DNA of 64,000 nucleotides from Streptomyces sp. Je 1-332 (GTDB lineage: Bacteria; Actinomycetota; Actinomycetes; Streptomycetales; Streptomycetaceae): NCBI RefSeq assembly GCF_040730185.1, contig NZ_CP160402.1, forward strand, positions 1-64,000, written 5' to 3'. Both the position numbers and the translations under genes were made by a program. Positions 1 through 64,000 of the stretch are shown here, in pieces (within the stretch, counting starts at the first letter, position 1; every line of letters begins with the position of its first letter). The notes below the pieces were generated by a model. That model was given only the letters and a program-made list of their open reading frames with translations, was not told the DNA's origin and did not search any database.

Positions 1-7
1 GCGCGCG

Positions 8-166
8 GTCTGCTCCGCAGACACAACGCGCCGCCGCTACGCGGCGGAAGAGGCGCAGCGCTCCGCGCTGCTGGCCGGCCACTCCGTGGCCGCCGTGGCC
101 AACTCCGTTGGCCACGGCTCGAATCGCTCCGCGATTCGAGCCAGCGGAATCCGCTCCGCGGATTCC
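8..166. repeat. Telomere-like array of seven GC-rich hairpins
   Basis: Seven consecutive perfect or near-perfect inverted repeats fill this stretch with almost no spacer: 8-22, 31-47, 55-71, 76-92, 93-117, 118-140 and 146-166. Stems are 6 to 11 bp. Six loops are exactly TCC and one is TAC. Streptomyces linear replicon ends carry such a series of palindromes with 3-nt loops in the first ~170-200 bp; they fold on the 3' single-stranded overhang and are bound by the Tap/Tpg capping proteins. The archetypal first palindrome (CCCGCGGAGCGGG) is not present, so either the outermost bases are missing from this window or this is a non-archetypal telomere class. The telomere call is inference from architecture, supported by the terminal helicase and tap/tpg-like genes nearby. 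Confidence 0.75.
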
Positions 167-361
167 TTAAAGTGCAGCTACAGAAGGGAGTCTGATGGCC
201 CGGCACCTTGCTCGGCGGACCGAGGTGACGGACCCCCTCGCGACCTGAGCTGTGACGGTCGTACCGGTTGGGCACTCCCTCAAGGTGCAGGAAGGTTCGC
301 CCTCTGGGTCTCAGCGTAGCCGAGTTGGCGCCGTTCCTCTGCTTTTTGGATGCAGAAAAAT
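167..361. other. Subtelomeric non-coding gap
   Basis: This is the stretch between the hairpin array and the 3' end of the terminal helicase gene. A reading frame can be drawn on the plus strand through the hairpins, but it is a by-product of the palindromes and resembles no protein. I see no RNA gene or further palindrome series here. Confidence 0.5.
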
Positions 362-2893
362 CTAAGTGATCTCCGGGAGATCGGGGCAGTCCTCTCCGGC
401 CGTGCTGGAGGGTACGGTCCAGTTCTCGCGGAGGATCTCTTGCATCAACTTGCTTTGCTCTTCGGCTAGTTGATCGTTCTTATGCTTGGTGCGCGTCTTG
501 GACAGCCACGGGCCGATCATGACGCGCTCGCCGTCCACCTCGATCCACTCCCGGGCGCCGGGCGGTCGGCCGTGCCGCTCAACGAAGGCCCGGAGCAGCG
601 TCGTGTGCTGCTCGAAGGAACGGCGGCGCCGTGGACCAGTGGACGGGATAACGGCCTTGGGGGCGGGGAGCGGGATCTGGTCGGGGGTCAGGCCGAGGCG
701 GGTGAGGAGATCGCGTTGGCCGGGGTCGAGCTGGGACCAGGTAGTGAACTGGCGGTGTAGCCAGGATCCGGCTTTCACTCCGCCGACCATCGTGTCGCGG
801 CGCAGCGTGGCTGGGTGGTTACCGGCCTCGATGTGGTGGTGCAGGAGGTGGTATTTGCGGTGCCAGTCCGGGCCGTACGGAAGCGTCCAGGTGGGGTCGA
901 GGGCGGTGAGTTGGGCTTCGCGGTTGGAGTTGAGGAGTTGTTTGCGGGCGAGGCCGCGGCAGTTGACGAGGAACTGGCCGCCGGGGGCGGTGGCGGGGAT
1001 GGCGAGGTGGCCGTGTTCTTCGTGGAAGGCTTCGAGGGTGGCCAGGTTGGCTTGCCAGGCGGCTTCGTTGTCGTCCCAGACCATGCCGAGGTCTTCTAGT
1101 TCGGAGATCCAGCCAGAGTCGAGAACGCCCTGGTGGTAGGCGGTGCGTTGCCCGGTGATGAAGGCGCCGAGGCGGTAGCCGTAGGCGTCTTCGAAGTCTG
1201 CGGGGACGCGTAGGTGATGGTGTTCTTCGTGGTAGCGGATGGCGGCGGCCAGTCCGGCGCGGCGGGGTTGGGAGAGGGCTGCGCCGGTGGCGGGCCAGGC
1301 GATGAGGTCCATCGTGCGGGCGATATGTTCGGGGTCGAGGGTGAAGTCGAAGCGGAAACGGCGCGCGAGGAGTCGGTGGGTGTCGCGGTCCAGGCGGTGC
1401 TTGGTGTTCTTTCTGGGGGCGCGGGCGGCGATGGTCTGGTCGTGGCGGCGTAGGGCTGCGGTGACGAGCCACAGCGCCTCGTAGGGGGTGCCCAGGAGGT
1501 CGGTGGGGTCGGCGCCAGGCGGGATGTGGGCGGGGATGACCAGGCTGGCCGTCTTGTGGTCGACGGTCGGGGGCTTGCGCAGGGCGCGGCCGAGGGACTG
1601 GACGATGCGGCGCACGCTGGCGGTGCGGTCGGCGAAGACGACGGCGTCCACGGCCGGCAGGTCGATACCCTCGCCCAGGACCTGGGCGTTGGTCAGGATG
1701 CCGTGGTTGGCGGCGATGAAGCGGCCCTGGATCCTCTGGCGCTGGTCGGGGGTGTGAGTGCCGTTGATCGACTGCACGACCAGGTCCGCGGCCCAGGCGG
1801 GGCACTGCTCTTTGGGGAGGGTGCGCAGGGTGTGGGCGAACTGGCGGGCGAAGTCGGCTGCGTCGGCGACCTGCTGGAAGTAGACGATCACATGGTGGAG
1901 GTCGTGGTCGTTCATGGCCTTGAGGACGGCCAGGTGCAGCGCTGTGGTCCGGCGGGCGTTGGGGCCGAAGCTGGTGCGCAGGTCTGGGTCGGTCAGGACG
2001 GTGCGCAGGTCGGTGTCGGTGACTGTGGGGATGAGGAGCTGGTAGTCGGCCAGGACGCCGTCGTCGATGGCATCGGCGTGGGAGTAGGTGTGCAGGCGTT
2101 TCCCGAAGACCTTGGGGTCGTCCATGGAAGCGATCATTGAGGGGGCCTCCCACGCAGGCGCGGTCGCGGCGGTGCGCTTTGGTTGGGGGCGCTGGTCCGG
2201 GGCTTCGGCCAGGCGGGGGGCTTCCCACTCGTAGGGGGTGGCGGTCAGGTAGAGACGGCGGTCGGCGGGGATGCGCTGGTTATCGTGCAGGGTCGTCCAG
2301 CGTTTGTCCCAGCTGCCTGCAGTGCGGTGCGCCTCGTCCACGATCAGCAGATCGAAGACGGGTGCGGGGAAGGAGGAGCGCTGGGTCTCCTCGATCCGGG
2401 GCAGGGAGTCCAGGGTGACGAACACGGTCGCCTTCTCGTGCCGACTAAGCCAGTACGCCAGGAACGCACCCGAACCCGTACTCACCGCTCCCGCCTTTGC
2501 GAGCAGGGGATGCTTGTCCGCGCGCAGCGAGGAGATGGCCATCAGCGGCTCTGTGCGGCCATCCGCGCGAGCAGCCTGGGCCCACTGGCCGATCAGGTCC
2601 AAAGACGGTACGGCGATGAGGAGACGGGCGGTATCGAGCTCCTCGGCGGTGCGCAGCGCGATCAGCGTCTTGCCGGTGCCGCACGCGGAGACCATGTGGC
2701 CGCGCGTACCCGGCTTCCTCAGCCCGCGTACCCCGCTGTCCACCGCCGCCTGCTGATCCGGCCGCAGCACCCGGCGGGGGGTGTTGGGGTCAGAGGCGGG
2801 GCGCGGGGCCGCGGGCTGGGGACTGGGGCTTGGGGGCATCACCACGGATAACCTCGGGCTCACGGCGGCATGGTCGTGCCCATCCTCCCTCAC
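362..2893 (-). CDS. ttrA: Terminal (telomere-proximal) DEAD/DEAH helicase, TtrA-type
   Basis: Superfamily 2 helicase of about 840 residues, transcribed toward the replicon end. Walker A (CGTGKT) is near residues 71-76, DEAH at 186-189, motif III (TAT) at 217-219, and the motif V/VI region ending QSLGRALR lies near 431-438. The C-terminal third (about 550-760) has repeated Trp/His-rich segments (for example FHEEHGHLAIP) typical of helicase-associated domains. TtrA-type helicases with this layout are usually the last gene at Streptomyces chromosome and linear-plasmid ends and have been linked to conjugal transfer of linear replicons. The start is uncertain: the ATG at 2893 is used, but a second ATG 18 codons downstream also precedes the conserved part. 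Position and orientation support the assignment; identity with ttrA is inferred. Confidence 0.75.
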   Translation of the reverse strand: MREDGHDHAAVSPRLSVVMPPSPSPQPAAPRPASDPNTPRRVLRPDQQAAVDSGVRGLRKPGTRGHMVSACGTGKTLIALRTAEELDTARLLIAVPSLDLIGQWAQAARADGRTEPLMAISSLRADKHPLLAKAGAVSTGSGAFLAYWLSRHEKATVFVTLDSLPRIEETQRSSFPAPVFDLLIVDEAHRTAGSWDKRWTTLHDNQRIPADRRLYLTATPYEWEAPRLAEAPDQRPQPKRTAATAPAWEAPSMIASMDDPKVFGKRLHTYSHADAIDDGVLADYQLLIPTVTDTDLRTVLTDPDLRTSFGPNARRTTALHLAVLKAMNDHDLHHVIVYFQQVADAADFARQFAHTLRTLPKEQCPAWAADLVVQSINGTHTPDQRQRIQGRFIAANHGILTNAQVLGEGIDLPAVDAVVFADRTASVRRIVQSLGRALRKPPTVDHKTASLVIPAHIPPGADPTDLLGTPYEALWLVTAALRRHDQTIAARAPRKNTKHRLDRDTHRLLARRFRFDFTLDPEHIARTMDLIAWPATGAALSQPRRAGLAAAIRYHEEHHHLRVPADFEDAYGYRLGAFITGQRTAYHQGVLDSGWISELEDLGMVWDDNEAAWQANLATLEAFHEEHGHLAIPATAPGGQFLVNCRGLARKQLLNSNREAQLTALDPTWTLPYGPDWHRKYHLLHHHIEAGNHPATLRRDTMVGGVKAGSWLHRQFTTWSQLDPGQRDLLTRLGLTPDQIPLPAPKAVIPSTGPRRRRSFEQHTTLLRAFVERHGRPPGAREWIEVDGERVMIGPWLSKTRTKHKNDQLAEEQSKLMQEILRENWTVPSSTAGEDCPDLPEIT

Positions 2894-2918
2894 TCGGCAC
2901 AGGCTGTGCGGGGGTACC

Positions 2919-3545
2919 TCAGGGTGGTGTGGTGCCGGGCTGAGACGGGACGGGTACTGGTGGGATGGTGGCGGGTACGGTCTGTTCAGCGAGTTTGCGG
3001 TAGCCGGTCGTAGTGAGGGAGCGCCAGGCGCGGTAGAAGCCGAAGGCGGTCGCTGCGCCGAGGGCGGTGGTAGCGCCCAGGATGAGTGGGCGGTGCTCGA
3101 AGGAGTAGCGCAGCATGGCCAGGTCTGCGGTGAGGGTCAGGGCCAGGGTGTTGAGAGTCCATCCGCGGCAGATCCGCATGCGGGAGCGCGCGTAGTCCGC
3201 CCGGGCTGCCAAGACCGGGAAGTCGGCCAGGCGCAAGCGCGCTTGGGCGTAGGCGGTGTTGGAGGGGAAGAAGCGGGTGCGCAGCCGACGGCGGTGCGGC
3301 GTGAGGGCGGTATCGGCCGCCCGGTCGATGGGGATGCCCAGGGCGTAGGCGGCGGCGAGCGCTACTCCGGCCGCCGCGGAGGAGCCCGCGAGGGGGGCGA
3401 GTTTGGCCGTGGTAGCTGGGCCGATCAGAGCGACGAGGAGGAGCACGGCTGCGGTGAGCGCGCCGATGCCGACCACGAGGACCTCGATGAACATCGCGGT
3501 GGCGGCCACGAGGGCTGGGGGCTCGGGCTGTGTTGGGCTCGTCAT
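2919..3545 (-). CDS. Multi-pass membrane protein, third gene of the NA37-RelA/SpoT operon
   Basis: A 208-residue protein with four likely membrane segments, near residues 18-46, 50-75, 130-148 and 155-172, separated by an Arg-rich cytoplasmic region (about 80-125). I do not recognise a named family. Its ATG overlaps the stop of the RelA/SpoT-domain gene (ATGA at 3542-3545), so the two are almost certainly translationally coupled and work together. In nucleotide-signalled conflict systems a nucleotide synthetase is often paired with a membrane effector, which makes an effector or pore role plausible. That is inference; nothing in the sequence proves toxicity. The C-terminus is Pro/Thr-rich and probably disordered. 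Confidence 0.75.
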   Translation of the reverse strand: MTSPTQPEPPALVAATAMFIEVLVVGIGALTAAVLLLVALIGPATTAKLAPLAGSSAAAGVALAAAYALGIPIDRAADTALTPHRRRLRTRFFPSNTAYAQARLRLADFPVLAARADYARSRMRICRGWTLNTLALTLTADLAMLRYSFEHRPLILGATTALGAATAFGFYRAWRSLTTTGYRKLAEQTVPATIPPVPVPSQPGTTPP

Positions 3546-4597
3546 AGGGCGACTCCCCAGATCTGGGCCATGTCGGTGATCATGCTGTCCGGTAGCTCGC
3601 TGTTCTTCCAGGCGATGTGCAGGTCGAAGCGGGAACGGATCTGGGATAGCCGTTCAAAGATGATCAGGCTTTCTGGCTGGCTGGCCAGCAGGTAGCGGCC
3701 GTGCTTGAGGAAAAGGGCGCTGGTGGGTCCGTACTCGGTGTAGGCACGTTCGAGACGCTCGCGGAAGCGTTTGGTGAACTGGGTGAGTTGCTCGCTGTAG
3801 GCGGTGGTGTCATCGATGGTCTGGGAGAGGGTGTCGATGACTTCGTGGGACAGGTCGGTGCTGTAGGGGTGGTCAGTGAAGGTGCGGTAGATCTGTTCGG
3901 CCGTGTTGAGGAGGTGGTTGCTGTGTGCAAGGTCGGGGTGCTGTGCCATGGCTTCCACCCCCCGTTCGACCTCGAGGTCGAATAGTTCGACCAGGGCAAT
4001 CAGACGGTACAGCGAGCGTCTGACATCGGGGGGTGGGGTGACGCCGGGCTTGTAGAGAAGCTTGTGGGACATGCGTGACCACAAGTCGACGGCCTCGGTG
4101 CGTAGTTGGATCTCACAGTCGTACGGGTTGCCGTCGGGGTCTTCTTCCCTGCCGACCATGACGGCTTGGATGTGCAGGCGGGGGTAGCGCAGGCGGTCCT
4201 CGTCGCCGGGGGTGTCCCGGTCGTCCTCTACCCACCGGACGTCAAGGCACTCTTTGATCATTTTCAGGGCGGGGTCGAGCAGACCTCTGTGGGGCACGAT
4301 GACGCGTACGCCGGCTTTGTCGGTGATTTCCTTCCAGGGGTCGGTGTAGCCCTTGCGGTACATCTTCGTGTTGAAGCCGCTGACCTCCTTGGCGCGGGCG
4401 GTTACCTCGCAGGCAATCCCGCGGAGGGCAATGTGATGCTCCAGGTGTGCCTTGGTCGCCTCGGCTGCCTTTTCGATGCGGGGTCGTTCGTGTTGATAGC
4501 GCTGGAAGGCTTCATCGGCGCTCAGGGGCACGGCTGACCCAGCCAAGCGTTGGGGAGGGTGCCGCGGAACGTCACGTCTGGGCCGGTGGGAGCGCAT
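3542..4597 (-). CDS. RelA/SpoT-domain nucleotide synthetase
   Basis: A 351-residue protein with a RelA/SpoT (p)ppGpp synthetase fold and no HD hydrolase, TGS or ACT domain, so it belongs with the small alarmone synthetases or toxic SAS proteins. Expected synthetase features are visible: basic motif R68/K70-S73-K78, the D93-G96-R98 motif, YPRLH at 138-142, and the EIQLRT motif at 162-167 followed by H178 and YK at 182-183. The C-terminal half is helical and unrecognised. The 5' end overlaps the upstream NA37-like gene by 26 bp and the 3' end overlaps the membrane-protein gene by 4 bp, so all three form one coupled operon. An alternative GTG start lies at 4531. It may make or transfer pyrophosphate onto a nucleotide or tRNA; the substrate cannot be read from sequence. 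Confidence 0.85.
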   Translation of the reverse strand: MRSHRPRRDVPRHPPQRLAGSAVPLSADEAFQRYQHERPRIEKAAEATKAHLEHHIALRGIACEVTARAKEVSGFNTKMYRKGYTDPWKEITDKAGVRVIVPHRGLLDPALKMIKECLDVRWVEDDRDTPGDEDRLRYPRLHIQAVMVGREEDPDGNPYDCEIQLRTEAVDLWSRMSHKLLYKPGVTPPPDVRRSLYRLIALVELFDLEVERGVEAMAQHPDLAHSNHLLNTAEQIYRTFTDHPYSTDLSHEVIDTLSQTIDDTTAYSEQLTQFTKRFRERLERAYTEYGPTSALFLKHGRYLLASQPESLIIFERLSQIRSRFDLHIAWKNSELPDSMITDMAQIWGVAL

Positions 4598-5759
4598 GTC
4601 CGTTGTGGGCAGGCGTGGCTTTTTTGGGGAGGGCGCGGATTGTCTCGAATCCAGGAAGTGTCTCGGCCTGGATGGGCAACTCGGGGCGCTGAGTGGGTGG
4701 TTTGGGAGGGCGGCCCGCTGTTGCTCCGCTGCTGGTCTTGGTGACGGTCGAGGTGACTGTCACCGTCGTCCGGCCGTCGCCGAGGTCCTCTACTTGGATG
4801 GTTCCGTCCTGCATGGCTTCTACCGGGGCGACTAGGAAGGCACCGTTGGACAGGTCCACCCGCATCTTCTGGAGCCTGTTGCTGATGAGCTCGGTGTTCT
4901 TCTCGAAAGTGCCGATAGGGACGTCGTTTTCGGCAAGGAATGCGGCAAGGTCGGCCTGGTGCGCGTCGCGCAAGTGGGTGCGGATGAACTCCGTGGGGTC
5001 CACTGTCGGGGTGGGGCTCTGGAGTTCCACCATAGTGGCCAGCACGTAGTTCATACGGGTGTCTGAGTCCGTGCAGCGGCTGTTGACCCAGTTCATCGCG
5101 GTGTCGTGGAAGCGGCGGGTCAGTTCCCTGGGGTCGTTTTGATGCCGACAGCCCAGGAACTTCTCGAGGAAGAAGCGGGCCACGTCCTTGCCCGTTGTCT
5201 GGGGGTCTGCAGCCCATCCCTGAAGCCCTGGTTCAGCCAGCCCCTCTTCGGAGAAGAGGGCTACTTTGTACACCTTGGATTTCTGGGTGAGCAGGAGGTC
5301 ATCGAGGTACTGCATGGCGAAGGTGCGCAGGCCGTCGGTGACGATCTCGTTGGTCTGCATGCCGGTCTCGTGCTCGAGTTTGACCATCAGCAGCGCCTGC
5401 TGGCCGTCCAGGCGGGCGGAGGCGACCAAGAGAAGCCCGGCCGGGCTGTTTCCTCCTTGGCTGTCGCGCAGTGCGTGTGCCAGTTCCCCGGAGACTTGGA
5501 CGAGGTCCTGTTCAGTGTCGAGGAAGGCGCGGACCGTGTCGGGCAGGGGGGATTTGAGTTCCGGGTCCTCGATGACCTCGCGCCCCAGACGGGCGAAGAC
5601 GTCACGCAGTTTGCCCTGGAGTTCGTAGCGCACGTCTTCGTCCAGGCGGCAGAACGTCTGGCTGAGCTGGAGCGGAAAGAGCTCCTCGTTCTGGGTGCGT
5701 CTGGGCACTATGTGGACGATGGCCTGGTCCACGACGAGGTCCCCGAAGTCGGTCCGCAC
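4572..5759 (-). CDS. NA37/YejK-like nucleoid-associated protein
   Basis: A protein of about 395 residues from the GTG at 5759. The same frame stays open to an ATG at 5924, but those 55 residues are low-complexity and look untranslated. The N-terminal 230 residues resemble the NA37 (YejK/NdpA) family: the opening VDQAIVHIV, a segment with a conserved FARL, the stretch ending GLLLVASARLDG, and QALLMVKLEHETG. The remainder carries a Thr-rich tail (TVTVTSTVTKTSS). YejK proteins bind the nucleoid in E. coli. In actinomycetes, stand-alone copies on accessory DNA are poorly understood. As first gene of a coupled operon with a RelA/SpoT synthetase and a membrane protein it could be the sensor or the DNA-binding regulator of that system. 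Family call is moderate; the role is inferred. Confidence 0.65.
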   Translation of the reverse strand: MRTDFGDLVVDQAIVHIVPRRTQNEELFPLQLSQTFCRLDEDVRYELQGKLRDVFARLGREVIEDPELKSPLPDTVRAFLDTEQDLVQVSGELAHALRDSQGGNSPAGLLLVASARLDGQQALLMVKLEHETGMQTNEIVTDGLRTFAMQYLDDLLLTQKSKVYKVALFSEEGLAEPGLQGWAADPQTTGKDVARFFLEKFLGCRHQNDPRELTRRFHDTAMNWVNSRCTDSDTRMNYVLATMVELQSPTPTVDPTEFIRTHLRDAHQADLAAFLAENDVPIGTFEKNTELISNRLQKMRVDLSNGAFLVAPVEAMQDGTIQVEDLGDGRTTVTVTSTVTKTSSGATAGRPPKPPTQRPELPIQAETLPGFETIRALPKKATPAHNGHALPPAQT

Positions 5760-6179
5760 TGCCCACCCCACGCATCCCGCCCGCACCCCCGTAGGCCGGA
5801 CGCATTGTCGCCAGACGCAGTCCGGAGCGGAGCTAGCCCGTCCCGCGGCGTACGTCTGTGCGGCATCACCTGGCCCGGGGCGGGGCGGGCCGGTTCTGGG
5901 CCTGTCCGTGTCACGTGCCAACAATCTTGCCGCTCATCGTAACGGAGCGTACGAAGGCCATGGCAGGGATACCGGGAGTGGTGGCTGAACTTCAATGGTG
6001 GGCCAGGGCATGTGTGAGCTGTCGCCTGTGCCGGGATCGACACAGAGGAGCATCCTCTATGAGCTTGTCCTGCGAAGCTGAATAGCGGTTGAAGCGGCAG
6101 GGGCGGACTCAAGATCAGGCGGGTTCATCACCGCATCGAGAAGGCATGCGTGGTCGTGGCGGCTGCTGCCGCCCCGCGC
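5760..6179. other. Intergenic region upstream of the NA37 operon
   Basis: About 420 bp between the GTG chosen for the NA37-like gene and a broken gene to the right. It should contain the promoter for the minus-strand three-gene operon, but I could not pick out a convincing -35/-10 pair. No intact gene or RNA gene is seen. Confidence 0.4.
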
Positions 6180-7027
6180 CTAGGGTGTCGTGTCGGGTGG
6201 TTCCAGGATCGGGTTCCAGGCGAACCGGCCCAAGTTCTCGTCGCCCAGTTCCCATGGGGATTCCAGCAGCAGTTTCCGGGTTGTCCCAAGGTCCGTGGTG
6301 ACGAAAGCGGGGGCGGGACCGATACGGGTCATCAGGTCACCCCATTCGTGGAGGAAATCCTCGTCCTCGCCGCGCAGTCGGCGCATCGCCGCTTCCACGC
6401 AGGCAGGCCATTTCGGCATACCGTAGTGGCGGCTGTTGGTCCCGATGCGGGGAGCGCCGGCAAAGAGGAGGAAGTCGTCTGGCGGCAGTCGCTTCTCGAA
6501 GTGCCTGAACATGTCTATGTGCTGTTTCGCCTGTTTCTTGATTCTCCGAGGAATCCCCAGCCGAAGTCCTTCAGAGTCCGCTCGCATCCCGGCCAGACCA
6601 TGTCCCGGTCCAGGATCAGGTCCTCCAGTGCGTAGAGACGGAACGGGTCATCGGAGCCCAGAACGTCGAACGCCTGCCGGGTGTGCCAGGTGTTGCGGGC
6701 GAATATCGTCCCGTCGCGCAATGCCTTGCGCCGGCTGGTGGGTCGAGAGGCGTGCGCGTCCTCGATCGGACCGTTGCGCCAGACGGACAGGACGAGACCG
6801 TGGGCCGCCGCCCACCGCAGTCCGTCCTGCGTCCCGAAGACACCCATCTCCTCAAGGCGTTGCCGCGCCCAGTCCGATGTGTCCTGGATGTCCTCGTCCA
6901 CCGGCTGCCTCTCCCCCCATGGTTCTCCGCACTCCTCGATTCGAATTTTCGGTGTTCCTGTCCAGCCACGCGGCGCAGGTGCCTGCGAGAAGTCAGTCCA
7001 GGCCGGGCCCCGGCGCCTGGGTGCCAC
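6180..7027 (-). pseudogene. Hypothetical protein gene broken by a frameshift near 6515-6587
   Basis: Two overlapping minus-strand reading frames read as one protein: 6515-7027 (170 residues, ending around CERTLKDFGWGF) and 6180-6587 (135 residues, resuming at RRIKKQAKQH). Joining them gives a protein of about 280 residues with normal high-GC codon use in both halves. I do not recognise the family. The first half is acidic with WARQRLEEMG and SDDPFRLYALEDLI segments; the second has HFEKRLPPDDFLLFAG. The 5' end overlaps the GNAT gene upstream by 35 bp, so they were probably one operon. A sequencing error would give the same picture as a true frameshift. Confidence 0.5.
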
Positions 7028-7799
7028 TTTCTCTCGTAGTCACGCCGTCCGCCGGGCCGCTCTCAGGCGGGCCGGACCGCTGGAAGGCTGCGCTGAGCGC
7101 GTGCAGTTCGGCACGGCGAGCCCGTATGAGCTCCTCTGGCTGGCGCAGAGCGGTGTCCAGGAGCCACACGCCACGGCGGAACGGCTGAAAGCCGATGCTC
7201 TCCCACAGTGCGGCGACCTTCTTCTTCACATGGCGGCGATATGCCTCGGTGGCCTGCTCACGGTCTTCGGGGTACTCACCCATGGCCGGATAGACCGCGA
7301 CCGCGCAGCAACCCCCGGACAGACGGCGGATCGCTTCGGCCGCCAGAGCCGGGCCCAGTCCGAAGCCCCTCCACACCTTGTCGAGGCTGACGCGGTCGAG
7401 GAGCAGCAGATCGCCGACAGGATGAGTGACCGCTTTCTCGAACGCAGCGCTATAGCCGTCGCGTCCGGATCGGCCCAGGGCAGCGGAAGCAATGACCTCG
7501 AGATCGCCGGACTCGGCGTCCGCCGCCTCCCACCGGTTCTCGCCGGTGTAGTCGCGCAGCCTCCACAGAATGAGGTGCCCGACCTCGGTACCCGCAGCCG
7601 GAGCGTGGCTGTCCCCGTCCTCCTCGTCGTCCCACTCCTCGTCGCCCGCCTGCCCGTGGGTGACCGCGACGTACCAGGATTCCAGCGTGTCCTCAAAGTC
7701 GTAGGGCACCGCAGGGTGTCCGTGACCGTAGTGGAGGTGAAGACGGGCGGGGTCGCCCGGGAGCTCGGTGACCGGCCGTTTGGGCCTCGCTGATGGCAT
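6993..7799 (-). CDS. GNAT-like acetyltransferase
   Basis: A 268-residue protein from the ATG at 7799. The frame stays open upstream but without protein-like character. The central part carries the GNAT acetyl-CoA-binding signature: a beta strand (LLLLDRVSLD) followed by VWRGFGLGPALAAEAI, then CAVAVYPAMGE, and a C-terminal segment with ALWESIGFQP. An acidic loop (EEWDDEEDGD) separates the N-terminal strand region from the core. The substrate is unknown. The 3' end runs 35 bp into the next, broken gene. The N-terminus is unusual for GNATs, so a two-domain or divergent member is possible. Confidence 0.6.
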   Translation of the reverse strand: MPSARPKRPVTELPGDPARLHLHYGHGHPAVPYDFEDTLESWYVAVTHGQAGDEEWDDEEDGDSHAPAAGTEVGHLILWRLRDYTGENRWEAADAESGDLEVIASAALGRSGRDGYSAAFEKAVTHPVGDLLLLDRVSLDKVWRGFGLGPALAAEAIRRLSGGCCAVAVYPAMGEYPEDREQATEAYRRHVKKKVAALWESIGFQPFRRGVWLLDTALRQPEELIRARRAELHALSAAFQRSGPPESGPADGVTTRESGTQAPGPGLD

Positions 7800-8116
7800 G
7801 GCGGAGAGACTAGAAGCGGGCACTGACACCGCACCGGGAAACGGGAGTCCAGGGGGCGGGCGCGGTGAGGCCGGGGGCCGGTCACTGGTAGAGGAAGTCT
7901 GTCCAGCACACCTGGAGTCCGGCGACCAGGGGGACGGCGGTGTCCGCTGCCTCTCGGTGGCCGAGGGGCGGAAGAGGGTGTCCGCCGTCGCGTCTTCGTC
8001 GACAAGCTCGGCCGCGCCTTCACCACCAACGAGTACGCGGGCCGCTCGCACGCCGTGCCGGGCACTCGCACACGTAGCCCAGCGGGCACGCAACGGGCGG
8101 GCGCCCCTGAAATGCG
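7800..8116. other. Gap with a short protein-like remnant
   Basis: About 315 bp with no intact gene. A plus-strand stretch near 7980-8075 translates to RRRVFVDKLGRAFTTNEYAG, which looks like the decayed end of a real protein that I cannot name. The rest has no structure that I can identify. Confidence 0.35.
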
Positions 8117-8152
8117 GCAGGGTCCGGATCCTCTAATGGATCCGGACCCTGC
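8117..8152 (-). terminator. Strong hairpin terminator downstream of the initiator tRNA
   Basis: A perfect 15-bp inverted repeat (8117-8131 with 8138-8152) with a 6-nt loop (tctaat) lies 7 bp past the 3' end of the minus-strand tRNA. No T-tract follows, as is usual for high-GC actinomycete terminators. Confidence 0.8.
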
Positions 8153-8159
8153 TCGGCAG

Positions 8160-8233
8160 TAGCGGGGACAGGATTTGAACCTGCGACCTCTGGGTTATGA
8201 GCCCAGCGAGCTACCGAGCTGCTCCACCCCGCG
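8160..8233 (-). tRNA. tRNA-fMet(CAT), initiator
   Basis: A 74-nt cloverleaf on the minus strand. The acceptor 5' strand CGCGGGG pairs with CCCCGC but leaves an unpaired first base, the hallmark of bacterial initiator tRNA. The anticodon stem-loop is GGGCTCATAACCC, with three G:C pairs next to the CAT anticodon, also typical of initiators. The T loop is GTTCAAATC and the discriminator is A; CCA is not encoded. It lies 58 bp downstream of the tpg-like gene. An initiator tRNA within 9 kb of a telomere is unusual, and tRNA genes are common attachment sites, so it may mark an old recombination boundary. Confidence 0.93.
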
Positions 8234-8291
8234 TCGGTGAAGCCAACCGTACGCCATCCCGCGAGGTCCGCAGACCACCTCCGGCCAGGGG

Positions 8292-8864
8292 CTATGCAGC
8301 GAAGCCGACGTTGGTGCAGTACTCGTACGCTCCGTACTGGGACCCCAGATCAGGCAGGATGTCGTCGGTCCAGGCCGCGTCCAAGCCATGGTGGTCACCG
8401 GCCGCCCACGCGCCGACGATCCGGTCCCAGCGGCGCACGTTCATGTGCCGGAAGGGAATGTCGCGCTGCAGCGGGCGGGCGACGCCGGACTGGTTGAGGG
8501 GGTGGATCTCCACCCTGGTGCCGCCGTTCGCGTTGAGGCGCTTGAGCAGGTGCCGGGCCACGTTCTGCCGGCGCACCACCCGGTAGGCGTCCTCGATCTT
8601 CTTCAGGTTCTTCGCCGAGGGGTGGCGCTTGCCCTCCAGCCACGCCTTCAGCGTGCGGTCGGTCACCATCAGCCCGGCATCCCGGGCGGCCTGACGGGCG
8701 TGGTCGGACCTCGTCAGATAGTTCAGGCGCGCCATCAGACCGCGCTTCGCGGTGATGGGGGTGGCGATGCCGCCGGCGAGGTCGTCGAGCTTTTGCCCGA
8801 CGAGTTCACTTCCCCTGACACCGCTCGCGCCGAACTTTCCGAAGTCATTGTTCCTCTCCGGCAT
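8292..8864 (-). CDS. tpg: Tpg-like telomere terminal protein
   Basis: A 190-residue basic protein, close to the 184-185 residues usual for Streptomyces terminal proteins (Tpg), which become covalently attached to the 5' end and prime end-patching. The order of segments matches archetypal Tpg: an N-terminal helix then a T/RPI motif (ATPITAKRG here), an RLNYL segment, a helix-turn-helix (TDRTLKAWLEGKRHP), a basic helix (RVVRRQNVARHLLKRL), a GG-V-I segment (GGTRVEIHPL), and a C-terminal acidic helix. Sequence identity to the archetype appears low, so this would be a divergent class. The start ATG touches the stop of the tap-like gene, exactly the tap-tpg arrangement. Confidence rests on layout and context, not on an alignment score. 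Confidence 0.65.
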   Translation of the reverse strand: MPERNNDFGKFGASGVRGSELVGQKLDDLAGGIATPITAKRGLMARLNYLTRSDHARQAARDAGLMVTDRTLKAWLEGKRHPSAKNLKKIEDAYRVVRRQNVARHLLKRLNANGGTRVEIHPLNQSGVARPLQRDIPFRHMNVRRWDRIVGAWAAGDHHGLDAAWTDDILPDLGSQYGAYEYCTNVGFAA

Positions 8865-10376
8865 CTACTGCTCCTCCCCCATCGTGTCGGTGCCCGCGGT
8901 GTAGAGGTCTTTGACCTTGACCTCGGTAACCCCACGGCCTTCGGGGAAGACACGGCGCCAGTCGCCGATGACGTGGAGTTCGTCGGTGCCCATCGCTCGG
9001 ACGACGGCGAGTCCTTCGTCGTGGGCTTTGAGCGCCTTCATCCAGAGGTTGGCGAAGGCCTGGGATCGGATGATGTGCATCCAGTCCGGCCGGTACAGCT
9101 CCCGGTTGTAGTTCGACTCCCCCATGGTGGAGACGAACTTCGAGTACATCGCCTTCACGTACTCCAGGGTCACCGCGTCGCCGTCGGCGATGGCGGTGTC
9201 GCGGGCGTCCTTGAGCGTGATGCGGAACTTCTCCAGCAGGTTCTCCGTCGCCCCCGATGTATAGGACTCGTGGACTTCCGGCGCCTCGCACAGCCCGTGC
9301 TTCGGGCTGGACAGGCGCAGCAGGAGACGCAGGGTGGGTTCGGTGACCCATAGGGGCCCGGGTTCGTCGCGCTCGCCGATCGGGTTGGGCAGCACGGCGT
9401 CGTACTCCCAGGCGGGTGGGGTGATCAGGTGGACTCCGGCGCGGCGGCCGTCGTGCGGCATGCCGGTGGTGTGCTCGAGCTGCCCGAGCGGCAGATGAGT
9501 CTTGAGGGCGGACAGATAGGCGCCGTTGATGTCCAGTGCCGTCACCTCATGAACGCCGGGCGGCAGTTCGGCGCGGGTCCACTTGGGGCGGGCCTCCCAG
9601 ATCTGGTCCGCGCCCCGGGAGGTCTGCTTCTTCAGGATGTCGGGAATTGCGGGGTGGGCGATCACGTCGTACCGGGCGCCCTTGCGGGTCTCGTCCAGCA
9701 AGCGCATCGCGTCCCCGATCGCCTTCTTCAACAGCGCCGCGGTGGCCGCTTCCACATCGCCCTGGTGCTCGGCGAGCGCTCCCTCAACCGCCGCATGGAT
9801 CAAGCCCACCGGGCCTGACGGCTCCTGGAATGCCCGGCGGGCCGGGCCCTTGGCACGCTCCGACGGCTTCGAGGCGGGGGCGGACCGGTCGGCGACCGGG
9901 GCTGGCTGCGCCTCGACTGTGCTGTCCTGGCATTCGGCTGGGTCCAGGTGCTGAGCGAAGCCCTCCACCCGCCGCCCGGCCGGACGCCCGCACAGCACAC
10001 ACGGCTCCGGCACGGTGAGTACCTCGACTTCGTCCCCGCCCTCGGGCTCGGGCTCGGCTGCAGCGGCGGCATCCGCTGCGACGGGCTCGGCCGCAGTGGA
10101 CTCCGCCGCCGGCTCGATTTCGGGCGTGGTGTCGGCGGCGAGCTTGGCGCTCAACCCGTCCAGGAGGTAGGCGTACTTGACGCGCACCTCGCCGGCCGGA
10201 TCCCGGCCGGCTTCCCAGGCGCTGACCGTGGAAGGGCTCACCCCGAGGGCGCGGGCCACCTGCGCCTTGGACAGCTGAGCCTGCTCGCGCAAGGCGCGGC
10301 GGGCCTGGGCGTCTGGGAGGTCGGTCTGCGGGCCGACAGAGGCGAGGAGCGAGTCGATCGCGTCGAAATCACTCAC
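8865..10376 (-). CDS. tap: Tap-like telomere-associated protein (XRE HTH plus polymerase-like domain)
   Basis: A 503-residue protein from the GTG at 10376, which has AAGGGAG eight bases upstream; an in-frame ATG at 10484 is less likely. Residues about 25-60 form an XRE helix-turn-helix (ALGVSPSTVSAWEAG). An Ala/Glu/Pro linker leads to a possible zinc site (C126, C129, H143, C149). The C-terminal half starts with LDINGAYLSAL, which parallels the D-N-A-(F/Y)-L-A-A motif of known Tap proteins and resembles a family-B polymerase metal motif. It is followed by PGPLWVTEPTL and RPDWMHIIRSQAFANLWMK. Tap binds the telomere overhang and recruits Tpg. It is shorter than archetypal Tap (about 740 residues). 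The stop codon abuts the tpg-like start, giving a coupled operon. Confidence 0.7.
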   Translation of the reverse strand: MSDFDAIDSLLASVGPQTDLPDAQARRALREQAQLSKAQVARALGVSPSTVSAWEAGRDPAGEVRVKYAYLLDGLSAKLAADTTPEIEPAAESTAAEPVAADAAAAAEPEPEGGDEVEVLTVPEPCVLCGRPAGRRVEGFAQHLDPAECQDSTVEAQPAPVADRSAPASKPSERAKGPARRAFQEPSGPVGLIHAAVEGALAEHQGDVEAATAALLKKAIGDAMRLLDETRKGARYDVIAHPAIPDILKKQTSRGADQIWEARPKWTRAELPPGVHEVTALDINGAYLSALKTHLPLGQLEHTTGMPHDGRRAGVHLITPPAWEYDAVLPNPIGERDEPGPLWVTEPTLRLLLRLSSPKHGLCEAPEVHESYTSGATENLLEKFRITLKDARDTAIADGDAVTLEYVKAMYSKFVSTMGESNYNRELYRPDWMHIIRSQAFANLWMKALKAHDEGLAVVRAMGTDELHVIGDWRRVFPEGRGVTEVKVKDLYTAGTDTMGEEQ

Positions 10377-10389
10377 CGGAACGCTCCCT

Positions 10390-10722
10390 TCAGATGTAGG
10401 TGACGGGGTTGCGAGACAGGTGCGGACTCTTGGTGGCACGGCCGACACGGTCGTCGCCGCGCAGCAGCTCTCCCTGGAGGGCATAGCGGTTACCGTGCTT
10501 GGAGATCCCGGTGATCGTCGCCACGGCGAGGACAGTGCCTTCGGCGTTGATGATCTGCACCTCGTCCTGGGACAGCGCGCGGTCGGCGTTGAACTTCCAG
10601 ATACCGCGGCCGGCCTGCCATGCCTCGTCCTCGCTCATGCCAGAGCGCCATCCGATGGTCGACCGCCCGAGCACGTCGTCCGGACCCGCCTCGCGCTCGG
10701 GACCGATCTGGATCTGCAACAC
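10390..10722 (-). CDS. Small conserved protein upstream of tap/tpg-like genes
   Basis: A 110-residue protein of unknown function. It has a predicted beta-rich C-terminal half (DEVQIINAEGTVLAVATITG, then KHGNRYALQGELL) and a basic tail. The N-terminus contains DVLGRSTIGWRSGMSEDEAW. It ends 13 bp before the GTG of the tap-like gene and so is the first gene of a three-gene unit. Its role in end maintenance is unknown, but co-transcription suggests an accessory or regulatory function. Confidence 0.7.
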   Translation of the reverse strand: MLQIQIGPEREAGPDDVLGRSTIGWRSGMSEDEAWQAGRGIWKFNADRALSQDEVQIINAEGTVLAVATITGISKHGNRYALQGELLRGDDRVGRATKSPHLSRNPVTYI

Positions 10723-10751
10723 CCGTCCGCCTCCCAGAACCTGAACTCTTC

Positions 10752-10767
10752 AACTTGTCACCAAGTT
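10752..10767. promoter_or_regulatory. Perfect palindrome upstream of the tap/tpg-like operon
   Basis: AACTTG-TCAC-CAAGTT is a perfect 6+4+6 inverted repeat 30 bp upstream of the first gene of the operon. Further half-sites (AAACTT, ACAAGTT) lie at 10780-10800. The Tap-like protein carries an XRE HTH, so autoregulation is plausible but inferred. Confidence 0.4.
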
Positions 10768-10833
10768 ACCATCCGAGCGTGAAACTTCGCAACAAGTTCG
10801 GAAGTACCCAACTCGATTGGCTCCAGCACGACT

Positions 10834-11133
10834 TCACTGCTCAGCCCCTCGACGCGAAGGAGGCACACGCCATGGCCAAGGCGTCAGCGAAGTACTGCGC
10901 GGCATCCGCGCCGGAACCTGCTCCACCTGCCACGAGGTCTCGGCCAGCTTGGACTTGGCGATCTTCTTGATCTCGCGCCGCTCGGGCAGCGTGAACGTCC
11001 TTGGACTGCCGCCTCGGTACCTGGGGTAGAGCGAGTCGAAGTTGTGGATCACGTTGCGGACCCGGCCCGGGCCGGTGAACGTGACCTCATCGATCTTGTC
11101 GGCGGGCATGCCCTGCGCGGACAGCGGCACCAT
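10834..11133 (-). pseudogene. IS630-family transposase fragment
   Basis: The 99-residue frame contains the N-terminal domain typical of actinomycete IS630 transposases: KIDEVTFTGPGRVRNVIHNF, then LYPRYRGGSPRTFTLPERR and EIKKIAKSKL. The DDE catalytic domain is missing, and the frame runs into unrelated sequence after SWQVEQV, so the gene is truncated. The start is also lost. It is a dead remnant. Confidence 0.75.
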
Positions 11134-11789
11134 ACGGGCCCGCCGCGAGGTTCACTACCGACCCGGTACCCCGGCGGATGATCCGCAACAGCCGCGCACC
11201 TTCGTCGTTATCGATCTCCGTCGAACCCGTTCAGCCACCAGAACGGCGTCGCCGATGCATGCCGCCCGGACCTGAACCCAGACGGCGAGTCACGGCCCCT
11301 TGTTTTCGCGGTGAAGGTGCCCGGACCACGTTCCGGCGAGGCTGCATCAAATACGTGAGCTGCACGGTGTGCAGCAGGCTTCACCACTGCCCGCATGTCA
11401 CTCGACGCCGCGCCGTGGTCATGGGGCAGCGCGCGGCGGGACTCGTGGTCATGTCATGCCCAAGGATCACGCCCGCAAGAGCAGCGCCCGCCGGCGGGCC
11501 GCCCGCACCGGATCCTCCTACACCTCCGCCAACGCCCGCACTGTGCACGAAGATCCCACTCCTACCGTCTGGCTGGCGGGACGGTCCTGGCCGCACGGAC
11601 TCGAGCAGGTCCTGCGCGACGGCGAACGGCACTGGCGGTGGTGTGCTGGCGTATGTGAGAAACCGCCGCACTCCGCATGACCCCGCCCGACAGTTGACGT
11701 GCTGCGCCTACTGCTTCGCCGTGGTGCCGGTGCGGGCCGGTGCCTGGGCGGGCGCGCCACCCGCAGCTTCGACACAGTGCAGGTCGTGG
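11134..11789. other. Decayed DNA between two transposase remnants
   Basis: About 650 bp with no intact gene. A plus-strand frame near 11460-11680 opens with MPKDHARKSSARRRAARTGS, which resembles the N-terminus of a common small actinomycete protein but breaks down afterwards. The remainder appears to be debris. Confidence 0.35.
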
Positions 11790-12782
11790 CGCAGAGCACC
11801 GCACCGCTGCCGGTACGGCCGGGGTGGGCGCCGGAGACCTTCATGGAAGACTCGGATCTTCCCTTAGAGGAACTGCTGGCCGCCGATGAGCGGTTCGCCG
11901 GTGCGGCCGCCCGGCCGGTCATCAAACCCGAGACGATCGTCGTCGACCACGGCTCACCGTTCGTCTCCGCGGACTTCACCCGCTCCTGCAACTGTCTGGA
12001 CATCGAGGTGCGCGAGGCCCGGCTGCGCACCCCCGTCGACAAGTCGATCGTCGAGCGCGCCATGCTGGCGATCAAGACCGGCTTCAGCCAGCACCTGGCC
12101 TCCTACACCCACCACCGTCTGGACCTGCGCGGCGAACAAGTCCGCAAGCAACCGCTGTGGACGATCGCGCAATTGCAGGAGCTGTTCGAGCAGTGGGTGG
12201 CGCTGCGCCGGCAGCAGACCCCGCACGGCGCCCTGCGCAGCCCGTTCACCCCGGGGCTGAAGCTCAACCCCGAACCAGATGTATGCGGCGCTGATCTCGC
12301 TGCGCGGCTACCGGGCCACGGCGCTGACCGAGAGCGAGAACCGCAAGCTGCTGCCGACCGCGTGGGTGCGCATCGACCGCACGGGCTTCCAGATCAACAA
12401 CCGCACCTGCAACCCGGACAAGGCAGGCCTGGATCCCTTCCGCGGTACCTCGGGACTCGCGGCATTCCAGGGACGCCGGGAGGTGCACTACTGCCCCAAC
12501 CACCCCGAGGCCGCCTGGCTGTTCAACCACCGGGTAGCCCCCGACGACGACCCGTGGGTGGAGGCGCCCTTCATCCACCGGCGCCTCCTGCACGACCGGT
12601 GGACCGAAGAGAGCTGCAAGGGCTGCAGGTCCATCTCGCCGCCGGCGGACATCGCCGGAACGAGGCCGCCATCGCGCGAGCCACCCATCGCCTGCTGTCC
12701 AAAGCAGCCGATGGGCCCGGGCCCGGCGACGCGCCCGCTGCCTCTGCACATGCCCTGCCCTCGCCCCACCGCCGGCCCGTGA
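11790..12782 (+). pseudogene. Mu/TnsB-type transposase remnant with frameshift near 12280
   Basis: The first frame carries the catalytic part of an integrase-core transposase: TIVVDHGSPFVSADF, then DKSIVERAMLAIKTGF and LRRQQTPHGALRSPF. After about 12280 the protein continues in another frame (MYAALISLRGYRATALTESE, then LLPTAWVRIDRTGFQINNRT), which matches the beta-barrel and C-terminal region of the same Mu/Tn7-like family. Near 12610 it shifts again and decays. The N-terminal DNA-binding domains are absent. Partner genes (ATPase, targeting protein) are not seen nearby. Confidence 0.65.
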
Positions 12783-13442
12783 CACCCAAGGAGCCCTACG
12801 CCGTCGGCATGCCGACGCGGACAGACGCGGATCGGTGGGAAAGGGTCCCAGACCTTGGCGGCCTGGAACTGGTGCGGGCTCATCCGCTGGAGTGTGCCGG
12901 TGTGGGGCATGCCGTCTTCGCCGGTGTTCCTCACCAGGAACCACAGCTCGATACCCAGATCTGCCGGTGAACGGCCCGGGAAACTCATGACAGGCCGCTT
13001 CCCTCTCGCCCAGGAAACGGGCCAAAGCCGATACTGAGCACGCCCGTACCCATGCCCGATCTGCAGCCGGGCTGGGCGTAGTAACGGCCCAGGGCGTACA
13101 GAAAGCATTCACCGGCGATGGGACACATCTCGTCACGGGCATGCAAGCCGAAATAGGACGGGCTCCGAGCGTTGGTCTCCGTCGACGCCGGCAGATGGTG
13201 CTGCGCTCCAGGCGGGCCACGGAAATGGGGCCGGCGTTTTCCGGAGGGCGTGGCCGCGGCCGTGCAACTGCCGGACGCGACCGCGCGGGACGGCGTCATG
13301 TGACCTGTGCGGGTGGCCCAGCCCCAGGGTGTCTCAGGTGGCGCACCTGTGTAGACAAGAGGCGTTCGCCGCCGATGGTTCAGGGAGCCGAAGCAGGAAC
13401 AGGGCCGTGCGGCCGTCAGCGTGGCACAGATAACCTGCGCGA
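12783..13442. other. Remnant-rich gap
   Basis: About 660 bp without an intact gene. Minus-strand stretches translate to protein-like pieces that I cannot name: GIELWFLVRNTGEDGMPHTG around 12890-12960 and ARDEMCPIAGECFLYALGRY around 13080-13140. They lie in different frames, suggesting one or more decayed genes. Confidence 0.35.
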
Positions 13443-13677
13443 ATGAAGCGCATCCAGCGGGCCGCTGGCGCGGTCGTCGGCTCAGCGGTGGGTGACGCCC
13501 TGGGCGGCCCCTTCGAGTTCGGCCCCCAGGGAGCGTTTTCCGCACGGTTTCCCGCGCCTGGTTCCGGTGACGAGATGTGCGGAGGCGGTGGCTGGGACCC
13601 CGGCGAAGCCACGGACGACACACAGATGGCCGTCCTGGTCGCGGAGTCCCTGCTGGAGCAGGGCGGACTGGATCAGC
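13443..13677 (+). pseudogene. ADP-ribosylglycohydrolase, N-terminal fragment
   Basis: The first 78 residues match the N-terminus of the ADP-ribosylglycohydrolase (DraG/ARH) family: RAAGAVVGSAVGDALGGPFE, then GGGGWDPGEATDDTQMAVLV, which includes the conserved metal-binding TDDT motif. After LLEQGGLDQP the frame runs directly into IS5-type transposase sequence, so about three quarters of the enzyme is missing. The start ATG at 13443 looks authentic. The product cannot be active. Confidence 0.75.
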
Positions 13678-14099
13678 CCTCGCTGATCACTCCGGAACAA
13701 CGGGCAGACTGCACGCAGTTCGAGCCGGTCATGGACAAGATCTACGTCCCGCGCGCGGGACGCGGCCGTCCCCGTCGCACGCCGGACAGGGGGAGCGCCG
13801 ACAAGGCGTACAGCAACCGCGAAAACCGCGCCTACCTCCACACACGCGGCATCCCGCACCTGATCTTGGAGAAGCAGAACCACAAAGCCACCCACCTGCC
13901 CCGGAGCACACGCGGCGGACGACCCCCGGGCCTCGACAAAGACCGGCACAAACACCGATACAAAGAACACAACACTGCGCAACGAGCCCCCGGCAACCGG
14001 AAACAGTTCAGAACCGCGGCCACCCACAATGACAAGCGCGGATACCTCTACCCCGGCACCGCCACCCCCGCCACACCCCACACCCGGCCCCGTTCCTGA
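13678..14099 (+). pseudogene. IS5-family transposase C-terminal remnant
   Basis: In the same frame as the truncated ADP-ribosylglycohydrolase, the sequence continues as an IS5-type DDE transposase: TQFEPVMDKIYVPR, GRGRPRRTPDRGSADKAYSN and HTRGIPHLILEK. Beyond 13930 the frame has degraded (KQFRTAATHNDKRGYLYPGT). No intact ends or target duplication are visible, so an old IS inserted here and then lost its 5' part. Confidence 0.7.
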
Positions 14100-14265
14100 T
14101 CGGACGGACACCCCCTCGTCCACGACACCCAAGACCACGCCCGCCCCTCAACTACACCCCCACCCAACAACATCAGCCCAGAGCCACCGTCGTGATGTGG
14201 GCCCGGCTTGCGGTAGTGAGCGATCCGGGTGGTTTCGCCCGGAACGCGCACTGCCGCAAGCCGCC

Positions 14266-15138
14266 CTACCTGGCGAGTTCAACCGGTTCGTTCAGTCTCG
14301 TCAGCTTCAGTGGATTTCTCACCAAGTAGACCCGGGTGATCCGTCCGTCCTCCACCACGAGGCTCACCGCCGTGGCCAGCTCGCCGTCGATCTCGATCCG
14401 GCCGGCAGGTGCCCCGTTGAGCCACACGGGGGTCGTCGTGAGCGCGGCCACCTGCACCCGGTTCGTGCGCGCGAGCACCTTCGCCACGAGATCGACCCCG
14501 TGGATCGGAGCCAGAGCGGCGGCCGCCAGTCCGCCACCATCGGCGACCAGGACCACATCCGGCGCCATGACCTCCACAAGTTCCTGCAACTGCCCGGTAC
14601 GCAAGGCGAGCAGGAACCGCTCCACCACGGCCTGCTGCTCCGACCGGCTCACCTGAACCCGCGGCTGCCGGGCCGCCACATGCTCGCATGCTCGCCGCGC
14701 GATCTGCCGCACCGCGGCCGCGGACTTCCCGATGGCCTCGGCGATCTCGCCGTACGGCAGCTCGAAGACCTCGCGGAGCACGAACACCGCCCGCTCCGTG
14801 GGCCCGAGCGTTTCAAGGACGGTCAGCATCGCTATCGACACGCTCTCCGCGAGCTCCACGTCCTCGGCGACGTCAGGGCTGGTCAGCAACGGGTCCGGCA
14901 GCCACTCGCCGACATAGTCCTCGCGGCTGCGCGCCAACGTCCGCAGCCGGTTGAGCGCCTGTCGCGTGACGGTCCTGACGAGGTAGGCCCGCGCGTCGCT
15001 CACCCGCGACTGGTCGACCCCGGCCCACCGCAGCCAGGATTCCTGCAGCACGTCCTCCGCGTCGGCCGCGGAGCCCAGCATCTCGTAGGCGACCGTGAAC
15101 AGCAGGCTGCGGTGGGCAACGAACGGGTCCTGGGTCAT
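14266..15138 (-). CDS. sigJ: ECF41-family RNA polymerase sigma factor (SigJ-like)
   Basis: A 290-residue extracytoplasmic-function sigma factor. Region 2 lies at about 8-72, region 4 at about 115-170 (PYGEIAEAIGKSAAAVRQIA), and a C-terminal SnoaL-like domain fills 180-290. The linker WLPDPL at 79-84, the DGGG at about 202-206 and NPLKL near the C-terminus are hallmarks of the ECF41 group, whose C-terminal domain acts as a built-in regulator in place of a separate anti-sigma factor. The ATG overlaps the stop of the upstream carboxymuconolactone decarboxylase gene by 4 bp. ECF41 factors typically control exactly this kind of linked oxidoreductase/decarboxylase gene. Confidence 0.9.
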   Translation of the reverse strand: MTQDPFVAHRSLLFTVAYEMLGSAADAEDVLQESWLRWAGVDQSRVSDARAYLVRTVTRQALNRLRTLARSREDYVGEWLPDPLLTSPDVAEDVELAESVSIAMLTVLETLGPTERAVFVLREVFELPYGEIAEAIGKSAAAVRQIARRACEHVAARQPRVQVSRSEQQAVVERFLLALRTGQLQELVEVMAPDVVLVADGGGLAAAALAPIHGVDLVAKVLARTNRVQVAALTTTPVWLNGAPAGRIEIDGELATAVSLVVEDGRITRVYLVRNPLKLTRLNEPVELAR

Positions 15139-15713
15139 GCCGCCGTCCCTGCGTCGGACGTTTCAGGTCGCGCCGCCAGCGGGAGCTCGCAGGCATCGGA
15201 ATAGCCCTGCGAAGTGATCCCGTGTGCCGTGTTGCACCTGGCTGCCAGGTTGGCGAAGCCGATGAACACGGTGAGCTCGACCAGCGCCGCCGGGCCGAGC
15301 CGGCCCAGCAGACTCGCCGACAGCTCATCAGTGACCGCCGTCGGCGTGTCCGTCATGGCCTCGGCGTACTCCATCACCTCCCGCTCCAACGGCGTGAACA
15401 CCTCAGACTCCCGCCAGCGCGGAACCTGACTCGCCTTGGCCAGGTCCAGGCTCTGATTCTGGGCCGCGAAGTAGTTGACGTCCAGGCACCAACTGCAGCC
15501 GACCCGCGCCGCGACAGCCATGTGCGCGAACGTCTTGAGACTCGCGTCGGCCGCATCCCACGTGGCCACCTTGGCCGCAAACTCCTGGTTGGCCTCGGCG
15601 AGCTTGGGATTGTTCCACAGCACCTCATTGGGCTCGGGCACCGAGCCCAACTGATTGATCAGGCTTTCGCGGAGCTCGGCGGGGAGCTGGGCCTTCGGTA
15701 CACGTAGAGCCAT
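15135..15713 (-). CDS. Carboxymuconolactone decarboxylase-family (AhpD-like) protein
   Basis: A 192-residue protein starting at the second of two adjacent ATGs (15713), which has AAGGAGGA a few bases upstream. The CxxC pair is at C73/C76 (CSWCLD); the His usually found four residues after the second Cys is Asn here, as in several actinomycete members. AhpD-like proteins serve in peroxide or thiol redox chemistry. It is translationally coupled to the ECF41 sigma gene downstream, so it is the probable physiological target of that regulon. No separate partner enzyme is seen. Confidence 0.85.
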   Translation of the reverse strand: MALRVPKAQLPAELRESLINQLGSVPEPNEVLWNNPKLAEANQEFAAKVATWDAADASLKTFAHMAVAARVGCSWCLDVNYFAAQNQSLDLAKASQVPRWRESEVFTPLEREVMEYAEAMTDTPTAVTDELSASLLGRLGPAALVELTVFIGFANLAARCNTAHGITSQGYSDACELPLAARPETSDAGTAA

Positions 15714-15955
15714 CATGTCCTCCTTGGACGTTTGCCTGCTGCACATGAAGACACCACCGGGCCCAGGAATGTGACACCCACCCAACGCCATCGCGCAGGA
15801 ACCGTCAGCACGCAGTCTGCGTGGCCTGTTGCTGGCAGGCACAGGTCGGTGGAGCCGATGGACGCCCGGCTGGGTCAGGACAGCAACCGTCAAACGCTGG
15901 CCCACTTTGTCATCTCCAACCCGTGGGAGGCGGGACGCGGGCGGGCCCATCTTCA

Positions 15956-16535
15956 TTACGCGTGCAGGTCATCCACTTCAGCGGTGAGCGGTCGGTTGGG
16001 AAGGCCCTTGATTCCTCGCTCGTCGACCGCTTCGAGCAGCGCTGGCAGGCCCGGCTCCGCCCCCGTCGCCTCGCACATCTCAGCCCACACCGTGTAGGCG
16101 CGGAACTCGAGCTGGTAGCGGCCGACCGCGTTGGGTTTCACTGCTCCTCGTCCCTGCGGGTTTCACTGCTCCTCGTCCCTGCGGGTTGGTGATCCCGTGT
16201 CCGGCCAAACGCGCGGCCAGCTCTTCGCGGTTCGGCTCAGGCCCGCGGGTATGCAGGAACGACTCGTAGCCGAGGTAGTAACGATCGACCGCCGTCAGTT
16301 GCACCGCCTCATCCAGTGCAGCCTCGTGCAAGGTGGAAGCCGTGTCACGCCCGGGTTCGCGCTGGTCACCCGGCGGGCCAGGTGGAAGCGGCGCCTGGGC
16401 CTGAGGCTCGTGCAATGTGCCGGTTCCGTCCAGTGCTCCCGTGAGCGCTCGTCGGGCTTCACCGAGCCTGGAGAAGGGTGTTCTTGCGGCTCCGGGCCTT
16501 GCGGATTGCACGTCGAGTTCCTGCTGGCAGCGCAA
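15956..16535 (-). pseudogene. Hypothetical gene broken by a 25-bp tandem duplication
   Basis: Two minus-strand frames join perfectly if one copy of the 25-bp repeat at 16133-16182 is removed. The first (from about 16535) contains AVDRYYLGYESFLHTRGPEP and ELAARLAGHGITNPQGRGAV; the second continues AVGRYQLEFRAYTVWAEMCE and LPALLEAVDERGIKGLP. The healed protein would be roughly 185 residues. The family is unknown to me; the layout (helical, ARL-GHGI then GRYQLEFR) recalls small regulators of actinomycete integrative elements. The duplication adds 25 bp and so shifts the frame. Confidence 0.6.
16133..16182. repeat. 25-bp perfect tandem duplication
   Basis: Two exact head-to-tail copies (16133-16157 and 16158-16182) of a 25-bp unit beginning gggtttcactgctcctcg. 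The next bases (gggtt) start a third copy that then diverges. Because 25 is not a multiple of three it breaks the reading frame of the surrounding minus-strand gene. Confidence 0.9.
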
Positions 16536-16589
16536 CTCCGAGCTGCCCCGTCAAGTGGCGTTCGATGAAGGGCCGGTGCGGCGTACTTC

Positions 16590-18410
16590 TCAGCCCAAGC
16601 GGAAGGTCGTCAGCACTGCCCGGTGATCCGATGGCCAGGTCTGCCCGCCGCCGATCACCCGGGACGCCACCGCTTTCGTGGTTCCGCCCTTGTGCAGGAC
16701 GAAGTCGATCCGGTCTTGCGGCTCGGGATAGTCGTCGTACGCGGTATTGCGCTTCCACACGGTGGACCATGTATCGCCGCGATCAGCGGCCGGATCCGGG
16801 TTCACCTCGCGGAAAGAGTCCTTGAAGCCGCTGTCAGCGAATGCTTTCGTCGCCGGCCACTCGACCACCGAATCGCAGTGGTGATCCTTTGTGTCCTCGG
16901 TCCAGTCCAGGTGGGACGGCCCGTTGAAGTCCCCCGCCACGATCGCCGGGGAGGCTCCCGTCCACCGCGCCACAGCCTCGGCCTGCGACGTGCGGGTGTC
17001 CTCGTCGGCGTAGATGTCGTCGTAGGCGTCCTTGTCGAAACAGGCGTTGTACGGACCGTAGTCCTCCGGGTCGAGACGCACCGAGTACACCCATACTCCG
17101 TCCACCCGCGCCGCGACCGCCTCCGCGCCGCTTTCCTCGTCGGAGAAGAAGTCGCGGCCTTGGACCGGTCTACGGCTCAGCAGTTCGACGTCTGTGCCGC
17201 TGTCCGTACGATGCTTCCAGCCGAGCTGCGCGGCGATCTCCGCCGTCAGTGCACTCGAGGACTCTTGCAACGCCACCACGTCCGCGCCCGACAGCCTGAT
17301 CACCCGAGCCATGGCCCTCGCGCCGTGCTCGACGTGCTTGCCCGCATCCCAGGTGTTCAGCGTCATCACCCGCAGCTTCTTCTGCGCGGGCGCGGCCGCC
17401 GCCTTGCCGGCATCCGCCTCGCCGCCCCGCAAGAACGTCCCTGGCAGGAGCGCTGCGGCAGTCGCACCCCCGGCGGCCAGGGCCAGAGCTGCCGCGATCA
17501 CGAGCGGACGGCGTACCCCGCGCGGCCGCCGCCGCTCCGGCTCCGGAGGCGGAGCCGCCCAGACCCGCGTGCTCCCGCGACCGGGCGGCGTCTCAATGGC
17601 CGCCGAGCGCAGGAGCCGCGCCGCTCCTGCTGACGACAGGCGCTCAGCCGGGTCCTTGCACAGCAGGCCCTCCAGCACATCGCGCAGCGGGCCGGCGGCA
17701 GCTGCCGGAAGGTCTGGCGCCTCGTTCGCCACGGCGTGCAGGGTGGCAGCCGGAACGGATCGCGCGAAGGGCGAACGGCCGCAGAGCAGCGCGGACAGTG
17801 CGCAGCCCAACGAGAAGAGATCGCTCGGCGCCCCGACGTCCCCTCCGGTCAAGCGCTCCGGTGCGATGTATTCCACCGATCCAATGACCCCGCCCGGCAC
17901 CGTGAGCGACTCCGACCCGGCCATCGTGGCTATCCCGAAATCGCACAGCACCACCCGGCCGTCCGAGCGCATCAGCACGTTCGCCGGCTTCACGTCACGG
18001 TGCAAGGCGCCTGCCGCGTGCACCGCGTCAAGGGCATCGAGCAGCTGTACGCCGATCTCGGTTACGCGTGCGACGTCCAGCGGGCCGGCGTGCGACACGT
18101 GCTCGGCGAGCGAAGGCCCGTCGACGTACTCCGTGACCATCCACACCCGATCGTCCTCATGGACGAGGTCATAGATGCCGATCACGTGCGGGTGTGCCAT
18201 TCGGGCCACGGCGAGCGCCTCTCGCCGGGCCCGCTCCCCGCGCTCATCGCCCGCTTCGCCGACCGGCTGGACGTGCATCTCCTTGACGGCGACGACACGC
18301 TCCAAGAGCTGATCGTTCGCGCGCCAGACCGTCCCCATCCCACCGCGTCCAGAGAGCTCGACCAGGAGATACCGGCCGGCCACCAGACGCTGTCCACCCC
18401 CACTGCTCAT
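16590..18410 (-). CDS. Ser/Thr protein kinase fused to an endonuclease/exonuclease/phosphatase domain
   Basis: A 606-residue receptor-like protein. Residues 12-270 are a Hanks-type kinase: Gly loop LSGRGGMGTVW at 19-29, catalytic Lys43 (AVKEM), HRDVKPAN at 137-144, DFG at 157-159 and APE at 183-185. A basic juxtamembrane stretch and one membrane helix (about 302-324) follow. Outside the membrane, residues 346-606 are an EEP-fold domain: N352 (LNTW), E383 (LQES), GDFNG at 493-497, D569 (RIDF) and SDH at 594-596, so metal and catalytic residues are present. It resembles sphingomyelinase/DNase I-like phosphodiesterases. Streptomyces kinases usually carry PASTA, NHL or ligand-binding ectodomains, so this combination is uncommon. 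An enzyme or a ligand sensor are both possible. Confidence 0.9.
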   Translation of the reverse strand: MSSGGGQRLVAGRYLLVELSGRGGMGTVWRANDQLLERVVAVKEMHVQPVGEAGDERGERARREALAVARMAHPHVIGIYDLVHEDDRVWMVTEYVDGPSLAEHVSHAGPLDVARVTEIGVQLLDALDAVHAAGALHRDVKPANVLMRSDGRVVLCDFGIATMAGSESLTVPGGVIGSVEYIAPERLTGGDVGAPSDLFSLGCALSALLCGRSPFARSVPAATLHAVANEAPDLPAAAAGPLRDVLEGLLCKDPAERLSSAGAARLLRSAAIETPPGRGSTRVWAAPPPEPERRRPRGVRRPLVIAAALALAAGGATAAALLPGTFLRGGEADAGKAAAAPAQKKLRVMTLNTWDAGKHVEHGARAMARVIRLSGADVVALQESSSALTAEIAAQLGWKHRTDSGTDVELLSRRPVQGRDFFSDEESGAEAVAARVDGVWVYSVRLDPEDYGPYNACFDKDAYDDIYADEDTRTSQAEAVARWTGASPAIVAGDFNGPSHLDWTEDTKDHHCDSVVEWPATKAFADSGFKDSFREVNPDPAADRGDTWSTVWKRNTAYDDYPEPQDRIDFVLHKGGTTKAVASRVIGGGQTWPSDHRAVLTTFRLG

Positions 18411-18594
18411 CCCTCCAACCTACCGACCACCTCGCGCGAGTCCGGGACCGGCCCATGTGACCGGCTCGGGGAACCCACCCGACGCGGTGGCCGTCCTCGA
18501 TACTTTGGAGCAGGGGTTCACCGCGGAGGACGCGACGTGAGACGGAGCGCCGTCCACAATCCCCCCATCATTCACCCCGCCGCTCCCGGTGACT

Positions 18595-18770
18595 GCTCGT
18601 CGTCGTCTCAGGTGCCTCGTCGGGCATCGGAGCCGCGACGGCACAGGTCCTCGCCGCAATGGCTACCACGTCCTTGCCGGGGTACGCACCGACAGCGAAG
18701 CGGACGCCGTCCGGGCCGACGGCATCGAACCGGTCACCCTGGACGTCACCGTCCCGGAACACGAGGTGGG
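18595..18770 (+). pseudogene. Short-chain dehydrogenase fragment with frameshift
   Basis: The N-terminus of an SDR enzyme is readable in two frames: VVSGASSGIGAATAQVLAA (the nucleotide-binding GxxxGIG motif), then after a frameshift GYHVLAGVRTDSEADAVRAD and IEPVTLDVTVPEHE. It stops abruptly at about 18770, where the 3' end of an oppositely oriented MarR gene begins. No active site (YxxxK) is left. Confidence 0.65.
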
Positions 18771-19117
18771 TTGCCCGGTGTCGGTAATGAGGACTTGGCG
18801 GGCGCGCCGGTCGCGTGGGTCTGGCTTGCGGGTCACCAGAGTGTGGGCTTCGAGGTCGTCGAGGAGGTAGGTCATCACGGTGCGATCGAGACTGACTTCT
18901 TTGGCCAGGGCGAGCTGGGTGGGTGGCTTACCGCCGCCGGCCGGTGCACCAGGACCAGGTAGCCGCGGGCTCCGCCGGGCAGGTCTGCGACGGAGCCGGT
19001 GGCGACGCGGCGGATCGCCGTGGAGACCATGCGGATCGCCCAGCCAAGGTCGGTGTCCAGCGCCAGGGATTCTGTCCCGGCACGCGGCTTCGGTTGGCCG
19101 AGGTGGTCGTTGTCCAT
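18771..19117 (-). pseudogene. MarR-family regulator, frameshifted and 3'-truncated
   Basis: From an ATG at 19117 the sequence reads DTDLGWAIRMVSTAIRRVAT and GARGYLVLV, then shifts frame to continue as PTQLALAKEVSLDRTVMTYL and LVTRKPDPRDRRARQVLITD, a typical MarR winged helix ending in the DxRDRR wing. It is cut off where the SDR fragment begins. The two genes were probably a divergent or convergent regulator-enzyme pair that lost its junction by deletion. Confidence 0.65.
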
Positions 19118-19713
19118 GTCGCACTCGGTCCGGGCCGGGCCGTTCTCGTCACAGCAGGCGACAGGGAAGGAAGTGTGGCGTGTGAGCTGTCGGAGCGCCT
19201 GTTCGACGTGGTGAAGGTCGTGTACGACGCGCCCGAGGCCGGGCTGTCGACCGAGCGGAGCGCTGCAACGTTTTACGTCGCCCATCCTCGGTGCCCAAGT
19301 ACGTTCAGCGCCTCAACCAGGCCGTGGACGGGGCCAGCGGATGTTGCCTCGCGAGTATCTGATTGCTCGGCTCGGCCGGGTACCCCGCGTTCTGAATCCG
19401 TGCCACGAGCCGTGGCACGGCGCAGGTGCAGGCCCGGCCGCCCCAGTGCGACTTTTCGCGCTACACGGCACGCGTGACATTGCCTGGACTGGGCGAGTGG
19501 AGTCTGCGTTCCGCCCTACCTGGCACTGGAGTTGCCCTGCAGATGGCACCTGCTCCGGCACTCTCGAGGCAACTGGGACTGAAGGCGGCGTCGTTCTCGA
19601 CCGGACCTTATGTGGCCACCGGGACTCCTGCGTGTGCTACGTCCTACGAGCCGTGTGCTGGAGAGACTCACCGGGCCGGCTGCTCAAGGAGAAAACGGGC
19701 GCTCCTGCTCCGG
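19118..19713. other. Gap without recognisable genes
   Basis: Nearly 600 bp. Open frames exist on both strands but none looks like a protein that I know, and frames overlap without a clear winner. It is probably decayed sequence left by the deletion that truncated the neighbouring SDR and MarR genes. Confidence 0.4.
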
Positions 19714-20202
19714 TCACGCTCGGGGTCGCTGCTTGGTCTGCCATTCTTCGTATCGGTCCAATATGGCTGGCATCTCCTGGCCGAGGAACCAGTAGAAGTC
19801 CCGCATGTCCCGGATCCGCGTGATCGCCCTGCCACCAGTCCCCTGCGCCTGCTCGAGGGTGGCGTCGAGGAGGGTCAGGGTGTTGCCGACGATGGTGAAT
19901 CCCTCGCGGAACAAGTGGACCCACAGTTCGTCGCGCACGCGGTAGTGATCGCGTCGGGTGTCCGGCGAGACGCTGCGCTCGACCAGCCCCATCTGCAGCA
20001 GTAGCCGGCCGGAGTTCGACACCGCCGCGGGGCTGATGCCCAGTGCCTTGATGAGGTCCTTGCTGGACAGATCGGGTTCGTCGGTGGCCATCAGGGCCCC
20101 GAGCATGCGTGCGGCTGCTTTCGGCATCCGGTCCGCGAAGTGCTCGGCGAGCCGCTCGATGAACTCCCCCTGCCACCCCAATGCGTCTTCCGATCGCTGC
20201 AT
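19714..20202 (-). CDS. GbsR/MarR-family transcriptional regulator
   Basis: A 162-residue winged-helix regulator. The DNA-binding part (about 35-90) reads LSSKDLIKALGISPAAVSNS, then LVERSVSPDTRRDHYRV, and the C-terminus is a helical dimerisation region (LTLLDATLEQAQGT). GbsR-type proteins usually repress a divergently transcribed transporter gene. Here the MFS exporter lies divergently 168 bp away, with a promoter and overlapping inverted repeat between them. The likely role is a ligand-responsive repressor of the exporter/peptidase operon. Confidence 0.85.
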   Translation of the reverse strand: MQRSEDALGWQGEFIERLAEHFADRMPKAAARMLGALMATDEPDLSSKDLIKALGISPAAVSNSGRLLLQMGLVERSVSPDTRRDHYRVRDELWVHLFREGFTIVGNTLTLLDATLEQAQGTGGRAITRIRDMRDFYWFLGQEMPAILDRYEEWQTKQRPRA

Positions 20203-20219
20203 GGCGTCACGGTATCAGA

Positions 20220-20256
20220 AGAGGCCATTTACAATTAAGTGAACGGCCTCTAGAGT
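20220..20256 (+). promoter_or_regulatory. Promoter and overlapping operator for the MFS-peptidase operon
   Basis: A clear -35 (TTTACA, 20228-20233), a 17-bp spacer and a -10 (TAGAGT, 20251-20256) match the streptomycete housekeeping consensus, directed to the MFS gene. An inverted repeat AGAGGCC (20220-20226) with GGCCTCT (20245-20251) straddles the spacer, well placed for repression by the adjacent GbsR-type protein. Operator assignment is inference. Confidence 0.65.
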
Positions 20257-20370
20257 TCCCTGTCCGACGGCTACAGACCTGTAGCCGGTACACGCTGGTC
20301 ACCGGCCGCGGGGGCAACGCCGCGACCGGCACGGAACATCGCCACTCGCCTGAGCCTCCTGGAGATCGTC

Positions 20371-21831
20371 GTGTCGGACCTTGCCCCGGCTGCTTCCCGC
20401 ACCCGATGTACACCTGTCACCCTCGCCGTCCTGGCCGCGCTCGCCATCGCTATCGGCGCGGTGGAGAGCCTTCCACTGCCCGCGTTGCCGCTTATCCAGA
20501 CAGAACTGGGGCTGACCCCGGCGCAGGCGGGCCTGCTGTCCACCACGCTGCTGCTGGCCGGTTCGGTCACGATGCCGATTACCGCCAAGCTCGCCGATGC
20601 CCACGGCGGACGGCGCATGCTGCTCGTCCTCGTGTGGTGCATCGTGGCGGGCGGTGCCACCTCGGCGTTCGCGGGCTCGCTGCCGGTAATGCTGGTCGGC
20701 CAGTTCCTGCAGGGGCTAGGGGCCGGCGTGCTTCCGGTGGCGTTCGTCGTGTTGCGCGAGTCGTTTCCCGAGCGGATGTCCACGTCGGTCGGTGTGATCA
20801 CGGGATTCTTCACCGCCGGCGGCGGCGCCGGCATCCTCGTCTCGGGACAGCTCGCGGACACCTTGTCGCGCCGGTGGATGTTCTTGCTGCCCACCCTGCT
20901 GGTGACGGTCCTGGCCATGGTCGCCCACTTCGTGCTGCCCCGCGGCAGCGCAGGAAGGCGGGCGGCTGCGCGGTTGGACTGGCCGGGTTGCCTCCTGCTG
21001 GCGGTGGCCCTAGGCGCCCTGATGTACAACCTGTCCAAGATCCCGGAGAACGGGTGGCTTTCCATTACCACCCTCGGCCTCTTCGCCTTGACCCTCATAT
21101 CCGGGGCCGCGTGGGTCGTGGTCGAGCGCCGCGCTCAGGATCCCGTCGTAGACCTGCGGCTGCTGGGCCGGCGGGGCGTGTGGAGCTCCAGCATCGTCGC
21201 GGGCGTCCTGGGCGCGGGTTACGCGGTCCCGAACTTCCTGATCCCCCAGCTGCTGGCGGTGCCCGAGGCGGTGGCCGGATTCGGTTTCGGGGCCTCGCCG
21301 GGCGACATCAGCCTGTACTTGTTCCCCGGCATTGTCGTCGCGGTCGTCGTCGGTCCGGCAGCCGGCCTGCTGGTACGTCGGGTCGGCTCCCGCGTGGTGG
21401 TCGTGGGCGGCCTGGTCGTGACCGCGGCGGGGCTGCTGTTCGCGATGCAGTGGCACAGCTCGCCCTGGCAGATCGTGCTCGTCCTGTTGCTGACGACCGG
21501 TGTCGGTGTGGGCGCGGCGTCGACTGCCCTGTACGTCGGGGTGATCGACTCGGTCGAGGAAGCCGAAACCGGCGTCGCGACCGCCGTCAGCGGCGTCGCG
21601 CGCGGCATCGGAGCATCCCTCGGCGTTCAGATCGCCGCCGCGGTCATCACCGCGAACACGAACCCCACCACGGCCCTTCCTACCGAACGCGGATTCCAGC
21701 ACGGCTTCCTGCTGTCCGCCGCCCTCATCCTGCTCCCACTCGTGATCATGCGCTTCCTTCCCGGCAGTACGCGCCGGGCGGCACGCCCCGCGCCGAGCGA
21801 GAAGGCCACCGGGCCGACAACGGTCCAGTGA
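20371..21831 (+). CDS. MFS efflux transporter (DHA2-like)
   Basis: A 486-residue major facilitator with at least twelve hydrophobic segments from residue 17 on. The loop 2-3 signature KLADAHGGRRMLL and motif C-like GFFTAGGGAGILVSGQLAD fit drug:H+ antiporters of the DHA2/14-TM group. The GTG start has GGAG about ten bases upstream. It is first gene of an operon with an S9 peptidase (28 bp downstream) and a cyclophilin-like protein, and is controlled by the divergent GbsR-type regulator. Export of a peptide or peptide-like compound, cleaved or folded by the partner enzymes, is a reasonable guess, not a demonstrated role. Confidence 0.9.
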   Translation: MSDLAPAASRTRCTPVTLAVLAALAIAIGAVESLPLPALPLIQTELGLTPAQAGLLSTTLLLAGSVTMPITAKLADAHGGRRMLLVLVWCIVAGGATSAFAGSLPVMLVGQFLQGLGAGVLPVAFVVLRESFPERMSTSVGVITGFFTAGGGAGILVSGQLADTLSRRWMFLLPTLLVTVLAMVAHFVLPRGSAGRRAAARLDWPGCLLLAVALGALMYNLSKIPENGWLSITTLGLFALTLISGAAWVVVERRAQDPVVDLRLLGRRGVWSSSIVAGVLGAGYAVPNFLIPQLLAVPEAVAGFGFGASPGDISLYLFPGIVVAVVVGPAAGLLVRRVGSRVVVVGGLVVTAAGLLFAMQWHSSPWQIVLVLLLTTGVGVGAASTALYVGVIDSVEEAETGVATAVSGVARGIGASLGVQIAAAVITANTNPTTALPTERGFQHGFLLSAALILLPLVIMRFLPGSTRRAARPAPSEKATGPTTVQ

Positions 21832-21859
21832 TCTGTTCGATCAGAAAGGCAAGACCCTC

Positions 21860-24235
21860 GTGAACACCATCGACTGGCAGAGCCGATACACCGTCATCCA
21901 GCAACTGCTGGGCGACCACTCCCAGCTCGTCATCAACGCAGAAGTGCATCCCCGGTGGATCGGCGAATCCGGCTGCTTCTGGTATCTCCGTCACGGGACG
22001 GACGGCCGCGAGGCGCGCGTCGTCAACGCGCACACGAAGCACGTCCAGACGCTGCAGCTGGCTCCGGTCTGGGTGGCCCTGGAAGCCGCGTTGGAGACGC
22101 GCATCGACACCGACCACGCAGATCTGCGCGGCCTGGACTTCGCCCTCGACCCACTGCTGGCCACTTTCGAGTTCCATGGACGCCGCTGGGAGTATCTCGC
22201 CGACGGCGGGACCCTGCGCAACTGCGGCGAGGTGGTCGAGTCGCTGTCTTTGGAGGCGCCGGACGGCAAGACGGCCGCCTTCGTACGCGGCCACAATCTG
22301 TGGGTCCGCGACCTCGCCTCCGGCGCCGACCGGCAGCTGACCACCGACGGTGAGGAGCACAACGCGTATGCGAGCCCGCCCGTCGCCTCGCGTGCCTCGG
22401 CCGCGATGCGTGGTGAGGGCGCGCAAGGACTGTGGTCACCCAACTCGCGGTACTTCCTGACCCTGCAGACCGACGAACGCCACGTCCCAGAACTGCCCTG
22501 GGTCGACTTCGTCCCAGCCCCCGGGGCCCGCCCGGTCATACACCCCCACCGCACCAGCCTGCCCGGCGACCCGCGGGTCACCGAGTTCCGCATCCTGACC
22601 GTCGATCTGGAAACCGGTCGGCAAATCGAGGCCCGCTACCCGCGTCTTGCCGCGGTCCGCATGAACGACACTGTCTTCGCCAACGGCCTGGCATGGTGGA
22701 GCCAGGACAACCGGACCGCCTACTTCGTCGACATCGAACGTGGCGAAAAGAGGGCCCATGTGGTCGCGTTCGACCTCGCCACCGGCGCCACGACGGTGGT
22801 GTTCTCGGAGACCGCGGATACCCCGTTGGAACTCGGCGTGAACGTTTACACGCGCACCCTGATCACCCCCGTCCCGGGCACCGACGAGCTCATCTGGTAC
22901 TCAGAACGATCCGGCCGCGGCCACCTCTACCGGTACGACCTGGCCACCGGGGCCCTGCTGAACGCCGTCACGAGCGGGGAATGGCAGGTCCGCGAGCTGC
23001 ACGGAGTCGACGCCGAACGGCGCGAGGTGCACGTGCTGGCCGGGGGCATCGATCTCGCCGAGGACGACCCCTATCTGCGCAAGCCCGCGGTCGCCTCCCT
23101 CGATGGCGGGAGCGTCCGCATCCTGTCCGACGAACCCGGGGACCACACCGTGTGGCGGCCGGGCGATTTCGGCCTGGTCGCCCTGCACCTGTTGACCGGA
23201 ACCGACCCCAACCGCGTCTCCGGGTTCTCCCCGGACGGCCAGCACTTCGTCGAGACCGTCTCCCGTCCCGGACGGCTGCCCCACACGGTGCTGCGGGACC
23301 ACGACGGCCGACTCCTGCTGGAGCTGGAGCAGGCCCAGGACGTCGGCCTGCCCAGCGACTGGCAGTGGCCCGAGCCGGTGAAGGTCAAGGCCGACGACGG
23401 GACAACCGACCTGTACGGCCTGCTGTTCAAGCCGGCCGACTACGACCCGGCAAAGTCGTATCCCGTCATCGACCACATCTACGGCGGGCCGCAGGTCCCA
23501 CACACCCCCAGGGCGCCCTTCACCGACTTCGGCGAGACCATCACTTTCCTGGAGTCCGCCGCACTCGCCCGCCTCGGTGCCTTCGTGCTCGTTCTGGACG
23601 GCCGCGGCACTGCCTACCGCGAACGCGACTTCCGGCAAGCCTCCTGGCGCGCCGCCCACACCGCCTCGGACATCGACGACCACATCGCCGGACTCGGGCA
23701 ACTCGCCCAGCACTACCCCGCAATGGACCTGTCCCGCGTCGGCATCACCGGATTCTCTGGCGGCGGCTACGCCACCGCACTCGCGGCGCTGCGGCGCGGC
23801 GACTTCTTCACCGTCGCGGTCGCCGGCGGCGGCAACTACGACCTGTCCCTGTTCTGGCACGGCTGGGGCGAGCGCTATCACGGCACCTTCGACGCCGAGC
23901 ACTACCAAACCCAGGCCGCACGCACCTACGCCGAGGGCCTGAGCGGCCACCTCATGCTCATCCACGGTCTGCGCGACGCCGGCTGCCACCCGGCCGGCCT
24001 GTTCCAGTTCACCCAGGCCCTGATCGACGCCGAGAAGGACTTCGACCTGGTGCTGCTGCCCGACGCGGGCCACGAGATGACCGGCTACGCGCTGCGCCGA
24101 CGCCTGGACTACTTCGTCACCCACCTTCTCGACGACACCCCGCCCTCCGGCATCAAAATGGCCTCCCCGCTCAGCGAGCTCATCCTCGCCAAGGCCGCCG
24201 CCAACACCCCCGCCCCGGCGGAGCGTGCGAAATGA
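21860..24235 (+). CDS. S9-family prolyl oligopeptidase / dipeptidyl peptidase
   Basis: A 791-residue serine peptidase without a signal peptide, so probably cytoplasmic. The N-terminal ~500 residues are a DPP IV-like beta-propeller (repeats such as LWVRDLASGADRQLT and YRYDLATGALLNAVT). The C-terminal alpha/beta-hydrolase domain carries the nucleophile Ser633 in GFSGGGYA, Asp706 in HGLRDAG and His738 in DAGHEM, plus YGGPQVP and the LDGRGTAYRERDF loop. The GTG start follows the MFS gene by 28 bp, and the stop overlaps the next start (ATGA). Co-expression with an exporter suggests detoxification or maturation of a proline-containing peptide; that is inferred. Confidence 0.9.
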   Translation: MNTIDWQSRYTVIQQLLGDHSQLVINAEVHPRWIGESGCFWYLRHGTDGREARVVNAHTKHVQTLQLAPVWVALEAALETRIDTDHADLRGLDFALDPLLATFEFHGRRWEYLADGGTLRNCGEVVESLSLEAPDGKTAAFVRGHNLWVRDLASGADRQLTTDGEEHNAYASPPVASRASAAMRGEGAQGLWSPNSRYFLTLQTDERHVPELPWVDFVPAPGARPVIHPHRTSLPGDPRVTEFRILTVDLETGRQIEARYPRLAAVRMNDTVFANGLAWWSQDNRTAYFVDIERGEKRAHVVAFDLATGATTVVFSETADTPLELGVNVYTRTLITPVPGTDELIWYSERSGRGHLYRYDLATGALLNAVTSGEWQVRELHGVDAERREVHVLAGGIDLAEDDPYLRKPAVASLDGGSVRILSDEPGDHTVWRPGDFGLVALHLLTGTDPNRVSGFSPDGQHFVETVSRPGRLPHTVLRDHDGRLLLELEQAQDVGLPSDWQWPEPVKVKADDGTTDLYGLLFKPADYDPAKSYPVIDHIYGGPQVPHTPRAPFTDFGETITFLESAALARLGAFVLVLDGRGTAYRERDFRQASWRAAHTASDIDDHIAGLGQLAQHYPAMDLSRVGITGFSGGGYATALAALRRGDFFTVAVAGGGNYDLSLFWHGWGERYHGTFDAEHYQTQAARTYAEGLSGHLMLIHGLRDAGCHPAGLFQFTQALIDAEKDFDLVLLPDAGHEMTGYALRRRLDYFVTHLLDDTPPSGIKMASPLSELILAKAAANTPAPAERAK

Positions 24236-24768
24236 CCGCCGTGCGGCTCGCGACCAGCCTCGGCACCCTCACCATCGAAGCCGACACCGACCGCGCACCC
24301 GTCTCGGCCGGCGACTTCCTGCATCATGCCGAGCACGGCAACCTCGCCCACGTCTCCTTCCTGCGGGCCGTCGACGCCGACAACGACCAGGGCACACCCC
24401 CGATCAGCATCCTGCAGGCCGCGCCGATCCAGGCAGTGCCCAACTGCGCGCCGATCGCGCACGAGAGCACCACCGAAACCGGGCTGCGTCACCGGAACGG
24501 CACCGTCTCGCTGGCACGCGGCGAGCCGGGCACCGCCAGCGGATTGACCTTCTTCGTCTGCCTGGGCGATCAGTCGGCCCTCGACGCAGGCGGCGCCCGC
24601 CTGCCCGACGGTCTCGGGTTCGCGGCGTTCGGAGCGGTCACCTCCGGCATGGACGTCGTCCGCAGCCTGCACGCCCGGCCGCGCCATGGATCCGCGCCGG
24701 TCGACGCAATGGAAGGGCAGATCCTGACCGACCCGGTCCCCATCCTTGCGGCGCAGGTACTGCGTTGA
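24232..24768 (+). CDS. Cyclophilin-type peptidyl-prolyl isomerase-like protein
   Basis: A 178-residue protein, coupled by ATGA to the S9 peptidase. It has cyclophilin order: LATSLGTLTIEADTDRAPVS, AGDFLHHAEHGN, VSFLRAV, GTVSLARGEPGTASGLTFFV and FAAFGAVTSGMDVVRSLHA. The usual Gln of the SQFFI motif is replaced (GLTFFV) and the central loop is altered, so isomerase activity may be weak or absent. A proline isomerase next to a prolyl peptidase and exporter suggests that all three act on one proline-rich substrate. Confidence 0.8.
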   Translation: MTAVRLATSLGTLTIEADTDRAPVSAGDFLHHAEHGNLAHVSFLRAVDADNDQGTPPISILQAAPIQAVPNCAPIAHESTTETGLRHRNGTVSLARGEPGTASGLTFFVCLGDQSALDAGGARLPDGLGFAAFGAVTSGMDVVRSLHARPRHGSAPVDAMEGQILTDPVPILAAQVLR

Positions 24769-24944
24769 CGACCCACCCCACGACAGGAACAGCATCACGA
24801 CGCACCACTCGAACTCCCAACTGAGTCCGTTGGTTACTTTCATTGGTGCCCGCTGTCAGGGGCTGTGAGGTCGCAGAAGTAGATTCGGAAGCCGGTCAAG
24901 TCCTCTACCTCCTCGTGGTATTACAGCTCACGACCTAAAAGGCG

Positions 24945-25319
24945 CTAACAAAGCCGTTGGACGTGGCGGTGGGTGATCAGGCAGACGGCGAGACCGAGGA
25001 AGGCCTCATGGATGTCGTCGCGCCGTTCCCAGCGGATGCGCAGGCGGCGGAAGCCGTGGAGCCAGGCGATGGTGCGCTCGACGACGTAGCGGAAGATGCC
25101 CAGGCCGGTGCCGTGTGGCTCGCCTCGTTTCGCGATCACGGGGCGGATGCCGCGCTGCCAGAGCAGGCGGCGGTACTTGTCGTGGTCGTAGCCGCGGTCG
25201 GCGAGAAGCGCGTCAGGGCGTCGGCGCGGTCTGCCGACCCGTCCCGCGACGGCTGGGATCTTGTCGAGCAGGGGCAGGAGTTGGGTGACGTCGTTGCGGT
25301 TTCCGCCGGTCAGGGTCAC
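24945..25319 (-). CDS. IS5-family transposase OrfB (copy 1)
   Basis: The frame carries the rest of the DDE domain: second Asp in ALLADRGYDHDKYR, and the final Glu in YVVERTIAWLHGFRRLRIRW. Its own GTG overlaps the OrfA stop (GTGA), but the conserved domain continues upstream in the same frame, so expression as an OrfAB frameshift fusion is expected. Confidence 0.8.
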   Translation of the reverse strand: MTLTGGNRNDVTQLLPLLDKIPAVAGRVGRPRRRPDALLADRGYDHDKYRRLLWQRGIRPVIAKRGEPHGTGLGIFRYVVERTIAWLHGFRRLRIRWERRDDIHEAFLGLAVCLITHRHVQRLC

Positions 25320-25789
25320 TGCGAGCGGGATGCCCTGGCCGTCGACGATGAGGTGGTGCTTGCTGCCCGGCCGTGCGCGGTCGACCGGGCTGGGCCCGCT
25401 TTTGGGCCTTTACGAGCTGCCCTGACGTGGGAGGAGTCGATCACCGTCCGGCCCCAGTCGATCTGGTTCTTCGAGCGCAGCTTCTCCAGCAGGACGACGT
25501 GGAGTTGGTCCCAGACGCCGGCGTCATTCCAGGCGGCCAGGCGCCGCCAACAGGTCATTCCCGAGCCGAAGCCAAGCTCCTGGGGCAGATACTCCCACTG
25601 GATGCCGGTATGCAGCACGAACAAGATCCCGCACAGGGCCTGCCGATCGGGCACCCGCGGTCTGCCCTGTGCCAGCTTCGGTCCAGGCTCGGGCAGCAAC
25701 GGCTCGATAAGCGACCACAGTTCATCCGACACGATCCACGGCCGCGACTGACGTTTCGCCACAACCAGACCAACGAGCCGACGCGCCAA
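25316..25789 (-). CDS. IS5-family transposase OrfA (copy 1)
   Basis: A 157-residue N-terminal transposase half with the helix-turn-helix region (LSDELWSLIEPLLPEPG-like) and the first catalytic Asp in VIDSSHVRAARKG. A -1 slip at CCCAAAA (25400-25406) would fuse it to OrfB and create the full DDE enzyme. Without the slip it ends in a basic out-of-frame tail. Confidence 0.85.
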   Translation of the reverse strand: MARRLVGLVVAKRQSRPWIVSDELWSLIEPLLPEPGPKLAQGRPRVPDRQALCGILFVLHTGIQWEYLPQELGFGSGMTCWRRLAAWNDAGVWDQLHVVLLEKLRSKNQIDWGRTVIDSSHVRAARKGPKAGPARSTAHGRAASTTSSSTARASRSQ

Positions 25790-25943
25790 GAGTCACATGA
25801 TCAACCGCTTTTGTTAGAAGCAGTAAGCCCCAAGTGAGTATGCGTCGCAGACTCGCGGGCCAGTCGGCGGTCTACTCGGCAAGTGCGTCGCGGACCTGCG
25901 GCGCCTTCTAGCCGTCGGACAGATGGATGAGGCGGACGTAGCC

Positions 25944-26307
25944 GGTGGAGCATGCGACCAGGGTGCCGGTCGTCCGCCGACACGTCGCCGCAGGACACCG
26001 GATGCGCTGCCTGCGCGTCCGCCTCGATCCGGGCGACGGCTGCATCGCTTCGACGGAGTTCCTTGCTCACGACGGCTCGCCCGCCGGAATCGGCCAGCCC
26101 TCCATCGCCTTCTGGCTCGGTCGGCCGCCGAACGCTTCATGACCGATCAGCCACGAAACCGAGGTCGACGTCCACGTCGGCGGATGCCACATGGCGGGCA
26201 AGCGGTCCCGCGGTGTCACGCAGGACCAGGCGCGCCGAGCCCTGTACGAACGGGTCGAAGCGTGCCCGCACTGCCGACCCGACACGGAACTCGGCATCCT
26301 CGACTAG
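25944..26307 (+). pseudogene. DUF6233-like protein remnant
   Basis: The C-terminal part reads GKRSRGVTQDQARRALYERV, then EACPHCRPDTELGILD and a stop, which matches the conserved tail of small actinomycete DUF6233 proteins (CxHCRPD). Upstream pieces (CLRVRLDPGDGCIASTEFLA, EVDVHVGGCHMA) lie in other frames, so the gene is frameshifted and probably dead. Confidence 0.45.
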
Positions 26308-26320
26308 CTGTGAATGTCGA

Positions 26321-27253
26321 TCAGTACCTTGGATACGCCGCCGGTGTAGTGGGCGGGAGGGGGATTTCGTCCAGCCGAAGCCATTGGTCCTGCCCTGCGG
26401 CGTCAGGCAACCGGAAGCGGAAGTCACGCGCGGCATCCACCTGGTGGTCAGCGTCTGCAACAACGCGGAGCAGCGCCCGCAGGCGCGGGTACGGTGCCTG
26501 GCGGGCCCGGCCGATGACCTCGGGGTCGCGTAGCGCGAGGAGCATGAGCGAGGCGAGATTGATCCCGGCTCGCCGGTGTTCGGCCGCGTGGCGGGAGACG
26601 TAGAACTGGTCGTCGCGCAGGAGCGAGGCGCGCGGCTCGTCGAGCACGGTGTAGCGCAGCAGCAGATCGCCACGTTGTACCAGGAGCCGGGAGTGCGGGG
26701 GCATCAGCTCGCCTGGACCGATCTCCTGGCTGGCGGCGGCCGTCCTGCCGATCAGCGGCCCCTGTTCGAGGGCTGCGATCTGCGCGAACTGTTCCACGGT
26801 CGCGTCCACCATGCGCTGCGAGTCGGGCAGGACGAGCAGACAGTGGCCGTGGAAGACCGTGCCGTCCGCGCTCCAGGACTGTTCGGACGTGCGGAAGACT
26901 TCCTCGCCGCCCTCCTGGGTGCGGATGTTCAGGTCGACGGGCTGGAGTTCCGAGCGGATGCCGTACTGCCCGAACGCGTGCCGCAGGGCCAGCGCCGCGT
27001 CGACGCAGATGTTCGACGGCGCCCCCACTTCTTCGGCGATCGACGCCCACAGGTGCGGCAGGAGCAGCTCGACCAGTTGGTCCGGCGGGGCCTGCTCCAG
27101 CAAGGTGGCCTGCATGCCGAGGTTGCCCTTGAGGGGCAACGCGCCCATCGGCCGTGATGCCGCACGCTGCGTCGGGACGACACGCCGGCGGGCAGGCCGC
27201 TGTTGCGGAGAGCGGTTTCGGCGGCCGCGCTGCTTCTTCCCCTTGTTCCCCAT
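26321..27253 (-). CDS. Hypothetical protein with a papain/transglutaminase-like Cys-His-Asp triad
   Basis: A 310-residue protein from the ATG at 27253, just where a basic N-terminus (MGNKGKKQRGRRNR) begins. I recognise no named family. Residues about 80-155 have transglutaminase-like spacing: C83 in NICVDAALALRHAFGQYGI, H137 in FHGHCLLVLPD and D150 in MVDATVEQF. The C-terminal half is helical with RYTVLDEPRASLLRDDQFYV. The cytosolic, basic N-terminal tail could bind nucleic acid or ribosomes. Stand-alone gene; no clear Shine-Dalgarno. The enzyme call is inference from the triad alone. Confidence 0.6.
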   Translation of the reverse strand: MGNKGKKQRGRRNRSPQQRPARRRVVPTQRAASRPMGALPLKGNLGMQATLLEQAPPDQLVELLLPHLWASIAEEVGAPSNICVDAALALRHAFGQYGIRSELQPVDLNIRTQEGGEEVFRTSEQSWSADGTVFHGHCLLVLPDSQRMVDATVEQFAQIAALEQGPLIGRTAAASQEIGPGELMPPHSRLLVQRGDLLLRYTVLDEPRASLLRDDQFYVSRHAAEHRRAGINLASLMLLALRDPEVIGRARQAPYPRLRALLRVVADADHQVDAARDFRFRLPDAAGQDQWLRLDEIPLPPTTPAAYPRY

Positions 27254-27972
27254 GCGCAGAGCGTATGCGGCCGAACTCCCCTGCAACAGACGGCCGTTCT
27301 GGCCGAGTTCGCCTGGGGCCGCGCATCTGGCTGAGCCGCTGATCACTCACGTCAGCGGTCGATCGGGAGGACCCGGTCCAGGCCGCTCTCGCGCAGGATC
27401 TGCCGAACCGTGTCATCCAAGGCACTGGCCGCGTCGATGACGGTCTCCAGGTCACCGGGCAGCAGGTCCTTGTCCCGGTACCACCCACCGGCGGGCACGC
27501 ACCACTGGACGACAGCGCGGCGCACCCGGCGCTGGCGTGGTCGGGGTGTCCAGCGCGCGTGAAGACACCAACCTCTCCTTGTTTCCGGTGAATGGTGGTG
27601 CCCCGGGCGGCACAGGCTGACCGAGATCTAGAGCCATCACAGTCGGCCCGCGCGAAGATTCCGAGGCGGAGCCCGACACAGTCAAGGAAGGAACGGAAGC
27701 TCCGGCTTGGTGCCTGGATCGGCAATCAACGGAGCAGAGCAGCGACCCTGCACCGGAGCGGATGGAACGGCTGATCGGCATGCGGGGGCGTGATGGGCAT
27801 CGTCGTCACGCGGCCCGCGCTCGCCGCCGATTACCGCGGCAACGGGTGACGGCTGCGAGCAGATACGCGGTGCCGCCCGGGTGGCTACCGGTGGAGACGG
27901 CAGTGGCTACGATGCGAAACTCCGCCCCCTGGCAGTTCGAGTGCCAAGGGGCGGGGAGTTGTCACTGGGTGG
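27254..27972. other. Gap with a possible small frameshifted gene
   Basis: About 720 bp. A minus-strand AAGGAGAGG followed by a GTG near 27575 opens a short frame (VSSRALDTPTTPAPGAPR). A neighbouring frame then reads QWCVPAGGWYRDKDLLPGDL, ETVIDAASALDDTVRQILRE and ends at 27354. The two may be one broken ~75-residue gene. The right half (27600-27972) shows nothing convincing. Confidence 0.35.
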
Positions 27973-28233
27973 CTATCCGAGCCAGGTGATGGTGAGGACC
28001 GACAGGCGGCGCAGGGGCCTGTTCACCCAATAGGTGAGGGACAGTTGGCCGACGGACGCGTGGCGCACGTCCTCGCCCTCGGAGTCGTGGACGTTGAACT
28101 GCCGGAAACCCCACGGGTCGCGGGCGGCGGCATCCAGGACGTCCCACACGGTGTCTTCGACGTGCTCGGGCAGGGTGTCAAGGATCTTTGCGGCCGGGGA
28201 GGAGAAGCGGACCGCGTACGGCTGTCCGGTCAC
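27973..28233 (-). CDS. RelE/ParE-type toxin
   Basis: An 86-residue protein with the RelE/ParE fold order: YAVRFSSPAAKILDTLPEHV, then VWDVLDAAARDPWGFRQF and a C-terminal LSLTYWVNRPLRRLSVLTIT. Its ATG overlaps the stop of the upstream DUF6247 gene (ATGA), as expected for an antitoxin-toxin pair. RelE members cleave mRNA on the ribosome and ParE members target gyrase; which applies here is not clear. Confidence 0.75.
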   Translation of the reverse strand: MTGQPYAVRFSSPAAKILDTLPEHVEDTVWDVLDAAARDPWGFRQFNVHDSEGEDVRHASVGQLSLTYWVNRPLRRLSVLTITWLG

Positions 28234-28535
28234 CGGCGCCTGCCACGGAGCTCCGCCATGTCGATGAACTCACTGTCGTCGTAGGCGGAAGCGACGAAGG
28301 CGTCTACCGCCGGAGCGGAGGCAATGAGACCCTGCCACTCCTGGACGACTTCATACAGCGCAGCGAGGGAGAACGTGCGGCGGGAATGCTCCAGCGCGCT
28401 CGCCCACTGCCGCTCGAAGGCCGGCACCCACTGCGCGGCGCGCCGGTCGGCGCGCAGCTGGGCGAGGAGTTCGGCCGGAGCCCCCGGGGCGGGGGCATAC
28501 GGCGCGAGGGGGGCGTGGTCGGGTTGCGCGCTCAT
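28230..28535 (-). CDS. DUF6247-type antitoxin-like protein
   Basis: A 101-residue protein from the ATG at 28535 with GGGAGGA five bases upstream. A Pro/Ala-rich head leads to ELLAQLRADRRAAQW, FERQWASALEHSRRTFSLAA and LYEVVQEWQGLIA, the DUF6247 pattern seen as first gene of actinomycete toxin-antitoxin operons. The same frame is open upstream and encodes a Rho-N-like motif, EGRQLYTEAKRRGINGRSAM followed by NKQQLAKA, between about 28626 and 28720, perhaps the end of another, decayed gene. Confidence 0.7.
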   Translation of the reverse strand: MSAQPDHAPLAPYAPAPGAPAELLAQLRADRRAAQWVPAFERQWASALEHSRRTFSLAALYEVVQEWQGLIASAPAVDAFVASAYDDSEFIDMAELRGRRR

Positions 28536-28859
28536 CTGGTCCTCCCGGCGGGTCGTCACCTCACGGTACTCGCCTCGGGTACCCGTAGATGCGGGCATGG
28601 GCGGATCCCTCCTACGGGCCTTGGCCAGTTGCTGTTTGTTCATCGCAGACCGGCCGTTGATGCCGCGCCGCTTGGCCTCCGTGTAGAGCTGGCGCCCTTC
28701 GTCGGACCTGCGATCCGCTGGGCGAGCGCTCGCGGCCCAGCTGCGAAACGGCTTCTTATCCCGCCTGGAGGTCTTGCTCGCGGACTTCGACTCGCCGCAA
28801 CGGGCTCCGTGCCGGCTACCCGAGGATCTGTCCGGGCTCCGCTCTGTGCTGAGCCTGCC

Positions 28860-29249
28860 TCAGGGGCTGTCGGCCAGGGCGAGGCCCGCAGTGATGCGCT
28901 TGCCGACGGCTTGCCGTTCCACCAACAGTTCCCGGGCGATCGCCTGCACGATCTCCAGGCCGTGCTGGCCGATGCGTCTGGCATCTGCGCTGCGGGCCTT
29001 GGGGAGATTCGGCTCGGAGTCCCACACCGTGACCTTCACCAGATCTCCGGTGATGCGCAGGCGCAGCAGCACCGGGCCCGGTGCGTACTTCAGCGCGTTG
29101 GTGACCAGTTCACTGACCACCAGCTGCGCAAGGTCAAGGGTGCGCTGGGAGACCGGCACCTGATGGCGCACGCTGGCTGCAGTGAGGAACTCGGCGGCCA
29201 TCCGGCGGGCGCGGGCGATACAGGAGCTGTCCCCCTCAAGCGCCACCAT
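28860..29249 (-). CDS. RsbW-like ATP-binding anti-sigma kinase
   Basis: A 129-residue HATPase_c_2 protein (an upstream GTG at 29351 would add 34 residues). The N box is ELVTNALKYAPGP, followed by VTVWDSEPN (G1-like) and IGQHGLEIVQAI (G2-like). Such proteins phosphorylate STAS anti-anti-sigma factors or bind sigma factors directly. A STAS gene lies divergently 240 bp away and is the obvious partner. Three near-identical 13-bp repeats sit just upstream. Confidence 0.85.
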   Translation of the reverse strand: MVALEGDSSCIARARRMAAEFLTAASVRHQVPVSQRTLDLAQLVVSELVTNALKYAPGPVLLRLRITGDLVKVTVWDSEPNLPKARSADARRIGQHGLEIVQAIARELLVERQAVGKRITAGLALADSP

Positions 29250-29288
29250 CGTCTCGAGGAAGCCCCCCTGCGTTCCGGGAACCTCCCT

Positions 29289-29329
29289 TTTACTCTCCCC
29301 GTTTACTCTCCCCGCCTTTACTCTCACCG
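29289..29329. repeat. Three 13-bp direct repeats between rsbW-like and STAS genes
   Basis: TTTACTCTCCCCG occurs at 29289-29301 and 29302-29314, and with one change (C to A) at 29317-29329. On the minus strand this is CGGGGAGAGTAAA, directly upstream of the anti-sigma gene, where a repeated activator or repressor site would lie. Function is unknown. Confidence 0.8.
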
Positions 29330-29489
29330 CACTCTGCGTCCATTGCCCCACCTTGCATTCCCCGTCGGCAAATTTTCCCGCTACCCCTGAATCCGCAGAT
29401 CACACCCCGCCGTCGCGGGCAGGCTCACCCCGGCCAGCCGTATGACGCAGGGGTGCAGGCGGCAGGCCCGGTGTGCCACCATCGCCGCC

Positions 29490-29864
29490 ATGACGCAGCA
29501 AGAGCCGACCGGAACGCAACCCTCGCCACCCCCAGGGTCCCTGACGATCCAGGACACCAACGCCGAAGGCATCCGCGTCCTGTCCCTGGCCGGCGAGATC
29601 GACCACCACAGCGGCCCGGCACTGCACCAGGCCCTGGCCGAAAGCGATGCCTTCCGCCCCCGAGTGGTCCTCGACCTCTCGCTGGTCACTTTCATGGATT
29701 CCAGCGGCATCAACATCCTCTTGGCCGCCCACCACACCCACACAGAAGCCGGCGGATGGCTGCGTCTGGCCGCCCCCTCCCCCGCCGTCAAACGCACCCT
29801 GGACATCATCGGCGCCGACACCGTCCTGGACTGCCACGACACCCTGAGCCAAGCACTCACCTAG
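29490..29864 (+). CDS. STAS-domain anti-anti-sigma factor
   Basis: A 124-residue protein starting at the ATG at 29490. After a Pro-rich head, the STAS core is clear: RVLSLAGEIDHHSGPALHQA, VVLDLSLVTFMDSSGINILL and a C-terminal TLDIIGADTVLDCHD. Ser71/Ser72 in the DSSG motif is the expected phosphorylation site. It probably antagonises the divergently encoded RsbW-like kinase and so frees an unidentified sigma factor, none of which is adjacent. Confidence 0.88.
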   Translation: MTQQEPTGTQPSPPPGSLTIQDTNAEGIRVLSLAGEIDHHSGPALHQALAESDAFRPRVVLDLSLVTFMDSSGINILLAAHHTHTEAGGWLRLAAPSPAVKRTLDIIGADTVLDCHDTLSQALT

Positions 29865-30205
29865 CCCGCCGACGCACACCACCACCCGCACCAGCACACG
29901 GTGTGCAGCAGACGAACAGAACGATCAGCACGGCTGACCGTACGGGCTCGTCTCCCGGGAGGGGTGGGCGTCGTCGTCGCCGCAGCCGCCGCGCTCGCGG
30001 CCGGCTATCTGCTCGGGCGACGGCCATGCCGGAGCGTGGGTCCGGGCGGCGCCGGAGCCAACTCATGCTGCGTCGGCCTTTGCGCCTGCAGCCGCGGCGA
30101 CGCTTAACCGCCCCAGGACGGCGCAGCGGTCAGACCGAGTAGGACCCCCGTGCTTGGCATCAGGGGCCAGGAAACCACTGCGGCCGACACTCTTGTGCGC
30201 GGCGA
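29865..30205. other. Gap between STAS and MarR genes
   Basis: About 340 bp. A short plus-strand frame (29901-30107) contains one hydrophobic stretch (GVGVVVAAAAALAAGYLLGR) and could be a tiny membrane protein, but its start and family are unsupported. Nothing else is seen. Confidence 0.35.
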
Positions 30206-30229
30206 TATAGTTCCTTCATGGAAGGAACT
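30206..30229 (+). promoter_or_regulatory. -10 element and palindromic operator over the MarR start codon
   Basis: TATAGT at 30206-30211 ends six bases before the ATG at 30218, the spacing of a leaderless promoter. AGTTCCTTC (30209-30217) and GAAGGAACT (30221-30229) are perfect 9-bp arms around the ATG itself, an ideal autorepressor site. No good -35 is seen. Confidence 0.6.
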
Positions 30230-30694
30230 GATTCGGTATGGTTGATCATCCGGGAGCTGCATCGGGCCGCGCAGCTGCAGCGGCGGGCGGCGGCCGGCTC
30301 GCCGCTGGGGCCGGTGGCTCTGGGGCTGCTCAACCTCGCTGCTCAGGCGCCGGTGCCGCCTTCGGACGCGGCGAAGGAGCTGCAGGTGCCCCCGCAGTCG
30401 ATTTCCCGCGCGGTGGCCGACCTGATGGAGGCCGGCCTGGTGCGCCGGGTCGGCAACGCGGCGGACGGCCGCTCGTACTCGATCGAGCTCACAGAGGCAG
30501 GTCAGCAGGCTCGTTCGGACTTCCGGCGGCAGCTGTCAGCGGAATTCTCCCGGCTGCTCACCGACTGGGATCAGCAGGAGATCGACACCTTCGCCGGTCA
30601 GCTGAGCCGTCTCGTCTCCGCTCTGGCTGCGGATGCCGCCGCCGGCCCGGCAGCGGCGCGGACCGCCAATCCGTGGCGGCAGCCGGAGAGGTGA
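30218..30694 (+). CDS. MarR-family transcriptional regulator
   Basis: A 158-residue winged-helix regulator. The HTH reads PSDAAKELQVPPQSISRAVA and the wing LVRRVGNAADGRSYSIELTE, where the Asp-Gly-Arg of the wing is typical. It is 27 bp upstream of, and co-directional with, an FAD monooxygenase, which it probably controls together with itself through the palindrome covering its start codon. The mRNA is predicted to be leaderless. Confidence 0.88.
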   Translation: MEGTDSVWLIIRELHRAAQLQRRAAAGSPLGPVALGLLNLAAQAPVPPSDAAKELQVPPQSISRAVADLMEAGLVRRVGNAADGRSYSIELTEAGQQARSDFRRQLSAEFSRLLTDWDQQEIDTFAGQLSRLVSALAADAAAGPAAARTANPWRQPER

Positions 30695-30721
30695 CGGCGA
30701 ACGACATCATGGGAGTAGAAA

Positions 30722-32287
30722 ATGAGCGAGTTGGACTGCGACGTGCTGATCGTCGGTGGCGGGCTGGTGGGCCTGGCGGCCGGTGCGTTTCTGTCGCAGC
30801 AAGGCGTCAAGGTGACCGTGGCCGAACGGCACCGGGAGACGTCCCGGCACCCGAAGGCGCGCCTGGTCAACGTCCGGTCCATGGAGCTGTACCGGGCCCT
30901 GGGCGTCGATGACGAGATCCGCGCGGCCGGCGAGCCGAGCGCCGGCTTCGCGGTGGCCGACAACCTCGCCTCACCGCACGAGTCCTGGATCGCGCCACCG
31001 CAGGAGGAAGTGGCCGGCGAGGGCCTGAGCCCGGTCGCTCCGTACTCCTGTGACCAGCAGCGGATCGAGCCGATCCTGCGCAAGCGCGCCACCGCCCGCG
31101 GGGCCAGGGTGCTGTTCGACACTGAGGTTACGGACATCCAACAGCACGCCGACAGTGTCACTGCCCGGCTGGCGCGGCCGGATGGCGGGCAGGTCATCCG
31201 CGCCCGGTTCCTCGTCGCGGCGGACGGAGCTCGCAGCCCCATCCGAACCTCGCTGGGGATCGGCCTCGAGGGTGAGGCCGTGCCCGGCACTGCGGTCAGT
31301 GCCCTCTTCCGCGCCGACCTCGAACACGCGCTGCGCGGCCGCTGGGTCGATGCGCTCATGGCGCGCGACGCCGGAGCCTTCCTCTTCGCACGCGGCGACA
31401 AGGGTGACCGCACCTGGCAGCTGGGCACCCATCTCCGAGCGGACTGGGCAGCGGACGATCCCGAGGCCCTGGCCTCGCATCTGGTGCCGGTCATCCGCGC
31501 CGCCACCGGACTGTCCGACCTCAGCCCCGAGGTGGAGAGCGTGCTGACCTGGACCACCGGCGCATACACGGCCGACAACTTCCGCCGCGGACGGATCTTC
31601 CTCGCCGGCGACGCCGCCCACCAGATGCCGCCCTACGGCGGCTTCGGCGGCAACACCGGCGTCCAGGATGCGCACAATCTCGCCTGGAAACTCGCCGCAG
31701 CCTGCCGTGGCGACGCCTCGGACGCCCTGCTCGACACCTACCACGCCGAACGCGCCTCACTGGTAGCCCTCACCGTCGCCCAAGCGCTGCTGCGCTCCCG
31801 CAAGACCCCCGGCCAACCCGCCCCCGCCGAGCAACTCGACGCCACCACACTGGCCCTCGGATTCAGCTACCAGCTAGACGGCACCAAAATGCCGCACCAG
31901 GGCACCGCCGTGGAGGACCCCGCCGCCCCGAGCGGGCGGCCCGGAACCCGCGCCGCCCACGTACCCCTCACCGGCCCCGCCGCCAGCACGCTGGACCTGC
32001 TCGACCCCGCCGCGTTCACCTTCGTGGCCTCTGCCACCAGCCGCACCGCAATCGCACTGGAGCATCACCCGGTCCCTGGCGTCCGCGTCCGCACCGTCGA
32101 TCCCGGCGACGTGGAGGCCCGCCACCGGCAACGGTGGGAGAACGTCTACGGCGGGCCACGCTGCGACGGCCTCCTCATCCGCCCGGACCAGGTCATCGCC
32201 TGGCGCGCACCGAAGACCGAGGCGGACAGCGATACCAACGTCCAGAACGCCATCCAGCAAGCGCTGCAGCCCGATGCCAGCCTATGA
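30722..32287 (+). CDS. FAD-dependent aromatic monooxygenase (PheA/TfdB type)
   Basis: A 521-residue class A flavoprotein hydroxylase. The dinucleotide fold is VLIVGGGLVGLAAGAFL at residues 9-25, the DG motif is LVAADGARSPIRT, and the GD motif is FLAGDAAHQMPPYGGFGGNT. The last ~120 residues form the thioredoxin-like C-terminal domain of this group. These enzymes hydroxylate phenols, polyketides or antibiotics such as rifamycin or tetracycline with NAD(P)H. The MarR gene directly upstream suggests induction by an aromatic compound; substrate unknown. Confidence 0.92.
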   Translation: MSELDCDVLIVGGGLVGLAAGAFLSQQGVKVTVAERHRETSRHPKARLVNVRSMELYRALGVDDEIRAAGEPSAGFAVADNLASPHESWIAPPQEEVAGEGLSPVAPYSCDQQRIEPILRKRATARGARVLFDTEVTDIQQHADSVTARLARPDGGQVIRARFLVAADGARSPIRTSLGIGLEGEAVPGTAVSALFRADLEHALRGRWVDALMARDAGAFLFARGDKGDRTWQLGTHLRADWAADDPEALASHLVPVIRAATGLSDLSPEVESVLTWTTGAYTADNFRRGRIFLAGDAAHQMPPYGGFGGNTGVQDAHNLAWKLAAACRGDASDALLDTYHAERASLVALTVAQALLRSRKTPGQPAPAEQLDATTLALGFSYQLDGTKMPHQGTAVEDPAAPSGRPGTRAAHVPLTGPAASTLDLLDPAAFTFVASATSRTAIALEHHPVPGVRVRTVDPGDVEARHRQRWENVYGGPRCDGLLIRPDQVIAWRAPKTEADSDTNVQNAIQQALQPDASL

Positions 32288-32412
32288 ACCCAACGCGCTG
32301 ATCACCATCTCGACGGCCCTCGGGGTGGCTCGGAGGAAATCTGAGCGACGATCAATGAGATCGGCTATGCCGCTGCTGCAGCCCCCCGCCATCAGCAGGA
32401 CGCCAACCCCGG

Positions 32413-32480
32413 GGCCAGCGGCAGGTCTTGGACGCCATCTGGTGGCGTGCCCGCACCGGCTCGCCGTGGCGCGACGTCCG
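32413..32480 (+). pseudogene. IS5-type transposase N-terminal scrap
   Basis: A short stretch translates to QVLDAIWWRARTGSPWRDV, the conserved block near the N-terminus of many IS5-family transposases. Flanking frames are broken. The rest of the 32288-32752 gap shows nothing else I can name. Confidence 0.5.
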
Positions 32481-32752
32481 ATCAAGCAGGCCCTAGTTCC
32501 TCACCAAGCCGCCCGAACTCGCTCAGAGCCTTGAGGAAGGCGCTACCGCCCCCCTGCGAGTAGTCACCCGGCCGGGCAGGACGACCCTGCCCGGCCGCTT
32601 GATCGCGAGAGCTGGTTTCTATTTGTTCCGTCGATGTGGCCGGTGCGCAGCGCCAGTTCGTGCTGTCGGCATACGACCTCGGCTCCCCGGTTATGGACGG
32701 ATGAACGTCCCCAGCTACGGTTCACGGGTGGCAGAGCGATGGGGAGATCGGG

Positions 32753-33247
32753 TTGGAGCTGTGGGACCAGGACATCGCGCCATACGGAGAACAGCTGGAG
32801 GCGTTGGACAGCAGCCCACTGGCTGACCTTGTGCTGGACGTGGTGGCATCGACGATTCCGCTGTTCGAGCCGCCGTTTGACCACTTCTTCCCGCAACCGC
32901 ACTTCGAGCTGGTCGAGTCCGTTCTGTCCCTGCGTGCACAAGCTCCTACGAGCTGGTGGGATGACGCGGCCTTCGCACGAGAGTTTCTGGCTCGCTACGA
33001 CCTTCTGCCAGATGTCCCCACCAGGCCAGCAGTCGGTCCCTTCCTGATGGTGCTGGTTCGACTCTTCGAAGCACCCCGCGGATGCCTGTCGGCCGACCAG
33101 GCGCTGGAGTGCCTGTCCAGTTGCTATGAGGCAGTCCTGGTATCCCAGTTGACCGGGCGAGTCACAGTGGCGGACGAACGACAAAATGCAAAGTGCCAGC
33201 AGGCCATCGCGCACCAGACAGGCCTGCTCCTACGCGCGCTGGGATGA
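32753..33247 (+). CDS. Hypothetical acidic protein
   Basis: A 164-residue protein with a TTG start preceded by GGGGAGA. It is rich in Leu, Asp and Phe and mostly helical (DSSPLADLVLDVVASTIPLF, then SWWDDAAFAREFLARYDLLP). No signal peptide or membrane segment is seen. I do not recognise a family; size, acidity and isolation resemble orphan immunity-type proteins, but that is a guess. IS copy 2 inserted 15 bp after its stop. Confidence 0.6.
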   Translation: MELWDQDIAPYGEQLEALDSSPLADLVLDVVASTIPLFEPPFDHFFPQPHFELVESVLSLRAQAPTSWWDDAAFAREFLARYDLLPDVPTRPAVGPFLMVLVRLFEAPRGCLSADQALECLSSCYEAVLVSQLTGRVTVADERQNAKCQQAIAHQTGLLLRALG

Positions 33248-33296
33248 AGCGTGGTGGCCTAACTGCTTCTAACAAAAGCGGTTGATCATGTGACTC

Positions 33297-33770
33297 TTGG
33301 CGCGTCGGCTCGTTGGTCTGGTTGTGGCGAAACGTCAGTCGCGGCCGTGGATCGTGTCGGATGAACTGTGGTCGCTTATCGAGCCGTTGCTGCCCGAGCC
33401 TGGACCGAAGCTGGCACAGGGCAGACCGCGGGTGCCCGATCGGCAGGCCCTGTGCGGGATCTTGTTCGTGCTGCATACCGGCATCCAGTGGGAGTATCTG
33501 CCCCAGGAGCTTGGCTTCGGCTCGGGAATGACCTGTTGGCGGCGCCTGGCCGCCTGGAATGACGCCGGCGTCTGGGACCAACTCCACGTCGTCCTGCTGG
33601 AGAAGCTGCGCTCGAAGAACCAGATCGACTGGGGCCGGACGGTGATCGACTCCTCCCACGTCAGGGCAGCTCGTAAAGGCCCAAAAGCGGGCCCAGCCCG
33701 GTCGACCGCGCACGGCCGGGCAGCAAGCACCACCTCATCGTCGACGGCCAGGGCATCCCGCTCGCAGTGA
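33297..33770 (+). CDS. IS5-family transposase OrfA (copy 2)
   Basis: Same 157-residue product as in copy 1. The 0-frame reads GGC CCA AAA GCG at the slip site, so tandem -1 slippage on CCC and AAA moves the ribosome exactly into the OrfB frame. Confidence 0.85.
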   Translation: MARRLVGLVVAKRQSRPWIVSDELWSLIEPLLPEPGPKLAQGRPRVPDRQALCGILFVLHTGIQWEYLPQELGFGSGMTCWRRLAAWNDAGVWDQLHVVLLEKLRSKNQIDWGRTVIDSSHVRAARKGPKAGPARSTAHGRAASTTSSSTARASRSQ

Positions 33771-34141
33771 CCCTGACCGGCGGAAACCGCAACGACGTCA
33801 CCCAACTCCTGCCCCTGCTCGACAAGATCCCAGCCGTCGCGGGACGGGTCGGCAGACCGCGCCGACGCCCTGACGCGCTTCTCGCCGACCGCGGCTACGA
33901 CCACGACAAGTACCGCCGCCTGCTCTGGCAGCGCGGCATCCGCCCCGTGATCGCGAAACGAGGCGAGCCACACGGCACCGGCCTGGGCATCTTCCGCTAC
34001 GTCGTCGAGCGCACCATCGCCTGGCTCCACGGCTTCCGCCGCCTGCGCATCCGCTGGGAACGGCGCGACGACATCCATGAGGCCTTCCTCGGTCTCGCCG
34101 TCTGCCTGATCACCCACCGCCACGTCCAACGGCTTTGTTAG
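33767..34141 (+). CDS. IS5-family transposase OrfB (copy 2)
   Basis: Same 124-residue C-terminal DDE half as in copy 1; upstream of its GTG the same frame continues the conserved domain (GSKHHLIVDGQGIPLAVTL) back to the slip site, supporting a fusion product. Confidence 0.8.
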   Translation: MTLTGGNRNDVTQLLPLLDKIPAVAGRVGRPRRRPDALLADRGYDHDKYRRLLWQRGIRPVIAKRGEPHGTGLGIFRYVVERTIAWLHGFRRLRIRWERRDDIHEAFLGLAVCLITHRHVQRLC

Positions 34142-34199
34142 CGCCTTTAAGCCCTGGAGAACCCCGAACTCCGAGCCGTCGTCGCCGAGGTCTTCGACC

Positions 34200-34295
34200 G
34201 GCGCCTTGCGACAACCACCACCGCTGCCACACCGCACTCGGCGGCCACCCACGGTTAGCCGCGTCAACGACGCCGCGGGTCAATACAACTAGGGC
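34200..34295 (+). pseudogene. IS481-type transposase C-terminal scrap
   Basis: Pieces in two frames (HHRCHTALGGHP, then SRVNDAAGQYN and a stop) match the conserved end of IS481-family transposases. The rest of the element is missing, and IS copy 2 sits immediately to the left. Confidence 0.5.
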
Positions 34296-34353
34296 CTGTT
34301 GCGAAAGCGGCGCTATCGGACTAGATGTGCTCTGGCGCAAGTACCGTTTCTTG

Positions 34354-35034
34354 TCAGGCTCGGGAGGGTCGTTGCCCCTGGGGACTTTCTGTTGCAATCG
34401 GGAGGCTGCGCAGTGTCAGTGCAGCCGGTGGGGGCAGCGGTTTGTTGGTGGGGTCGGTGCGGAACGACTGGAGCAGATAGGCCACCAGGCGCCGGGACGC
34501 TGCACCGTCGTCCGGTAGGGCGGTTACCAGACCGCCGTGCGCCAATAGGGCCACGGCGAGGTCGGAAGGGTGAAAATCGGACCGTAGCGCGCCCGACGCC
34601 TGGGCCCTGCGTACCAGAGTCGTGAAGCCCCGCTCGGCTCGTTGCCGGGATTGCGCGTGTTCCGCCGCGGTTTCCGGGAAGGCCGCGAGGAACGCGGCCG
34701 GGAACCCGCGTTCCTCCCGTTGCAGAGCGCAGACCGTCTCGATCAGCTGTTGGAAGCCCTGCCACGGGTCAGGGGCGGCCAGAGCCTCGGTGAGCGCCCG
34801 CGCGCAGGTCTCCATCTGCTGCGCGAATGCGTCTCTCACCAGGGCGTCGCGGGTCGGGAAGTGCCGGTACAGCGTCGCCACGCCGACCCCGGCCCGTCGG
34901 GCCACGGTCGCCATCGGGGCGTCGATCCCGTGCTCCGCAAAGACCGCACGGGCGGCGACGAGAACATGCTCTCGGTTGCGCCGGGCGTCCGCCCGCATCC
35001 CGTCCCGGGCTGTGATCCGAGAGGATTCCGCCAT
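34354..35034 (-). CDS. TetR-family transcriptional regulator
   Basis: A 226-residue regulator from the ATG at 35034. The N-terminal HTH is complete: RREHVLVAARAVFAEHGIDA-like helix 1, MATVARRAGVGVATLYRHFP recognition helices. The ligand domain follows and a Pro/Thr-rich tail ends the protein. It is divergent from a quinone-oxidoreductase-like gene 101 bp away and shares with it an operator-like palindrome. It is probably a repressor responding to a reactive or toxic small molecule. Confidence 0.9.
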   Translation of the reverse strand: MAESSRITARDGMRADARRNREHVLVAARAVFAEHGIDAPMATVARRAGVGVATLYRHFPTRDALVRDAFAQQMETCARALTEALAAPDPWQGFQQLIETVCALQREERGFPAAFLAAFPETAAEHAQSRQRAERGFTTLVRRAQASGALRSDFHPSDLAVALLAHGGLVTALPDDGAASRRLVAYLLQSFRTDPTNKPLPPPAALTLRSLPIATESPQGQRPSRA

Positions 35035-35056
35035 CACTATCTCTCGCTTCCGGTAC

Positions 35057-35078
35057 AAGCGGACGATTGCGTCCACTT
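35057..35078. promoter_or_regulatory. TetR-type operator between divergent TetR and oxidoreductase genes
   Basis: AAGCGGACG-ATTG-CGTCCACTT is a 9+4+9 inverted repeat with a single mismatch (C against A), the size and form of many TetR operators. It is 23 bp upstream of the TetR start and 58 bp upstream of the oxidoreductase start. Confidence 0.65.
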
Positions 35079-35135
35079 AAGAGCTTACGGTCGATGCCAG
35101 ATCCCTGTACGGCCCCCGGCGGCAAAGGCAGAACG

Positions 35136-36101
35136 ATGAACGACCGCATGATGAAGGCAGTGCTCTACGACCGCTATGGCGGCCCCTATGTGCTGTACAC
35201 GGGCTGCGTGCCGCGCCCTGAGCCGGCCCCCGGCGAGGTCCTTGTGAAGGTGCGCGCGTTCAGCGTCAACGGCGGCGAACTGGCAGCACGTGCCGGCCGT
35301 CTCCGTCTCCTGACCGGCCGGAAATTCCCCAAGCGCGTCGGCTTGGACTTTACCGGCGATATCGTCGCACTGGGCGCCGGAGTCACCCGGTTCGCGGCCG
35401 GCGACCGCGTGTGGGGGGTATTGGGCCGCACCTCCGGGTTCGGCAGCGCCGCCGAGTACGTGACCGTACCCGCTGAACGGGTCGGCTCGCTCCCCGACGG
35501 CCTTGACCTGGTGGACGCCGCCGCGCTGCCGGTAGCCACCACGGCCATCACCGCGCTGCGGGACAAAGCCGGGCTGCGCCCTGGCGAACGACTCCTCGTC
35601 CGGGGCGCTTCGGGCGGTGTCGGCAACGCCGCCGTCCAGCTCGGACGGGCGTACGGCGCCGAGGTCACGGCACTCGCCCGTGCAGCCAACCTCGACTTCG
35701 TCCGCGGGCTCGGCGCGCACAAGGTCGTCGACCACCAGGCCGTGCGGCCGGCGGAACTGGGCCGCTTCGACGTGGTCCTGGACACCGCGGGGACCGACCT
35801 GCGGGCCTTCCGGCGCCTACTGAATCCGGGCGGTCGCATGGTCACCATCGCCTTCGACCTGAAACGGCCTGCGGCGTCGCTCGGCTACCTCGCGGCCAGC
35901 ACAGTCCATGGACACGGCCGGGTGCGTTTCTTCAGCGGCAACCCCACGAGGGCGGACTTCGACGACCTCGCCCGCCATGTGGTCGAGGGCAAGCTGAGCC
36001 CTGCGGTGGACACGGTGTTCCCCCTGGAGGAGACAGCTGCGGCACACCAGGCGCTGGAAGCGGGCGGCGTCCAGGGCAAGTACGTGGTCAGGGTCGCGTA
36101 G
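35136..36101 (+). CDS. NAD(P)-dependent MDR-family oxidoreductase (quinone reductase-like)
   Basis: A 321-residue zinc-independent medium-chain dehydrogenase. The GroES-like N-terminus (MKAVLYDRYGGPYVLYTGCV) is followed by GLDFTGDIVALGAGVTRFAA, GDRVWGVL and the nucleotide-binding LLVRGASGGVGNAAVQLGRA. The C-terminus has the ETAAAHQALEAG and GKYVVRV blocks. No structural or catalytic zinc ligands are apparent. Regulation by the divergent TetR protein is likely. Typical role is NADPH-dependent reduction of quinones or enones. Confidence 0.9.
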   Translation: MNDRMMKAVLYDRYGGPYVLYTGCVPRPEPAPGEVLVKVRAFSVNGGELAARAGRLRLLTGRKFPKRVGLDFTGDIVALGAGVTRFAAGDRVWGVLGRTSGFGSAAEYVTVPAERVGSLPDGLDLVDAAALPVATTAITALRDKAGLRPGERLLVRGASGGVGNAAVQLGRAYGAEVTALARAANLDFVRGLGAHKVVDHQAVRPAELGRFDVVLDTAGTDLRAFRRLLNPGGRMVTIAFDLKRPAASLGYLAASTVHGHGRVRFFSGNPTRADFDDLARHVVEGKLSPAVDTVFPLEETAAAHQALEAGGVQGKYVVRVA

Positions 36102-36121
36102 GTCGACTGTGGAGGTGCTGA

Positions 36122-36606
36122 TCACAGCCACTCGTTGATGGCAGCGATGAGGACGGTCGCCTCGTGGCGGACCGCCAGTTTGTCGTATCGCGTGGCGACG
36201 GCGCGGTGCCTCTTGAGGCGTTTGATCCCGCACTCGACCGCGCGCCGTTGTTGGTAGTCGTCCTTGTCGAACTTCGGCAGGCGGCCGCCACGCGATCCAC
36301 GCTTGAGGCGGTTGCGCGCCTGGTCGGCTTTGTCGGGAATAGTGCAGCGGATTCCGCGCGGCGCAGGTGGACGCGGTTTCTACGGGAGGCGAATGCCTTG
36401 TCAGCGCGGACTCGATGGGGACGGAGACGTGGCCGCCCCGGCCCGATGCGGGGCACGCGGATCTTCTCCAGGACGGGTTCGAACTGTGGCGAGTCCCCGC
36501 GCTGCCCAGCGGCCACCACGATGGACATGGGCTTTTGGCCCTGCTCAACGGCCAGTGCAGTTTGGTGGTGAACCCGCCGCGTGAGCGTCCCAGCCCGTGA
36601 TCACCA
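36122..36606 (-). pseudogene. IS5-family transposase, frameshifted
   Basis: The minus strand reads [68 protein letters not shown], and in another frame [20 protein letters not shown] and a final AAINEWL. At least two frameshifts and loss of the N-terminal half make it dead. It is a different IS5 subgroup from the three intact copies. Confidence 0.75.
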
Positions 36607-37342
36607 CAACTGGACACACTGACACTCCGTCACCCGCATAGGGCTGTTGTGACTGAGCTCTCTATCCGGCGTCGGTCGCCGGTTAGGGCGCTCAGCGGGG
36701 GCGAGGTCTCGCCGGACAGGCCTAGGGCGCCACCAACTGCACGGTCGCCCTGCCGTCCGCGGTCGCCAGGCATGCCGTCGCCTCGGACCAGGGGCACGAC
36801 CCGACGGCCGGGGAGCTGCTCGAGGCCCTCAAACGTGCCGGGGTGAACCTGAGAGCCGATGTTGAGGCAGCCGCTGCGGTCCTTGAAGCCGAAGCGCACA
36901 CCGCGGCGTTCGGCTGACGTGGCCGCCTGACGCTGCGCCCGGAAACCCTCCGGGCGCGGGCGCAGCACCACTCCCCTAGAGCCGCCATCGAATGGGAGGC
37001 GTGGGCAATCCTCGGGACAGTTCCCCAGTTCGGTCCACATGAAATTCACCGCGCTGATTGTTCGATGTTGGTGGAGAGCAACCACCAGCCAGCCACGAAC
37101 GAAGGAACACCAGATGAGAACCCTGCCCTCGCGGTAGCCACCGCCGTTCACATCGCGACCCTCGCCCGCAAGGCCGGATAGCCCATCCTGCGGCGAGCGC
37201 GTCAACGGTCGCGGCAACCGGCCCATCGACACCAAGAACGGCCGTACCAAGGGCGGCGACGCCTACTCTGCCGACGGCCCGTCCTTGTGCCTGACCGGCA
37301 AGTACCGCACCTGGAAGCGCGAGAGTGACGGCCTGCGCCTTA
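36607..37342. other. Gap with unrecognised remnants, interrupted by IS copy 3
   Basis: About 735 bp. Plus-strand pieces look coding but are in different frames: ASDQGHDPTAGELLEALKRA near 36785-36850 and SADGPSLCLTGKYRTWKRES near 37270-37330, the latter cut by IS copy 3. A minus-strand frame across 36630-37250 has no protein-like character. No functional gene can be supported. Confidence 0.4.
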
Positions 37343-37376
37343 CTGCTTCTAACAAAAGCGGTTGATCATGTGACTC

Positions 37377-37850
37377 TTGGCGCGTCGGCTCGTTGGTCTG
37401 GTTGTGGCGAAACGTCAGTCGCGGCCGTGGATCGTGTCGGATGAACTGTGGTCGCTTATCGAGCCGTTGCTGCCCGAGCCTGGACCGAAGCTGGCACAGG
37501 GCAGACCGCGGGTGCCCGATCGGCAGGCCCTGTGCGGGATCTTGTTCGTGCTGCATACCGGCATCCAGTGGGAGTATCTGCCCCAGGAGCTTGGCTTCGG
37601 CTCGGGAATGACCTGTTGGCGGCGCCTGGCCGCCTGGAATGACGCCGGCGTCTGGGACCAACTCCACGTCGTCCTGCTGGAGAAGCTGCGCTCGAAGAAC
37701 CAGATCGACTGGGGCCGGACGGTGATCGACTCCTCCCACGTCAGGGCAGCTCGTAAAGGCCCAAAAGCGGGCCCAGCCCGGTCGACCGCGCACGGCCGGG
37801 CAGCAAGCACCACCTCATCGTCGACGGCCAGGGCATCCCGCTCGCAGTGA
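37377..37850 (+). CDS. IS5-family transposase OrfA (copy 3)
   Basis: Same 157-residue product as copies 1 and 2, with the first catalytic Asp in VIDSSHVRAARKG and the -1 slip site a few codons later. Confidence 0.85.
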   Translation: MARRLVGLVVAKRQSRPWIVSDELWSLIEPLLPEPGPKLAQGRPRVPDRQALCGILFVLHTGIQWEYLPQELGFGSGMTCWRRLAAWNDAGVWDQLHVVLLEKLRSKNQIDWGRTVIDSSHVRAARKGPKAGPARSTAHGRAASTTSSSTARASRSQ

Positions 37851-38221
37851 CCCTGACCGGCGGAAACCGCAACGACGTCACCCAACTCCTGCCCCTGCTC
37901 GACAAGATCCCAGCCGTCGCGGGACGGGTCGGCAGACCGCGCCGACGCCCTGACGCGCTTCTCGCCGACCGCGGCTACGACCACGACAAGTACCGCCGCC
38001 TGCTCTGGCAGCGCGGCATCCGCCCCGTGATCGCGAAACGAGGCGAGCCACACGGCACCGGCCTGGGCATCTTCCGCTACGTCGTCGAGCGCACCATCGC
38101 CTGGCTCCACGGCTTCCGCCGCCTGCGCATCCGCTGGGAACGGCGCGACGACATCCATGAGGCCTTCCTCGGTCTCGCCGTCTGCCTGATCACCCACCGC
38201 CACGTCCAACGGCTTTGTTAG
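37847..38221 (+). CDS. IS5-family transposase OrfB (copy 3)
   Basis: Same 124-residue C-terminal DDE half as copies 1 and 2, overlapping OrfA by GTGA and expected to be made as an OrfAB fusion. Confidence 0.8.
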   Translation: MTLTGGNRNDVTQLLPLLDKIPAVAGRVGRPRRRPDALLADRGYDHDKYRRLLWQRGIRPVIAKRGEPHGTGLGIFRYVVERTIAWLHGFRRLRIRWERRDDIHEAFLGLAVCLITHRHVQRLC

Positions 38222-38487
38222 CGCCTTTTACAGAAGCGGAGGCCGGTCTCCTCGTCGGTCCCGCCGCTCCTACCCGTGACAGGGCAGCCGCACGAGCGCC
38301 TTCCAGTAGGCCGCCGACGTTCGTCTCCCCAGTGATAGCCGCCATCGTCCTCAGTGGTGTTCTGTGCGCACTCCGGCTCAAGGCCGACCAGTACGAACAC
38401 GCTCCGGCCGCGCGCGTGCCCGGACCCGCCGGGACCCCGGCGTCCGAGCCGGCCTGGGGGGGGGATCCCCAGAGGACGCCATGGGGC

Positions 38488-39102
38488 TCAGAGAACGTCG
38501 TAGAGCAAGTGCGTCGCCGTCGAGGTCGCCGTCACATTCCGCTGCGTCAACGTGCGCGGGGTCTTGCCGGTGAACAAGGGAGTACCGGCGCCGAGTACGA
38601 CGGGCGCCAGATGCAGCGACAGCACGTCGACCAGCCCGGCTTCGACGGCCGAGCCGACCGTTGCGCCGCCGCCCATGAGGACGACGTCGAGGTCCTTCCC
38701 GCGGGCGGCCGACGCCGCCTCGGCATGTCCCCGAGCGACAGCGACGGCGTCGGACAGGCCGGTGGTGACGAAGGTCCAGTCGAGGTCGGCGAGGCGCACC
38801 GACTCCGGCGGCGCACTCGTCACGACGACGAAGGCGGGCTTGCCGACCTCACCAGCGCCGTAACCCACCGAGTCGTCCCAACCGCCGGGCCCGTCGACCA
38901 CGTCGAAGAGCCCGCGCCCGAGGATGACGGCGCCCGAACGGGCGGTCCCCTCCTGCAGGAAGCGGCGGTCCTCGGGGTCGTCGGAGAACGCCCAGGTGTG
39001 CAGCGCCTCCCCGCCGGTGCCGAGGCCGTTCTCCGGGCCGGCGTCGGGGCCGGTCACGAAGCCGTCGAGGGAGACCGAGATGTCAGCGATGATTCGAGTC
39101 AT
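38488..39102 (-). CDS. Dihydrofolate reductase-family (RibD C-terminal-like) protein
   Basis: A 204-residue protein from the ATG at 39102 (TRIIADISVSLDGFVTGPDA). It continues with ILGRGLFDVVDGPGGWDD, an acid-rich centre, LDVVLMGGGATVGSAVEAGL and LHLAPVVLGAGTPLFTG, the standard pattern of the YwjB/RibD-C group. These bind NADPH; the in vivo substrate of such stand-alone actinomycete members is unknown. It ends with TATSTATHLLYDV. Single gene; IS copy 3 lies 260 bp downstream. Confidence 0.88.
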   Translation of the reverse strand: MTRIIADISVSLDGFVTGPDAGPENGLGTGGEALHTWAFSDDPEDRRFLQEGTARSGAVILGRGLFDVVDGPGGWDDSVGYGAGEVGKPAFVVVTSAPPESVRLADLDWTFVTTGLSDAVAVARGHAEAASAARGKDLDVVLMGGGATVGSAVEAGLVDVLSLHLAPVVLGAGTPLFTGKTPRTLTQRNVTATSTATHLLYDVL

Positions 39103-39455
39103 ACCCGGTAGACCGTAGGCGTCGCTCGAATTCATCGGCTGGGGCGCCGGGCCGGTGTGCCACCGCGCTCCTGTCCTTTCGCCTAGATCCGCCACACCGA
39201 TAAGCGGTTCGTCTTCTCGATAACGCGAATGTGGTGATCAAGCAGCGACATAAGAGTCCGGAGGGACTCGATGCCGGCCGTACACACACGGTGGTAGGGG
39301 CCCGAGTGCCACAGGCTCTCCAACTATGAGTTGGCGTGTGCTCGGCTCGGTCTGCACGATGGTGACTACTACGGCGGCAACATAGTCGACAACCCGTACA
39401 CGTAGATCGACAAGGGCGCGACGCAAGCCGCGACGCGTCTTGACGGTCCGCGGCC
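39103..39455. other. Gap without recognisable genes
   Basis: About 350 bp. Frames on both strands are open but show no family resemblance, and base composition is slightly lower in GC than in neighbours. Nothing supported. Confidence 0.4.
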
Positions 39456-39800
39456 ATGCTCACGATCGCTGTACCGCCCCGCACTCGGATCGCCTCGCTC
39501 GCCGTCCGCGCCCAGAACGTCGTCAACTCTGGCCTGTGCACCCATACATCGGGCGTCCCTGACTCGCTCGCCACCTGGACCAGCTCGAGCACCTGGACCG
39601 CGGCCCCCATCACCGACCGGCGCGCCACCATCGCAATCCTCGATGACCGCATCCTGTGCGACCTCGAGGTCCTGTCTTACCTGCGCCACGGCACGCCGTA
39701 CACCTTGTGGGCCGCCACCCTGGCCGGATTCGCCGAGGACGTCCTAGGGACCACGACCTGGGCGCAGCTCTCCGGCCTCCTGGCCGCATCGCAGTCGTAA
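39456..39800 (+). CDS. Hypothetical protein
   Basis: A 114-residue frame with the strongly GC-biased third codon positions of real Streptomyces genes. The N-terminal half is Thr/Ser-rich; the second half (RRATIAILDDRILCDLEVLS, then YTLWAATLAGFAEDVLGTTT) looks folded and slightly hydrophobic. No family, signal peptide or operon partner is recognised. It could be the truncated end of a larger gene. Confidence 0.4.
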   Translation: MLTIAVPPRTRIASLAVRAQNVVNSGLCTHTSGVPDSLATWTSSSTWTAAPITDRRATIAILDDRILCDLEVLSYLRHGTPYTLWAATLAGFAEDVLGTTTWAQLSGLLAASQS

Positions 39801-40267
39801 GCGGGGAAGAGCTACGGCTGCACCTGGTGCCACTTCGGCAAAAGGAAGCCAGGGCGTTCGTCACCGCGTGGCACGCCGCGGCCGCCACCCGAGCCGCGCC
39901 TGACGCGATCATTTCGCCAAAGCCTCAGCTCAGCCAATGCCCTAAAGGAAACCACCCGCATGCAATTGGCTGCGCTGTGCAACCACCGGGTAGCCAACAC
40001 TGGTAGTTCATCCTGAGCCTGGAGACGGCAGCGCAACTCTTCGGCCTGCCGCCCTGGCCAGGGGGGCACGACTGCCTGTTCGTCAAGAAAATCCGCGACG
40101 TTGTCCTGGCCATGGCCTGGGCAGATTGCTGGTGACCCGCCATGCGCAGGGGCCGGGCGCTGCTGATGGCGGACCTCTGCCGCGTAGGCGACTGTGCCCG
40201 CCTAGGTTCGCCGGTTGGTGGTCGTAGCCGTTGGATGTGCGGAGACGTCCGTTCCGATCGCTATGAC
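39801..40267. other. Gap with short remnant peptides
   Basis: About 465 bp. A plus-strand stretch near 40010-40135 reads LSLETAAQLFGLPPWPGGHD and LFVKKIRDVVLAMAWADCW before a stop, which looks like a gene end, but no start or family is found. No intact gene. Confidence 0.35.
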
Positions 40268-40662
40268 GCGGTGGCTGAGCCTGTCCATGTGCGCAGGCTG
40301 ACCGACCAGGAGGGGCCGCGGCTGCAGCAGATCGTGCGCCGGGGCAGCGTGAGTTCGGTGCGTCACCGGCACGCGATGATGTTGGCGTCGGCCGGCGCGA
40401 ACCGCGTGCCGGTGATCGCTCAGCTGGTGCGGGAGGACGCTGGGCGAACCCGGCCGTGGCGCACTTCGGACCGATGAGGCAGTTCACCATCGCCAACTCC
40501 GGCTACCCCAACCACCCCAAGCAGACTCGGGCCCTGCACGCCTACCTGCGCTGGCGCAACGCCCATGCCCGCCATCCCGACGTCCTGACCGCCCAACAAC
40601 GCGAACGCGCCCGCATTCGATGTGGAAGGGCATCCGTCGGGGCCGACGCGCAGACGCTGAGG
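40268..40662 (+). pseudogene. IS630-family transposase with internal deletion
   Basis: The left part is the N-terminal HTH of an IS630 transposase (VRRLTDQEGPRLQQIVRRGS, VPVIAQLVRED). After about 40440 it jumps to the C-terminal block (FGPMRQFTIANSGYPNHPKQ, LHAYLRWRNAHARHPDVLTA, QQRERARIR). The whole DDE core in between is missing, so it is an internally deleted, inactive copy. Confidence 0.75.
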
Positions 40663-40684
40663 CAGCCTGACCAGGGCCAAGCTG

Positions 40685-41065
40685 CTACTGGCTCTCCTTG
40701 TGAACGGCCTCGATGTTGTTGCCATCGGGATCGCTGACGAACGCACAGTAGGCGCGATACTCACTCCAAAGCCGAGGAGTGTGCCGGGAGACGCCCCCGG
40801 CCACCACCGCAGCGGAGTGGAACATGTCTACCGCTTCTCGACTCCCGGCATCGAACGCGAGGTGCATTCCCCGAGTCGCCATAGCCGACTGCTCCGCGCG
40901 TTCCAACGACACCGAGGGCGTATCCCGCTCCGGATGCCAATACTCGGCGACACCATCCGCTCGATAACCGGCAGAGATCCCAAGCGGCTCAAGCGCCGCG
41001 GTGTAGAATCTTTCACTCGCCGCGAAGTCGGAAGCGAACACGCCCAGGGGATGGATAAAAGACAT
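40685..41065 (-). CDS. VOC (glyoxalase-like) family protein
   Basis: A 126-residue single-module vicinal-oxygen-chelate protein; ATGs at 41065 and 41077 are both possible. Landmarks are LGVFASDFAASERFYTAALE, PLGISAGYRADGVAEYWHPE, MHLAFDAGSREAVDMFHSAA and the closing AYCAFVSDPDGNNIEAVHKE. These proteins act as small metal-dependent lyases or drug-binding proteins, usually as dimers. The substrate is unknown. No partner genes. Confidence 0.87.
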   Translation of the reverse strand: MSFIHPLGVFASDFAASERFYTAALEPLGISAGYRADGVAEYWHPERDTPSVSLERAEQSAMATRGMHLAFDAGSREAVDMFHSAAVVAGGVSRHTPRLWSEYRAYCAFVSDPDGNNIEAVHKESQ

Positions 41066-41209
41066 CGCTGATCCCATGACAGCGGAGCCTACGGCTGGAT
41101 CGATCGACAACCCCGAGAGCAGGACCGCCAACCCGGCGAACCAATGTGGTCAGAGCACTAGCGCAACTCGTAGACCTCGCGCGCGACCAATCGGCAGAAC
41201 TCGACGTGG

Positions 41210-41905
41210 TCGCGCGCCGCCCTCTCGGTCACCTCCGGAGCACGTTCACGGCGGCCATGCACCACCGGCATCACCTATCTCACCGTCGTCTACGGTCCGA
41301 ACGTCGGGCCCAACCGGCTGCACCGGTCGAGCGTCGATGGGGCGAAGCAACTTCCAAGGCATCCGGGAAGGGTTCGGGGCCATCGACGACGTGTGGACGT
41401 CATGCATGCGCGACATCCGCCTCGCCCGCGCCCGGCTGATCGTCCCCCGGCGGATACCTACGCGACTACGGGCCCGGACAAGGCGCAGGATTCGACGACG
41501 ACAACGAGGTCTGGTATTCGCTGAAGATGCCGCCCAACGAGGGCAGCGCCATCACGTTGAGCCAGTTCGAAATCCGGATCGAGGAACACCAGCGGAGCGC
41601 CCAGGCACTGGCACGGCAAGCCGCCCAGTCGGCCGGATACAGCGCCCGGTCATTCGGCCTCGATGCCCGCGGCGCCCCGATCACCGCGACCGAGGTCGAC
41701 AGCCGCGGCACCCTGTCCATGGTCACCTGGCGGAAGAAGGCCGGCGATGGTGTCGCCGAGAGCGAGCAGAGCAAGGCGACAACGCTCGACCTGCTCCCCG
41801 AACTGGCGCCGTATCAACCTCGTCCAAGGTCAAGATCCTGCACCCTGATTGGGACGCCACCGCGGTACCAGCCGAAGTGTCCCCACCCTTACCCGAGACC
41901 GGAAC
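41210..41905 (+). pseudogene. Prophage portal-protein remnant
   Basis: Across three frames the plus strand reads like a tailed-phage portal protein: LTVVYGPNVGPNRLHRSS, AIDDVWTSCMRDIRLARARL, DDDNEVWYSLKMPPNEGSAI, TLSQFEIRIEEHQRSAQALA, RQAAQSAGYSARSFGLD and VKILHPDWDATAVPAEV. Frameshifts near 41330 and 41450 and missing ends show that it is dead. No other phage structural gene is seen, so this is a lone scrap of an old prophage. Confidence 0.6.
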
Positions 41906-41956
41906 GAGCGGGGCCGACCCTGTTGGCAACTTCCCTATGTAATCGTTGAGTTGTCA

Positions 41957-42649
41957 ATGAGCCTGGAGCGAAAACCCGCCCGGCTTGGCAACGGGTCCGG
42001 TACAACACTGAGTGTGACGAGCTCTCGGCAACTTCGCGCGCAAACCAGTAGGCGCAACCGTCCCCGCACTCACCTCGCCCAGGCGGCGCGTCCTCCCCGT
42101 CGTGCTAGGGACGAGTCTGGCGAACAAGCAGACGCTAGGCATCAACGCCTAAATACCGCATCAACCGTACTAACGGCTGCGATCGCGATACCTGCTCTCG
42201 TTTTAGCGCTGATCACGTATTTTGATCAGAAGAAAAGTTCCGAGATCTCGGATCGAAAGGCGGCTGGTGCAGTTAGCTTCTACTTTAAAGGCCATCGACA
42301 GGGAGGGCCCCCTTCCGAACTCGTGCTAGAAAACAGGGCCTTGACCCCCACTTATAGAGTGATCGTCAACATTGAAGGCGAAACAGGTAAAGACGTCCAG
42401 AGATTCAACGCCCGTTTAATTCCCGCCTGCTCCCGCGTCACCTACCAGTTGGGGACCCACGGGCACGAAATCAGGGGTGACCTAAATTTGGAGCTCTTAT
42501 TCAAGGACGCCGCCGGTCAAAGTTGGCGCGCGTCATACGGTGGAAGTCTGGATCAGTACATTCCACAAGGTAGAACATCGAAGGTGAAAGATTTGATCAC
42601 CCGCTGGAACTTGACTCCCGATTACAAAGATCTGGAGGCCTGTGGGTAG
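41957..42649 (+). CDS. Single-pass membrane protein of lower GC content
   Basis: A 230-residue protein; the ATG at 41957 is used, though a GTG at 42014 is possible. The first 70 residues are Arg-rich. One membrane helix lies at about 75-95 (TVLTAAIAIPALVLALITYF), followed by a soluble domain (SFYFKGHRQGGPPSELVLEN, then RVIVNIEGETGKDVQRFNAR) with an immunoglobulin-like beta pattern. From about 42130 the codon use is visibly more AT-rich than in neighbours, suggesting recent acquisition. I recognise no family. Confidence 0.65.
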   Translation: MSLERKPARLGNGSGTTLSVTSSRQLRAQTSRRNRPRTHLAQAARPPRRARDESGEQADARHQRLNTASTVLTAAIAIPALVLALITYFDQKKSSEISDRKAAGAVSFYFKGHRQGGPPSELVLENRALTPTYRVIVNIEGETGKDVQRFNARLIPACSRVTYQLGTHGHEIRGDLNLELLFKDAAGQSWRASYGGSLDQYIPQGRTSKVKDLITRWNLTPDYKDLEACG

Positions 42650-42694
42650 ACGAATTAAGAGGATGTCTCACGTGGTGTGAAGTCTGTGCGGCAT

Positions 42695-43450
42695 GATACC
42701 GGTCGTGGTTTCTGATCTGTCGCAGCGGCTGGTTCCGGGCGAACTCTCGGAACTGGTCGCCCCGTCGCTGCCGTCGTTCCCTGCTAGCCCGCAGGAAGGT
42801 GGACCGCCCCGTGTGATGAGCGGGCCGTGATCAATGCCTGGTGTACGTACTGACCAGCGGTTGCGCCCGGCGGCATCTACCGCCGACGTTCGGTACGTCT
42901 CCCGCGACGGTGCATCGCCCGTTTCGCGTGGACCGAGACGGGAGCGACGGCTTCACCGGGCGGTGCTGGACGAACCCGGCGCCAGGGCGGGGTCGACTGG
43001 ACCTCGGCAATCATTGACGCCGCCTCGGTCCGGGCGAAGGGGGGACCCTGACCGGGCCGAATCCGGTTGATCGCGGCAAGAAGAGCAGCAAACTGCACGT
43101 CCTGTCCGACGCCCAAGGCATCCCGCTGGCCGTTGCGGTGTCCGGGGCGAACCTGCACGACCGCCAGGCGTTCAAGCCGCTGATCCGTGGAATTCTGGCG
43201 GTTCGCTCCCGCTGCGGACCGCGTCCGCGCCGTCCCGGCAAGAGTCGCGCGGACAAGGCGTACTTCTCCGCCGACCACCTAGCCTGGCTACGCGAACGCG
43301 GGCTGATCCCGCGCATCGCGCGTCCGGGGATCGAATCGGGCCAAGGGCTCGGCCGACACCGTCGGAAGATCGAGCAGTCGATCGCCTGACTGTTCGACTA
43401 CCGCCGCCTGACCTCGCTGCCGCCCTGACCTGCTACAAGAAGCTCTCACG
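42695..43450 (+). pseudogene. IS5-family transposase, degenerate
   Basis: The plus strand reads in shifting frames VSDLSQRLVPGELSELVAPS, RFAWTETGA-like scraps, NPVDRGKKSSKLHVLSDAQG, IPLAVAVSGANLHDRQAFKP, LIRGILAVRSRCGPRPRRPG, KAYFSADHLAWLRERGLIPR and RHRRKIEQSIA. Stops and frameshifts occur throughout. It is a third, distinct IS5-type element, long dead. Confidence 0.75.
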
Positions 43451-43704
43451 ACTGAAGCCAGGCAGCGGGAGACCGTAGCGGTCTCCCGCTGCCTGAACGT
43501 GATCACGGCCAGGCTGAGGCGCGATTGATCAGCCCCGGATCAACGGTGCCTGCAGTTCCGTCACCCAGTCCTCACGATTTTCCGGGTACTCCAGGTTGAT
43601 CTCCCAACAATCGCACCGAACTGGCCCTCCACGACCAGCCTCGGATCGAATCCGGCCACTCTTAGCCGTCGCCGTGACCGATGCGCAAACGGCCGACAGG
43701 GGCG
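43451..43704 (-). other. Short gap with a possible broken gene end
   Basis: On the minus strand WEINLEYPENREDWVTELQ then APLIRG and a stop (43524) looks like a real protein end, while FDPRLVVEGQFGA lies in another frame upstream. Probably a small frameshifted gene; no family recognised. Confidence 0.3.
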
Positions 43705-44004
43705 TCACCGGCTTCTTCGTCGCGTGGCGATCCCATGGCTGACGAAGAGAAGGATGCCGAGGCCGCCGAGGCCCACCCCGACGTACCCGACAAGTTCCCC
43801 CCGGGCTTCGTTCTTCTTCTCCTCGTCATAGCTGACGCTTCCGCCGCCGCTGAAGCTTGAGCACCACTGACCTGGTCTCATCGGGCTGCCGTCGCACTCG
43901 ACGGCACTGCCGTTCAAAACCGCCTCGGCATTGATGAAGAACATGGCGGCCCCAACCATGACCAGAACGTAGGCAAGGGCCGTGAGCCATCGACGAGTCG
44001 CCAT
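43705..44004 (-). CDS. Small membrane protein
   Basis: A 99-residue protein from the ATG at 44004. Two membrane helices (about 6-26, WLTALAYVLVMVGAAMFFI, and 70-90, LVGYVGVGLGGLGILLFVSH) flank an extracytoplasmic loop with two Cys residues (VECDG, QWCSSF). The tail is basic (ATRRRSR), placing both ends inside. No family is recognised. Stand-alone gene. Confidence 0.65.
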   Translation of the reverse strand: MATRRWLTALAYVLVMVGAAMFFINAEAVLNGSAVECDGSPMRPGQWCSSFSGGGSVSYDEEKKNEARGELVGYVGVGLGGLGILLFVSHGIATRRRSR

Positions 44005-44428
44005 CCCCCAACCTTTCAGGCGTATAAGGACCGCCACGAACCCCAAGGCTGACGATCGTCATGCATCCGAGGTTCAGAAACAAGCTCTGCGCTTGTCATG
44101 CACCCCTCCGCCGCGCGTGAAGCGTGCCAGTGCTTCCCCGCACAGTCAGGTGCGGGGAGGAATAGAGGAACCTGCCATCGCAGTACAGGTCGTACTTGAA
44201 CCGCCCCGCCCGCTCCACGTCCCAGCGCTGCTGCGAGTCCGCATCTGGGAAAGGTCAGTTCAGCGAAGCCGTTGCCATCGTGGCCCGGGGGGCTGAAGTC
44301 ACAACTTCGCGCCAGCGACCGGCACTTCGGCGCTCGGGTTTAGTGGTTCCACATGATGGCCGCGCCGTCGTGCCACTGCTCGACTAGGGTGCTACCGATC
44401 CACGTGCCCAGTCCCCGACAGCGGCCCC
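44005..44428. other. Gap without supported genes
   Basis: About 420 bp. A minus-strand TLVEQWHDGAAIMWNH followed by a stop near 44342 resembles a gene end but has no beginning. Nothing else recognised. Confidence 0.35.
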
Positions 44429-44556
44429 TCAACGGCCGCCAGGCCCCCTGAGCTCGACCGCGGGGACGTCCTCGGCACCCTCCGTGGTGTACGCCAGGGA
44501 CATGTGGGGGTCACGGCTCGGTGCCGGAGTGAACTGACCCGGAAACCGGCCCTCCA
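44429..44556 (-). pseudogene. Possible 2'-5' RNA ligase-like C-terminal scrap
   Basis: The minus strand reads TLMEGRFPGQFTPAPSRDPH, MSLAYTTEGAEDVPAVELRG and a stop. The PHMSLAY block is the second HxS/T-type motif of 2H phosphoesterases. The upstream first motif is not in the same frame, and the 3' end of the MFS gene abuts, so only a scrap remains. Confidence 0.4.
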
Positions 44557-46122
44557 TCAGCGTCGTGAGCGTGTCGACGGTCGCCGTCGGACTCGACCGT
44601 GCCCCCGGAGGCGGGTTCGGCTCACGGCCCGCGCCAGAGATGGGCGAAGGCCGCGTTCTCGATGGTCTCGGCGGCCGCTGGACACGGTTTGCGGATCCAC
44701 CCCGCGTTCCACCTCCTCGAACAAGGCCACCGCTCCCGCCGCGGTACCCAAGGCCCACCGCCCCGTGCTCAGCAGGCCCAGGACCACGATGGCCAAGCCC
44801 AGCCCGAGCACCATCCACCACACGCCGCGCTCCGCGCCGGTGAACGCTGTGCCGCCGCTGGGCAGGGCCGAACCCACGATCGTTCCGGAGATGGCAACGC
44901 CAAGGGCGGTTCCGGTCTGCCGGCCTGTGGAGGCCAGCGAGGTGGCCACCCCGGCCATCGAACCGGGCATGCCGGAGACCGCTGTGTTGGTGATCGGCGG
45001 GTTCACGGTGCCCAGGAAGACGCCGAACAGCAGATAGGTCGCCAGCACAGCCGGCAGTGGGGTGTCCGGTCCGAGCCAGAGCGACGCTCCGCCGCCCAGC
45101 GCCAGCGCGCCACCGGCAACCAGCAGCGGCAACCTGGCACCACACGTGCCGACCAGTCGGCCGGTGGCCGGGGAGAGCACGACGACCAGTGCCCCGACCG
45201 GGAGCAGGCACAGCCCGGTCGCCAGCGCCGACAGGCCGCGTACGTCTTGCAGATACTGGGTGGTCACGAACAGGAACGCGCCGAAAGCGCACAGGGCGAA
45301 GAGCGCCATCAGGATCGCCGAGCTGAACGGCACGCTGCGAAAAAGGCGCAGTTCCAACAGCGGGTCGACGCGGCGCCGTTCGTAGCCAAGGATGCCCAAC
45401 ACGCCGAGCACGGCCACGCCAAGCAGACCCAGGATGAGCGGCGAGGTCCAGCCCAGCCGCCTGGACTCGACGATCGAGAAGACGACGCTGCCCAGTACCA
45501 AGACCACCAGGGTCTGGCCCACGGGGTCGAAACGGCGTGCCCGGACAGCTCGGGACTCGGGCACGAACAGCGCGGTGCACACGATCGCAGCGGCCACGAT
45601 CGGAACGTTGATGAAGAAGATGGAGTGCCAACCGAAGCCGTCGACCAGGGCGCCGCCGAGGATCGGGCCGAGCGCCAGCGACAGACCGGTCATCGACCCG
45701 AACACGCCGATGGCCCTGGCCCGCTCGGCCGGTTCGGGAAACGTGATGGCCACCATCGCCATCGCCACCGGGTTGAGCATCGCGCCGCCGACAGCCTGCA
45801 GTGCCCGCGCCACGATCAACCAGTCCAGGCTCGGCGCCAGGCCGCACAGCAGCGAGCCCAGTCCGAAGGCGACGAGGCCGACCTGGAAGACGCGCCGACG
45901 ACCGACCCGGTCAGCGGTGGAGCCGGCCAGCACCAGGAAGCCGGCCAGCACCAAGGTGTACGCATCGACCGTCCACTGCAGGCCAGAGACCGAGGCGCGC
46001 AGATCGCGGCGGATGGACGGCAGCGCTACGTTAACGATAGAGATGTCCATCACCACGACGATCACGCTGGCGCAGCAGATCACGAGCACCAAGAGCCGGC
46101 GGCGTCGGCTGAGTTCGGGCAT
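44557..46122 (-). CDS. MFS drug efflux transporter (DHA2, EmrB/QacA type)
   Basis: A 521-residue 14-TM transporter from the ATG at 46122. Hallmarks are VVVMDISIVNVALPSIRRDL (motif D1), DAYTLVLAGFLVLAGSTADR, GRRRVFQVGLVAFG (motif A) and SMTGLSLALGPILGGALVDG (motif C). After the last helix (about residue 465) the frame continues as a basic ~45-residue tail that overlaps debris of another gene, so the natural stop may have been lost. It is divergent from a MerR regulator with a shared 81-bp promoter region, indicating a drug-induced efflux unit. Confidence 0.88.
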   Translation of the reverse strand: MPELSRRRRLLVLVICCASVIVVVMDISIVNVALPSIRRDLRASVSGLQWTVDAYTLVLAGFLVLAGSTADRVGRRRVFQVGLVAFGLGSLLCGLAPSLDWLIVARALQAVGGAMLNPVAMAMVAITFPEPAERARAIGVFGSMTGLSLALGPILGGALVDGFGWHSIFFINVPIVAAAIVCTALFVPESRAVRARRFDPVGQTLVVLVLGSVVFSIVESRRLGWTSPLILGLLGVAVLGVLGILGYERRRVDPLLELRLFRSVPFSSAILMALFALCAFGAFLFVTTQYLQDVRGLSALATGLCLLPVGALVVVLSPATGRLVGTCGARLPLLVAGGALALGGGASLWLGPDTPLPAVLATYLLFGVFLGTVNPPITNTAVSGMPGSMAGVATSLASTGRQTGTALGVAISGTIVGSALPSGGTAFTGAERGVWWMVLGLGLAIVVLGLLSTGRWALGTAAGAVALFEEVERGVDPQTVSSGRRDHRERGLRPSLARAVSRTRLRGHGRVRRRPSTRSRR

Positions 46123-46167
46123 GCGGGCTCCCGTCGAGAGACACTGCTGACGATCGGCAGTGAGGGG

Positions 46168-46208
46168 TTGGCGGCAACTGACCACGAAACTAGGATCTAG
46201 AGCGTGGT
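46168..46208 (+). promoter_or_regulatory. Promoter and inverted repeat between MerR and MFS genes
   Basis: TTGGCG (46168-46173), 17 bp, then TAGGAT (46191-46196), seven bases before the GTG of the MerR gene, predicts a leaderless merR transcript. ACCACG (46181-46186) and CGTGGT (46203-46208) form an inverted repeat overlapping both promoter and start codon, a likely MerR binding site. Confidence 0.55.
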
Positions 46209-46671
46209 CGAGGTCAATCCGCAGCCCGAAACCGAGCACCCTCACTCCGACCCCCAGGCAGGTCTGAGCATCGGCGAGGCCGCCCGCCGCACCGGAGTCA
46301 GCGTGCACACCCTGCGCTACTACGAACGTGTCGGCCTGGTCGTCACGCCCGTCGACCGCACCCACGGCGGTCGACGCCGCTACCACCCACTCGACCTTGA
46401 GTGGATCACCATCTGCACCAGACTGCGGGCGACCGGCATGCCCATCCGCGGCATCCGCCGCTACGCCGAGCTCGTCGCGGCAGGCCAAGGCAACGAAGAT
46501 GATCGATTGGAGTTGCTTGAGTCGCATCGTGATGAAGTGCTGGCCAGGATGGTCGAACTTCAGGAGAACCTGAAACTCATCGACCACAAGATCGACGTCT
46601 ATCGAGACCGACTCGCCGCTGGTGACGCCGACCAGCTATGGGCGCCCAACCGCTCACCGGGAGCTCACTGA
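46204..46671 (+). CDS. MerR-family transcriptional regulator
   Basis: A 155-residue regulator with a GTG start. The winged HTH is LSIGEAARRTGVSVHTLRYY followed by ERVGLVVTPVDR, and a long dimerisation coiled coil runs from about 95 to 145 (LLESHRDEVLARMVELQENL, KLIDHKIDVYRDRL). The effector domain is short and lacks metal-binding Cys residues, so it is of the drug- or aldehyde-sensing subgroup. It probably controls the divergent MFS exporter. Confidence 0.9.
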   Translation: MVEVNPQPETEHPHSDPQAGLSIGEAARRTGVSVHTLRYYERVGLVVTPVDRTHGGRRRYHPLDLEWITICTRLRATGMPIRGIRRYAELVAAGQGNEDDRLELLESHRDEVLARMVELQENLKLIDHKIDVYRDRLAAGDADQLWAPNRSPGAH

Positions 46672-46779
46672 GCAATCTCCCCGCGGGCCCCGAACCACCA
46701 GCCGTCGTCCCCTGCCGAGAGTGCACGCCACAGCAGACCGCCCTCAACGACGTCATGACCTACTGCCCGCAGCGGCAGC

Positions 46780-47121
46780 TCAGGGACACCGGCGTCCCAT
46801 CTTCGCGAAGTGCCGGTTGTACCCCTTGGTGTCCCACCACTCCTCCAAAAGGCCCCGCACCAGCTCAACCAGTTGGCGAAGACGCTCAGGATCAGGGGCT
46901 GATGAGGTGAACACGTCCACAAAGGACCTGTCACTCCATGGCAATGTGAACACCCAGCACTCGTCGTCGCGGCTCTTCCGCTCGACGGTGAGACGGTAGG
47001 TCAACGTGACGTTGCGGTCCGGTTGCTGAGCAACCGTCAAGTCCTCGACATTGAACCTGACCGCGCCATCGTCGGAGATGTATGAGCGAGCCAGGACTCC
47101 CTCAGCCGGCGTGTGAGCCAC
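46780..47121 (-). CDS. Hypothetical protein
   Basis: A 113-residue protein from a GTG at 47121 that has GGGGGAGG eight bases upstream. The sequence is beta-rich at the start (VRFNVEDLTVAQQPDRNVTL, TYRLTVERKSRDDECWVFTL) and helical at the end (RLRQLVELVRGLLEEWWDTK). No family, membrane segment or operon partner is recognised. Confidence 0.6.
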   Translation of the reverse strand: MAHTPAEGVLARSYISDDGAVRFNVEDLTVAQQPDRNVTLTYRLTVERKSRDDECWVFTLPWSDRSFVDVFTSSAPDPERLRQLVELVRGLLEEWWDTKGYNRHFAKMGRRCP

Positions 47122-47165
47122 CGTATGCACCTCCCCCGTCGTCAGCCTGTATCCCACGTTAGTCG

Positions 47166-47384
47166 CTAGCAACTGACAGAGGGACGCGGGTCGTAACCCG
47201 GTAAGCGGTCCGCAGGGACCTTGGGGTTGTGCTGGCCCTTGTAGAGGGCGGGGGCTGCTTGTCGAGCTCCAGGAGCTGTGCGACCGCGGTCCAGGCGGTG
47301 CGAACGGAGTACTCCACGGCGAAAACCACGTCGTCGGGGACTTCGGCGTACTGGCCGATGAAGGCGAGATTGGTGGAAGCGTCA
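47166..47384 (-). pseudogene. Oleate hydratase, C-terminal fragment
   Basis: About 70 residues read TNLAFIGQYAEVPDDVVFAV, EYSVRTAWTAVAQLLELDKQ, PPPLYKGQHNPKV and end at a stop at 47166. This is the conserved C-terminus of oleate hydratases (MCRA family). Upstream of 47384 the sequence changes abruptly to another remnant, so roughly 90 percent of the enzyme is missing. Confidence 0.7.
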
Positions 47385-47414
47385 GGGACGCCTCGCCCGC
47401 CGCCTTCCCCAGGC

Positions 47415-47556
47415 CGGAGCGCTCACCACGATCGCCGCGATGGCCGCCTTGATCACCGGGCCGGCATCGGAGCACTCGCAGATGCGAGTGAGGGTGGTGA
47501 TTCGGATCGCTTTGGCGCGTCCGTTCTTGAGGATGGACAGGTTGACGTTGGTCGCC
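47415..47556 (-). pseudogene. XRE/Cro-type HTH remnant
   Basis: The minus strand reads ATNVNLSILKNGRAKAIRIT, TLTRICECSD, the recognition-helix block of a small Cro/CI-type regulator, then loses similarity where CQPGDLL would be expected. It abuts the oleate hydratase fragment. Confidence 0.5.
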
Positions 47557-47560
47557 GCCC

Positions 47561-47622
47561 CGCACGCCGACCAGGTCGCCGCTCGGTCAGTCGCACACCG
47601 ACCAGGTCGCCGCTCGGCCAGT
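47561..47622. repeat. 31-bp tandem duplication
   Basis: 47561-47591 and 47592-47622 are head-to-tail copies with two differences (unit begins cgcac and contains cgaccaggtcgccgctcgg). It lies upstream of the XRE remnant, next to the end of the flavoprotein gene. Confidence 0.8.
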
Positions 47623-47667
47623 GAGCGGGGACGGGTCGATGAGGGGCATGGGTCCGCGCCGAGCCGG

Positions 47668-50367
47668 TCATGCAGGCGCAGCCGCCCGTGCCGCGTAGGC
47701 ACGGACATCCGCGTCCGGGTCAAGGACTGCCGTGGCAAGTGCCGTACGAGCGTCCTCGTGCGCCGGGTGCCGGAGCAGGGCCAGAACAGCGGCCTTGCGG
47801 ACGTCGGCGTTGGGGTCGCCGAGTGCTTTGGACAGCGCGGGGACGGCGCGGTGCGGGTCGGCTGCGCCCAGGGCCGTGGCCGCACCTGTGCGTACCTGCC
47901 AGGACGGGGCGGCCAGCGCGTCCTCGGCCGCGAGGTCGTACGGGGTGGGGCAACCCACGGAGGCCAGGGTGGTGAACGCCGCCGCGCGGACCAGGATGTC
48001 CGCGTCGTGCAGCAGGCGGGCCAGCGCCTGCGGGGTGTCCAGGCCGCGGGCCACCGTGACGCGGACCTCGCGGGCCGGGTCGACTCCTGCGCGGGCGACG
48101 GCGTCGAGGGCGCCGACCGAGACCAGGGCGCGCACCGACGCGATACGGACCTCGATGTCCGGGTCGGAGAGGGCAGGGGCGTAAGCGGCGGCGTCGCCCA
48201 GGCGCAGGGCGCGCAGGACGTCCAGGGCCGTCGACCGGACCAGGGCGTCCCCATGTGCAAGGGCCGCGCGCAGCCCGCTGCCCAACTCCGGTCCTGGCGG
48301 CAGGACTTCCACCAGTTCGCGCAAGGAGGCGGCAGCGGCGCCGCGGACTCCCGGATCCGGGTCCGCGAGTGTCTCGGCCAGCGCCGGGCCCGTACCCGCG
48401 GGGACGGTCTCGGTGAGCGCGGCCACCGCAGAGCGGCGCACGGCGGGGTTCGGGTCGGTCAAGAAGGGGTGCAGGAGGGGGAGTTCGGGCTCCTGCTCAA
48501 TGAGGGTGAGCAGTTCCAGGATGCGTGGTGAGTGGGAGGCGGCGGTGGTCGTGTCCCGCGTTTCCGTGCTGCTCGTTCGGGTGGGTGATCCGACCGGGGC
48601 CAGGTCGCGCTGACCGGCCGTGGCCACCTGCTCCAGGTGCACCTCGCCCAGCTGACGTGACGCGCCGCCGACCGGCGTGAATTCCTCGACCGGGACCAGG
48701 TACGGCTCCACCGGGCGCGCGGTGAACTCCATCGTTCCGGCTGGGGACTTGCGAAGGTCCAGGTGGTGCAGCCAGACGTCGTCGCGCTTCGGGTGGTCCG
48801 TGCGCTCGTGGTAGAGGCCCCAGCGGGACTCCGTCCTGGCCAGGGAGGAACGGGCCGCCATCTCCGCGCAGTCCCGGATGAAGTGCACCTCGGCGCAGCG
48901 CATCAGCTCGTGCGGTGTCTGCGCGCCCATCTCGTCGATTTCGCCGCGCATCCGCTCGAAGTGGTCCACGGCCAGTGAAAGCCGCGCGCCCGACTTCGGC
49001 GGTGCGACGTAGTCATTCACGAAGCGGCGCAGTTTGTACTCGACCTGCGGTTGCGGAGGTCCGTCCGGGTTGCGCAGCGGGCGGTAGATCAGTTCGTGGG
49101 CGTCTTGCACCTGCTCGGTCGGCAACTCGCCCTCGTATACGCGAAATCGCGCTGCGTCCGCGCCTGCCAGGTCGCCGAAGACGAACGCGCCGATCATGTA
49201 GTTGTGCGGCACGCAGGCCAGGTCCCCCGCGGCGTACAGGCCGGGCACGGTGGTGCGGGCGTGGTCGTCCACGCGGACGCCCGACGCCGAGTGGCCTCCG
49301 CACAGGCCGATCTCGGAGATGTGCATCTCGACGTCGTGGGTGCGGTAGTCGTGGCCGCGGTTCGCGTGGAAGGTGCCCCGTGTCGGCCGCTCCGTGGAGT
49401 GCAGGATGTTCTCGAGGGCGCTGATCGACTCTTCCGGCAGATGGCTGAGCTTGAGGTACACCGGCCCACGGTCCGAGGCGAGTTCGGCCGCGAACTCCGA
49501 CATCATCTGGCCCGACCAGTAGTCGGAGTCGACGAAGCGCTCGCCGTGCCGGTTGACCTGGTAGCCGCCGAAGGGATTGGCCACGTAGGCGCAGGCGGGG
49601 CCGTTGTAGTCCTTCATCAGTGGGTTGATCTGGAAGCACTCGATGCCGGTCAGCTCGGCACCGGCGTGGTAGGCCATGGAGTAGCCGTCGCCCGCGTTGG
49701 TGGGATTCTCGTACGTGCCGTAGAGGTAGCCGCTCGCGGGCAGGCCGAGGCGGCCGCACGGGCCGGTCGCGAGGATCACGGCGCCCGCACGCACAGTCAC
49801 GAACTCGCCTGTACGCGTGTTGAATCCGGCCGCTCCGACGGCCCGGCCGTCCGCCGTGAGGACCCGGACCGGCATCACACGGTTCTCGATGCGGATGCGT
49901 TCGCGCATCTCGCGGCGGCGCAACTGCCGGTAGAGGACCTTCTTCACGTCCTTGCCCTCGGGCATGGGCAGGACGTACGAGCCGGAGCGGTGCACCTGAC
50001 GCACCGCGTACTCGCCGTGCTCGTCCTTCTCGAACTTCACCCCGTACGACTCCAGTCGCTGCACCATCGAGAAACCGCGGGTGGCGGTCTGGCGGACGGT
50101 GGACTGGTCGACAATGCCGTCGTTGGCGCGGGTGATCTCGGCTACGTAGTCGTCAGGTTCGGCGCGGCCGGGGATGACGGCGTTGTTGACGCCGTCCATG
50201 CCCATGGCGAGGGCGCCGGAGTGGCGGACGTGCGCCTTCTCCAGGAGGAGGACGTCGCGACCCTGTTCGGCCGCGGTGAGCGCGGCCATCGTGCCGGCCG
50301 TGCCGCCGCCGATGACCAGGACGTCGCAGGAGAGCTCCTGGGCGTCGGTGACTGCGGGGATCTGCAT
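47668..50367 (-). CDS. AprA/fumarate-reductase-like flavoprotein with C-terminal HEAT repeats
   Basis: An 899-residue protein. Residues 1-590 are a fumarate reductase/adenylylsulfate reductase-type FAD subunit: VLVIGGGTAGTMAALTAAEQ at 16-35, the His/Ser FAD loop VRHSGALAMGMDGVNN, VILATGPCGRLG, and GLYAAGDLACVPHNYMIGAF near 390-410. A Thr/Ser-rich linker leads to about 270 residues of HEAT/PBS-type repeats (units such as LLHPFLTDPNPAVRRSAVAA and LADPDPGVRGAAAASLRELV). The partner iron-sulfur protein is encoded in the same operon, together with a sulfonate-type ABC importer and a GntR regulator. A redox enzyme acting on an imported sulfur or organic compound is likely. The HEAT extension is unusual and may be a docking scaffold. 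Confidence 0.88.
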   Translation of the reverse strand: MQIPAVTDAQELSCDVLVIGGGTAGTMAALTAAEQGRDVLLLEKAHVRHSGALAMGMDGVNNAVIPGRAEPDDYVAEITRANDGIVDQSTVRQTATRGFSMVQRLESYGVKFEKDEHGEYAVRQVHRSGSYVLPMPEGKDVKKVLYRQLRRREMRERIRIENRVMPVRVLTADGRAVGAAGFNTRTGEFVTVRAGAVILATGPCGRLGLPASGYLYGTYENPTNAGDGYSMAYHAGAELTGIECFQINPLMKDYNGPACAYVANPFGGYQVNRHGERFVDSDYWSGQMMSEFAAELASDRGPVYLKLSHLPEESISALENILHSTERPTRGTFHANRGHDYRTHDVEMHISEIGLCGGHSASGVRVDDHARTTVPGLYAAGDLACVPHNYMIGAFVFGDLAGADAARFRVYEGELPTEQVQDAHELIYRPLRNPDGPPQPQVEYKLRRFVNDYVAPPKSGARLSLAVDHFERMRGEIDEMGAQTPHELMRCAEVHFIRDCAEMAARSSLARTESRWGLYHERTDHPKRDDVWLHHLDLRKSPAGTMEFTARPVEPYLVPVEEFTPVGGASRQLGEVHLEQVATAGQRDLAPVGSPTRTSSTETRDTTTAASHSPRILELLTLIEQEPELPLLHPFLTDPNPAVRRSAVAALTETVPAGTGPALAETLADPDPGVRGAAAASLRELVEVLPPGPELGSGLRAALAHGDALVRSTALDVLRALRLGDAAAYAPALSDPDIEVRIASVRALVSVGALDAVARAGVDPAREVRVTVARGLDTPQALARLLHDADILVRAAAFTTLASVGCPTPYDLAAEDALAAPSWQVRTGAATALGAADPHRAVPALSKALGDPNADVRKAAVLALLRHPAHEDARTALATAVLDPDADVRAYAARAAAPA

Positions 50368-50381
50368 GTAAGGAGGGCCTC

Positions 50382-51170
50382 TCAGGTGCCGAGGGACGTC
50401 AGAACGGTGCGGCGCAGCTCGACGGTGGCTGGGGCGTCGTGGGACGTACGGTCGCGGGGGCGCGGCACGTCGAGGACGGTCACGGGCCGCGAGGTGTGGC
50501 CGGTGCCGAGGAGCGCGACGCGGTCGCCGAGGAAGATCGCCTCGTCCACGTCATGGGTGACGAAGACGACGGTCGCGCCCGTGCCGCGCAATACGTCGGC
50601 CAGGAGCTGCTGCATCCCGGCCCTGGTCTGCGCGTCGAGCGCGCCGAACGGCTCGTCCATGAGGACGGCCCGCGGCTCTCCCGCGAGGGCGCGGGCGAGC
50701 TGGACGCGCTGCCGCTGACCTCCCGAGACGCGGTGCGGGAGTTTGACGCCGTGCGCGCGGAGGCCGACACGCTCCAGCCATTCCTCGGCCCGGGCGCGGC
50801 GCCCGGAGCGACTCAACCCCTGGATGGCCAGCGGCAGTTCGACATTGGCGCGCAAAGTGCGCCACGGCAGCAGCGCGTCGTCCTGAAAGATCAGAGCACG
50901 TTCGGCGTGGGGCGCGGTGATGGGGGTCCCGTCCTGGGTGATCCGCCCGCCGAGGGGAGGCAGCAGCCCCGCGAGGGTGCGAAGCAGGGTGGACTTTCCG
51001 CATCCGGACGGGCCGACGACGGTGAGGACCTCGCCGGCTGCGATGTCCAGATCGATCCCGTCGAGGACGGCGGCCCCCGCCCGCCCGATCGAGGCGCCGC
51101 GCAGGGTGAGCCGGGTTCCTCGGGGCGGGGCGAGGACGGAAGCGAGAGTGGTCTCCGGGGGTGTGCTCAT
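50382..51170 (-). CDS. ABC transporter ATP-binding protein (SsuB/TauB/NrtD type)
   Basis: A 262-residue ATPase with Walker A GPSGCGKST at 53-61, the Q loop (IFQDDALLPW), signature VSGGQRQR at 148-155, Walker B AVLMDEPFGALD at 168-179 and the switch His (FVTHDVDEA). The DDALLPW block is typical of sulfonate, taurine, nitrate and thiamine-precursor importers. It overlaps the permease gene by 4 bp and precedes the flavoprotein gene by 14 bp. Confidence 0.93.
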   Translation of the reverse strand: MSTPPETTLASVLAPPRGTRLTLRGASIGRAGAAVLDGIDLDIAAGEVLTVVGPSGCGKSTLLRTLAGLLPPLGGRITQDGTPITAPHAERALIFQDDALLPWRTLRANVELPLAIQGLSRSGRRARAEEWLERVGLRAHGVKLPHRVSGGQRQRVQLARALAGEPRAVLMDEPFGALDAQTRAGMQQLLADVLRGTGATVVFVTHDVDEAIFLGDRVALLGTGHTSRPVTVLDVPRPRDRTSHDAPATVELRRTVLTSLGT

Positions 51171-52084
51171 GGCCTCACGCCTCCATGCGTCTCCTTGTAC
51201 GGGCGGTCCGGCGCATGTACGGGGGCATGCGCACCGGCATCAACGGCCGTGGTGAAGCGGGGTTTTGGTCGCGAAATGCTCAGCCGGGTCCGGCGCGGCA
51301 GCACCGGTACCTCAAGGCGGGACTCCGTCCGTGGCAGCCACCGCGTCATCCTTCGGCCCAGCACCTCCAAAGCCGTCGACGTCATCCACCCGAGGGCTCC
51401 GATCGTCACCATGCCGACGAAGACGCCGGGGTAGTCGACCACCGTGTAGTCCTGCCAGGTGCGGTACCCCACCCCGTACTCGCCGGAGATCATCTCCGCC
51501 GAGATCACACAGATCCACGAAACGCCGATGCCGACGGAGAGCCCGCCGAGAATGCCGGGCAGCGCCCCGGGCAGCACCACCGAGCCGAGGACCCGCCACC
51601 GGCCACCGCCCATCGTGAGCACCGCCTCTTCCCAGACCGGGGTCAGGGCGCGGACCGCGTGCCGGGTGGAGACCATGACGGGGAAGAACGCCGCGGTGAA
51701 GGTGATGAACACGATGCCCTGCTCGTTACTGGGGAAGAGCAGGATCGCCACGGGCACCAGGGCGATCGCCGGTATGGGGCGCAGCACTTCGAGGACGGGA
51801 CCGAGCAGATCGGCGGCCAGACGGGAGCGGGCGATCGCCGTACCGACGGCCACGCCCGCGACTGCCGCTAGGGCGAAGCCGGTCAGGATGCGGCTGAGGC
51901 TGTCGGTGAGGTCCTGCCAGTACTCGTCGCTGCCGATGCGCTGCCCGAACTCCCGCGTGACGTCGATGACGGTGGGGAACTGCTCGAAGCGCAGCCACAG
52001 TTCGACATCGAGAGCGGTCAGGAGCTGCCACAGGCCTAGCGCCGCGGCGAGCGACAGGGCGCGCACCAGATGATGCTCCGTCAT
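51167..52084 (-). CDS. ABC transporter permease (SsuC/TauC type)
   Basis: A 305-residue permease from the ATG at 52084, overlapping the substrate-binding protein gene. Six membrane helices are visible, and the EAA loop is EEAVLTMGGGRWRVLGSVVL. The segment SWICVISAEMISGEYGVGYR is typical of the SsuC/TauC family. After the last helix a basic tail of about 50 residues (LPRRTRLSISRPKPR and on) is longer than usual. Confidence 0.92.
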   Translation of the reverse strand: MTEHHLVRALSLAAALGLWQLLTALDVELWLRFEQFPTVIDVTREFGQRIGSDEYWQDLTDSLSRILTGFALAAVAGVAVGTAIARSRLAADLLGPVLEVLRPIPAIALVPVAILLFPSNEQGIVFITFTAAFFPVMVSTRHAVRALTPVWEEAVLTMGGGRWRVLGSVVLPGALPGILGGLSVGIGVSWICVISAEMISGEYGVGYRTWQDYTVVDYPGVFVGMVTIGALGWMTSTALEVLGRRMTRWLPRTESRLEVPVLPRRTRLSISRPKPRFTTAVDAGAHAPVHAPDRPYKETHGGVRP

Positions 52085-53565
52085 GACGCCTGCCCCTGCG
52101 CCGTGTTGTGTGTGAGGGCCTGCTTGTACGAGATGGTGCGCGCCCCCGGATGCGCCTTGGTGTAGGCCGTGGCGGTGGAGGGCGTGACGAAGGGCAGGAG
52201 CTTCTTGCCGTCCGCCACCCACACGGCCTTGTCGGCGAACCAGGACGTCCCGGTCGTGGTGTCGGGGACGTACGCGGCACGCACCTTGCCCTGGTGCGCG
52301 GCTGCCTGGCGCAGCATGTCGGCCGGTTCGGCGAAGGACCGGGTCTTGTTCTCGCCCTTCAGCCAGAGCTCGCTGCGCGGGGGCTTGGGGGTGGCGGTCA
52401 GGGCGGTGGCGTATCCGTCGCCGTACGCCTTCTTCACATATCGCTCGTCGACGAAGGCGTCGACATCGACATCGCCCACCAGCTTCGCCGACTTCAGGAC
52501 GGGCACGTCCTTCTTCAACGCGGCCACCAGCGCGGGTTTGATCGTGGGGTCGAAGGTGGCGATGCCGTGCATGCCGTTGTAGAGGTAGACGACCTCGGGC
52601 GGAAGACCGGTCGCCTTCGCCACTGATTCCGCGGCCGCGACCGGCCGCTTGTTGAGATGGTCGGTCGCCTTGGCCTGGGCGCGCAGAAAGTCCTGCAGGA
52701 CTCCGGGACGCTTCTTCGCGAAGTCCTCCCGCGTGGTGACCCCATGGAAGGTCGGCAGGTCCAGTTCCGCGCCGTCGTACAGTGCGCGGGCCCGGTCCTG
52801 GAAGGCGAGCAGGCCGGGCCATGCCACGAACTGCGAGAGCGCGTCAGCGCTGCCCGCCTGGAGCGCCGAGGCACCCACGGCCGGCTGCTGGTTGAGCTTG
52901 CGGATGTCCTCGTCCGGGTCGATGCCGGACTGCCGCAGCGCCCGTACCAGGGTGCCGTCGGCAGCCGAGCCGACGCTCGTCGAGACTTTCTTGCCGCGCA
53001 GGTCCTTCAGTGCCGAGAGCTTCGAATCGGTGCCGGTGACAATGGTGTTGAGCCCTCCGCGGAGGTTGTAGCCGGTGACGGAGACGAGCTTCGTCGGCCG
53101 GTTCAACTGCGTGCCACGGGCGGCGTTGATCAAGAGGGGGAAGTCGCCCATCGACCCGATGTCGATCTTCCCGGCGGTCATCTGCGCGGTGATCGGGGCG
53201 CCGGTGGCGTAGTCCTGCCATTTGACCCTGTACGTGACGCCCTCGCGCTTGCCGCGCGCGGCGAGTTCGCGCTCGAAGTAGCCGAGCGACCGCAACAGCG
53301 TGCCCGCGGTGACGGTGTTGATGGTCTTGGACTGGTAGCCGATGGTCACGGTGACGGTTCCGGAGTCGTCCGCGCTGGCGCCGCCGCAGCTCGTTAGGGG
53401 CAGGGCCAGCAGGATGGCCGAGGCGGCGGCAAGCACCGTACGTTTCATGGGAGCTGTGCGCTTGGTGGGGGCTGTGCGTTTCGTGGGAGCCGTGCGTTTC
53501 ATGGGGGCTGTGCGTTGCATGGGAGTGGGAGCCTCTCGACCTTCGTCGCCTTCCTTCACCGCCAT
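52081..53565 (-). CDS. ABC transporter substrate-binding lipoprotein (SsuA/TauA/NMT1 type)
   Basis: The mature protein begins at the Cys of LPLTSCGG and reads TVTIGYQSKTINTVTAGTLL, MTAGKIDIGSMGDFPLLINA and LSALKDLRGKKVSTSVGSAA, the sulfonate/taurine/nitrate-binding (NMT1) pattern. Start choice is open. The ATG at 53565 overlaps the ferredoxin stop (ATGA) but gives a 60-residue leader. The ATG at 53448 gives a normal 21-residue lipoprotein signal (MKRTVLAAASAILLALPLTS). ATGs at 53520 and 53502 lie between. The segment between contains five 18-bp repeats encoding (M/T)(K/Q)RTAP. Mature part about 435 residues. Confidence 0.88.
   Translation of the reverse strand: MAVKEGDEGREAPTPMQRTAPMKRTAPTKRTAPTKRTAPMKRTVLAAASAILLALPLTSCGGASADDSGTVTVTIGYQSKTINTVTAGTLLRSLGYFERELAARGKREGVTYRVKWQDYATGAPITAQMTAGKIDIGSMGDFPLLINAARGTQLNRPTKLVSVTGYNLRGGLNTIVTGTDSKLSALKDLRGKKVSTSVGSAADGTLVRALRQSGIDPDEDIRKLNQQPAVGASALQAGSADALSQFVAWPGLLAFQDRARALYDGAELDLPTFHGVTTREDFAKKRPGVLQDFLRAQAKATDHLNKRPVAAAESVAKATGLPPEVVYLYNGMHGIATFDPTIKPALVAALKKDVPVLKSAKLVGDVDVDAFVDERYVKKAYGDGYATALTATPKPPRSELWLKGENKTRSFAEPADMLRQAAAHQGKVRAAYVPDTTTGTSWFADKAVWVADGKKLLPFVTPSTATAYTKAHPGARTISYKQALTHNTAQGQAS
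53441..53530. repeat. Five 18-bp in-frame repeats at the start of the binding-protein gene
   Basis: Units at 53441, 53459, 53477, 53495 and 53513 follow cgtttcatgggagctgtg with one to four changes each. On the minus strand each encodes six residues, (M/T)(K/Q)RTA(P/V), and three units begin with ATG, so several start codons are provided in one frame. Confidence 0.85.
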
Positions 53566-53792
53566 CACCGGAGCAGATAGGGCATGTTGACCGTGACCGC
53601 GTCCGTGGGGCAGCGGGCGGCGCACGGCCCGCAGTACCAGCACTCATCGACGTGCATGAAGGCCTTGCCACTGTCCGGGTTGATCGCGAGCGAATCGAGC
53701 GGGCACATGTCGACACAGAGCGTGCAGCCGTCGATGCACTTCGACTCGTCGATGGTCACGGGCACGTCGGCGCGCTGGGGGGCCAGAGGCAT
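53565..53792 (-). CDS. Two-cluster 4Fe-4S ferredoxin (AprB-like)
   Basis: A 75-residue ferredoxin. Cluster ligands are C19, C23, C26, C30 and C51, C54, C57, C61, with the usual CP turns (DMCPLD, ARCPTDA). The CxxxCxxC spacing in the first motif is shifted from the common CxxCxxC. Position as first structural gene of an operon ending with an AprA-like flavoprotein suggests that it is the electron-transfer subunit of that enzyme. Its stop overlaps the next ATG. Confidence 0.92.
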   Translation of the reverse strand: MPLAPQRADVPVTIDESKCIDGCTLCVDMCPLDSLAINPDSGKAFMHVDECWYCGPCAARCPTDAVTVNMPYLLR

Positions 53793-53894
53793 GGCTGTCT
53801 CCCGGAAAGAGTGGCGGAGTGAGAAATCAGAGGGGCCGGCGGGCCGGCGGGCCCTATGGTCCGGACGGGCCGATGGTTCAGAGCGCCCGGTGGT

Positions 53895-54665
53895 TCAGAG
53901 CGTCCGGTGTAGCAACCCGCTCATGGCGATGCGGTCGCCGCGGAAGCGGATGAACTCCAGGTCCACGGGGCGCCCGTCGGACAGCGAGGTGAGACGTTCG
54001 AGCATGAGGACGGCGACGCCGCGCGGGGCCTCGAGAACGGCGGCGGAGTGCACGTCGGCGTTGACGGCCTCCAGGGTGATCTCGGCCGTGCCGAGCGGCT
54101 GACCGGTCAGGGTCTCGAGCAGCCGGAACACATCTGTGTTCTCCAGGTCGCAGCCGATGAGACCGGCGCCGATGTCCATCGGGATGTAGGTGAGATCGAG
54201 GGAGAGCGGCAGGCCGTTGAGCCGGCGCAGCCGCTCGATGTAGAGCACGTCGGTGTGCTCCACCAGGCCGAGCCGCCGCGCCACGGGTGCGGGCGCGGGG
54301 ACGGGACCGACCGTACGGACTTCGTTGGTGACGTCGCCGTGCTCGTGCAGGGTCTCGGCGAGGCCCTGCAGCCGGTCCAGGCCGTGCGGATACTTCTCGG
54401 ACACCACGACGGTGCCGACTCCGGGCTGCCGTTCCAGCAGCCCTTCTGTACGGAGCAGATCCAGCGCCTGCCGGACCGTGTTCCGCGAGACGTGGTAATC
54501 ACTGCCGAGCGCGCCCTCCAGCGGCAGGACACCGTTGGGAAAGCCTCCCGTGCGCACCTGGTGGCGCAGGAGGTCGGCGAGCTGCCGCGCTTGGTCCGCG
54601 CGCAGCCGACGCCGACGTGCGGCGGCGACTGGCACAGTGTGCTCGCGGATACGTTCGACTGGCAT
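53895..54665 (-). CDS. GntR/UTRA-family transcriptional regulator
   Basis: A 256-residue regulator from the ATG at 54665 (another ATG lies at 54677). The N-terminal wHTH is LADLLRHQVRTGGFPNGVLP, SDYHVSRNTVRQALDLLRTE and LLERQPGVGTVV. The C-terminal UTRA domain binds a small effector (YIERLRRLNGLPLSLDLTYI, VLMLERLTSLSDGRPVDLEF). It lies 100 bp upstream of, and co-directional with, the ferredoxin-ABC-flavoprotein operon, so it is the likely local regulator. Confidence 0.9.
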   Translation of the reverse strand: MPVERIREHTVPVAAARRRRLRADQARQLADLLRHQVRTGGFPNGVLPLEGALGSDYHVSRNTVRQALDLLRTEGLLERQPGVGTVVVSEKYPHGLDRLQGLAETLHEHGDVTNEVRTVGPVPAPAPVARRLGLVEHTDVLYIERLRRLNGLPLSLDLTYIPMDIGAGLIGCDLENTDVFRLLETLTGQPLGTAEITLEAVNADVHSAAVLEAPRGVAVLMLERLTSLSDGRPVDLEFIRFRGDRIAMSGLLHRTL

Positions 54666-55112
54666 GCGAGGGACCATACCGACGTGGCCGCGGTCGTGGT
54701 GTTGCCGGAGTATTGCGCCACTCGACGCGTCACACGCACCAAGCCTGACCTGCGGGTTCGCGCGGCCCTCGGAGAGATTTGCCAGGGCGGTTGCCTCCGC
54801 GCAGGTGTTGTTACTGGTGCGGTCGCGGAGCGAATGGTCGTAGGGGGTCACCCCCGCCAGGGGCCTGGTGTCCAGCGGAAGGTGCGCGACCCTCCACTCG
54901 TGCACGGACGTGACGGCCGCCAACGGCTGACTGCCGGGTGCGTGTCGCGCTGGGCAGGCTGGGTGGTGGACTCGTCCTGGGTCTGGGCGGCTGTGCGGGC
55001 CTCCAGCCCTGTGTGCGCTGCCGCAGCGGCTTTACCGCCCGGACGGTACGACGCCAGGACGGCGCCCGGCCCGCCGCGCCGAGGAGAAGACCCGGACCGC
55101 CGACCGGGGCCT
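54666..55112. other. Gap without supported genes
   Basis: About 450 bp. Open frames on both strands are low-complexity (Pro/Arg or Gly rich) and match nothing known to me. The left part should hold the GntR promoter. Confidence 0.4.
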
Positions 55113-55480
55113 TCACGCGCCTCCGGTGACGCGGATGATCGTCTTGCCGGGGGTGCGCTTGTTCGGGGCGAACGCGGCTGCCGTCTCGGCAAGCGGCCGG
55201 ATGGCGCCGACGAGCGGCTTGAGGCGGCCGTCTCGCAGCCGCTGGGCGAGGTCGGCAAGGCGGGCCCAGTCGGGTTCCACGACGAAGAAGACGGCCCGCC
55301 CGTCGCGGGGGTGCACGGTGACCGGCTGGGCGATGGTGACCAGGGCGCCGCCGGGGCGGACCAGCGCGGTGGAGTGTTCCAGGATCTCGCCGCCGATGAC
55401 GTCGAACACCACATCGACCCCACCGATGTCCTCCAGGCTCTCGGCCTGGAGGTCGACGAATGGTGCGTCAGGGTGATCAC
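55113..55480 (-). pseudogene. MDR-family oxidoreductase, C-terminal fragment
   Basis: About 120 residues read FVDLQAESLEDIGGVDVVFD, VIGGEILEHSTALVRPGGAL, VTIAQPVTVHPRDGRAVFFV and end KRTPGKTIIRVTGGA. This is the second half of an NADPH:quinone-type reductase. Upstream in the same frame (LSEVCGGLAYAGVHDKALAV) it turns into unrelated sequence, and the nucleotide-binding half is missing. Confidence 0.7.
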
Positions 55481-55623
55481 GGCGCAGGCAAACCGCCAAA
55501 GCCTTATCGTGCACGCCCGCGTACGCCAGCCCCCCGCACACTTCAGACAGATGCGCAGGTCCCGGCGGCCCAGACGCTTCGCCGAGCATGGTCAGCGGCG
55601 CTGACGTCCGGGTTAGGAAGGGC

Positions 55624-56526
55624 TCAGCGCTCTGGCAGCTCCCATGAAGCGAACCAGTGGGGGAAGGGTCCGGCGGAGGGCGGGAAGGCGAACGGCGGGG
55701 TGCGGTCGGTGAGCAGGCGCAGCACGAATTCGCCAGTAGCGCAGTCGAAGCGCTGCCACTCACCGTCCATGTACTGCACCAGAACCGGCCAGTCGTCGGG
55801 ATCGGCCGGTCCGGTCAGCCAGTGGAAGGTCAGCTCCTGTTCGGAGGTTCCCCAGGTGAGCACGCCGCCGGGTGCGGGGTGGGTGGGGTAGGGCCGGTAC
55901 AGGTCGGCGCACCTTGCCATGTTCTGGCCCCAGGAGATTAGGTCCGTGCCCAGTGCACCGGGCACCAGCAGGTCCAGGTACTCGTCGAAGGTGCCCGCGC
56001 CGAAGGCGTCGACGATGTTCTTGTAGTCGCCGGGCAGCGTGGTGCGCAGCGATGCCTCTGCCGCGGCCCAGTCGACGCCGCATCGATCGGGTTCCGTCCA
56101 CCCAGTTACCTCCCGTAGCAACTCCACCCACCCGACACCGGGCGGGCGGGTGAACGTGCGCCGGGCGAGGATCACGACGCGGCGCGGGCCATCGGCGCTG
56201 GACCTCACGCCGTATCCGAACCAGTGCCCCGCCAGCACCCACCCGCGCAGCTCCAACAGCCCGCCCTGACCGCCGATGGGGATCCCGCCCTCCCCGCCCA
56301 CCGGCGGGCCGTCGGACACCCCTGCCGCCTTCCCGCCAACGACCCACGCACGTACGGGCAGACCCGCCCCGTCGATCACGTCCGCAGCGACGCGCTCCAG
56401 CTCGGCCAGATCCTCCGCGTCACTGGGCACACAGACATGCCCTACGCCATGAGTGGGCAGCGGGCAGTGCAATTCGGGTGCGCGCCAGGCGTCATTCAGA
56501 CGGGCGCGCAGAGCAGAGGCGTCCAC
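55624..56526 (-). CDS. SMI1/KNR4-family (SUKH) protein
   Basis: A 300-residue protein from the GTG at 56526. The C-terminal half has the SUKH pattern: VDWAAAEASLRTTLPGDYKN, IVDAFGAGTFDEYLDLLVPG, the GVLTWGTSEQELTFHWLTG strand region and DGEWQRFDCATGEFVLRLLT. SUKH proteins are often immunity proteins against polymorphic toxins; many actinomycete copies are orphans. The N-terminal half is a separate Gly-rich module (GGEGGIPIGGQGGLLELRGW). No toxin gene is adjacent, so the immunity role is only a family-level expectation. Confidence 0.8.
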   Translation of the reverse strand: MDASALRARLNDAWRAPELHCPLPTHGVGHVCVPSDAEDLAELERVAADVIDGAGLPVRAWVVGGKAAGVSDGPPVGGEGGIPIGGQGGLLELRGWVLAGHWFGYGVRSSADGPRRVVILARRTFTRPPGVGWVELLREVTGWTEPDRCGVDWAAAEASLRTTLPGDYKNIVDAFGAGTFDEYLDLLVPGALGTDLISWGQNMARCADLYRPYPTHPAPGGVLTWGTSEQELTFHWLTGPADPDDWPVLVQYMDGEWQRFDCATGEFVLRLLTDRTPPFAFPPSAGPFPHWFASWELPER

Positions 56527-57003
56527 GCGGCCAAGTGAACAACACGGCACTGACATTGAGCCTCTTCTTCAACCTTCATCAGCTGTACGTCGGCGGTCCG
56601 TGCTGTTCATGGCAGCGGGTACCTGCTGGAGGTGAGCCCCGTCGACGCGGGGGCGTCCGGCGCAACACCCCCTGCAACCGGACGCGTTCGGTCAGGGCCG
56701 AAGAGCCTGCGCATGGGCGGGAGCTCGAGCATGGCGGGTGTGCGCTGGTGGGACCGGGGCGCGGGCCGCTGTGATTTGGCGGCGCGTCAGCCCCATCCGC
56801 CATCAACTGCCGTATTTATGCCACTCTTTGAGGCTGTTCAAGGCCGAACATGAGCATCTGGTGTCTGTTTCAGTAAACGGATGCAGGAGAGAACCGCAAT
56901 CGTCCCAGTAACGGTCTGTAGCGAGCTCTGCGCGAAGCCATGCCTCACGCGTCGGGTCGAAAGCGCCCTGACGGGTACCCGGTGACGGACACAGGAGGAC
57001 TTC
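56527..57003. other. Gap before the DUF4236 gene
   Basis: About 475 bp with no supported gene. A minus-strand frame spans 56803-57477 antisense to the DUF4236 gene, but its sequence shows no family resemblance and is judged a shadow. The region should include the DUF4236 promoter. Confidence 0.4.
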
Positions 57004-57198
57004 ATGCCACTCACGTTCCGCAAGAGTTTCAGGATACTTCCCGGGGTACGGCTGAACATCAACAAGCGCTCGTGGTCCCTCACCACAGGCGGCGGCAGTC
57101 ACGGCCCGCGCCGCACCCACAGCAGCACCGGCCGACGCACCACGTCGATGGACCTGCCAGGCCCGTTCGGCTGGCGCCGCACAACCAAGCGCCGGTAG
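57004..57198 (+). CDS. DUF4236-domain small protein
   Basis: A 64-residue basic protein. The core FRKSFRILPGVRLNINKRSW, SLTTGG and the C-terminal STGRRTTSMDLPGPFGWRR are the DUF4236 signature; many such proteins are tied to prophages or conflict systems. The ATG has a strong AGGAGG six bases upstream. Function unknown. Confidence 0.85.
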   Translation: MPLTFRKSFRILPGVRLNINKRSWSLTTGGGSHGPRRTHSSTGRRTTSMDLPGPFGWRRTTKRR

Positions 57199-57370
57199 GT
57201 CGAACAGCAGGAAACCAGCATTCCGTCGGCTTTTGTGGTTGTGCGTAGCAGAACTCACCGCATAGCGCGTGATGTACGCCAGTTCGTTACGGCAGCGCGC
57301 ACCCTCACGCCAGGAGTTCCACGACGCGTGGAACGCAACGTGACCATCCGCGCCCAGAACTGAACGATGT

Positions 57371-57402
57371 GAAGGCCCGTACCGAGCGCGTGACGGGCCT
57401 TC
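57371..57402. terminator. Hairpin terminator
   Basis: GAAGGCCCGT (57371-57380) pairs perfectly with ACGGGCCTTC (57393-57402) across a 12-nt loop. Without T-tracts it could terminate either strand. Confidence 0.6.
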
Positions 57403-57456
57403 ATGCGTCAGCAGTCCAACCCATCCCCGGGGCCCACGGCTCCCGTCGAGAGCGGC

Positions 57457-57556
57457 GTCAATCGCCTCAAGAGACATCGAGCCGTGGCCACCCGCTATGA
57501 CAACCTCGCGGGTCCGCTACGAGGCTCTCATCCTCGTAGCCGCCGTCAACGAGTGG
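57457..57556 (+). pseudogene. IS5-family transposase C-terminal scrap
   Basis: [19 protein letters not shown] followed by a frameshift into the expected LILVAAVNEW region. It is the end of an IS5-type transposase similar to the remnant at 36 kb. It overlaps the 3' end of the GNAT gene. Confidence 0.6.
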
Positions 57557-58088
57557 TCGTGACGTACTGGTCCGACGACAACTCGAACACCCTTACTCGC
57601 CGACCGCCGGTGGGATTGACGGTCTCACGGGCCGGATGCATCCCCAGTTTGGTCATGATCCGTTCCGAGGCTTCGTTGCCCACTTGAGTGATGCTGACGA
57701 TCCGCTCCAGCCCTCGCTCTTCGAACCCGAACCGTACAGCGGCCGCGGCAGCTTCGGTGGCCATGCCCTGCCCCCAGTAGGAACGTCCGAGCCGCCAGCC
57801 GACCTCAACCGCCGGCAGTACCTCCGGCAAGAAGTCGGGCACCGAGAGTCCGGTGAACCCGGCCAGCTCGCCAGTTGACCTGACCTCCACGGCGAACAGA
57901 CCGAAGCCCTGCGACTCCCACTCTCTTTCCCATGCCTGGACCCCGGCGCGAGTCTGCTGTTCGTCACGGACGCTGCCGTCACGGATCCACCGCATGACCT
58001 CGGGGTCGGCATTGATGGCAGCCATGGGCGCAACATCTTCCTCGCGCCAGCGCCGCAGGACCAGACGGGGCGTCTCGAGCGTGACCAT
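57546..58088 (-). CDS. GNAT-family N-acetyltransferase (RimJ/RimL type)
   Basis: A 180-residue acetyltransferase from the ATG at 58088. Landmarks are LETPRLVLRRWREEDVAPMA, INADPEVMRWIRDGS, VEVGWRLGRSYWGQGMATEA (acetyl-CoA loop) and ERIVSITQVGNEASERIMTK followed by LGMHP. This is the RimJ/RimL-like subgroup that acetylates protein N-termini or small amines. The last few residues overlap an IS scrap. Confidence 0.9.
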   Translation of the reverse strand: MVTLETPRLVLRRWREEDVAPMAAINADPEVMRWIRDGSVRDEQQTRAGVQAWEREWESQGFGLFAVEVRSTGELAGFTGLSVPDFLPEVLPAVEVGWRLGRSYWGQGMATEAAAAAVRFGFEERGLERIVSITQVGNEASERIMTKLGMHPARETVNPTGGRRVRVFELSSDQYVTTTR

Positions 58089-58301
58089 GCAATCATTCTG
58101 GATCACAACAGGGCGCCCCACCAAGCACTTTCGACGCACGCCCTAGCAGACATGTCGGCGGCGGCAGGCAGGTCAGGGATGTGTGCCTGCTCCCGCTTCT
58201 CAGCTACATCGCAACCCTTCACGCTTCCCGCACCGCGTCCTCGCACTCCGGGGAGCGCGGGATCCAGGAGCGGTACCGGCCGGGCGTGCTTGGATGGGCC
58301 T

Positions 58302-61280
58302 GTGGCCCAGACAATCGATACACCGTTCGTCGGCCGGACAAGCGAACTCGCCCGGCTCACCGGCGTACTGGAGCGGGCCGCGGCCGGCGACCCGCGCGCC
58401 GTCCTCGTGGCCGGGGATGCCGGCGTCGGCAAGACCCGCATGCTGACCGTGGCCGCAGCGCACGCCGCAACCCTCCACATGACCATCCTGACCGGCCACT
58501 GCGTTGACCTCGGGGACGTCGGCCTGCCCTACCTCCCGTTCACGGAGATCCTCGGTGCGGCTGCCGCCGACGAACGGCTCGCCCCGGCCTTCGCCGCGTA
58601 CCCCGCGGTGGAGCGCCTGATCGGTACGGCAGCGGGGGTGGGCCCCGTGCCCGACGCCGGCAGTCGCCTCCAGCTCTTTGAGGGGATCGCCGGCCTCCTC
58701 GCCGATCTGACGGCCCTGACCCCGCTTCTCCTGGTCATCGAGGACCTCCACTGGGCGGACCAATCCTCGCGTGACCTGCTCCGCTTTCTGCTCAGCCGGG
58801 GTGTCCTCCAGCGGCCCACGCCCAGCGGACCGCCCCACCGGCTCGCGGTCTTCGCCTCGTACCGCGCGGACGACCTGCACCGCCGTCACCCGCTGCGGCC
58901 GCTGCTCGCCGAGTTGGTCAGGCTGCCCGCCGTCGACCGGCTCGAACTGAACCCGCTGGCTGACGCTGACGTGGCCCGGCTCGTGTACGCGCAACGCATG
59001 GGCCCGGTCTCCGATGCGGCGGTTCGCCGCATCGTCGACCGCGCCGAGGGAAACGCCTTCTACGCCGAGGAGTTGCTCGCCGCACTGCCCGAGGACGGCG
59101 AGGGCCCGGACTCAGCCGCCATGCCCAGCGGCCTGGCCGACGTCCTGCTCATCCGGATCGAGCAGCTGACCGAGACTGCCCAGCAGGTTTTGCGCACCGC
59201 GGCAGTGGCCGGGCGCCGGGTCGGGCACGACCTGCTGCGTGACGCCGTACAACTGCCGCAGGAGGAGCTGGAATCGGCGCTGCGCGAGGCAGTCGGGCAC
59301 CAGCTGCTGGTGACCGACGACACCGCGACGTACTCCTTCCGGCACGCCCTCACCCGCGAGGCCGTGTACGCGGATCTGTTGCCCGGCGAACGGGTCAGAC
59401 TGCACGGGGTGTTCGCTGCACTCCTCGCCGGCGAGGACCGTCCGGCGAACAGTGCGGCGGAGCGAGCCCATCACTCACGCGCGAGCCACGACCTGGCCGA
59501 CGCGCTGGCGGCTTCCCTCGAAGCCGCCGACCACGCCCAGCGCCTCCGCGCACCCGCCGAAGAACTGCGCCACCTGGAGACCGCGCTCGAACTGTGGGCC
59601 GTGGTGGACCCGTCCGCGCACCCCGAGCACAGCGACCCGGTCACTCTGACCCTGCGCGCCTCGGCCGCCGCCGCACGCGCCGGTGAGCCCCATCGAGCGG
59701 TCCAGCTCACCCGCTCCGCGCTCGCGCGAGTCGGCTCGGAGGCCGACTCCGAACTCGCCGCCCGTGTGCGCTACACCCTCGCGGGCAACCTGATGCGGAT
59801 CGACCATCTGGAGGCCGCCTTCGCGTACAGCAGCGAGGCGCTCGGGCTGATCCCGGCCGAGCCGCCTTCGCGCACCTGGGTGTGGGCGGCCGCGACCCAC
59901 GTCATGGCGGCCCGTTACGTGGGCCGTGACGAGGACGCCGCACGCGTCGCCCGGCAGGCCCTGGACATCGCCGAACGGCTTCGACTGCCCGACGCCCAGG
60001 CCGATCTGGTGACCTCGCTGGTCGGTCTCGAGGCGCACAACCGGCGTACTCCGCAGGGTCGGGAGCGGCTGCTCGGAGCCCGTGAGCTGGCCCGCGCCGC
60101 CGGGAACTTCCAGGTGGAGATGCGGGCGCTGTACAACCTGGCGATCGGTTGCCACGAGTGCGGCGAGATGGACTCGTGCCTGGCCTGGATCGGCGACGGA
60201 CTCGACCGCGCCCGCCGTGCCGGCCTCCTCTCCTCGCCGTACGCCGTGGAGTTGCGCTATCTGCAGTCCCTGCTGCTCTACACGCTGGGTCGTTGGGACG
60301 AGTGCACGCGAACGGCCGCCGACGATGTCACCCTCCTCACGGCCACTTCCGGGTTCGCGACCGCACCCGCGCTGTACGTCGCTCTGGCGCGCGGCGAGTT
60401 CGACGCGGCGGTCGGCGGCTCCCGCGCACTGCTCGACGGCCCCCCGGACTGGATGGCCTCGCTGGTCGCGAGCGTCGTGCTCACCGACGCCGCGGCGCTG
60501 CGCGGTGACGCCGAGGAGTGTGTACGGCAGCTGGGAGCCGCGGTCGACGCGCTCACGGAAGGTTCGGTCTCCGAGAGGCCCGACGCCGTGGTCCGGCTGG
60601 CAGCGCTCGCTCTGTCAGCCGTCGCGGACGCGGCGGAGGAGTCCCGCCTGGCCGGCGACGCGCCGGGCACCAGTCGCTGGACGGACATGGCGGCCGAGCT
60701 CGTGGAGCTGGCACGCACCACGGCGGCCCACGGCAAGGACGGCCCTGAGCAGGGTCCCGAGGGCCTGGCCTGGTTGGCCCGCGCCCAAGCCGAGGGAGCA
60801 CGCGCCGCCACCGGCCCGGACGTCGCCACCTGGGAGCGGGCGGTGACCGCGTTCGGCTACGGCGAGCCGTACGAACTCGCCCGGTGCCGACGGCGGCTCG
60901 CCGAGGCCCTGCTCACCGTGGGCCGCCGCGAGGAGGCGGCCGAGCAGGCACACGCGGCCCGGGACACGGCCGTGCGGCTCGGCGCCGTACCACTGCGGGA
61001 GGCGCTCGAGGCCTTGATACGACGCGGCCGTCTCGCCGACGCAGCGGCCGCCGGGGAGCGTATCGCCGACCTGAACTCCCGGGAGAGCGAGGTACTGCGG
61101 CTGCTCGGCCGGGGGCGTACCAACCGCCAGATCGGCGAAGAGTTGTACATCAGCGGCAAGACGGCAAGTGTCCACGTCTCCAACATCCTCGCCAAGCTGG
61201 GTGCCGCGAGCCGTACCGAGGCCGTCGGCATCGCATACCGCGAGGGCCTGATCGAGCCGGAGACCAGCGCATCGGACTGA
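58302..61280 (+). CDS. Large LuxR-family regulator with AAA ATPase domain (LAL/MalT type)
   Basis: A 992-residue STAND-type regulator from a GTG at 58302; an ATG at 58152 is open but non-conserved. Walker A is GDAGVGKT at 38-45, Walker B LLLVIEDLHWAD near 140-150, followed by a winged-helix and a long TPR-like helical region (about 330-910). The C-terminal LuxR HTH reads LNSRESEVLRLLGRGRTNRQ, IGEELYISGKTASVHVSNIL, AKLGA. LAL regulators are ligand- and ATP-dependent activators, often of secondary-metabolite clusters. No cluster lies beside it here, so the target is unknown. Confidence 0.93.
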   Translation: MAQTIDTPFVGRTSELARLTGVLERAAAGDPRAVLVAGDAGVGKTRMLTVAAAHAATLHMTILTGHCVDLGDVGLPYLPFTEILGAAAADERLAPAFAAYPAVERLIGTAAGVGPVPDAGSRLQLFEGIAGLLADLTALTPLLLVIEDLHWADQSSRDLLRFLLSRGVLQRPTPSGPPHRLAVFASYRADDLHRRHPLRPLLAELVRLPAVDRLELNPLADADVARLVYAQRMGPVSDAAVRRIVDRAEGNAFYAEELLAALPEDGEGPDSAAMPSGLADVLLIRIEQLTETAQQVLRTAAVAGRRVGHDLLRDAVQLPQEELESALREAVGHQLLVTDDTATYSFRHALTREAVYADLLPGERVRLHGVFAALLAGEDRPANSAAERAHHSRASHDLADALAASLEAADHAQRLRAPAEELRHLETALELWAVVDPSAHPEHSDPVTLTLRASAAAARAGEPHRAVQLTRSALARVGSEADSELAARVRYTLAGNLMRIDHLEAAFAYSSEALGLIPAEPPSRTWVWAAATHVMAARYVGRDEDAARVARQALDIAERLRLPDAQADLVTSLVGLEAHNRRTPQGRERLLGARELARAAGNFQVEMRALYNLAIGCHECGEMDSCLAWIGDGLDRARRAGLLSSPYAVELRYLQSLLLYTLGRWDECTRTAADDVTLLTATSGFATAPALYVALARGEFDAAVGGSRALLDGPPDWMASLVASVVLTDAAALRGDAEECVRQLGAAVDALTEGSVSERPDAVVRLAALALSAVADAAEESRLAGDAPGTSRWTDMAAELVELARTTAAHGKDGPEQGPEGLAWLARAQAEGARAATGPDVATWERAVTAFGYGEPYELARCRRRLAEALLTVGRREEAAEQAHAARDTAVRLGAVPLREALEALIRRGRLADAAAAGERIADLNSRESEVLRLLGRGRTNRQIGEELYISGKTASVHVSNILAKLGAASRTEAVGIAYREGLIEPETSASD

Positions 61281-61671
61281 GCAGCTTCCGTCGCTTCGGG
61301 AGGGTGTCGGAACCGCAGATGGTCGATTGCCCTGCACCGATAGCGACGGACCCGCCTCTCCGATCTACAGAGACGCGCCACGCCACGACCGACACAGGCG
61401 CGCCCCACCTCCCCCGCTCCGCACAGACACTCGCGCCTCCGGTCAAGGCACCGCGGCGATCCCGGCTCCAGGACCGTCCGCCGTCCGTCGAGCGGCGGCC
61501 CTTACCTCAGCTGCGCCCCCCTTCCCCTGAAAGGGCCGGTCAAGGCCATCCGATCGTGTCGTTCTGCATGCTCCCTCCGCGGACAGACATCATCCACCGG
61601 CACAGACCGCACCGACTGCCCGGTGTGCGGGCACCTTGAGGGCGTCCGGTACTACGTCGAGGAGACCTGCT
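61281..61671. other. Gap before the EF-hand gene
   Basis: About 390 bp. The plus-strand frame near 61590-61670 contains a CPVCGHLEGVRYYVEE stretch, possibly the end of a zinc-binding remnant, but no start or stop is credible. No intact gene. Confidence 0.35.
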
Positions 61672-62250
61672 GTGGCCAGTCAGTTCCAACACGACAAGCT
61701 GGAAGCCATGTTCGAGGCCTTCGACGCGGATCGCGACGGCTACCTTCAAGAGAGCGACTTCGAGGCACTCTCTGCCCGCTGGGGACGGCTGCCCGGCGTG
61801 GAGCCAGGCACCGAGCTGCGAGCCCGGGTGGACGAGGTCTGCCGGGGCTGGTGGCACACTCTGCTGGCAGCAGCCGACACCAACCGCGACAACACGGTGG
61901 ACATGAACGAACTCCTCTCCGTGGTCGATCAGTTGCCCACCATGCGGAAGGACGTCGCGGCGACGGCCGACGCCATCTTCGACGCCGTTGACGCGGACAA
62001 GGACGGCCGTATCTCGCCAACCGAACACCAGCGACTCATCGAGACGTGGCACGGACAGCCCCGCGAAACGCGTGACATCTTCCCCCTTCTCGACCACGAC
62101 GGGGACGGTTACCTCACCCGCGCCGAGTTCGCGGCCCTGTGGACCCAGTTCTGGATCAGCGACGACGCCGCAGAACCGGGCAACCTGATGTGCGGCCGCT
62201 TCCCCGGTCTGCCCTCCCCCTCCGGGAGTCCGGCCCCGCCCCAGGCCTGA
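61672..62250 (+). CDS. EF-hand calcium-binding protein (calerythrin/CabB-like)
   Basis: A 192-residue protein with a GTG start and GAGGAG upstream. Four EF-hand loops are visible: residues 18-29 (DADRDGYLQESD), 69-80 (DTNRDNTVDMNE), 107-118 (DADKDGRISPTE) and 141-152 (DHDGDGYLTRAE). Loop 1 ends in Asp rather than Glu, and loop 2 has Asn in place of Gly at position 6, so these may bind weakly. Streptomyces CabA-D proteins buffer calcium and affect aerial growth. Confidence 0.9.
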   Translation: MASQFQHDKLEAMFEAFDADRDGYLQESDFEALSARWGRLPGVEPGTELRARVDEVCRGWWHTLLAAADTNRDNTVDMNELLSVVDQLPTMRKDVAATADAIFDAVDADKDGRISPTEHQRLIETWHGQPRETRDIFPLLDHDGDGYLTRAEFAALWTQFWISDDAAEPGNLMCGRFPGLPSPSGSPAPPQA

Positions 62251-62448
62251 GCAAGCGTTCTGAACCGTTGTCTCATTCAACGTCCGGCCCGGCGTACTCG
62301 ACCATGCGCTCCTGGACCAGAGGGTGCGCGAGTAGACCCTTCGGCAGCTTCGTGGTGGGGTAGATCCGGGCTCGGCCGAGTTGTTCCACGCGCAAGTTCG
62401 CAGCGCGGGTAGCGAAGATGTGAATTCGACTCCGCTGTGAACGTGAGG

Positions 62449-62640
62449 CGGGGCCCGTGCCTTCTTTGGTGAGCGAGCTGGTGACCAACGTCCATCGGTA
62501 TGCCCCTGGACCGTGTCTACTGACGCTGGAGATCAACGAAGGGGCCGTGGCGGTGACGGTGTGGGACAGCAGCACCACGCTGCCCCTGATCATGGGACCC
62601 GACCCCAAGAGTTCACTCCGCGGCAACACATCACCAGAAG
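62449..62640 (+). pseudogene. HATPase anti-sigma-type fragment
   Basis: PSLVSELVTNVHRYAPGP, then LLTLEINEGAVAVTVWDSST and PLIMGPDPK are the N box and following strands of an RsbW-like ATPase. The N-terminal strand and the second glycine box are missing, and the frame wanders into unrelated sequence. A dead relative of the intact gene at 28.9 kb. Confidence 0.65.
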
Positions 62641-62835
62641 CTGCCCATCCATCCGGCCAGGACCGTTGCAGTACTCTCCTGCGTCGCTTCCTCGGCGTCA
62701 CGGGCCTGCGCGTGCGGTGGTGGACGGGCGGTACCTCAGGTGGCGTACGGGGATCAGTGGGAATGTGGGGGGAACTTCGGGGCATTCGGAGGCGTACCTG
62801 ACGTAGGTCATTTTCAGCTGGGGAGGGTGTGGAAC

Positions 62836-63720
62836 ATGCGTGTTTCCAGGATGCGGGGTTCGAAGACGGCAGCCTTCGGGGTGGCGGGGCTGCTGGCCGC
62901 CACGGTGCTGACGGGCTGTGGGTCGGAGGGCTCGGGTGATGACACCGGCTCCGGTTCCGGGAAGAAGACCGAGGGGGCCAAAGGCGGCGGCGAGAAGTCT
63001 CCGTCGCAGGTGCTGCAGGCGACGAACGAAAAGACCGCGGACGCCGGTTCCGCCCGGCTGAAGATCTCCACGATGGTCAGTACGAACGGCAAGAGCGAGA
63101 CGGTCACCGGCTCCGGCGTCATGGACTTCGGGGGCGGCACCAGCAAGCTCACCATGGGGCAGCAGGGCAAGAAGGTCGAGCAGCGCGTCGTGGACAAGGT
63201 CCTCTATCAGAAGCCTCCCAAGGGAAAGGCCCAACTGCCTGACGGCAAGCCCTGGTTGAAGATCGACTTGGAGAGACTGCAGGCCTCCGGGGTGGCAGGC
63301 ACCGATCAGGCCAGCGATCCCTCGGATTCCTTCGCCTACTCCAAGTCGCTGTCCGACAAGGGTGTGAAGCGGGTCGGTGAGGAGGAGATTGGGGGTGTGC
63401 GGACCACGCATTACCGGGTCTCGCTCGACATCGACAAACTCGCCCAGGGGGATCAGAAAGAGGCGGACAAGATGCGTGAGCAGCTGGGCGACTCCGTGCC
63501 GGTGAACATGTGGGTCGATGACAAGGGCCTGACCCGCCGTATGCAACTAGAGATGTCCGCCAAGAACGGAAAGGGATCCGGGGGCAAGGACAAGGTCAAG
63601 GTCGTCATGGACTTCAGCGACTTCGGCACGAACGTCGACGTCGACGTGCCCCCTTCCTCGGACACCGCCGACGTGACGGACAAGGTCATCAAGGAGAGCC
63701 AGGGCCGGCAAAAGGCCTGA
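62836..63720 (+). CDS. Lipoprotein (LppX/LolA-like fold)
   Basis: A 294-residue secreted lipoprotein; the ATG at 62836 follows GGGAGGG. The signal is RGSKTAAFGVAGLLAATVLT and the lipobox LTGC, followed by a Gly/Ser/Lys-rich linker. The mature domain (about 60-290) has the beta-rich pattern of LppX/LprG/LolA-like carriers: SARLKISTMVSTNGKSETVT, LPDGKPWLKIDLERL, GVRTTHYRVSLDIDKLA and VNMWVDDKGLTRRMQLEMSA. It probably binds a lipid or hydrophobic ligand at the outer face of the membrane. No operon partner. Confidence 0.88.
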   Translation: MRVSRMRGSKTAAFGVAGLLAATVLTGCGSEGSGDDTGSGSGKKTEGAKGGGEKSPSQVLQATNEKTADAGSARLKISTMVSTNGKSETVTGSGVMDFGGGTSKLTMGQQGKKVEQRVVDKVLYQKPPKGKAQLPDGKPWLKIDLERLQASGVAGTDQASDPSDSFAYSKSLSDKGVKRVGEEEIGGVRTTHYRVSLDIDKLAQGDQKEADKMREQLGDSVPVNMWVDDKGLTRRMQLEMSAKNGKGSGGKDKVKVVMDFSDFGTNVDVDVPPSSDTADVTDKVIKESQGRQKA

Positions 63721-63941
63721 CCACGGGCGTTCCTGGTGGGCCGTCCCTGGCCGTGGTCAGGGACGACCCGCCCGTCATATCAGGCGAAGTCCGTCTGCTG
63801 TTCCGTTGGTCGGACGGCAAGGTCGCAGCGCGCTCGGATTGACCGTCCCTGCCGCTCCTCGGCCGCGCGCGTGGGCCTGCGGTAGGTCCAAGCGTCATTC
63901 CGGAGCCTCCGCCAAGGCTGTCTCGGTGCCGCCGCCAAGGG

Positions 63942-64000
63942 TCAGCTGAGCCCCAGTGCCTCCGACAGCCCCACCGGTCTGTCGGCCACGTCGACCGTCG
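63942..64000 (-). CDS. Possible gene end running off the right edge
   Basis: The minus strand from the right edge reads TVDVADRPVGLSEALGLS and then a stop at 63942. The style fits the C-terminus of a Streptomyces gene whose body lies outside the window. Too little is present to name it. Confidence 0.35.
   Translation of the reverse strand, partial: TVDVADRPVGLSEALGLS

Follow-up and report, generated by a model that had tools for sequence, protein, structure and literature searches.

A subtelomeric Streptomyces cassette pairing an NA37-family protein with a RelA/SpoT-type synthetase is a candidate anti-phage system

The first 64,000 nucleotides of the chromosome of Streptomyces sp. Je 1-332 (contig NZ_CP160402.1), hereafter the window, contain three genes in tandem on the minus strand, all of them present and encoding, in this order, an NA37 protein, a RelA/SpoT-type synthetase (RSH) and a membrane protein (MEM) (Table 1). 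The first assignment, made in an earlier note from the letters alone, is confirmed by a match to the Pfam family PF04245 at 52.0 bits (curated cut-off, 24.6), and RSH matches PF04607 at 44.4 bits (cut-off, 27). The subtelomeric location given in that note also holds, as the whole cassette lies inside a terminal repeat: in a blastn comparison of the window with the last 14.4 kb of the chromosome, the first 14,200 bp were identical at 14,200/14,200 positions, and a second copy of RSH is found at 8269869-8270855 on the plus strand. The helicase gene that follows the cassette encodes four stretches of PF03457 along with the ResIII and Helicase_C domains.

Table 1. Coordinates of the cassette and adjoining features in the window
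Feature	Position	Strand	Remarks
NA37 / YejK-like nucleoid-associated protein	4572..5759	-	395 aa; GTG start at 5759, stop at 4572; first gene
Small RelA/SpoT-type synthetase (RSH)	3542..4531	-	329 aa; ORF extends to ATG 4597
Membrane protein MEM	2919..3545	-	208 aa; without known family
HA-domain helicase (TtrA-like class)	362..2893	-	25 bp downstream of MEM; optional neighbour
Terminal inverted repeat holding the whole cassette	1..14200	.	identical second copy at right end

All three genes had initially been described as overlapping at their ends, which is correct for RSH and MEM, with a genuine 4-bp ATGA overlap, but probably not for NA37 and RSH in the window, whose overlap was rejected after comparison of the start with those of relatives. 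The RSH open reading frame from ATG 4597 encodes 351 aa; because the close relatives, of 326–330 aa, begin where GTG 4531 lies, the start was moved to this codon, the longer frame probably being 22 aa too long, and the gap between NA37 and RSH would therefore be 40 bp. An overlap of 4 bp between these two genes is present in a distant Streptomyces clade, in Klebsiella and in Ochrobactrum. Pairwise dN/dS values (NG86, five loci, with some dS > 1) range from 0.16 to 0.55 for NA37, RSH and MEM, consistent with purifying selection on the three genes.

The trio proposed as a unit does recur across genomes. Of 392 Streptomyces genomes, 13 encode full-length RSH; NA37 lies upstream and collinear in all 13, and MEM lies downstream in each of the 12 loci that could be judged. 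This order is kept even in a copy with 43% identity in RSH and a third-position GC of about 0.55. Adjacent NA37 and RSH genes also occur in a Klebsiella plasmid, an Ochrobactrum plasmid, two Neisseria gonorrhoeae records and islands of three E. coli strains, the latter within elements that carry an integrase and, in two of the three, a relaxase. A DNA search of 5,426 E. coli genomes detected the trio in no more than 3, a rarity that we counted against a defence role. Among viral contigs, no relative was recovered with the Streptomyces RSH profile and 16 with the proteobacterial profile; NA37 adjoins RSH in all 13 contigs with a full-length relative, and at 8 of these 13 pairs no SLATT gene was detected nearby, so that some settings must do without the membrane step. 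On a Limnohabitans plasmid, a protein that matches 81% of the RSH query at 25.5% identity has no annotated NA37 or membrane gene in its vicinity, which was likewise counted against defence; among the other partial plasmid matches of RSH that were read, those of Cetobacterium and S. avidinii also lie in stretches with no annotated NA37. The conserved core is the NA37–RSH pair, with the membrane protein replaced or undetected elsewhere.

The NA37 family of the window and the set from E. coli, Klebsiella, Ochrobactrum and Neisseria are homologous over their full length (hhalign probability 99.9%). A search of the PDB yielded no solved relative of NA37 (best hit, ribosomal protein S6, E 0.05). NA37 is encoded in 34 of 396 Actinobacteria genomes, the window's own included, and no RSH was found beside the other actinobacterial copies by tblastn in 30 loci; these loci say little about the pairing because NA37 itself went undetected in that tblastn.

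The earlier description of the synthetase as intact-looking is well supported. Among other residues, R46, K48, K56, D71, G74, R76, Y116, H120, E140, Q142, R144, H156, Y160 and K161 (329-aa numbering) are invariant in 10/10 aligned rows from Streptomyces to E. coli, and the catalytic residues of the SYNTH domain also align with those of RelQ. Homology to the proteobacterial family extends over the full length (hhalign probability 99.1% over 302 columns), and the protein has a conserved C-terminal domain, approximately residues 205–329. This domain is not unique to the cassette, as it occurs without the synthetase in other Streptomyces genomes, mostly in open frames of 250–600 aa, no Pfam family being found in the three that were tested; among 20 such loci fetched, 7 have an HA helicase in the stretch and none has NA37 or MEM (tblastn). 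Housekeeping small alarmone synthetases of the RelQ/RelP type consist of a single SYNTH domain of about 210–255 aa with a GYRS-type loop. Their structures are the nearest solved ones to RSH (E 4e-14) and share its catalytic residues, a proximity in sequence that we counted against the defence reading; RSH itself differs from this class in its length, in its additional C-terminal domain and in the stretch corresponding to GYRS of RelQ, which reads YPR (YPK in locus L060) after a different residue in Streptomyces, and TYQS or GYQS in proteobacteria, and it was not assigned to the class.

Of the four helices originally attributed to MEM, hydropathy analysis supports the presence of membrane segments, and the number four is plausible: each of two relatives has three segments, and the window copy has one merged stretch above threshold (residues 9–53). 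An alignment of 14 loci shows that E21, within the first membrane segment, is invariant, and reveals a DRAAD motif and a basic YARSRxRxCRGW loop. The window copy could not be identified as a known membrane effector, having no match in Pfam or NCBIfam, none among PADLOC models at E <= 1, and an unconvincing best PDB hit (E 0.7); two relatives gave only sub-threshold Pfam matches to DUF6611 (E 0.03–0.07), and the MEM of locus L054 matched the PADLOC model PDC-M48A at E 0.003. Searched against 396 genomes of the phylum, the MEM profile recovered its own genome, G534 (E 4e-34) and, as a partial weak match, G604 (E 4e-4). In the enterobacterial loci examined, the third place is taken by a SLATT/DUF4231 protein (4/4). 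Two of the three partners compared with Pfam exceed the cut-off for DUF4231 (Klebsiella, 6e-9; KFu023, 2.5e-6), the third, from SCU-102, is annotated as SLATT and matches SLATT_4 below the cut-off (8e-5), and matches to PADLOC '2TM effector' models were obtained at E 4e-6 and 9e-5. MEM is not a member of this family (hhalign probability 0.2% against the enterobacterial partner); by sequence comparison, the membrane partner is swapped between unrelated families in Streptomyces and enterobacteria.

Named defence genes adjoin some copies of the cassette. One E. coli copy lies next to PsyrA and PsyrT of the PsyrTA system (E 7e-170 and 0). For the Streptomyces loci, neighbouring ORFs of at least 200 aa, delineated by simple gene calling, were compared with the PADLOC models at E <= 1e-15, giving at least 13 matches among 60 ORFs, in 6 of 12 loci among the matches listed (JetA, JetB, three JetC, three JetD, GajA, GajB, mREase_IV, PDC-S18 and MTase_II); among these, Jet (Wadjet) genes are near the trio in 4/12 loci and GajA/GajB (Gabija) in 1/12. 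The control comprised 105 of 129 ORFs from 15 subtelomeric stretches, with L081, L082 and eight edge genes left out because of size; edge genes, one of them JetC, were kept in the trio set. The 25 control families listed, of 33, include at least seven system names (PD-T4-6, mad6, PifA, C3a189, GajB, MkoA and mad3), each from a family with a single member; the trio list likewise covers at most 25 families. No excess of trio matches over the control was established per locus, which was counted against defence, and Wadjet is enriched at Streptomyces chromosome ends in general (PMC10482375). Defence-island enrichment near the Streptomyces trio is suggestive only.

No single system's models in PADLOC (2023) match all three cassette genes: NA37 has no match at E <= 1, and RSH matches only the defence-candidate model PDC-S33 (E 5e-4 to 6e-11). 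Within the open-access literature searched, no paper describing an NA37–RelA/SpoT–membrane cassette was found, in agreement with the earlier note as far as the trio is concerned, nor any experiment on the cassette, a point counted against the defence reading; the note's expectation that a YejK-like component would be new did not hold, as a YejK (NA37-type) domain is part of an E. coli unit reported from experiments to protect against phage (DefensePredictor, 2026, PMC13092281). This domain is common to the unit and the cassette, and the unit's partner genes, unnamed in the accessible text of that source, may or may not belong to the same family.

Taken together, we consider it fairly probable that the cassette is a mobile abortive-infection module, directed against phages or mobile elements, where an alarmone synthetase, often coupled to a membrane protein, is under the control of NA37; the cassette is a good candidate anti-phage system. 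Sequence comparison shows that the pair is conserved, its catalytic residues intact, its membrane partner swapped and its location mobile; a defence function, a switching role for NA37, the product of the enzyme and the role of the membrane protein are what we infer. The NA37-family protein would bind nucleic acid or replication proteins and hold or switch RSH, which, once released, would use its synthetase (the C-terminal domain serving for docking) to make pyrophosphorylated nucleotides that halt growth. The small membrane protein, added in Streptomyces (12/12) and in the enterobacterial loci examined (4/4), would most likely receive the nucleotide signal and perturb the membrane, or else anchor the complex. 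The conflict system first suggested for the locus is partly supported: the conserved cassette, the intact enzyme, the membrane partner, the mobile or subtelomeric site and the presence of named defence genes among the neighbours are borne out. MEM may be an effector, an anchor or an antitoxin.

In a further reading, tentative and on balance unlikely, the cassette would be a linear-alarmone counterpart of CBASS: NA37 would sense DNA that is foreign or abnormal (or else replication proteins) and switch the synthetase on, and the pyrophosphorylated nucleotide would open an interchangeable membrane channel, which in enterobacteria belongs to the SLATT family and in Streptomyces to a new one marked by a buried Glu and a basic loop. 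In common with other nucleotide-signalled systems that use SLATT/2TM effectors, CBASS among them, the enterobacterial cassettes pair a nucleotide synthetase with a 2TM SLATT-type protein; they differ in that the synthetase has the RelA/SpoT fold and no CD-NTase cyclase is present in the cassette (the only match of the enzyme in Pfam is RelA_SpoT), and in that the Streptomyces MEM is not SLATT by sequence.

Alternatively, the locus may be a toxin–antitoxin system of the toxSAS type, in which RSH alone is the toxin, acting by alarmone overload or tRNA pyrophosphorylation, and is kept inactive by an antitoxin, either NA37 or the membrane protein, the latter having no pore function; we regard this as unlikely. 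The viral pairs lacking a detected SLATT gene and the tight gene overlap in the distant Streptomyces clade, Ochrobactrum and Klebsiella are in its favour, as is the model proposed for the temperate mycobacteriophage Phrann, in which gp29, a putative synthetase, is held in such a manner by gp30, the two together being reported to defend against phages (PMC9262239). Compared by description only, this PhRel toxSAS resembles the cassette in that a partner gene accompanies a RelA/SpoT-type synthetase; it differs in that the accessible part of that report makes no mention of NA37 and in that RSH has its own conserved C-terminal domain. CapRel of Salmonella phage SJ46, with a reported defence role (PMC9712102), has a catalytic core of the same fold, but its antitoxin domain is fused where the cassette has a separate NA37, and the alignment with RSH (hhalign probability 2%) is confined to the core, with no homology to the antitoxin region. 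Moreover, RSH has 14 PDB matches at E <= 1, and no toxSAS is named among those identified (all but 9s6k); it is also less easy to account for two unrelated membrane families in the third position as antitoxins of one enzyme family.

It is improbable that the cassette is instead a module for stress response or maintenance that belongs to mobile and linear replicons, in which NA37 and RSH would adjust replication or growth upon copying or transfer, with a link to the terminal HA helicase in Streptomyces. The two copies in the terminal repeats and the integrase- and relaxase-bearing elements of E. coli fit such a role; the helicase is the next gene downstream in 7 of 11 judgeable Streptomyces loci, and ttrA, the gene of a helicase located near replicon ends, is required for SLP2 conjugation (PMC8743542). 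Against it, the helicase is absent from the other four Streptomyces loci and from the E. coli loci, and the window helicase, compared with TtrA by description, fits in domains and location but is transcribed outward, towards the telomere, opposite to the usual inward orientation of ttrA (PMC8743542). That the genes are passengers in a rapidly evolving subtelomere, without joint function, as their subtelomeric and patchy occurrence (13/392 genomes) might suggest, is very improbable and already contradicted by the constant NA37–RSH order across phyla; the overlapping ends and the signs of purifying selection also speak against it.

Alarmone synthetases in defence are known mainly as toxins held by small antitoxins. 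The conserved pairing with NA37, whose range extends from Streptomyces to E. coli and whose membrane partners can be exchanged, suggests that such enzymes are activated in another way, and possibly that a membrane protein is gated by an alarmone; thanks to the E. coli versions, the cassette is directly testable in a laboratory strain.

A full-length copy of the small RelA/SpoT-type synthetase (RSH) was found in 13 of 392 Streptomyces genomes, that of strain Je 1-332 included, and the neighborhoods of all 13 were read. The YejK-like nucleoid-associated protein (NA37) is encoded directly upstream of RSH in every one, and the membrane protein (MEM) directly downstream in all 12 that could be judged; in the remaining one, the contig stops within the cassette. 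The conserved co-occurrence on which the earlier note had staked its proposal of a defense or stress system is thus borne out, and the pair also occurs beyond Actinobacteria. Even the most distant Streptomyces copy (locus L060; RSH 43% identical, third-position GC about 0.55) keeps all three genes. The trio was present in three further records, from strain TP-A0874, S. flavotricini, and a plasmid of NBC_01334; in the last, the membrane gene (L010:7997-8606) matches in two frames, which suggests that it is broken. The dN/dS values (NG86) were 0.16-0.46 for NA37, 0.19-0.55 for RSH, and 0.17-0.38 for MEM. Protein searches at E <= 1e-3 retrieved 234 relatives of RSH among 3,220 candidates and 169 of MEM among 8,000; those with a name, among the 120 matches listed, belong to Streptomyces or Kitasatospora.

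Features of the cassette and its surroundings in the window
Feature	Position	Strand	Remark
Terminal inverted repeat, left copy	1-14200
Possibly TtrA-like helicase with four HA stretches	2893-362	-	25 bp beyond MEM
MEM	3545-2919	-	without any family (Pfam scan)
RSH	3542-4531 (GTG start; ORF to 4597)	-	Pfam match 44.4 bits, above cut-off
NA37	5759-4572	-	Pfam match 52.0 bits, above cut-off
tRNA-Met	8159-8233		inside the terminal repeat; no other tRNA gene detected in the window

Close relatives of RSH comprise 326-330 amino acids, their first residue falling at the position of GTG 4531, so that NA37 and RSH are probably separated by 40 bp in the window. The overlapping gene ends described previously therefore hold for RSH and MEM, which have an ATGA in common, and probably not for NA37 and RSH in the window. 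The latter two genes share 4 bp in Klebsiella, on an Ochrobactrum quorumnocens plasmid, and in a remote clade of Streptomyces. The window forms the left end of a contig of 8.27 Mb. It opens with a terminal inverted repeat, precisely 14,200 bp long, that has a copy without a single mismatch at the contig's right end; the cassette lies inside this repeat, in agreement with the subtelomeric location assigned to it, and is consequently present twice. The helicase follows the trio directly in 7 of 11 judgeable Streptomyces loci, and of 15 subtelomeric stretches from other Streptomyces that served as controls, two also contain relatives of it (L075:5521-7866, L080:5675-7039). According to PMC8743542, ttrA is often transcribed inward and is required for SLP2 conjugation.

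The Streptomyces and proteobacterial proteins were aligned over 302 columns for RSH, C-terminal domain included (hhalign probability 99.1%, E 4e-19), and over 334 columns for NA37 (99.9%, E 2e-32), indicating that homology spans the whole of both proteins. By sequence, MEM shows no relationship to the SLATT/DUF4231 membrane proteins of enterobacterial loci (hhalign probability 0.2%). Judged by these alignments, a stable NA37-RSH pair thus joins different membrane proteins. On the Ochrobactrum plasmid, the pair is followed 3' of RSH by a Hypoth_Ymh gene (TIGR02391, PF09509) split by an IS66 element (L107:6853-10666), the larger piece matching PF09509 at E 2.7e-41 and the smaller giving no match. 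Searches with the Ochrobactrum RSH led to a Klebsiella plasmid encoding a DUF4231 protein, NA37, and RSH in tandem, and to two N. gonorrhoeae records in which NA37 precedes an RSH split into two frames; in the record whose ORFs were read (L110:6950-7959), these overlap, and no membrane gene was noticed alongside. The Klebsiella DNA in turn retrieved three of 5,426 E. coli genomes. In each of the four plasmid-collection records retrieved with the RSH of E. coli at a threshold of E <= 1e-20, NA37 adjoins RSH, and a proteobacterial RSH profile matched 2,574 of 8,000 scored proteins at E <= 1e-10. Against conservation of the pair, a Limnohabitans plasmid encodes a protein that aligns with 81% of RSH from the window (25.5% identity), and no NA37 is annotated in its vicinity. 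Viral contigs yielded 16 loci: NA37 lies upstream of all 13 full-length RSH relatives, no more than about 130 bp away as judged from the match coordinates, and of none of the three partial ones. A SLATT-like gene precedes NA37 on the 5' side in five of these 13 pairs, two of the five being nearly identical, and none was detected beside the other eight, which favors the strongest rival explanation, namely a toxin-antitoxin pair in which the membrane protein has no effector role.

The synthetase motifs, earlier described as intact-looking, are intact: R46, K48, K56, K60, D71, G74, R76, Y116, H120, E140, Q142, R144, H156, Y160, and K161 (329-residue numbering) are among the residues invariant in all 10 cross-phylum RSH rows. 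RelQ/RelP-type synthetases are the nearest solved structures (PDB, E 4e-14); of the 14 PDB matches at E <= 1, none bears the name toxSAS, one of them (9s6k, E 0.3) being known by id alone, and the alignment with CapRel covers only the core (hhalign probability 2%). Because the GYRS loop of RelQ is replaced by YPR or YPK in Streptomyces RSH and by TYQS or GYQS in proteobacterial RSH, the sequence does not tell which nucleotide is the acceptor. Many Streptomyces open frames (L012-L017, L033-L048, L086-L105) carry the C-terminal domain but no synthetase, with an HA helicase alongside in 7 of 20 loci and no Pfam family in the three frames tested. Gene 42 of a Mycobacterium abscessus prophage (L083:2839-3858) encodes a 339-residue synthetase with a core resembling RSH; it adjoins a divergent holin gene, and no NA37 is annotated.

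Three features stand out in MEM across 14 aligned loci: a Glu in membrane segment 1 and a D-R-A-A-D that follows segment 2, both invariant, and a basic loop that reads Y-A-R-S-R-x-R-x-C-R-G-W. With 10-13 Lys/Arg against four Asp/Glu in residues 73-130 (three rows examined), this loop is predicted to be cytoplasmic by the positive-inside rule. We infer that these three elements are candidates for nucleotide binding or conduction. A lone MEM homologue with similar motifs in another actinobacterial family (L066:8147-8707) has as neighbors a protein resembling P-loop kinases and a weak match to NUDIX, and tblastn found no NA37 or RSH nearby.

The E. coli copies reside in elements located at a tRNA-Thr gene. 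Two of these elements carry both an integrase and a relaxase gene, one of the integrases being annotated as a pseudogene; the third has an integrase, with PsyrA and PsyrT directly beyond the trio. Near the Streptomyces trio, PADLOC matches (E <= 1e-15) occurred in 6 of 12 loci: JetABC (L049), PDC-S18 with a methyltransferase (L052), JetD, GajA, and GajB (L054), JetC and JetD (L056, L057), and a type IV restriction enzyme (L060). The control, 105 ORFs taken from 13 subtelomeric stretches, in which edge genes were dropped that the trio set kept, gave seven system names (names, not loci) among the 25 of its 33 families that were listed, Jet being absent from these. The survey for defense islands is suggestive, not decisive, and Wadjet is reported to prefer chromosome ends in any case (PMC10482375).

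In PMC13092281, 42 protective E. coli units are reported, one with a YejK nucleoid-associated domain that had not been validated in defense before; this domain is the feature in common with the present cassette. Phrann gp29/gp30 are described in PMC9262239 as a putative synthetase and its partner, with release proposed upon infection, and SLATT helices are predicted to form toxic pores (PMC12483538). We conclude that this cassette is real, both conserved and mobile, with a core pair found across phyla. We commit to reading it as an abortive-infection module in which NA37 would switch RSH, RSH would make a signal or toxin, and the membrane protein would be a third part, common but not universal. 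A nucleotide-gated membrane step appears rather doubtful; the role of NA37 as the switch is somewhat favored, and the cassette quite probably acts in defense.
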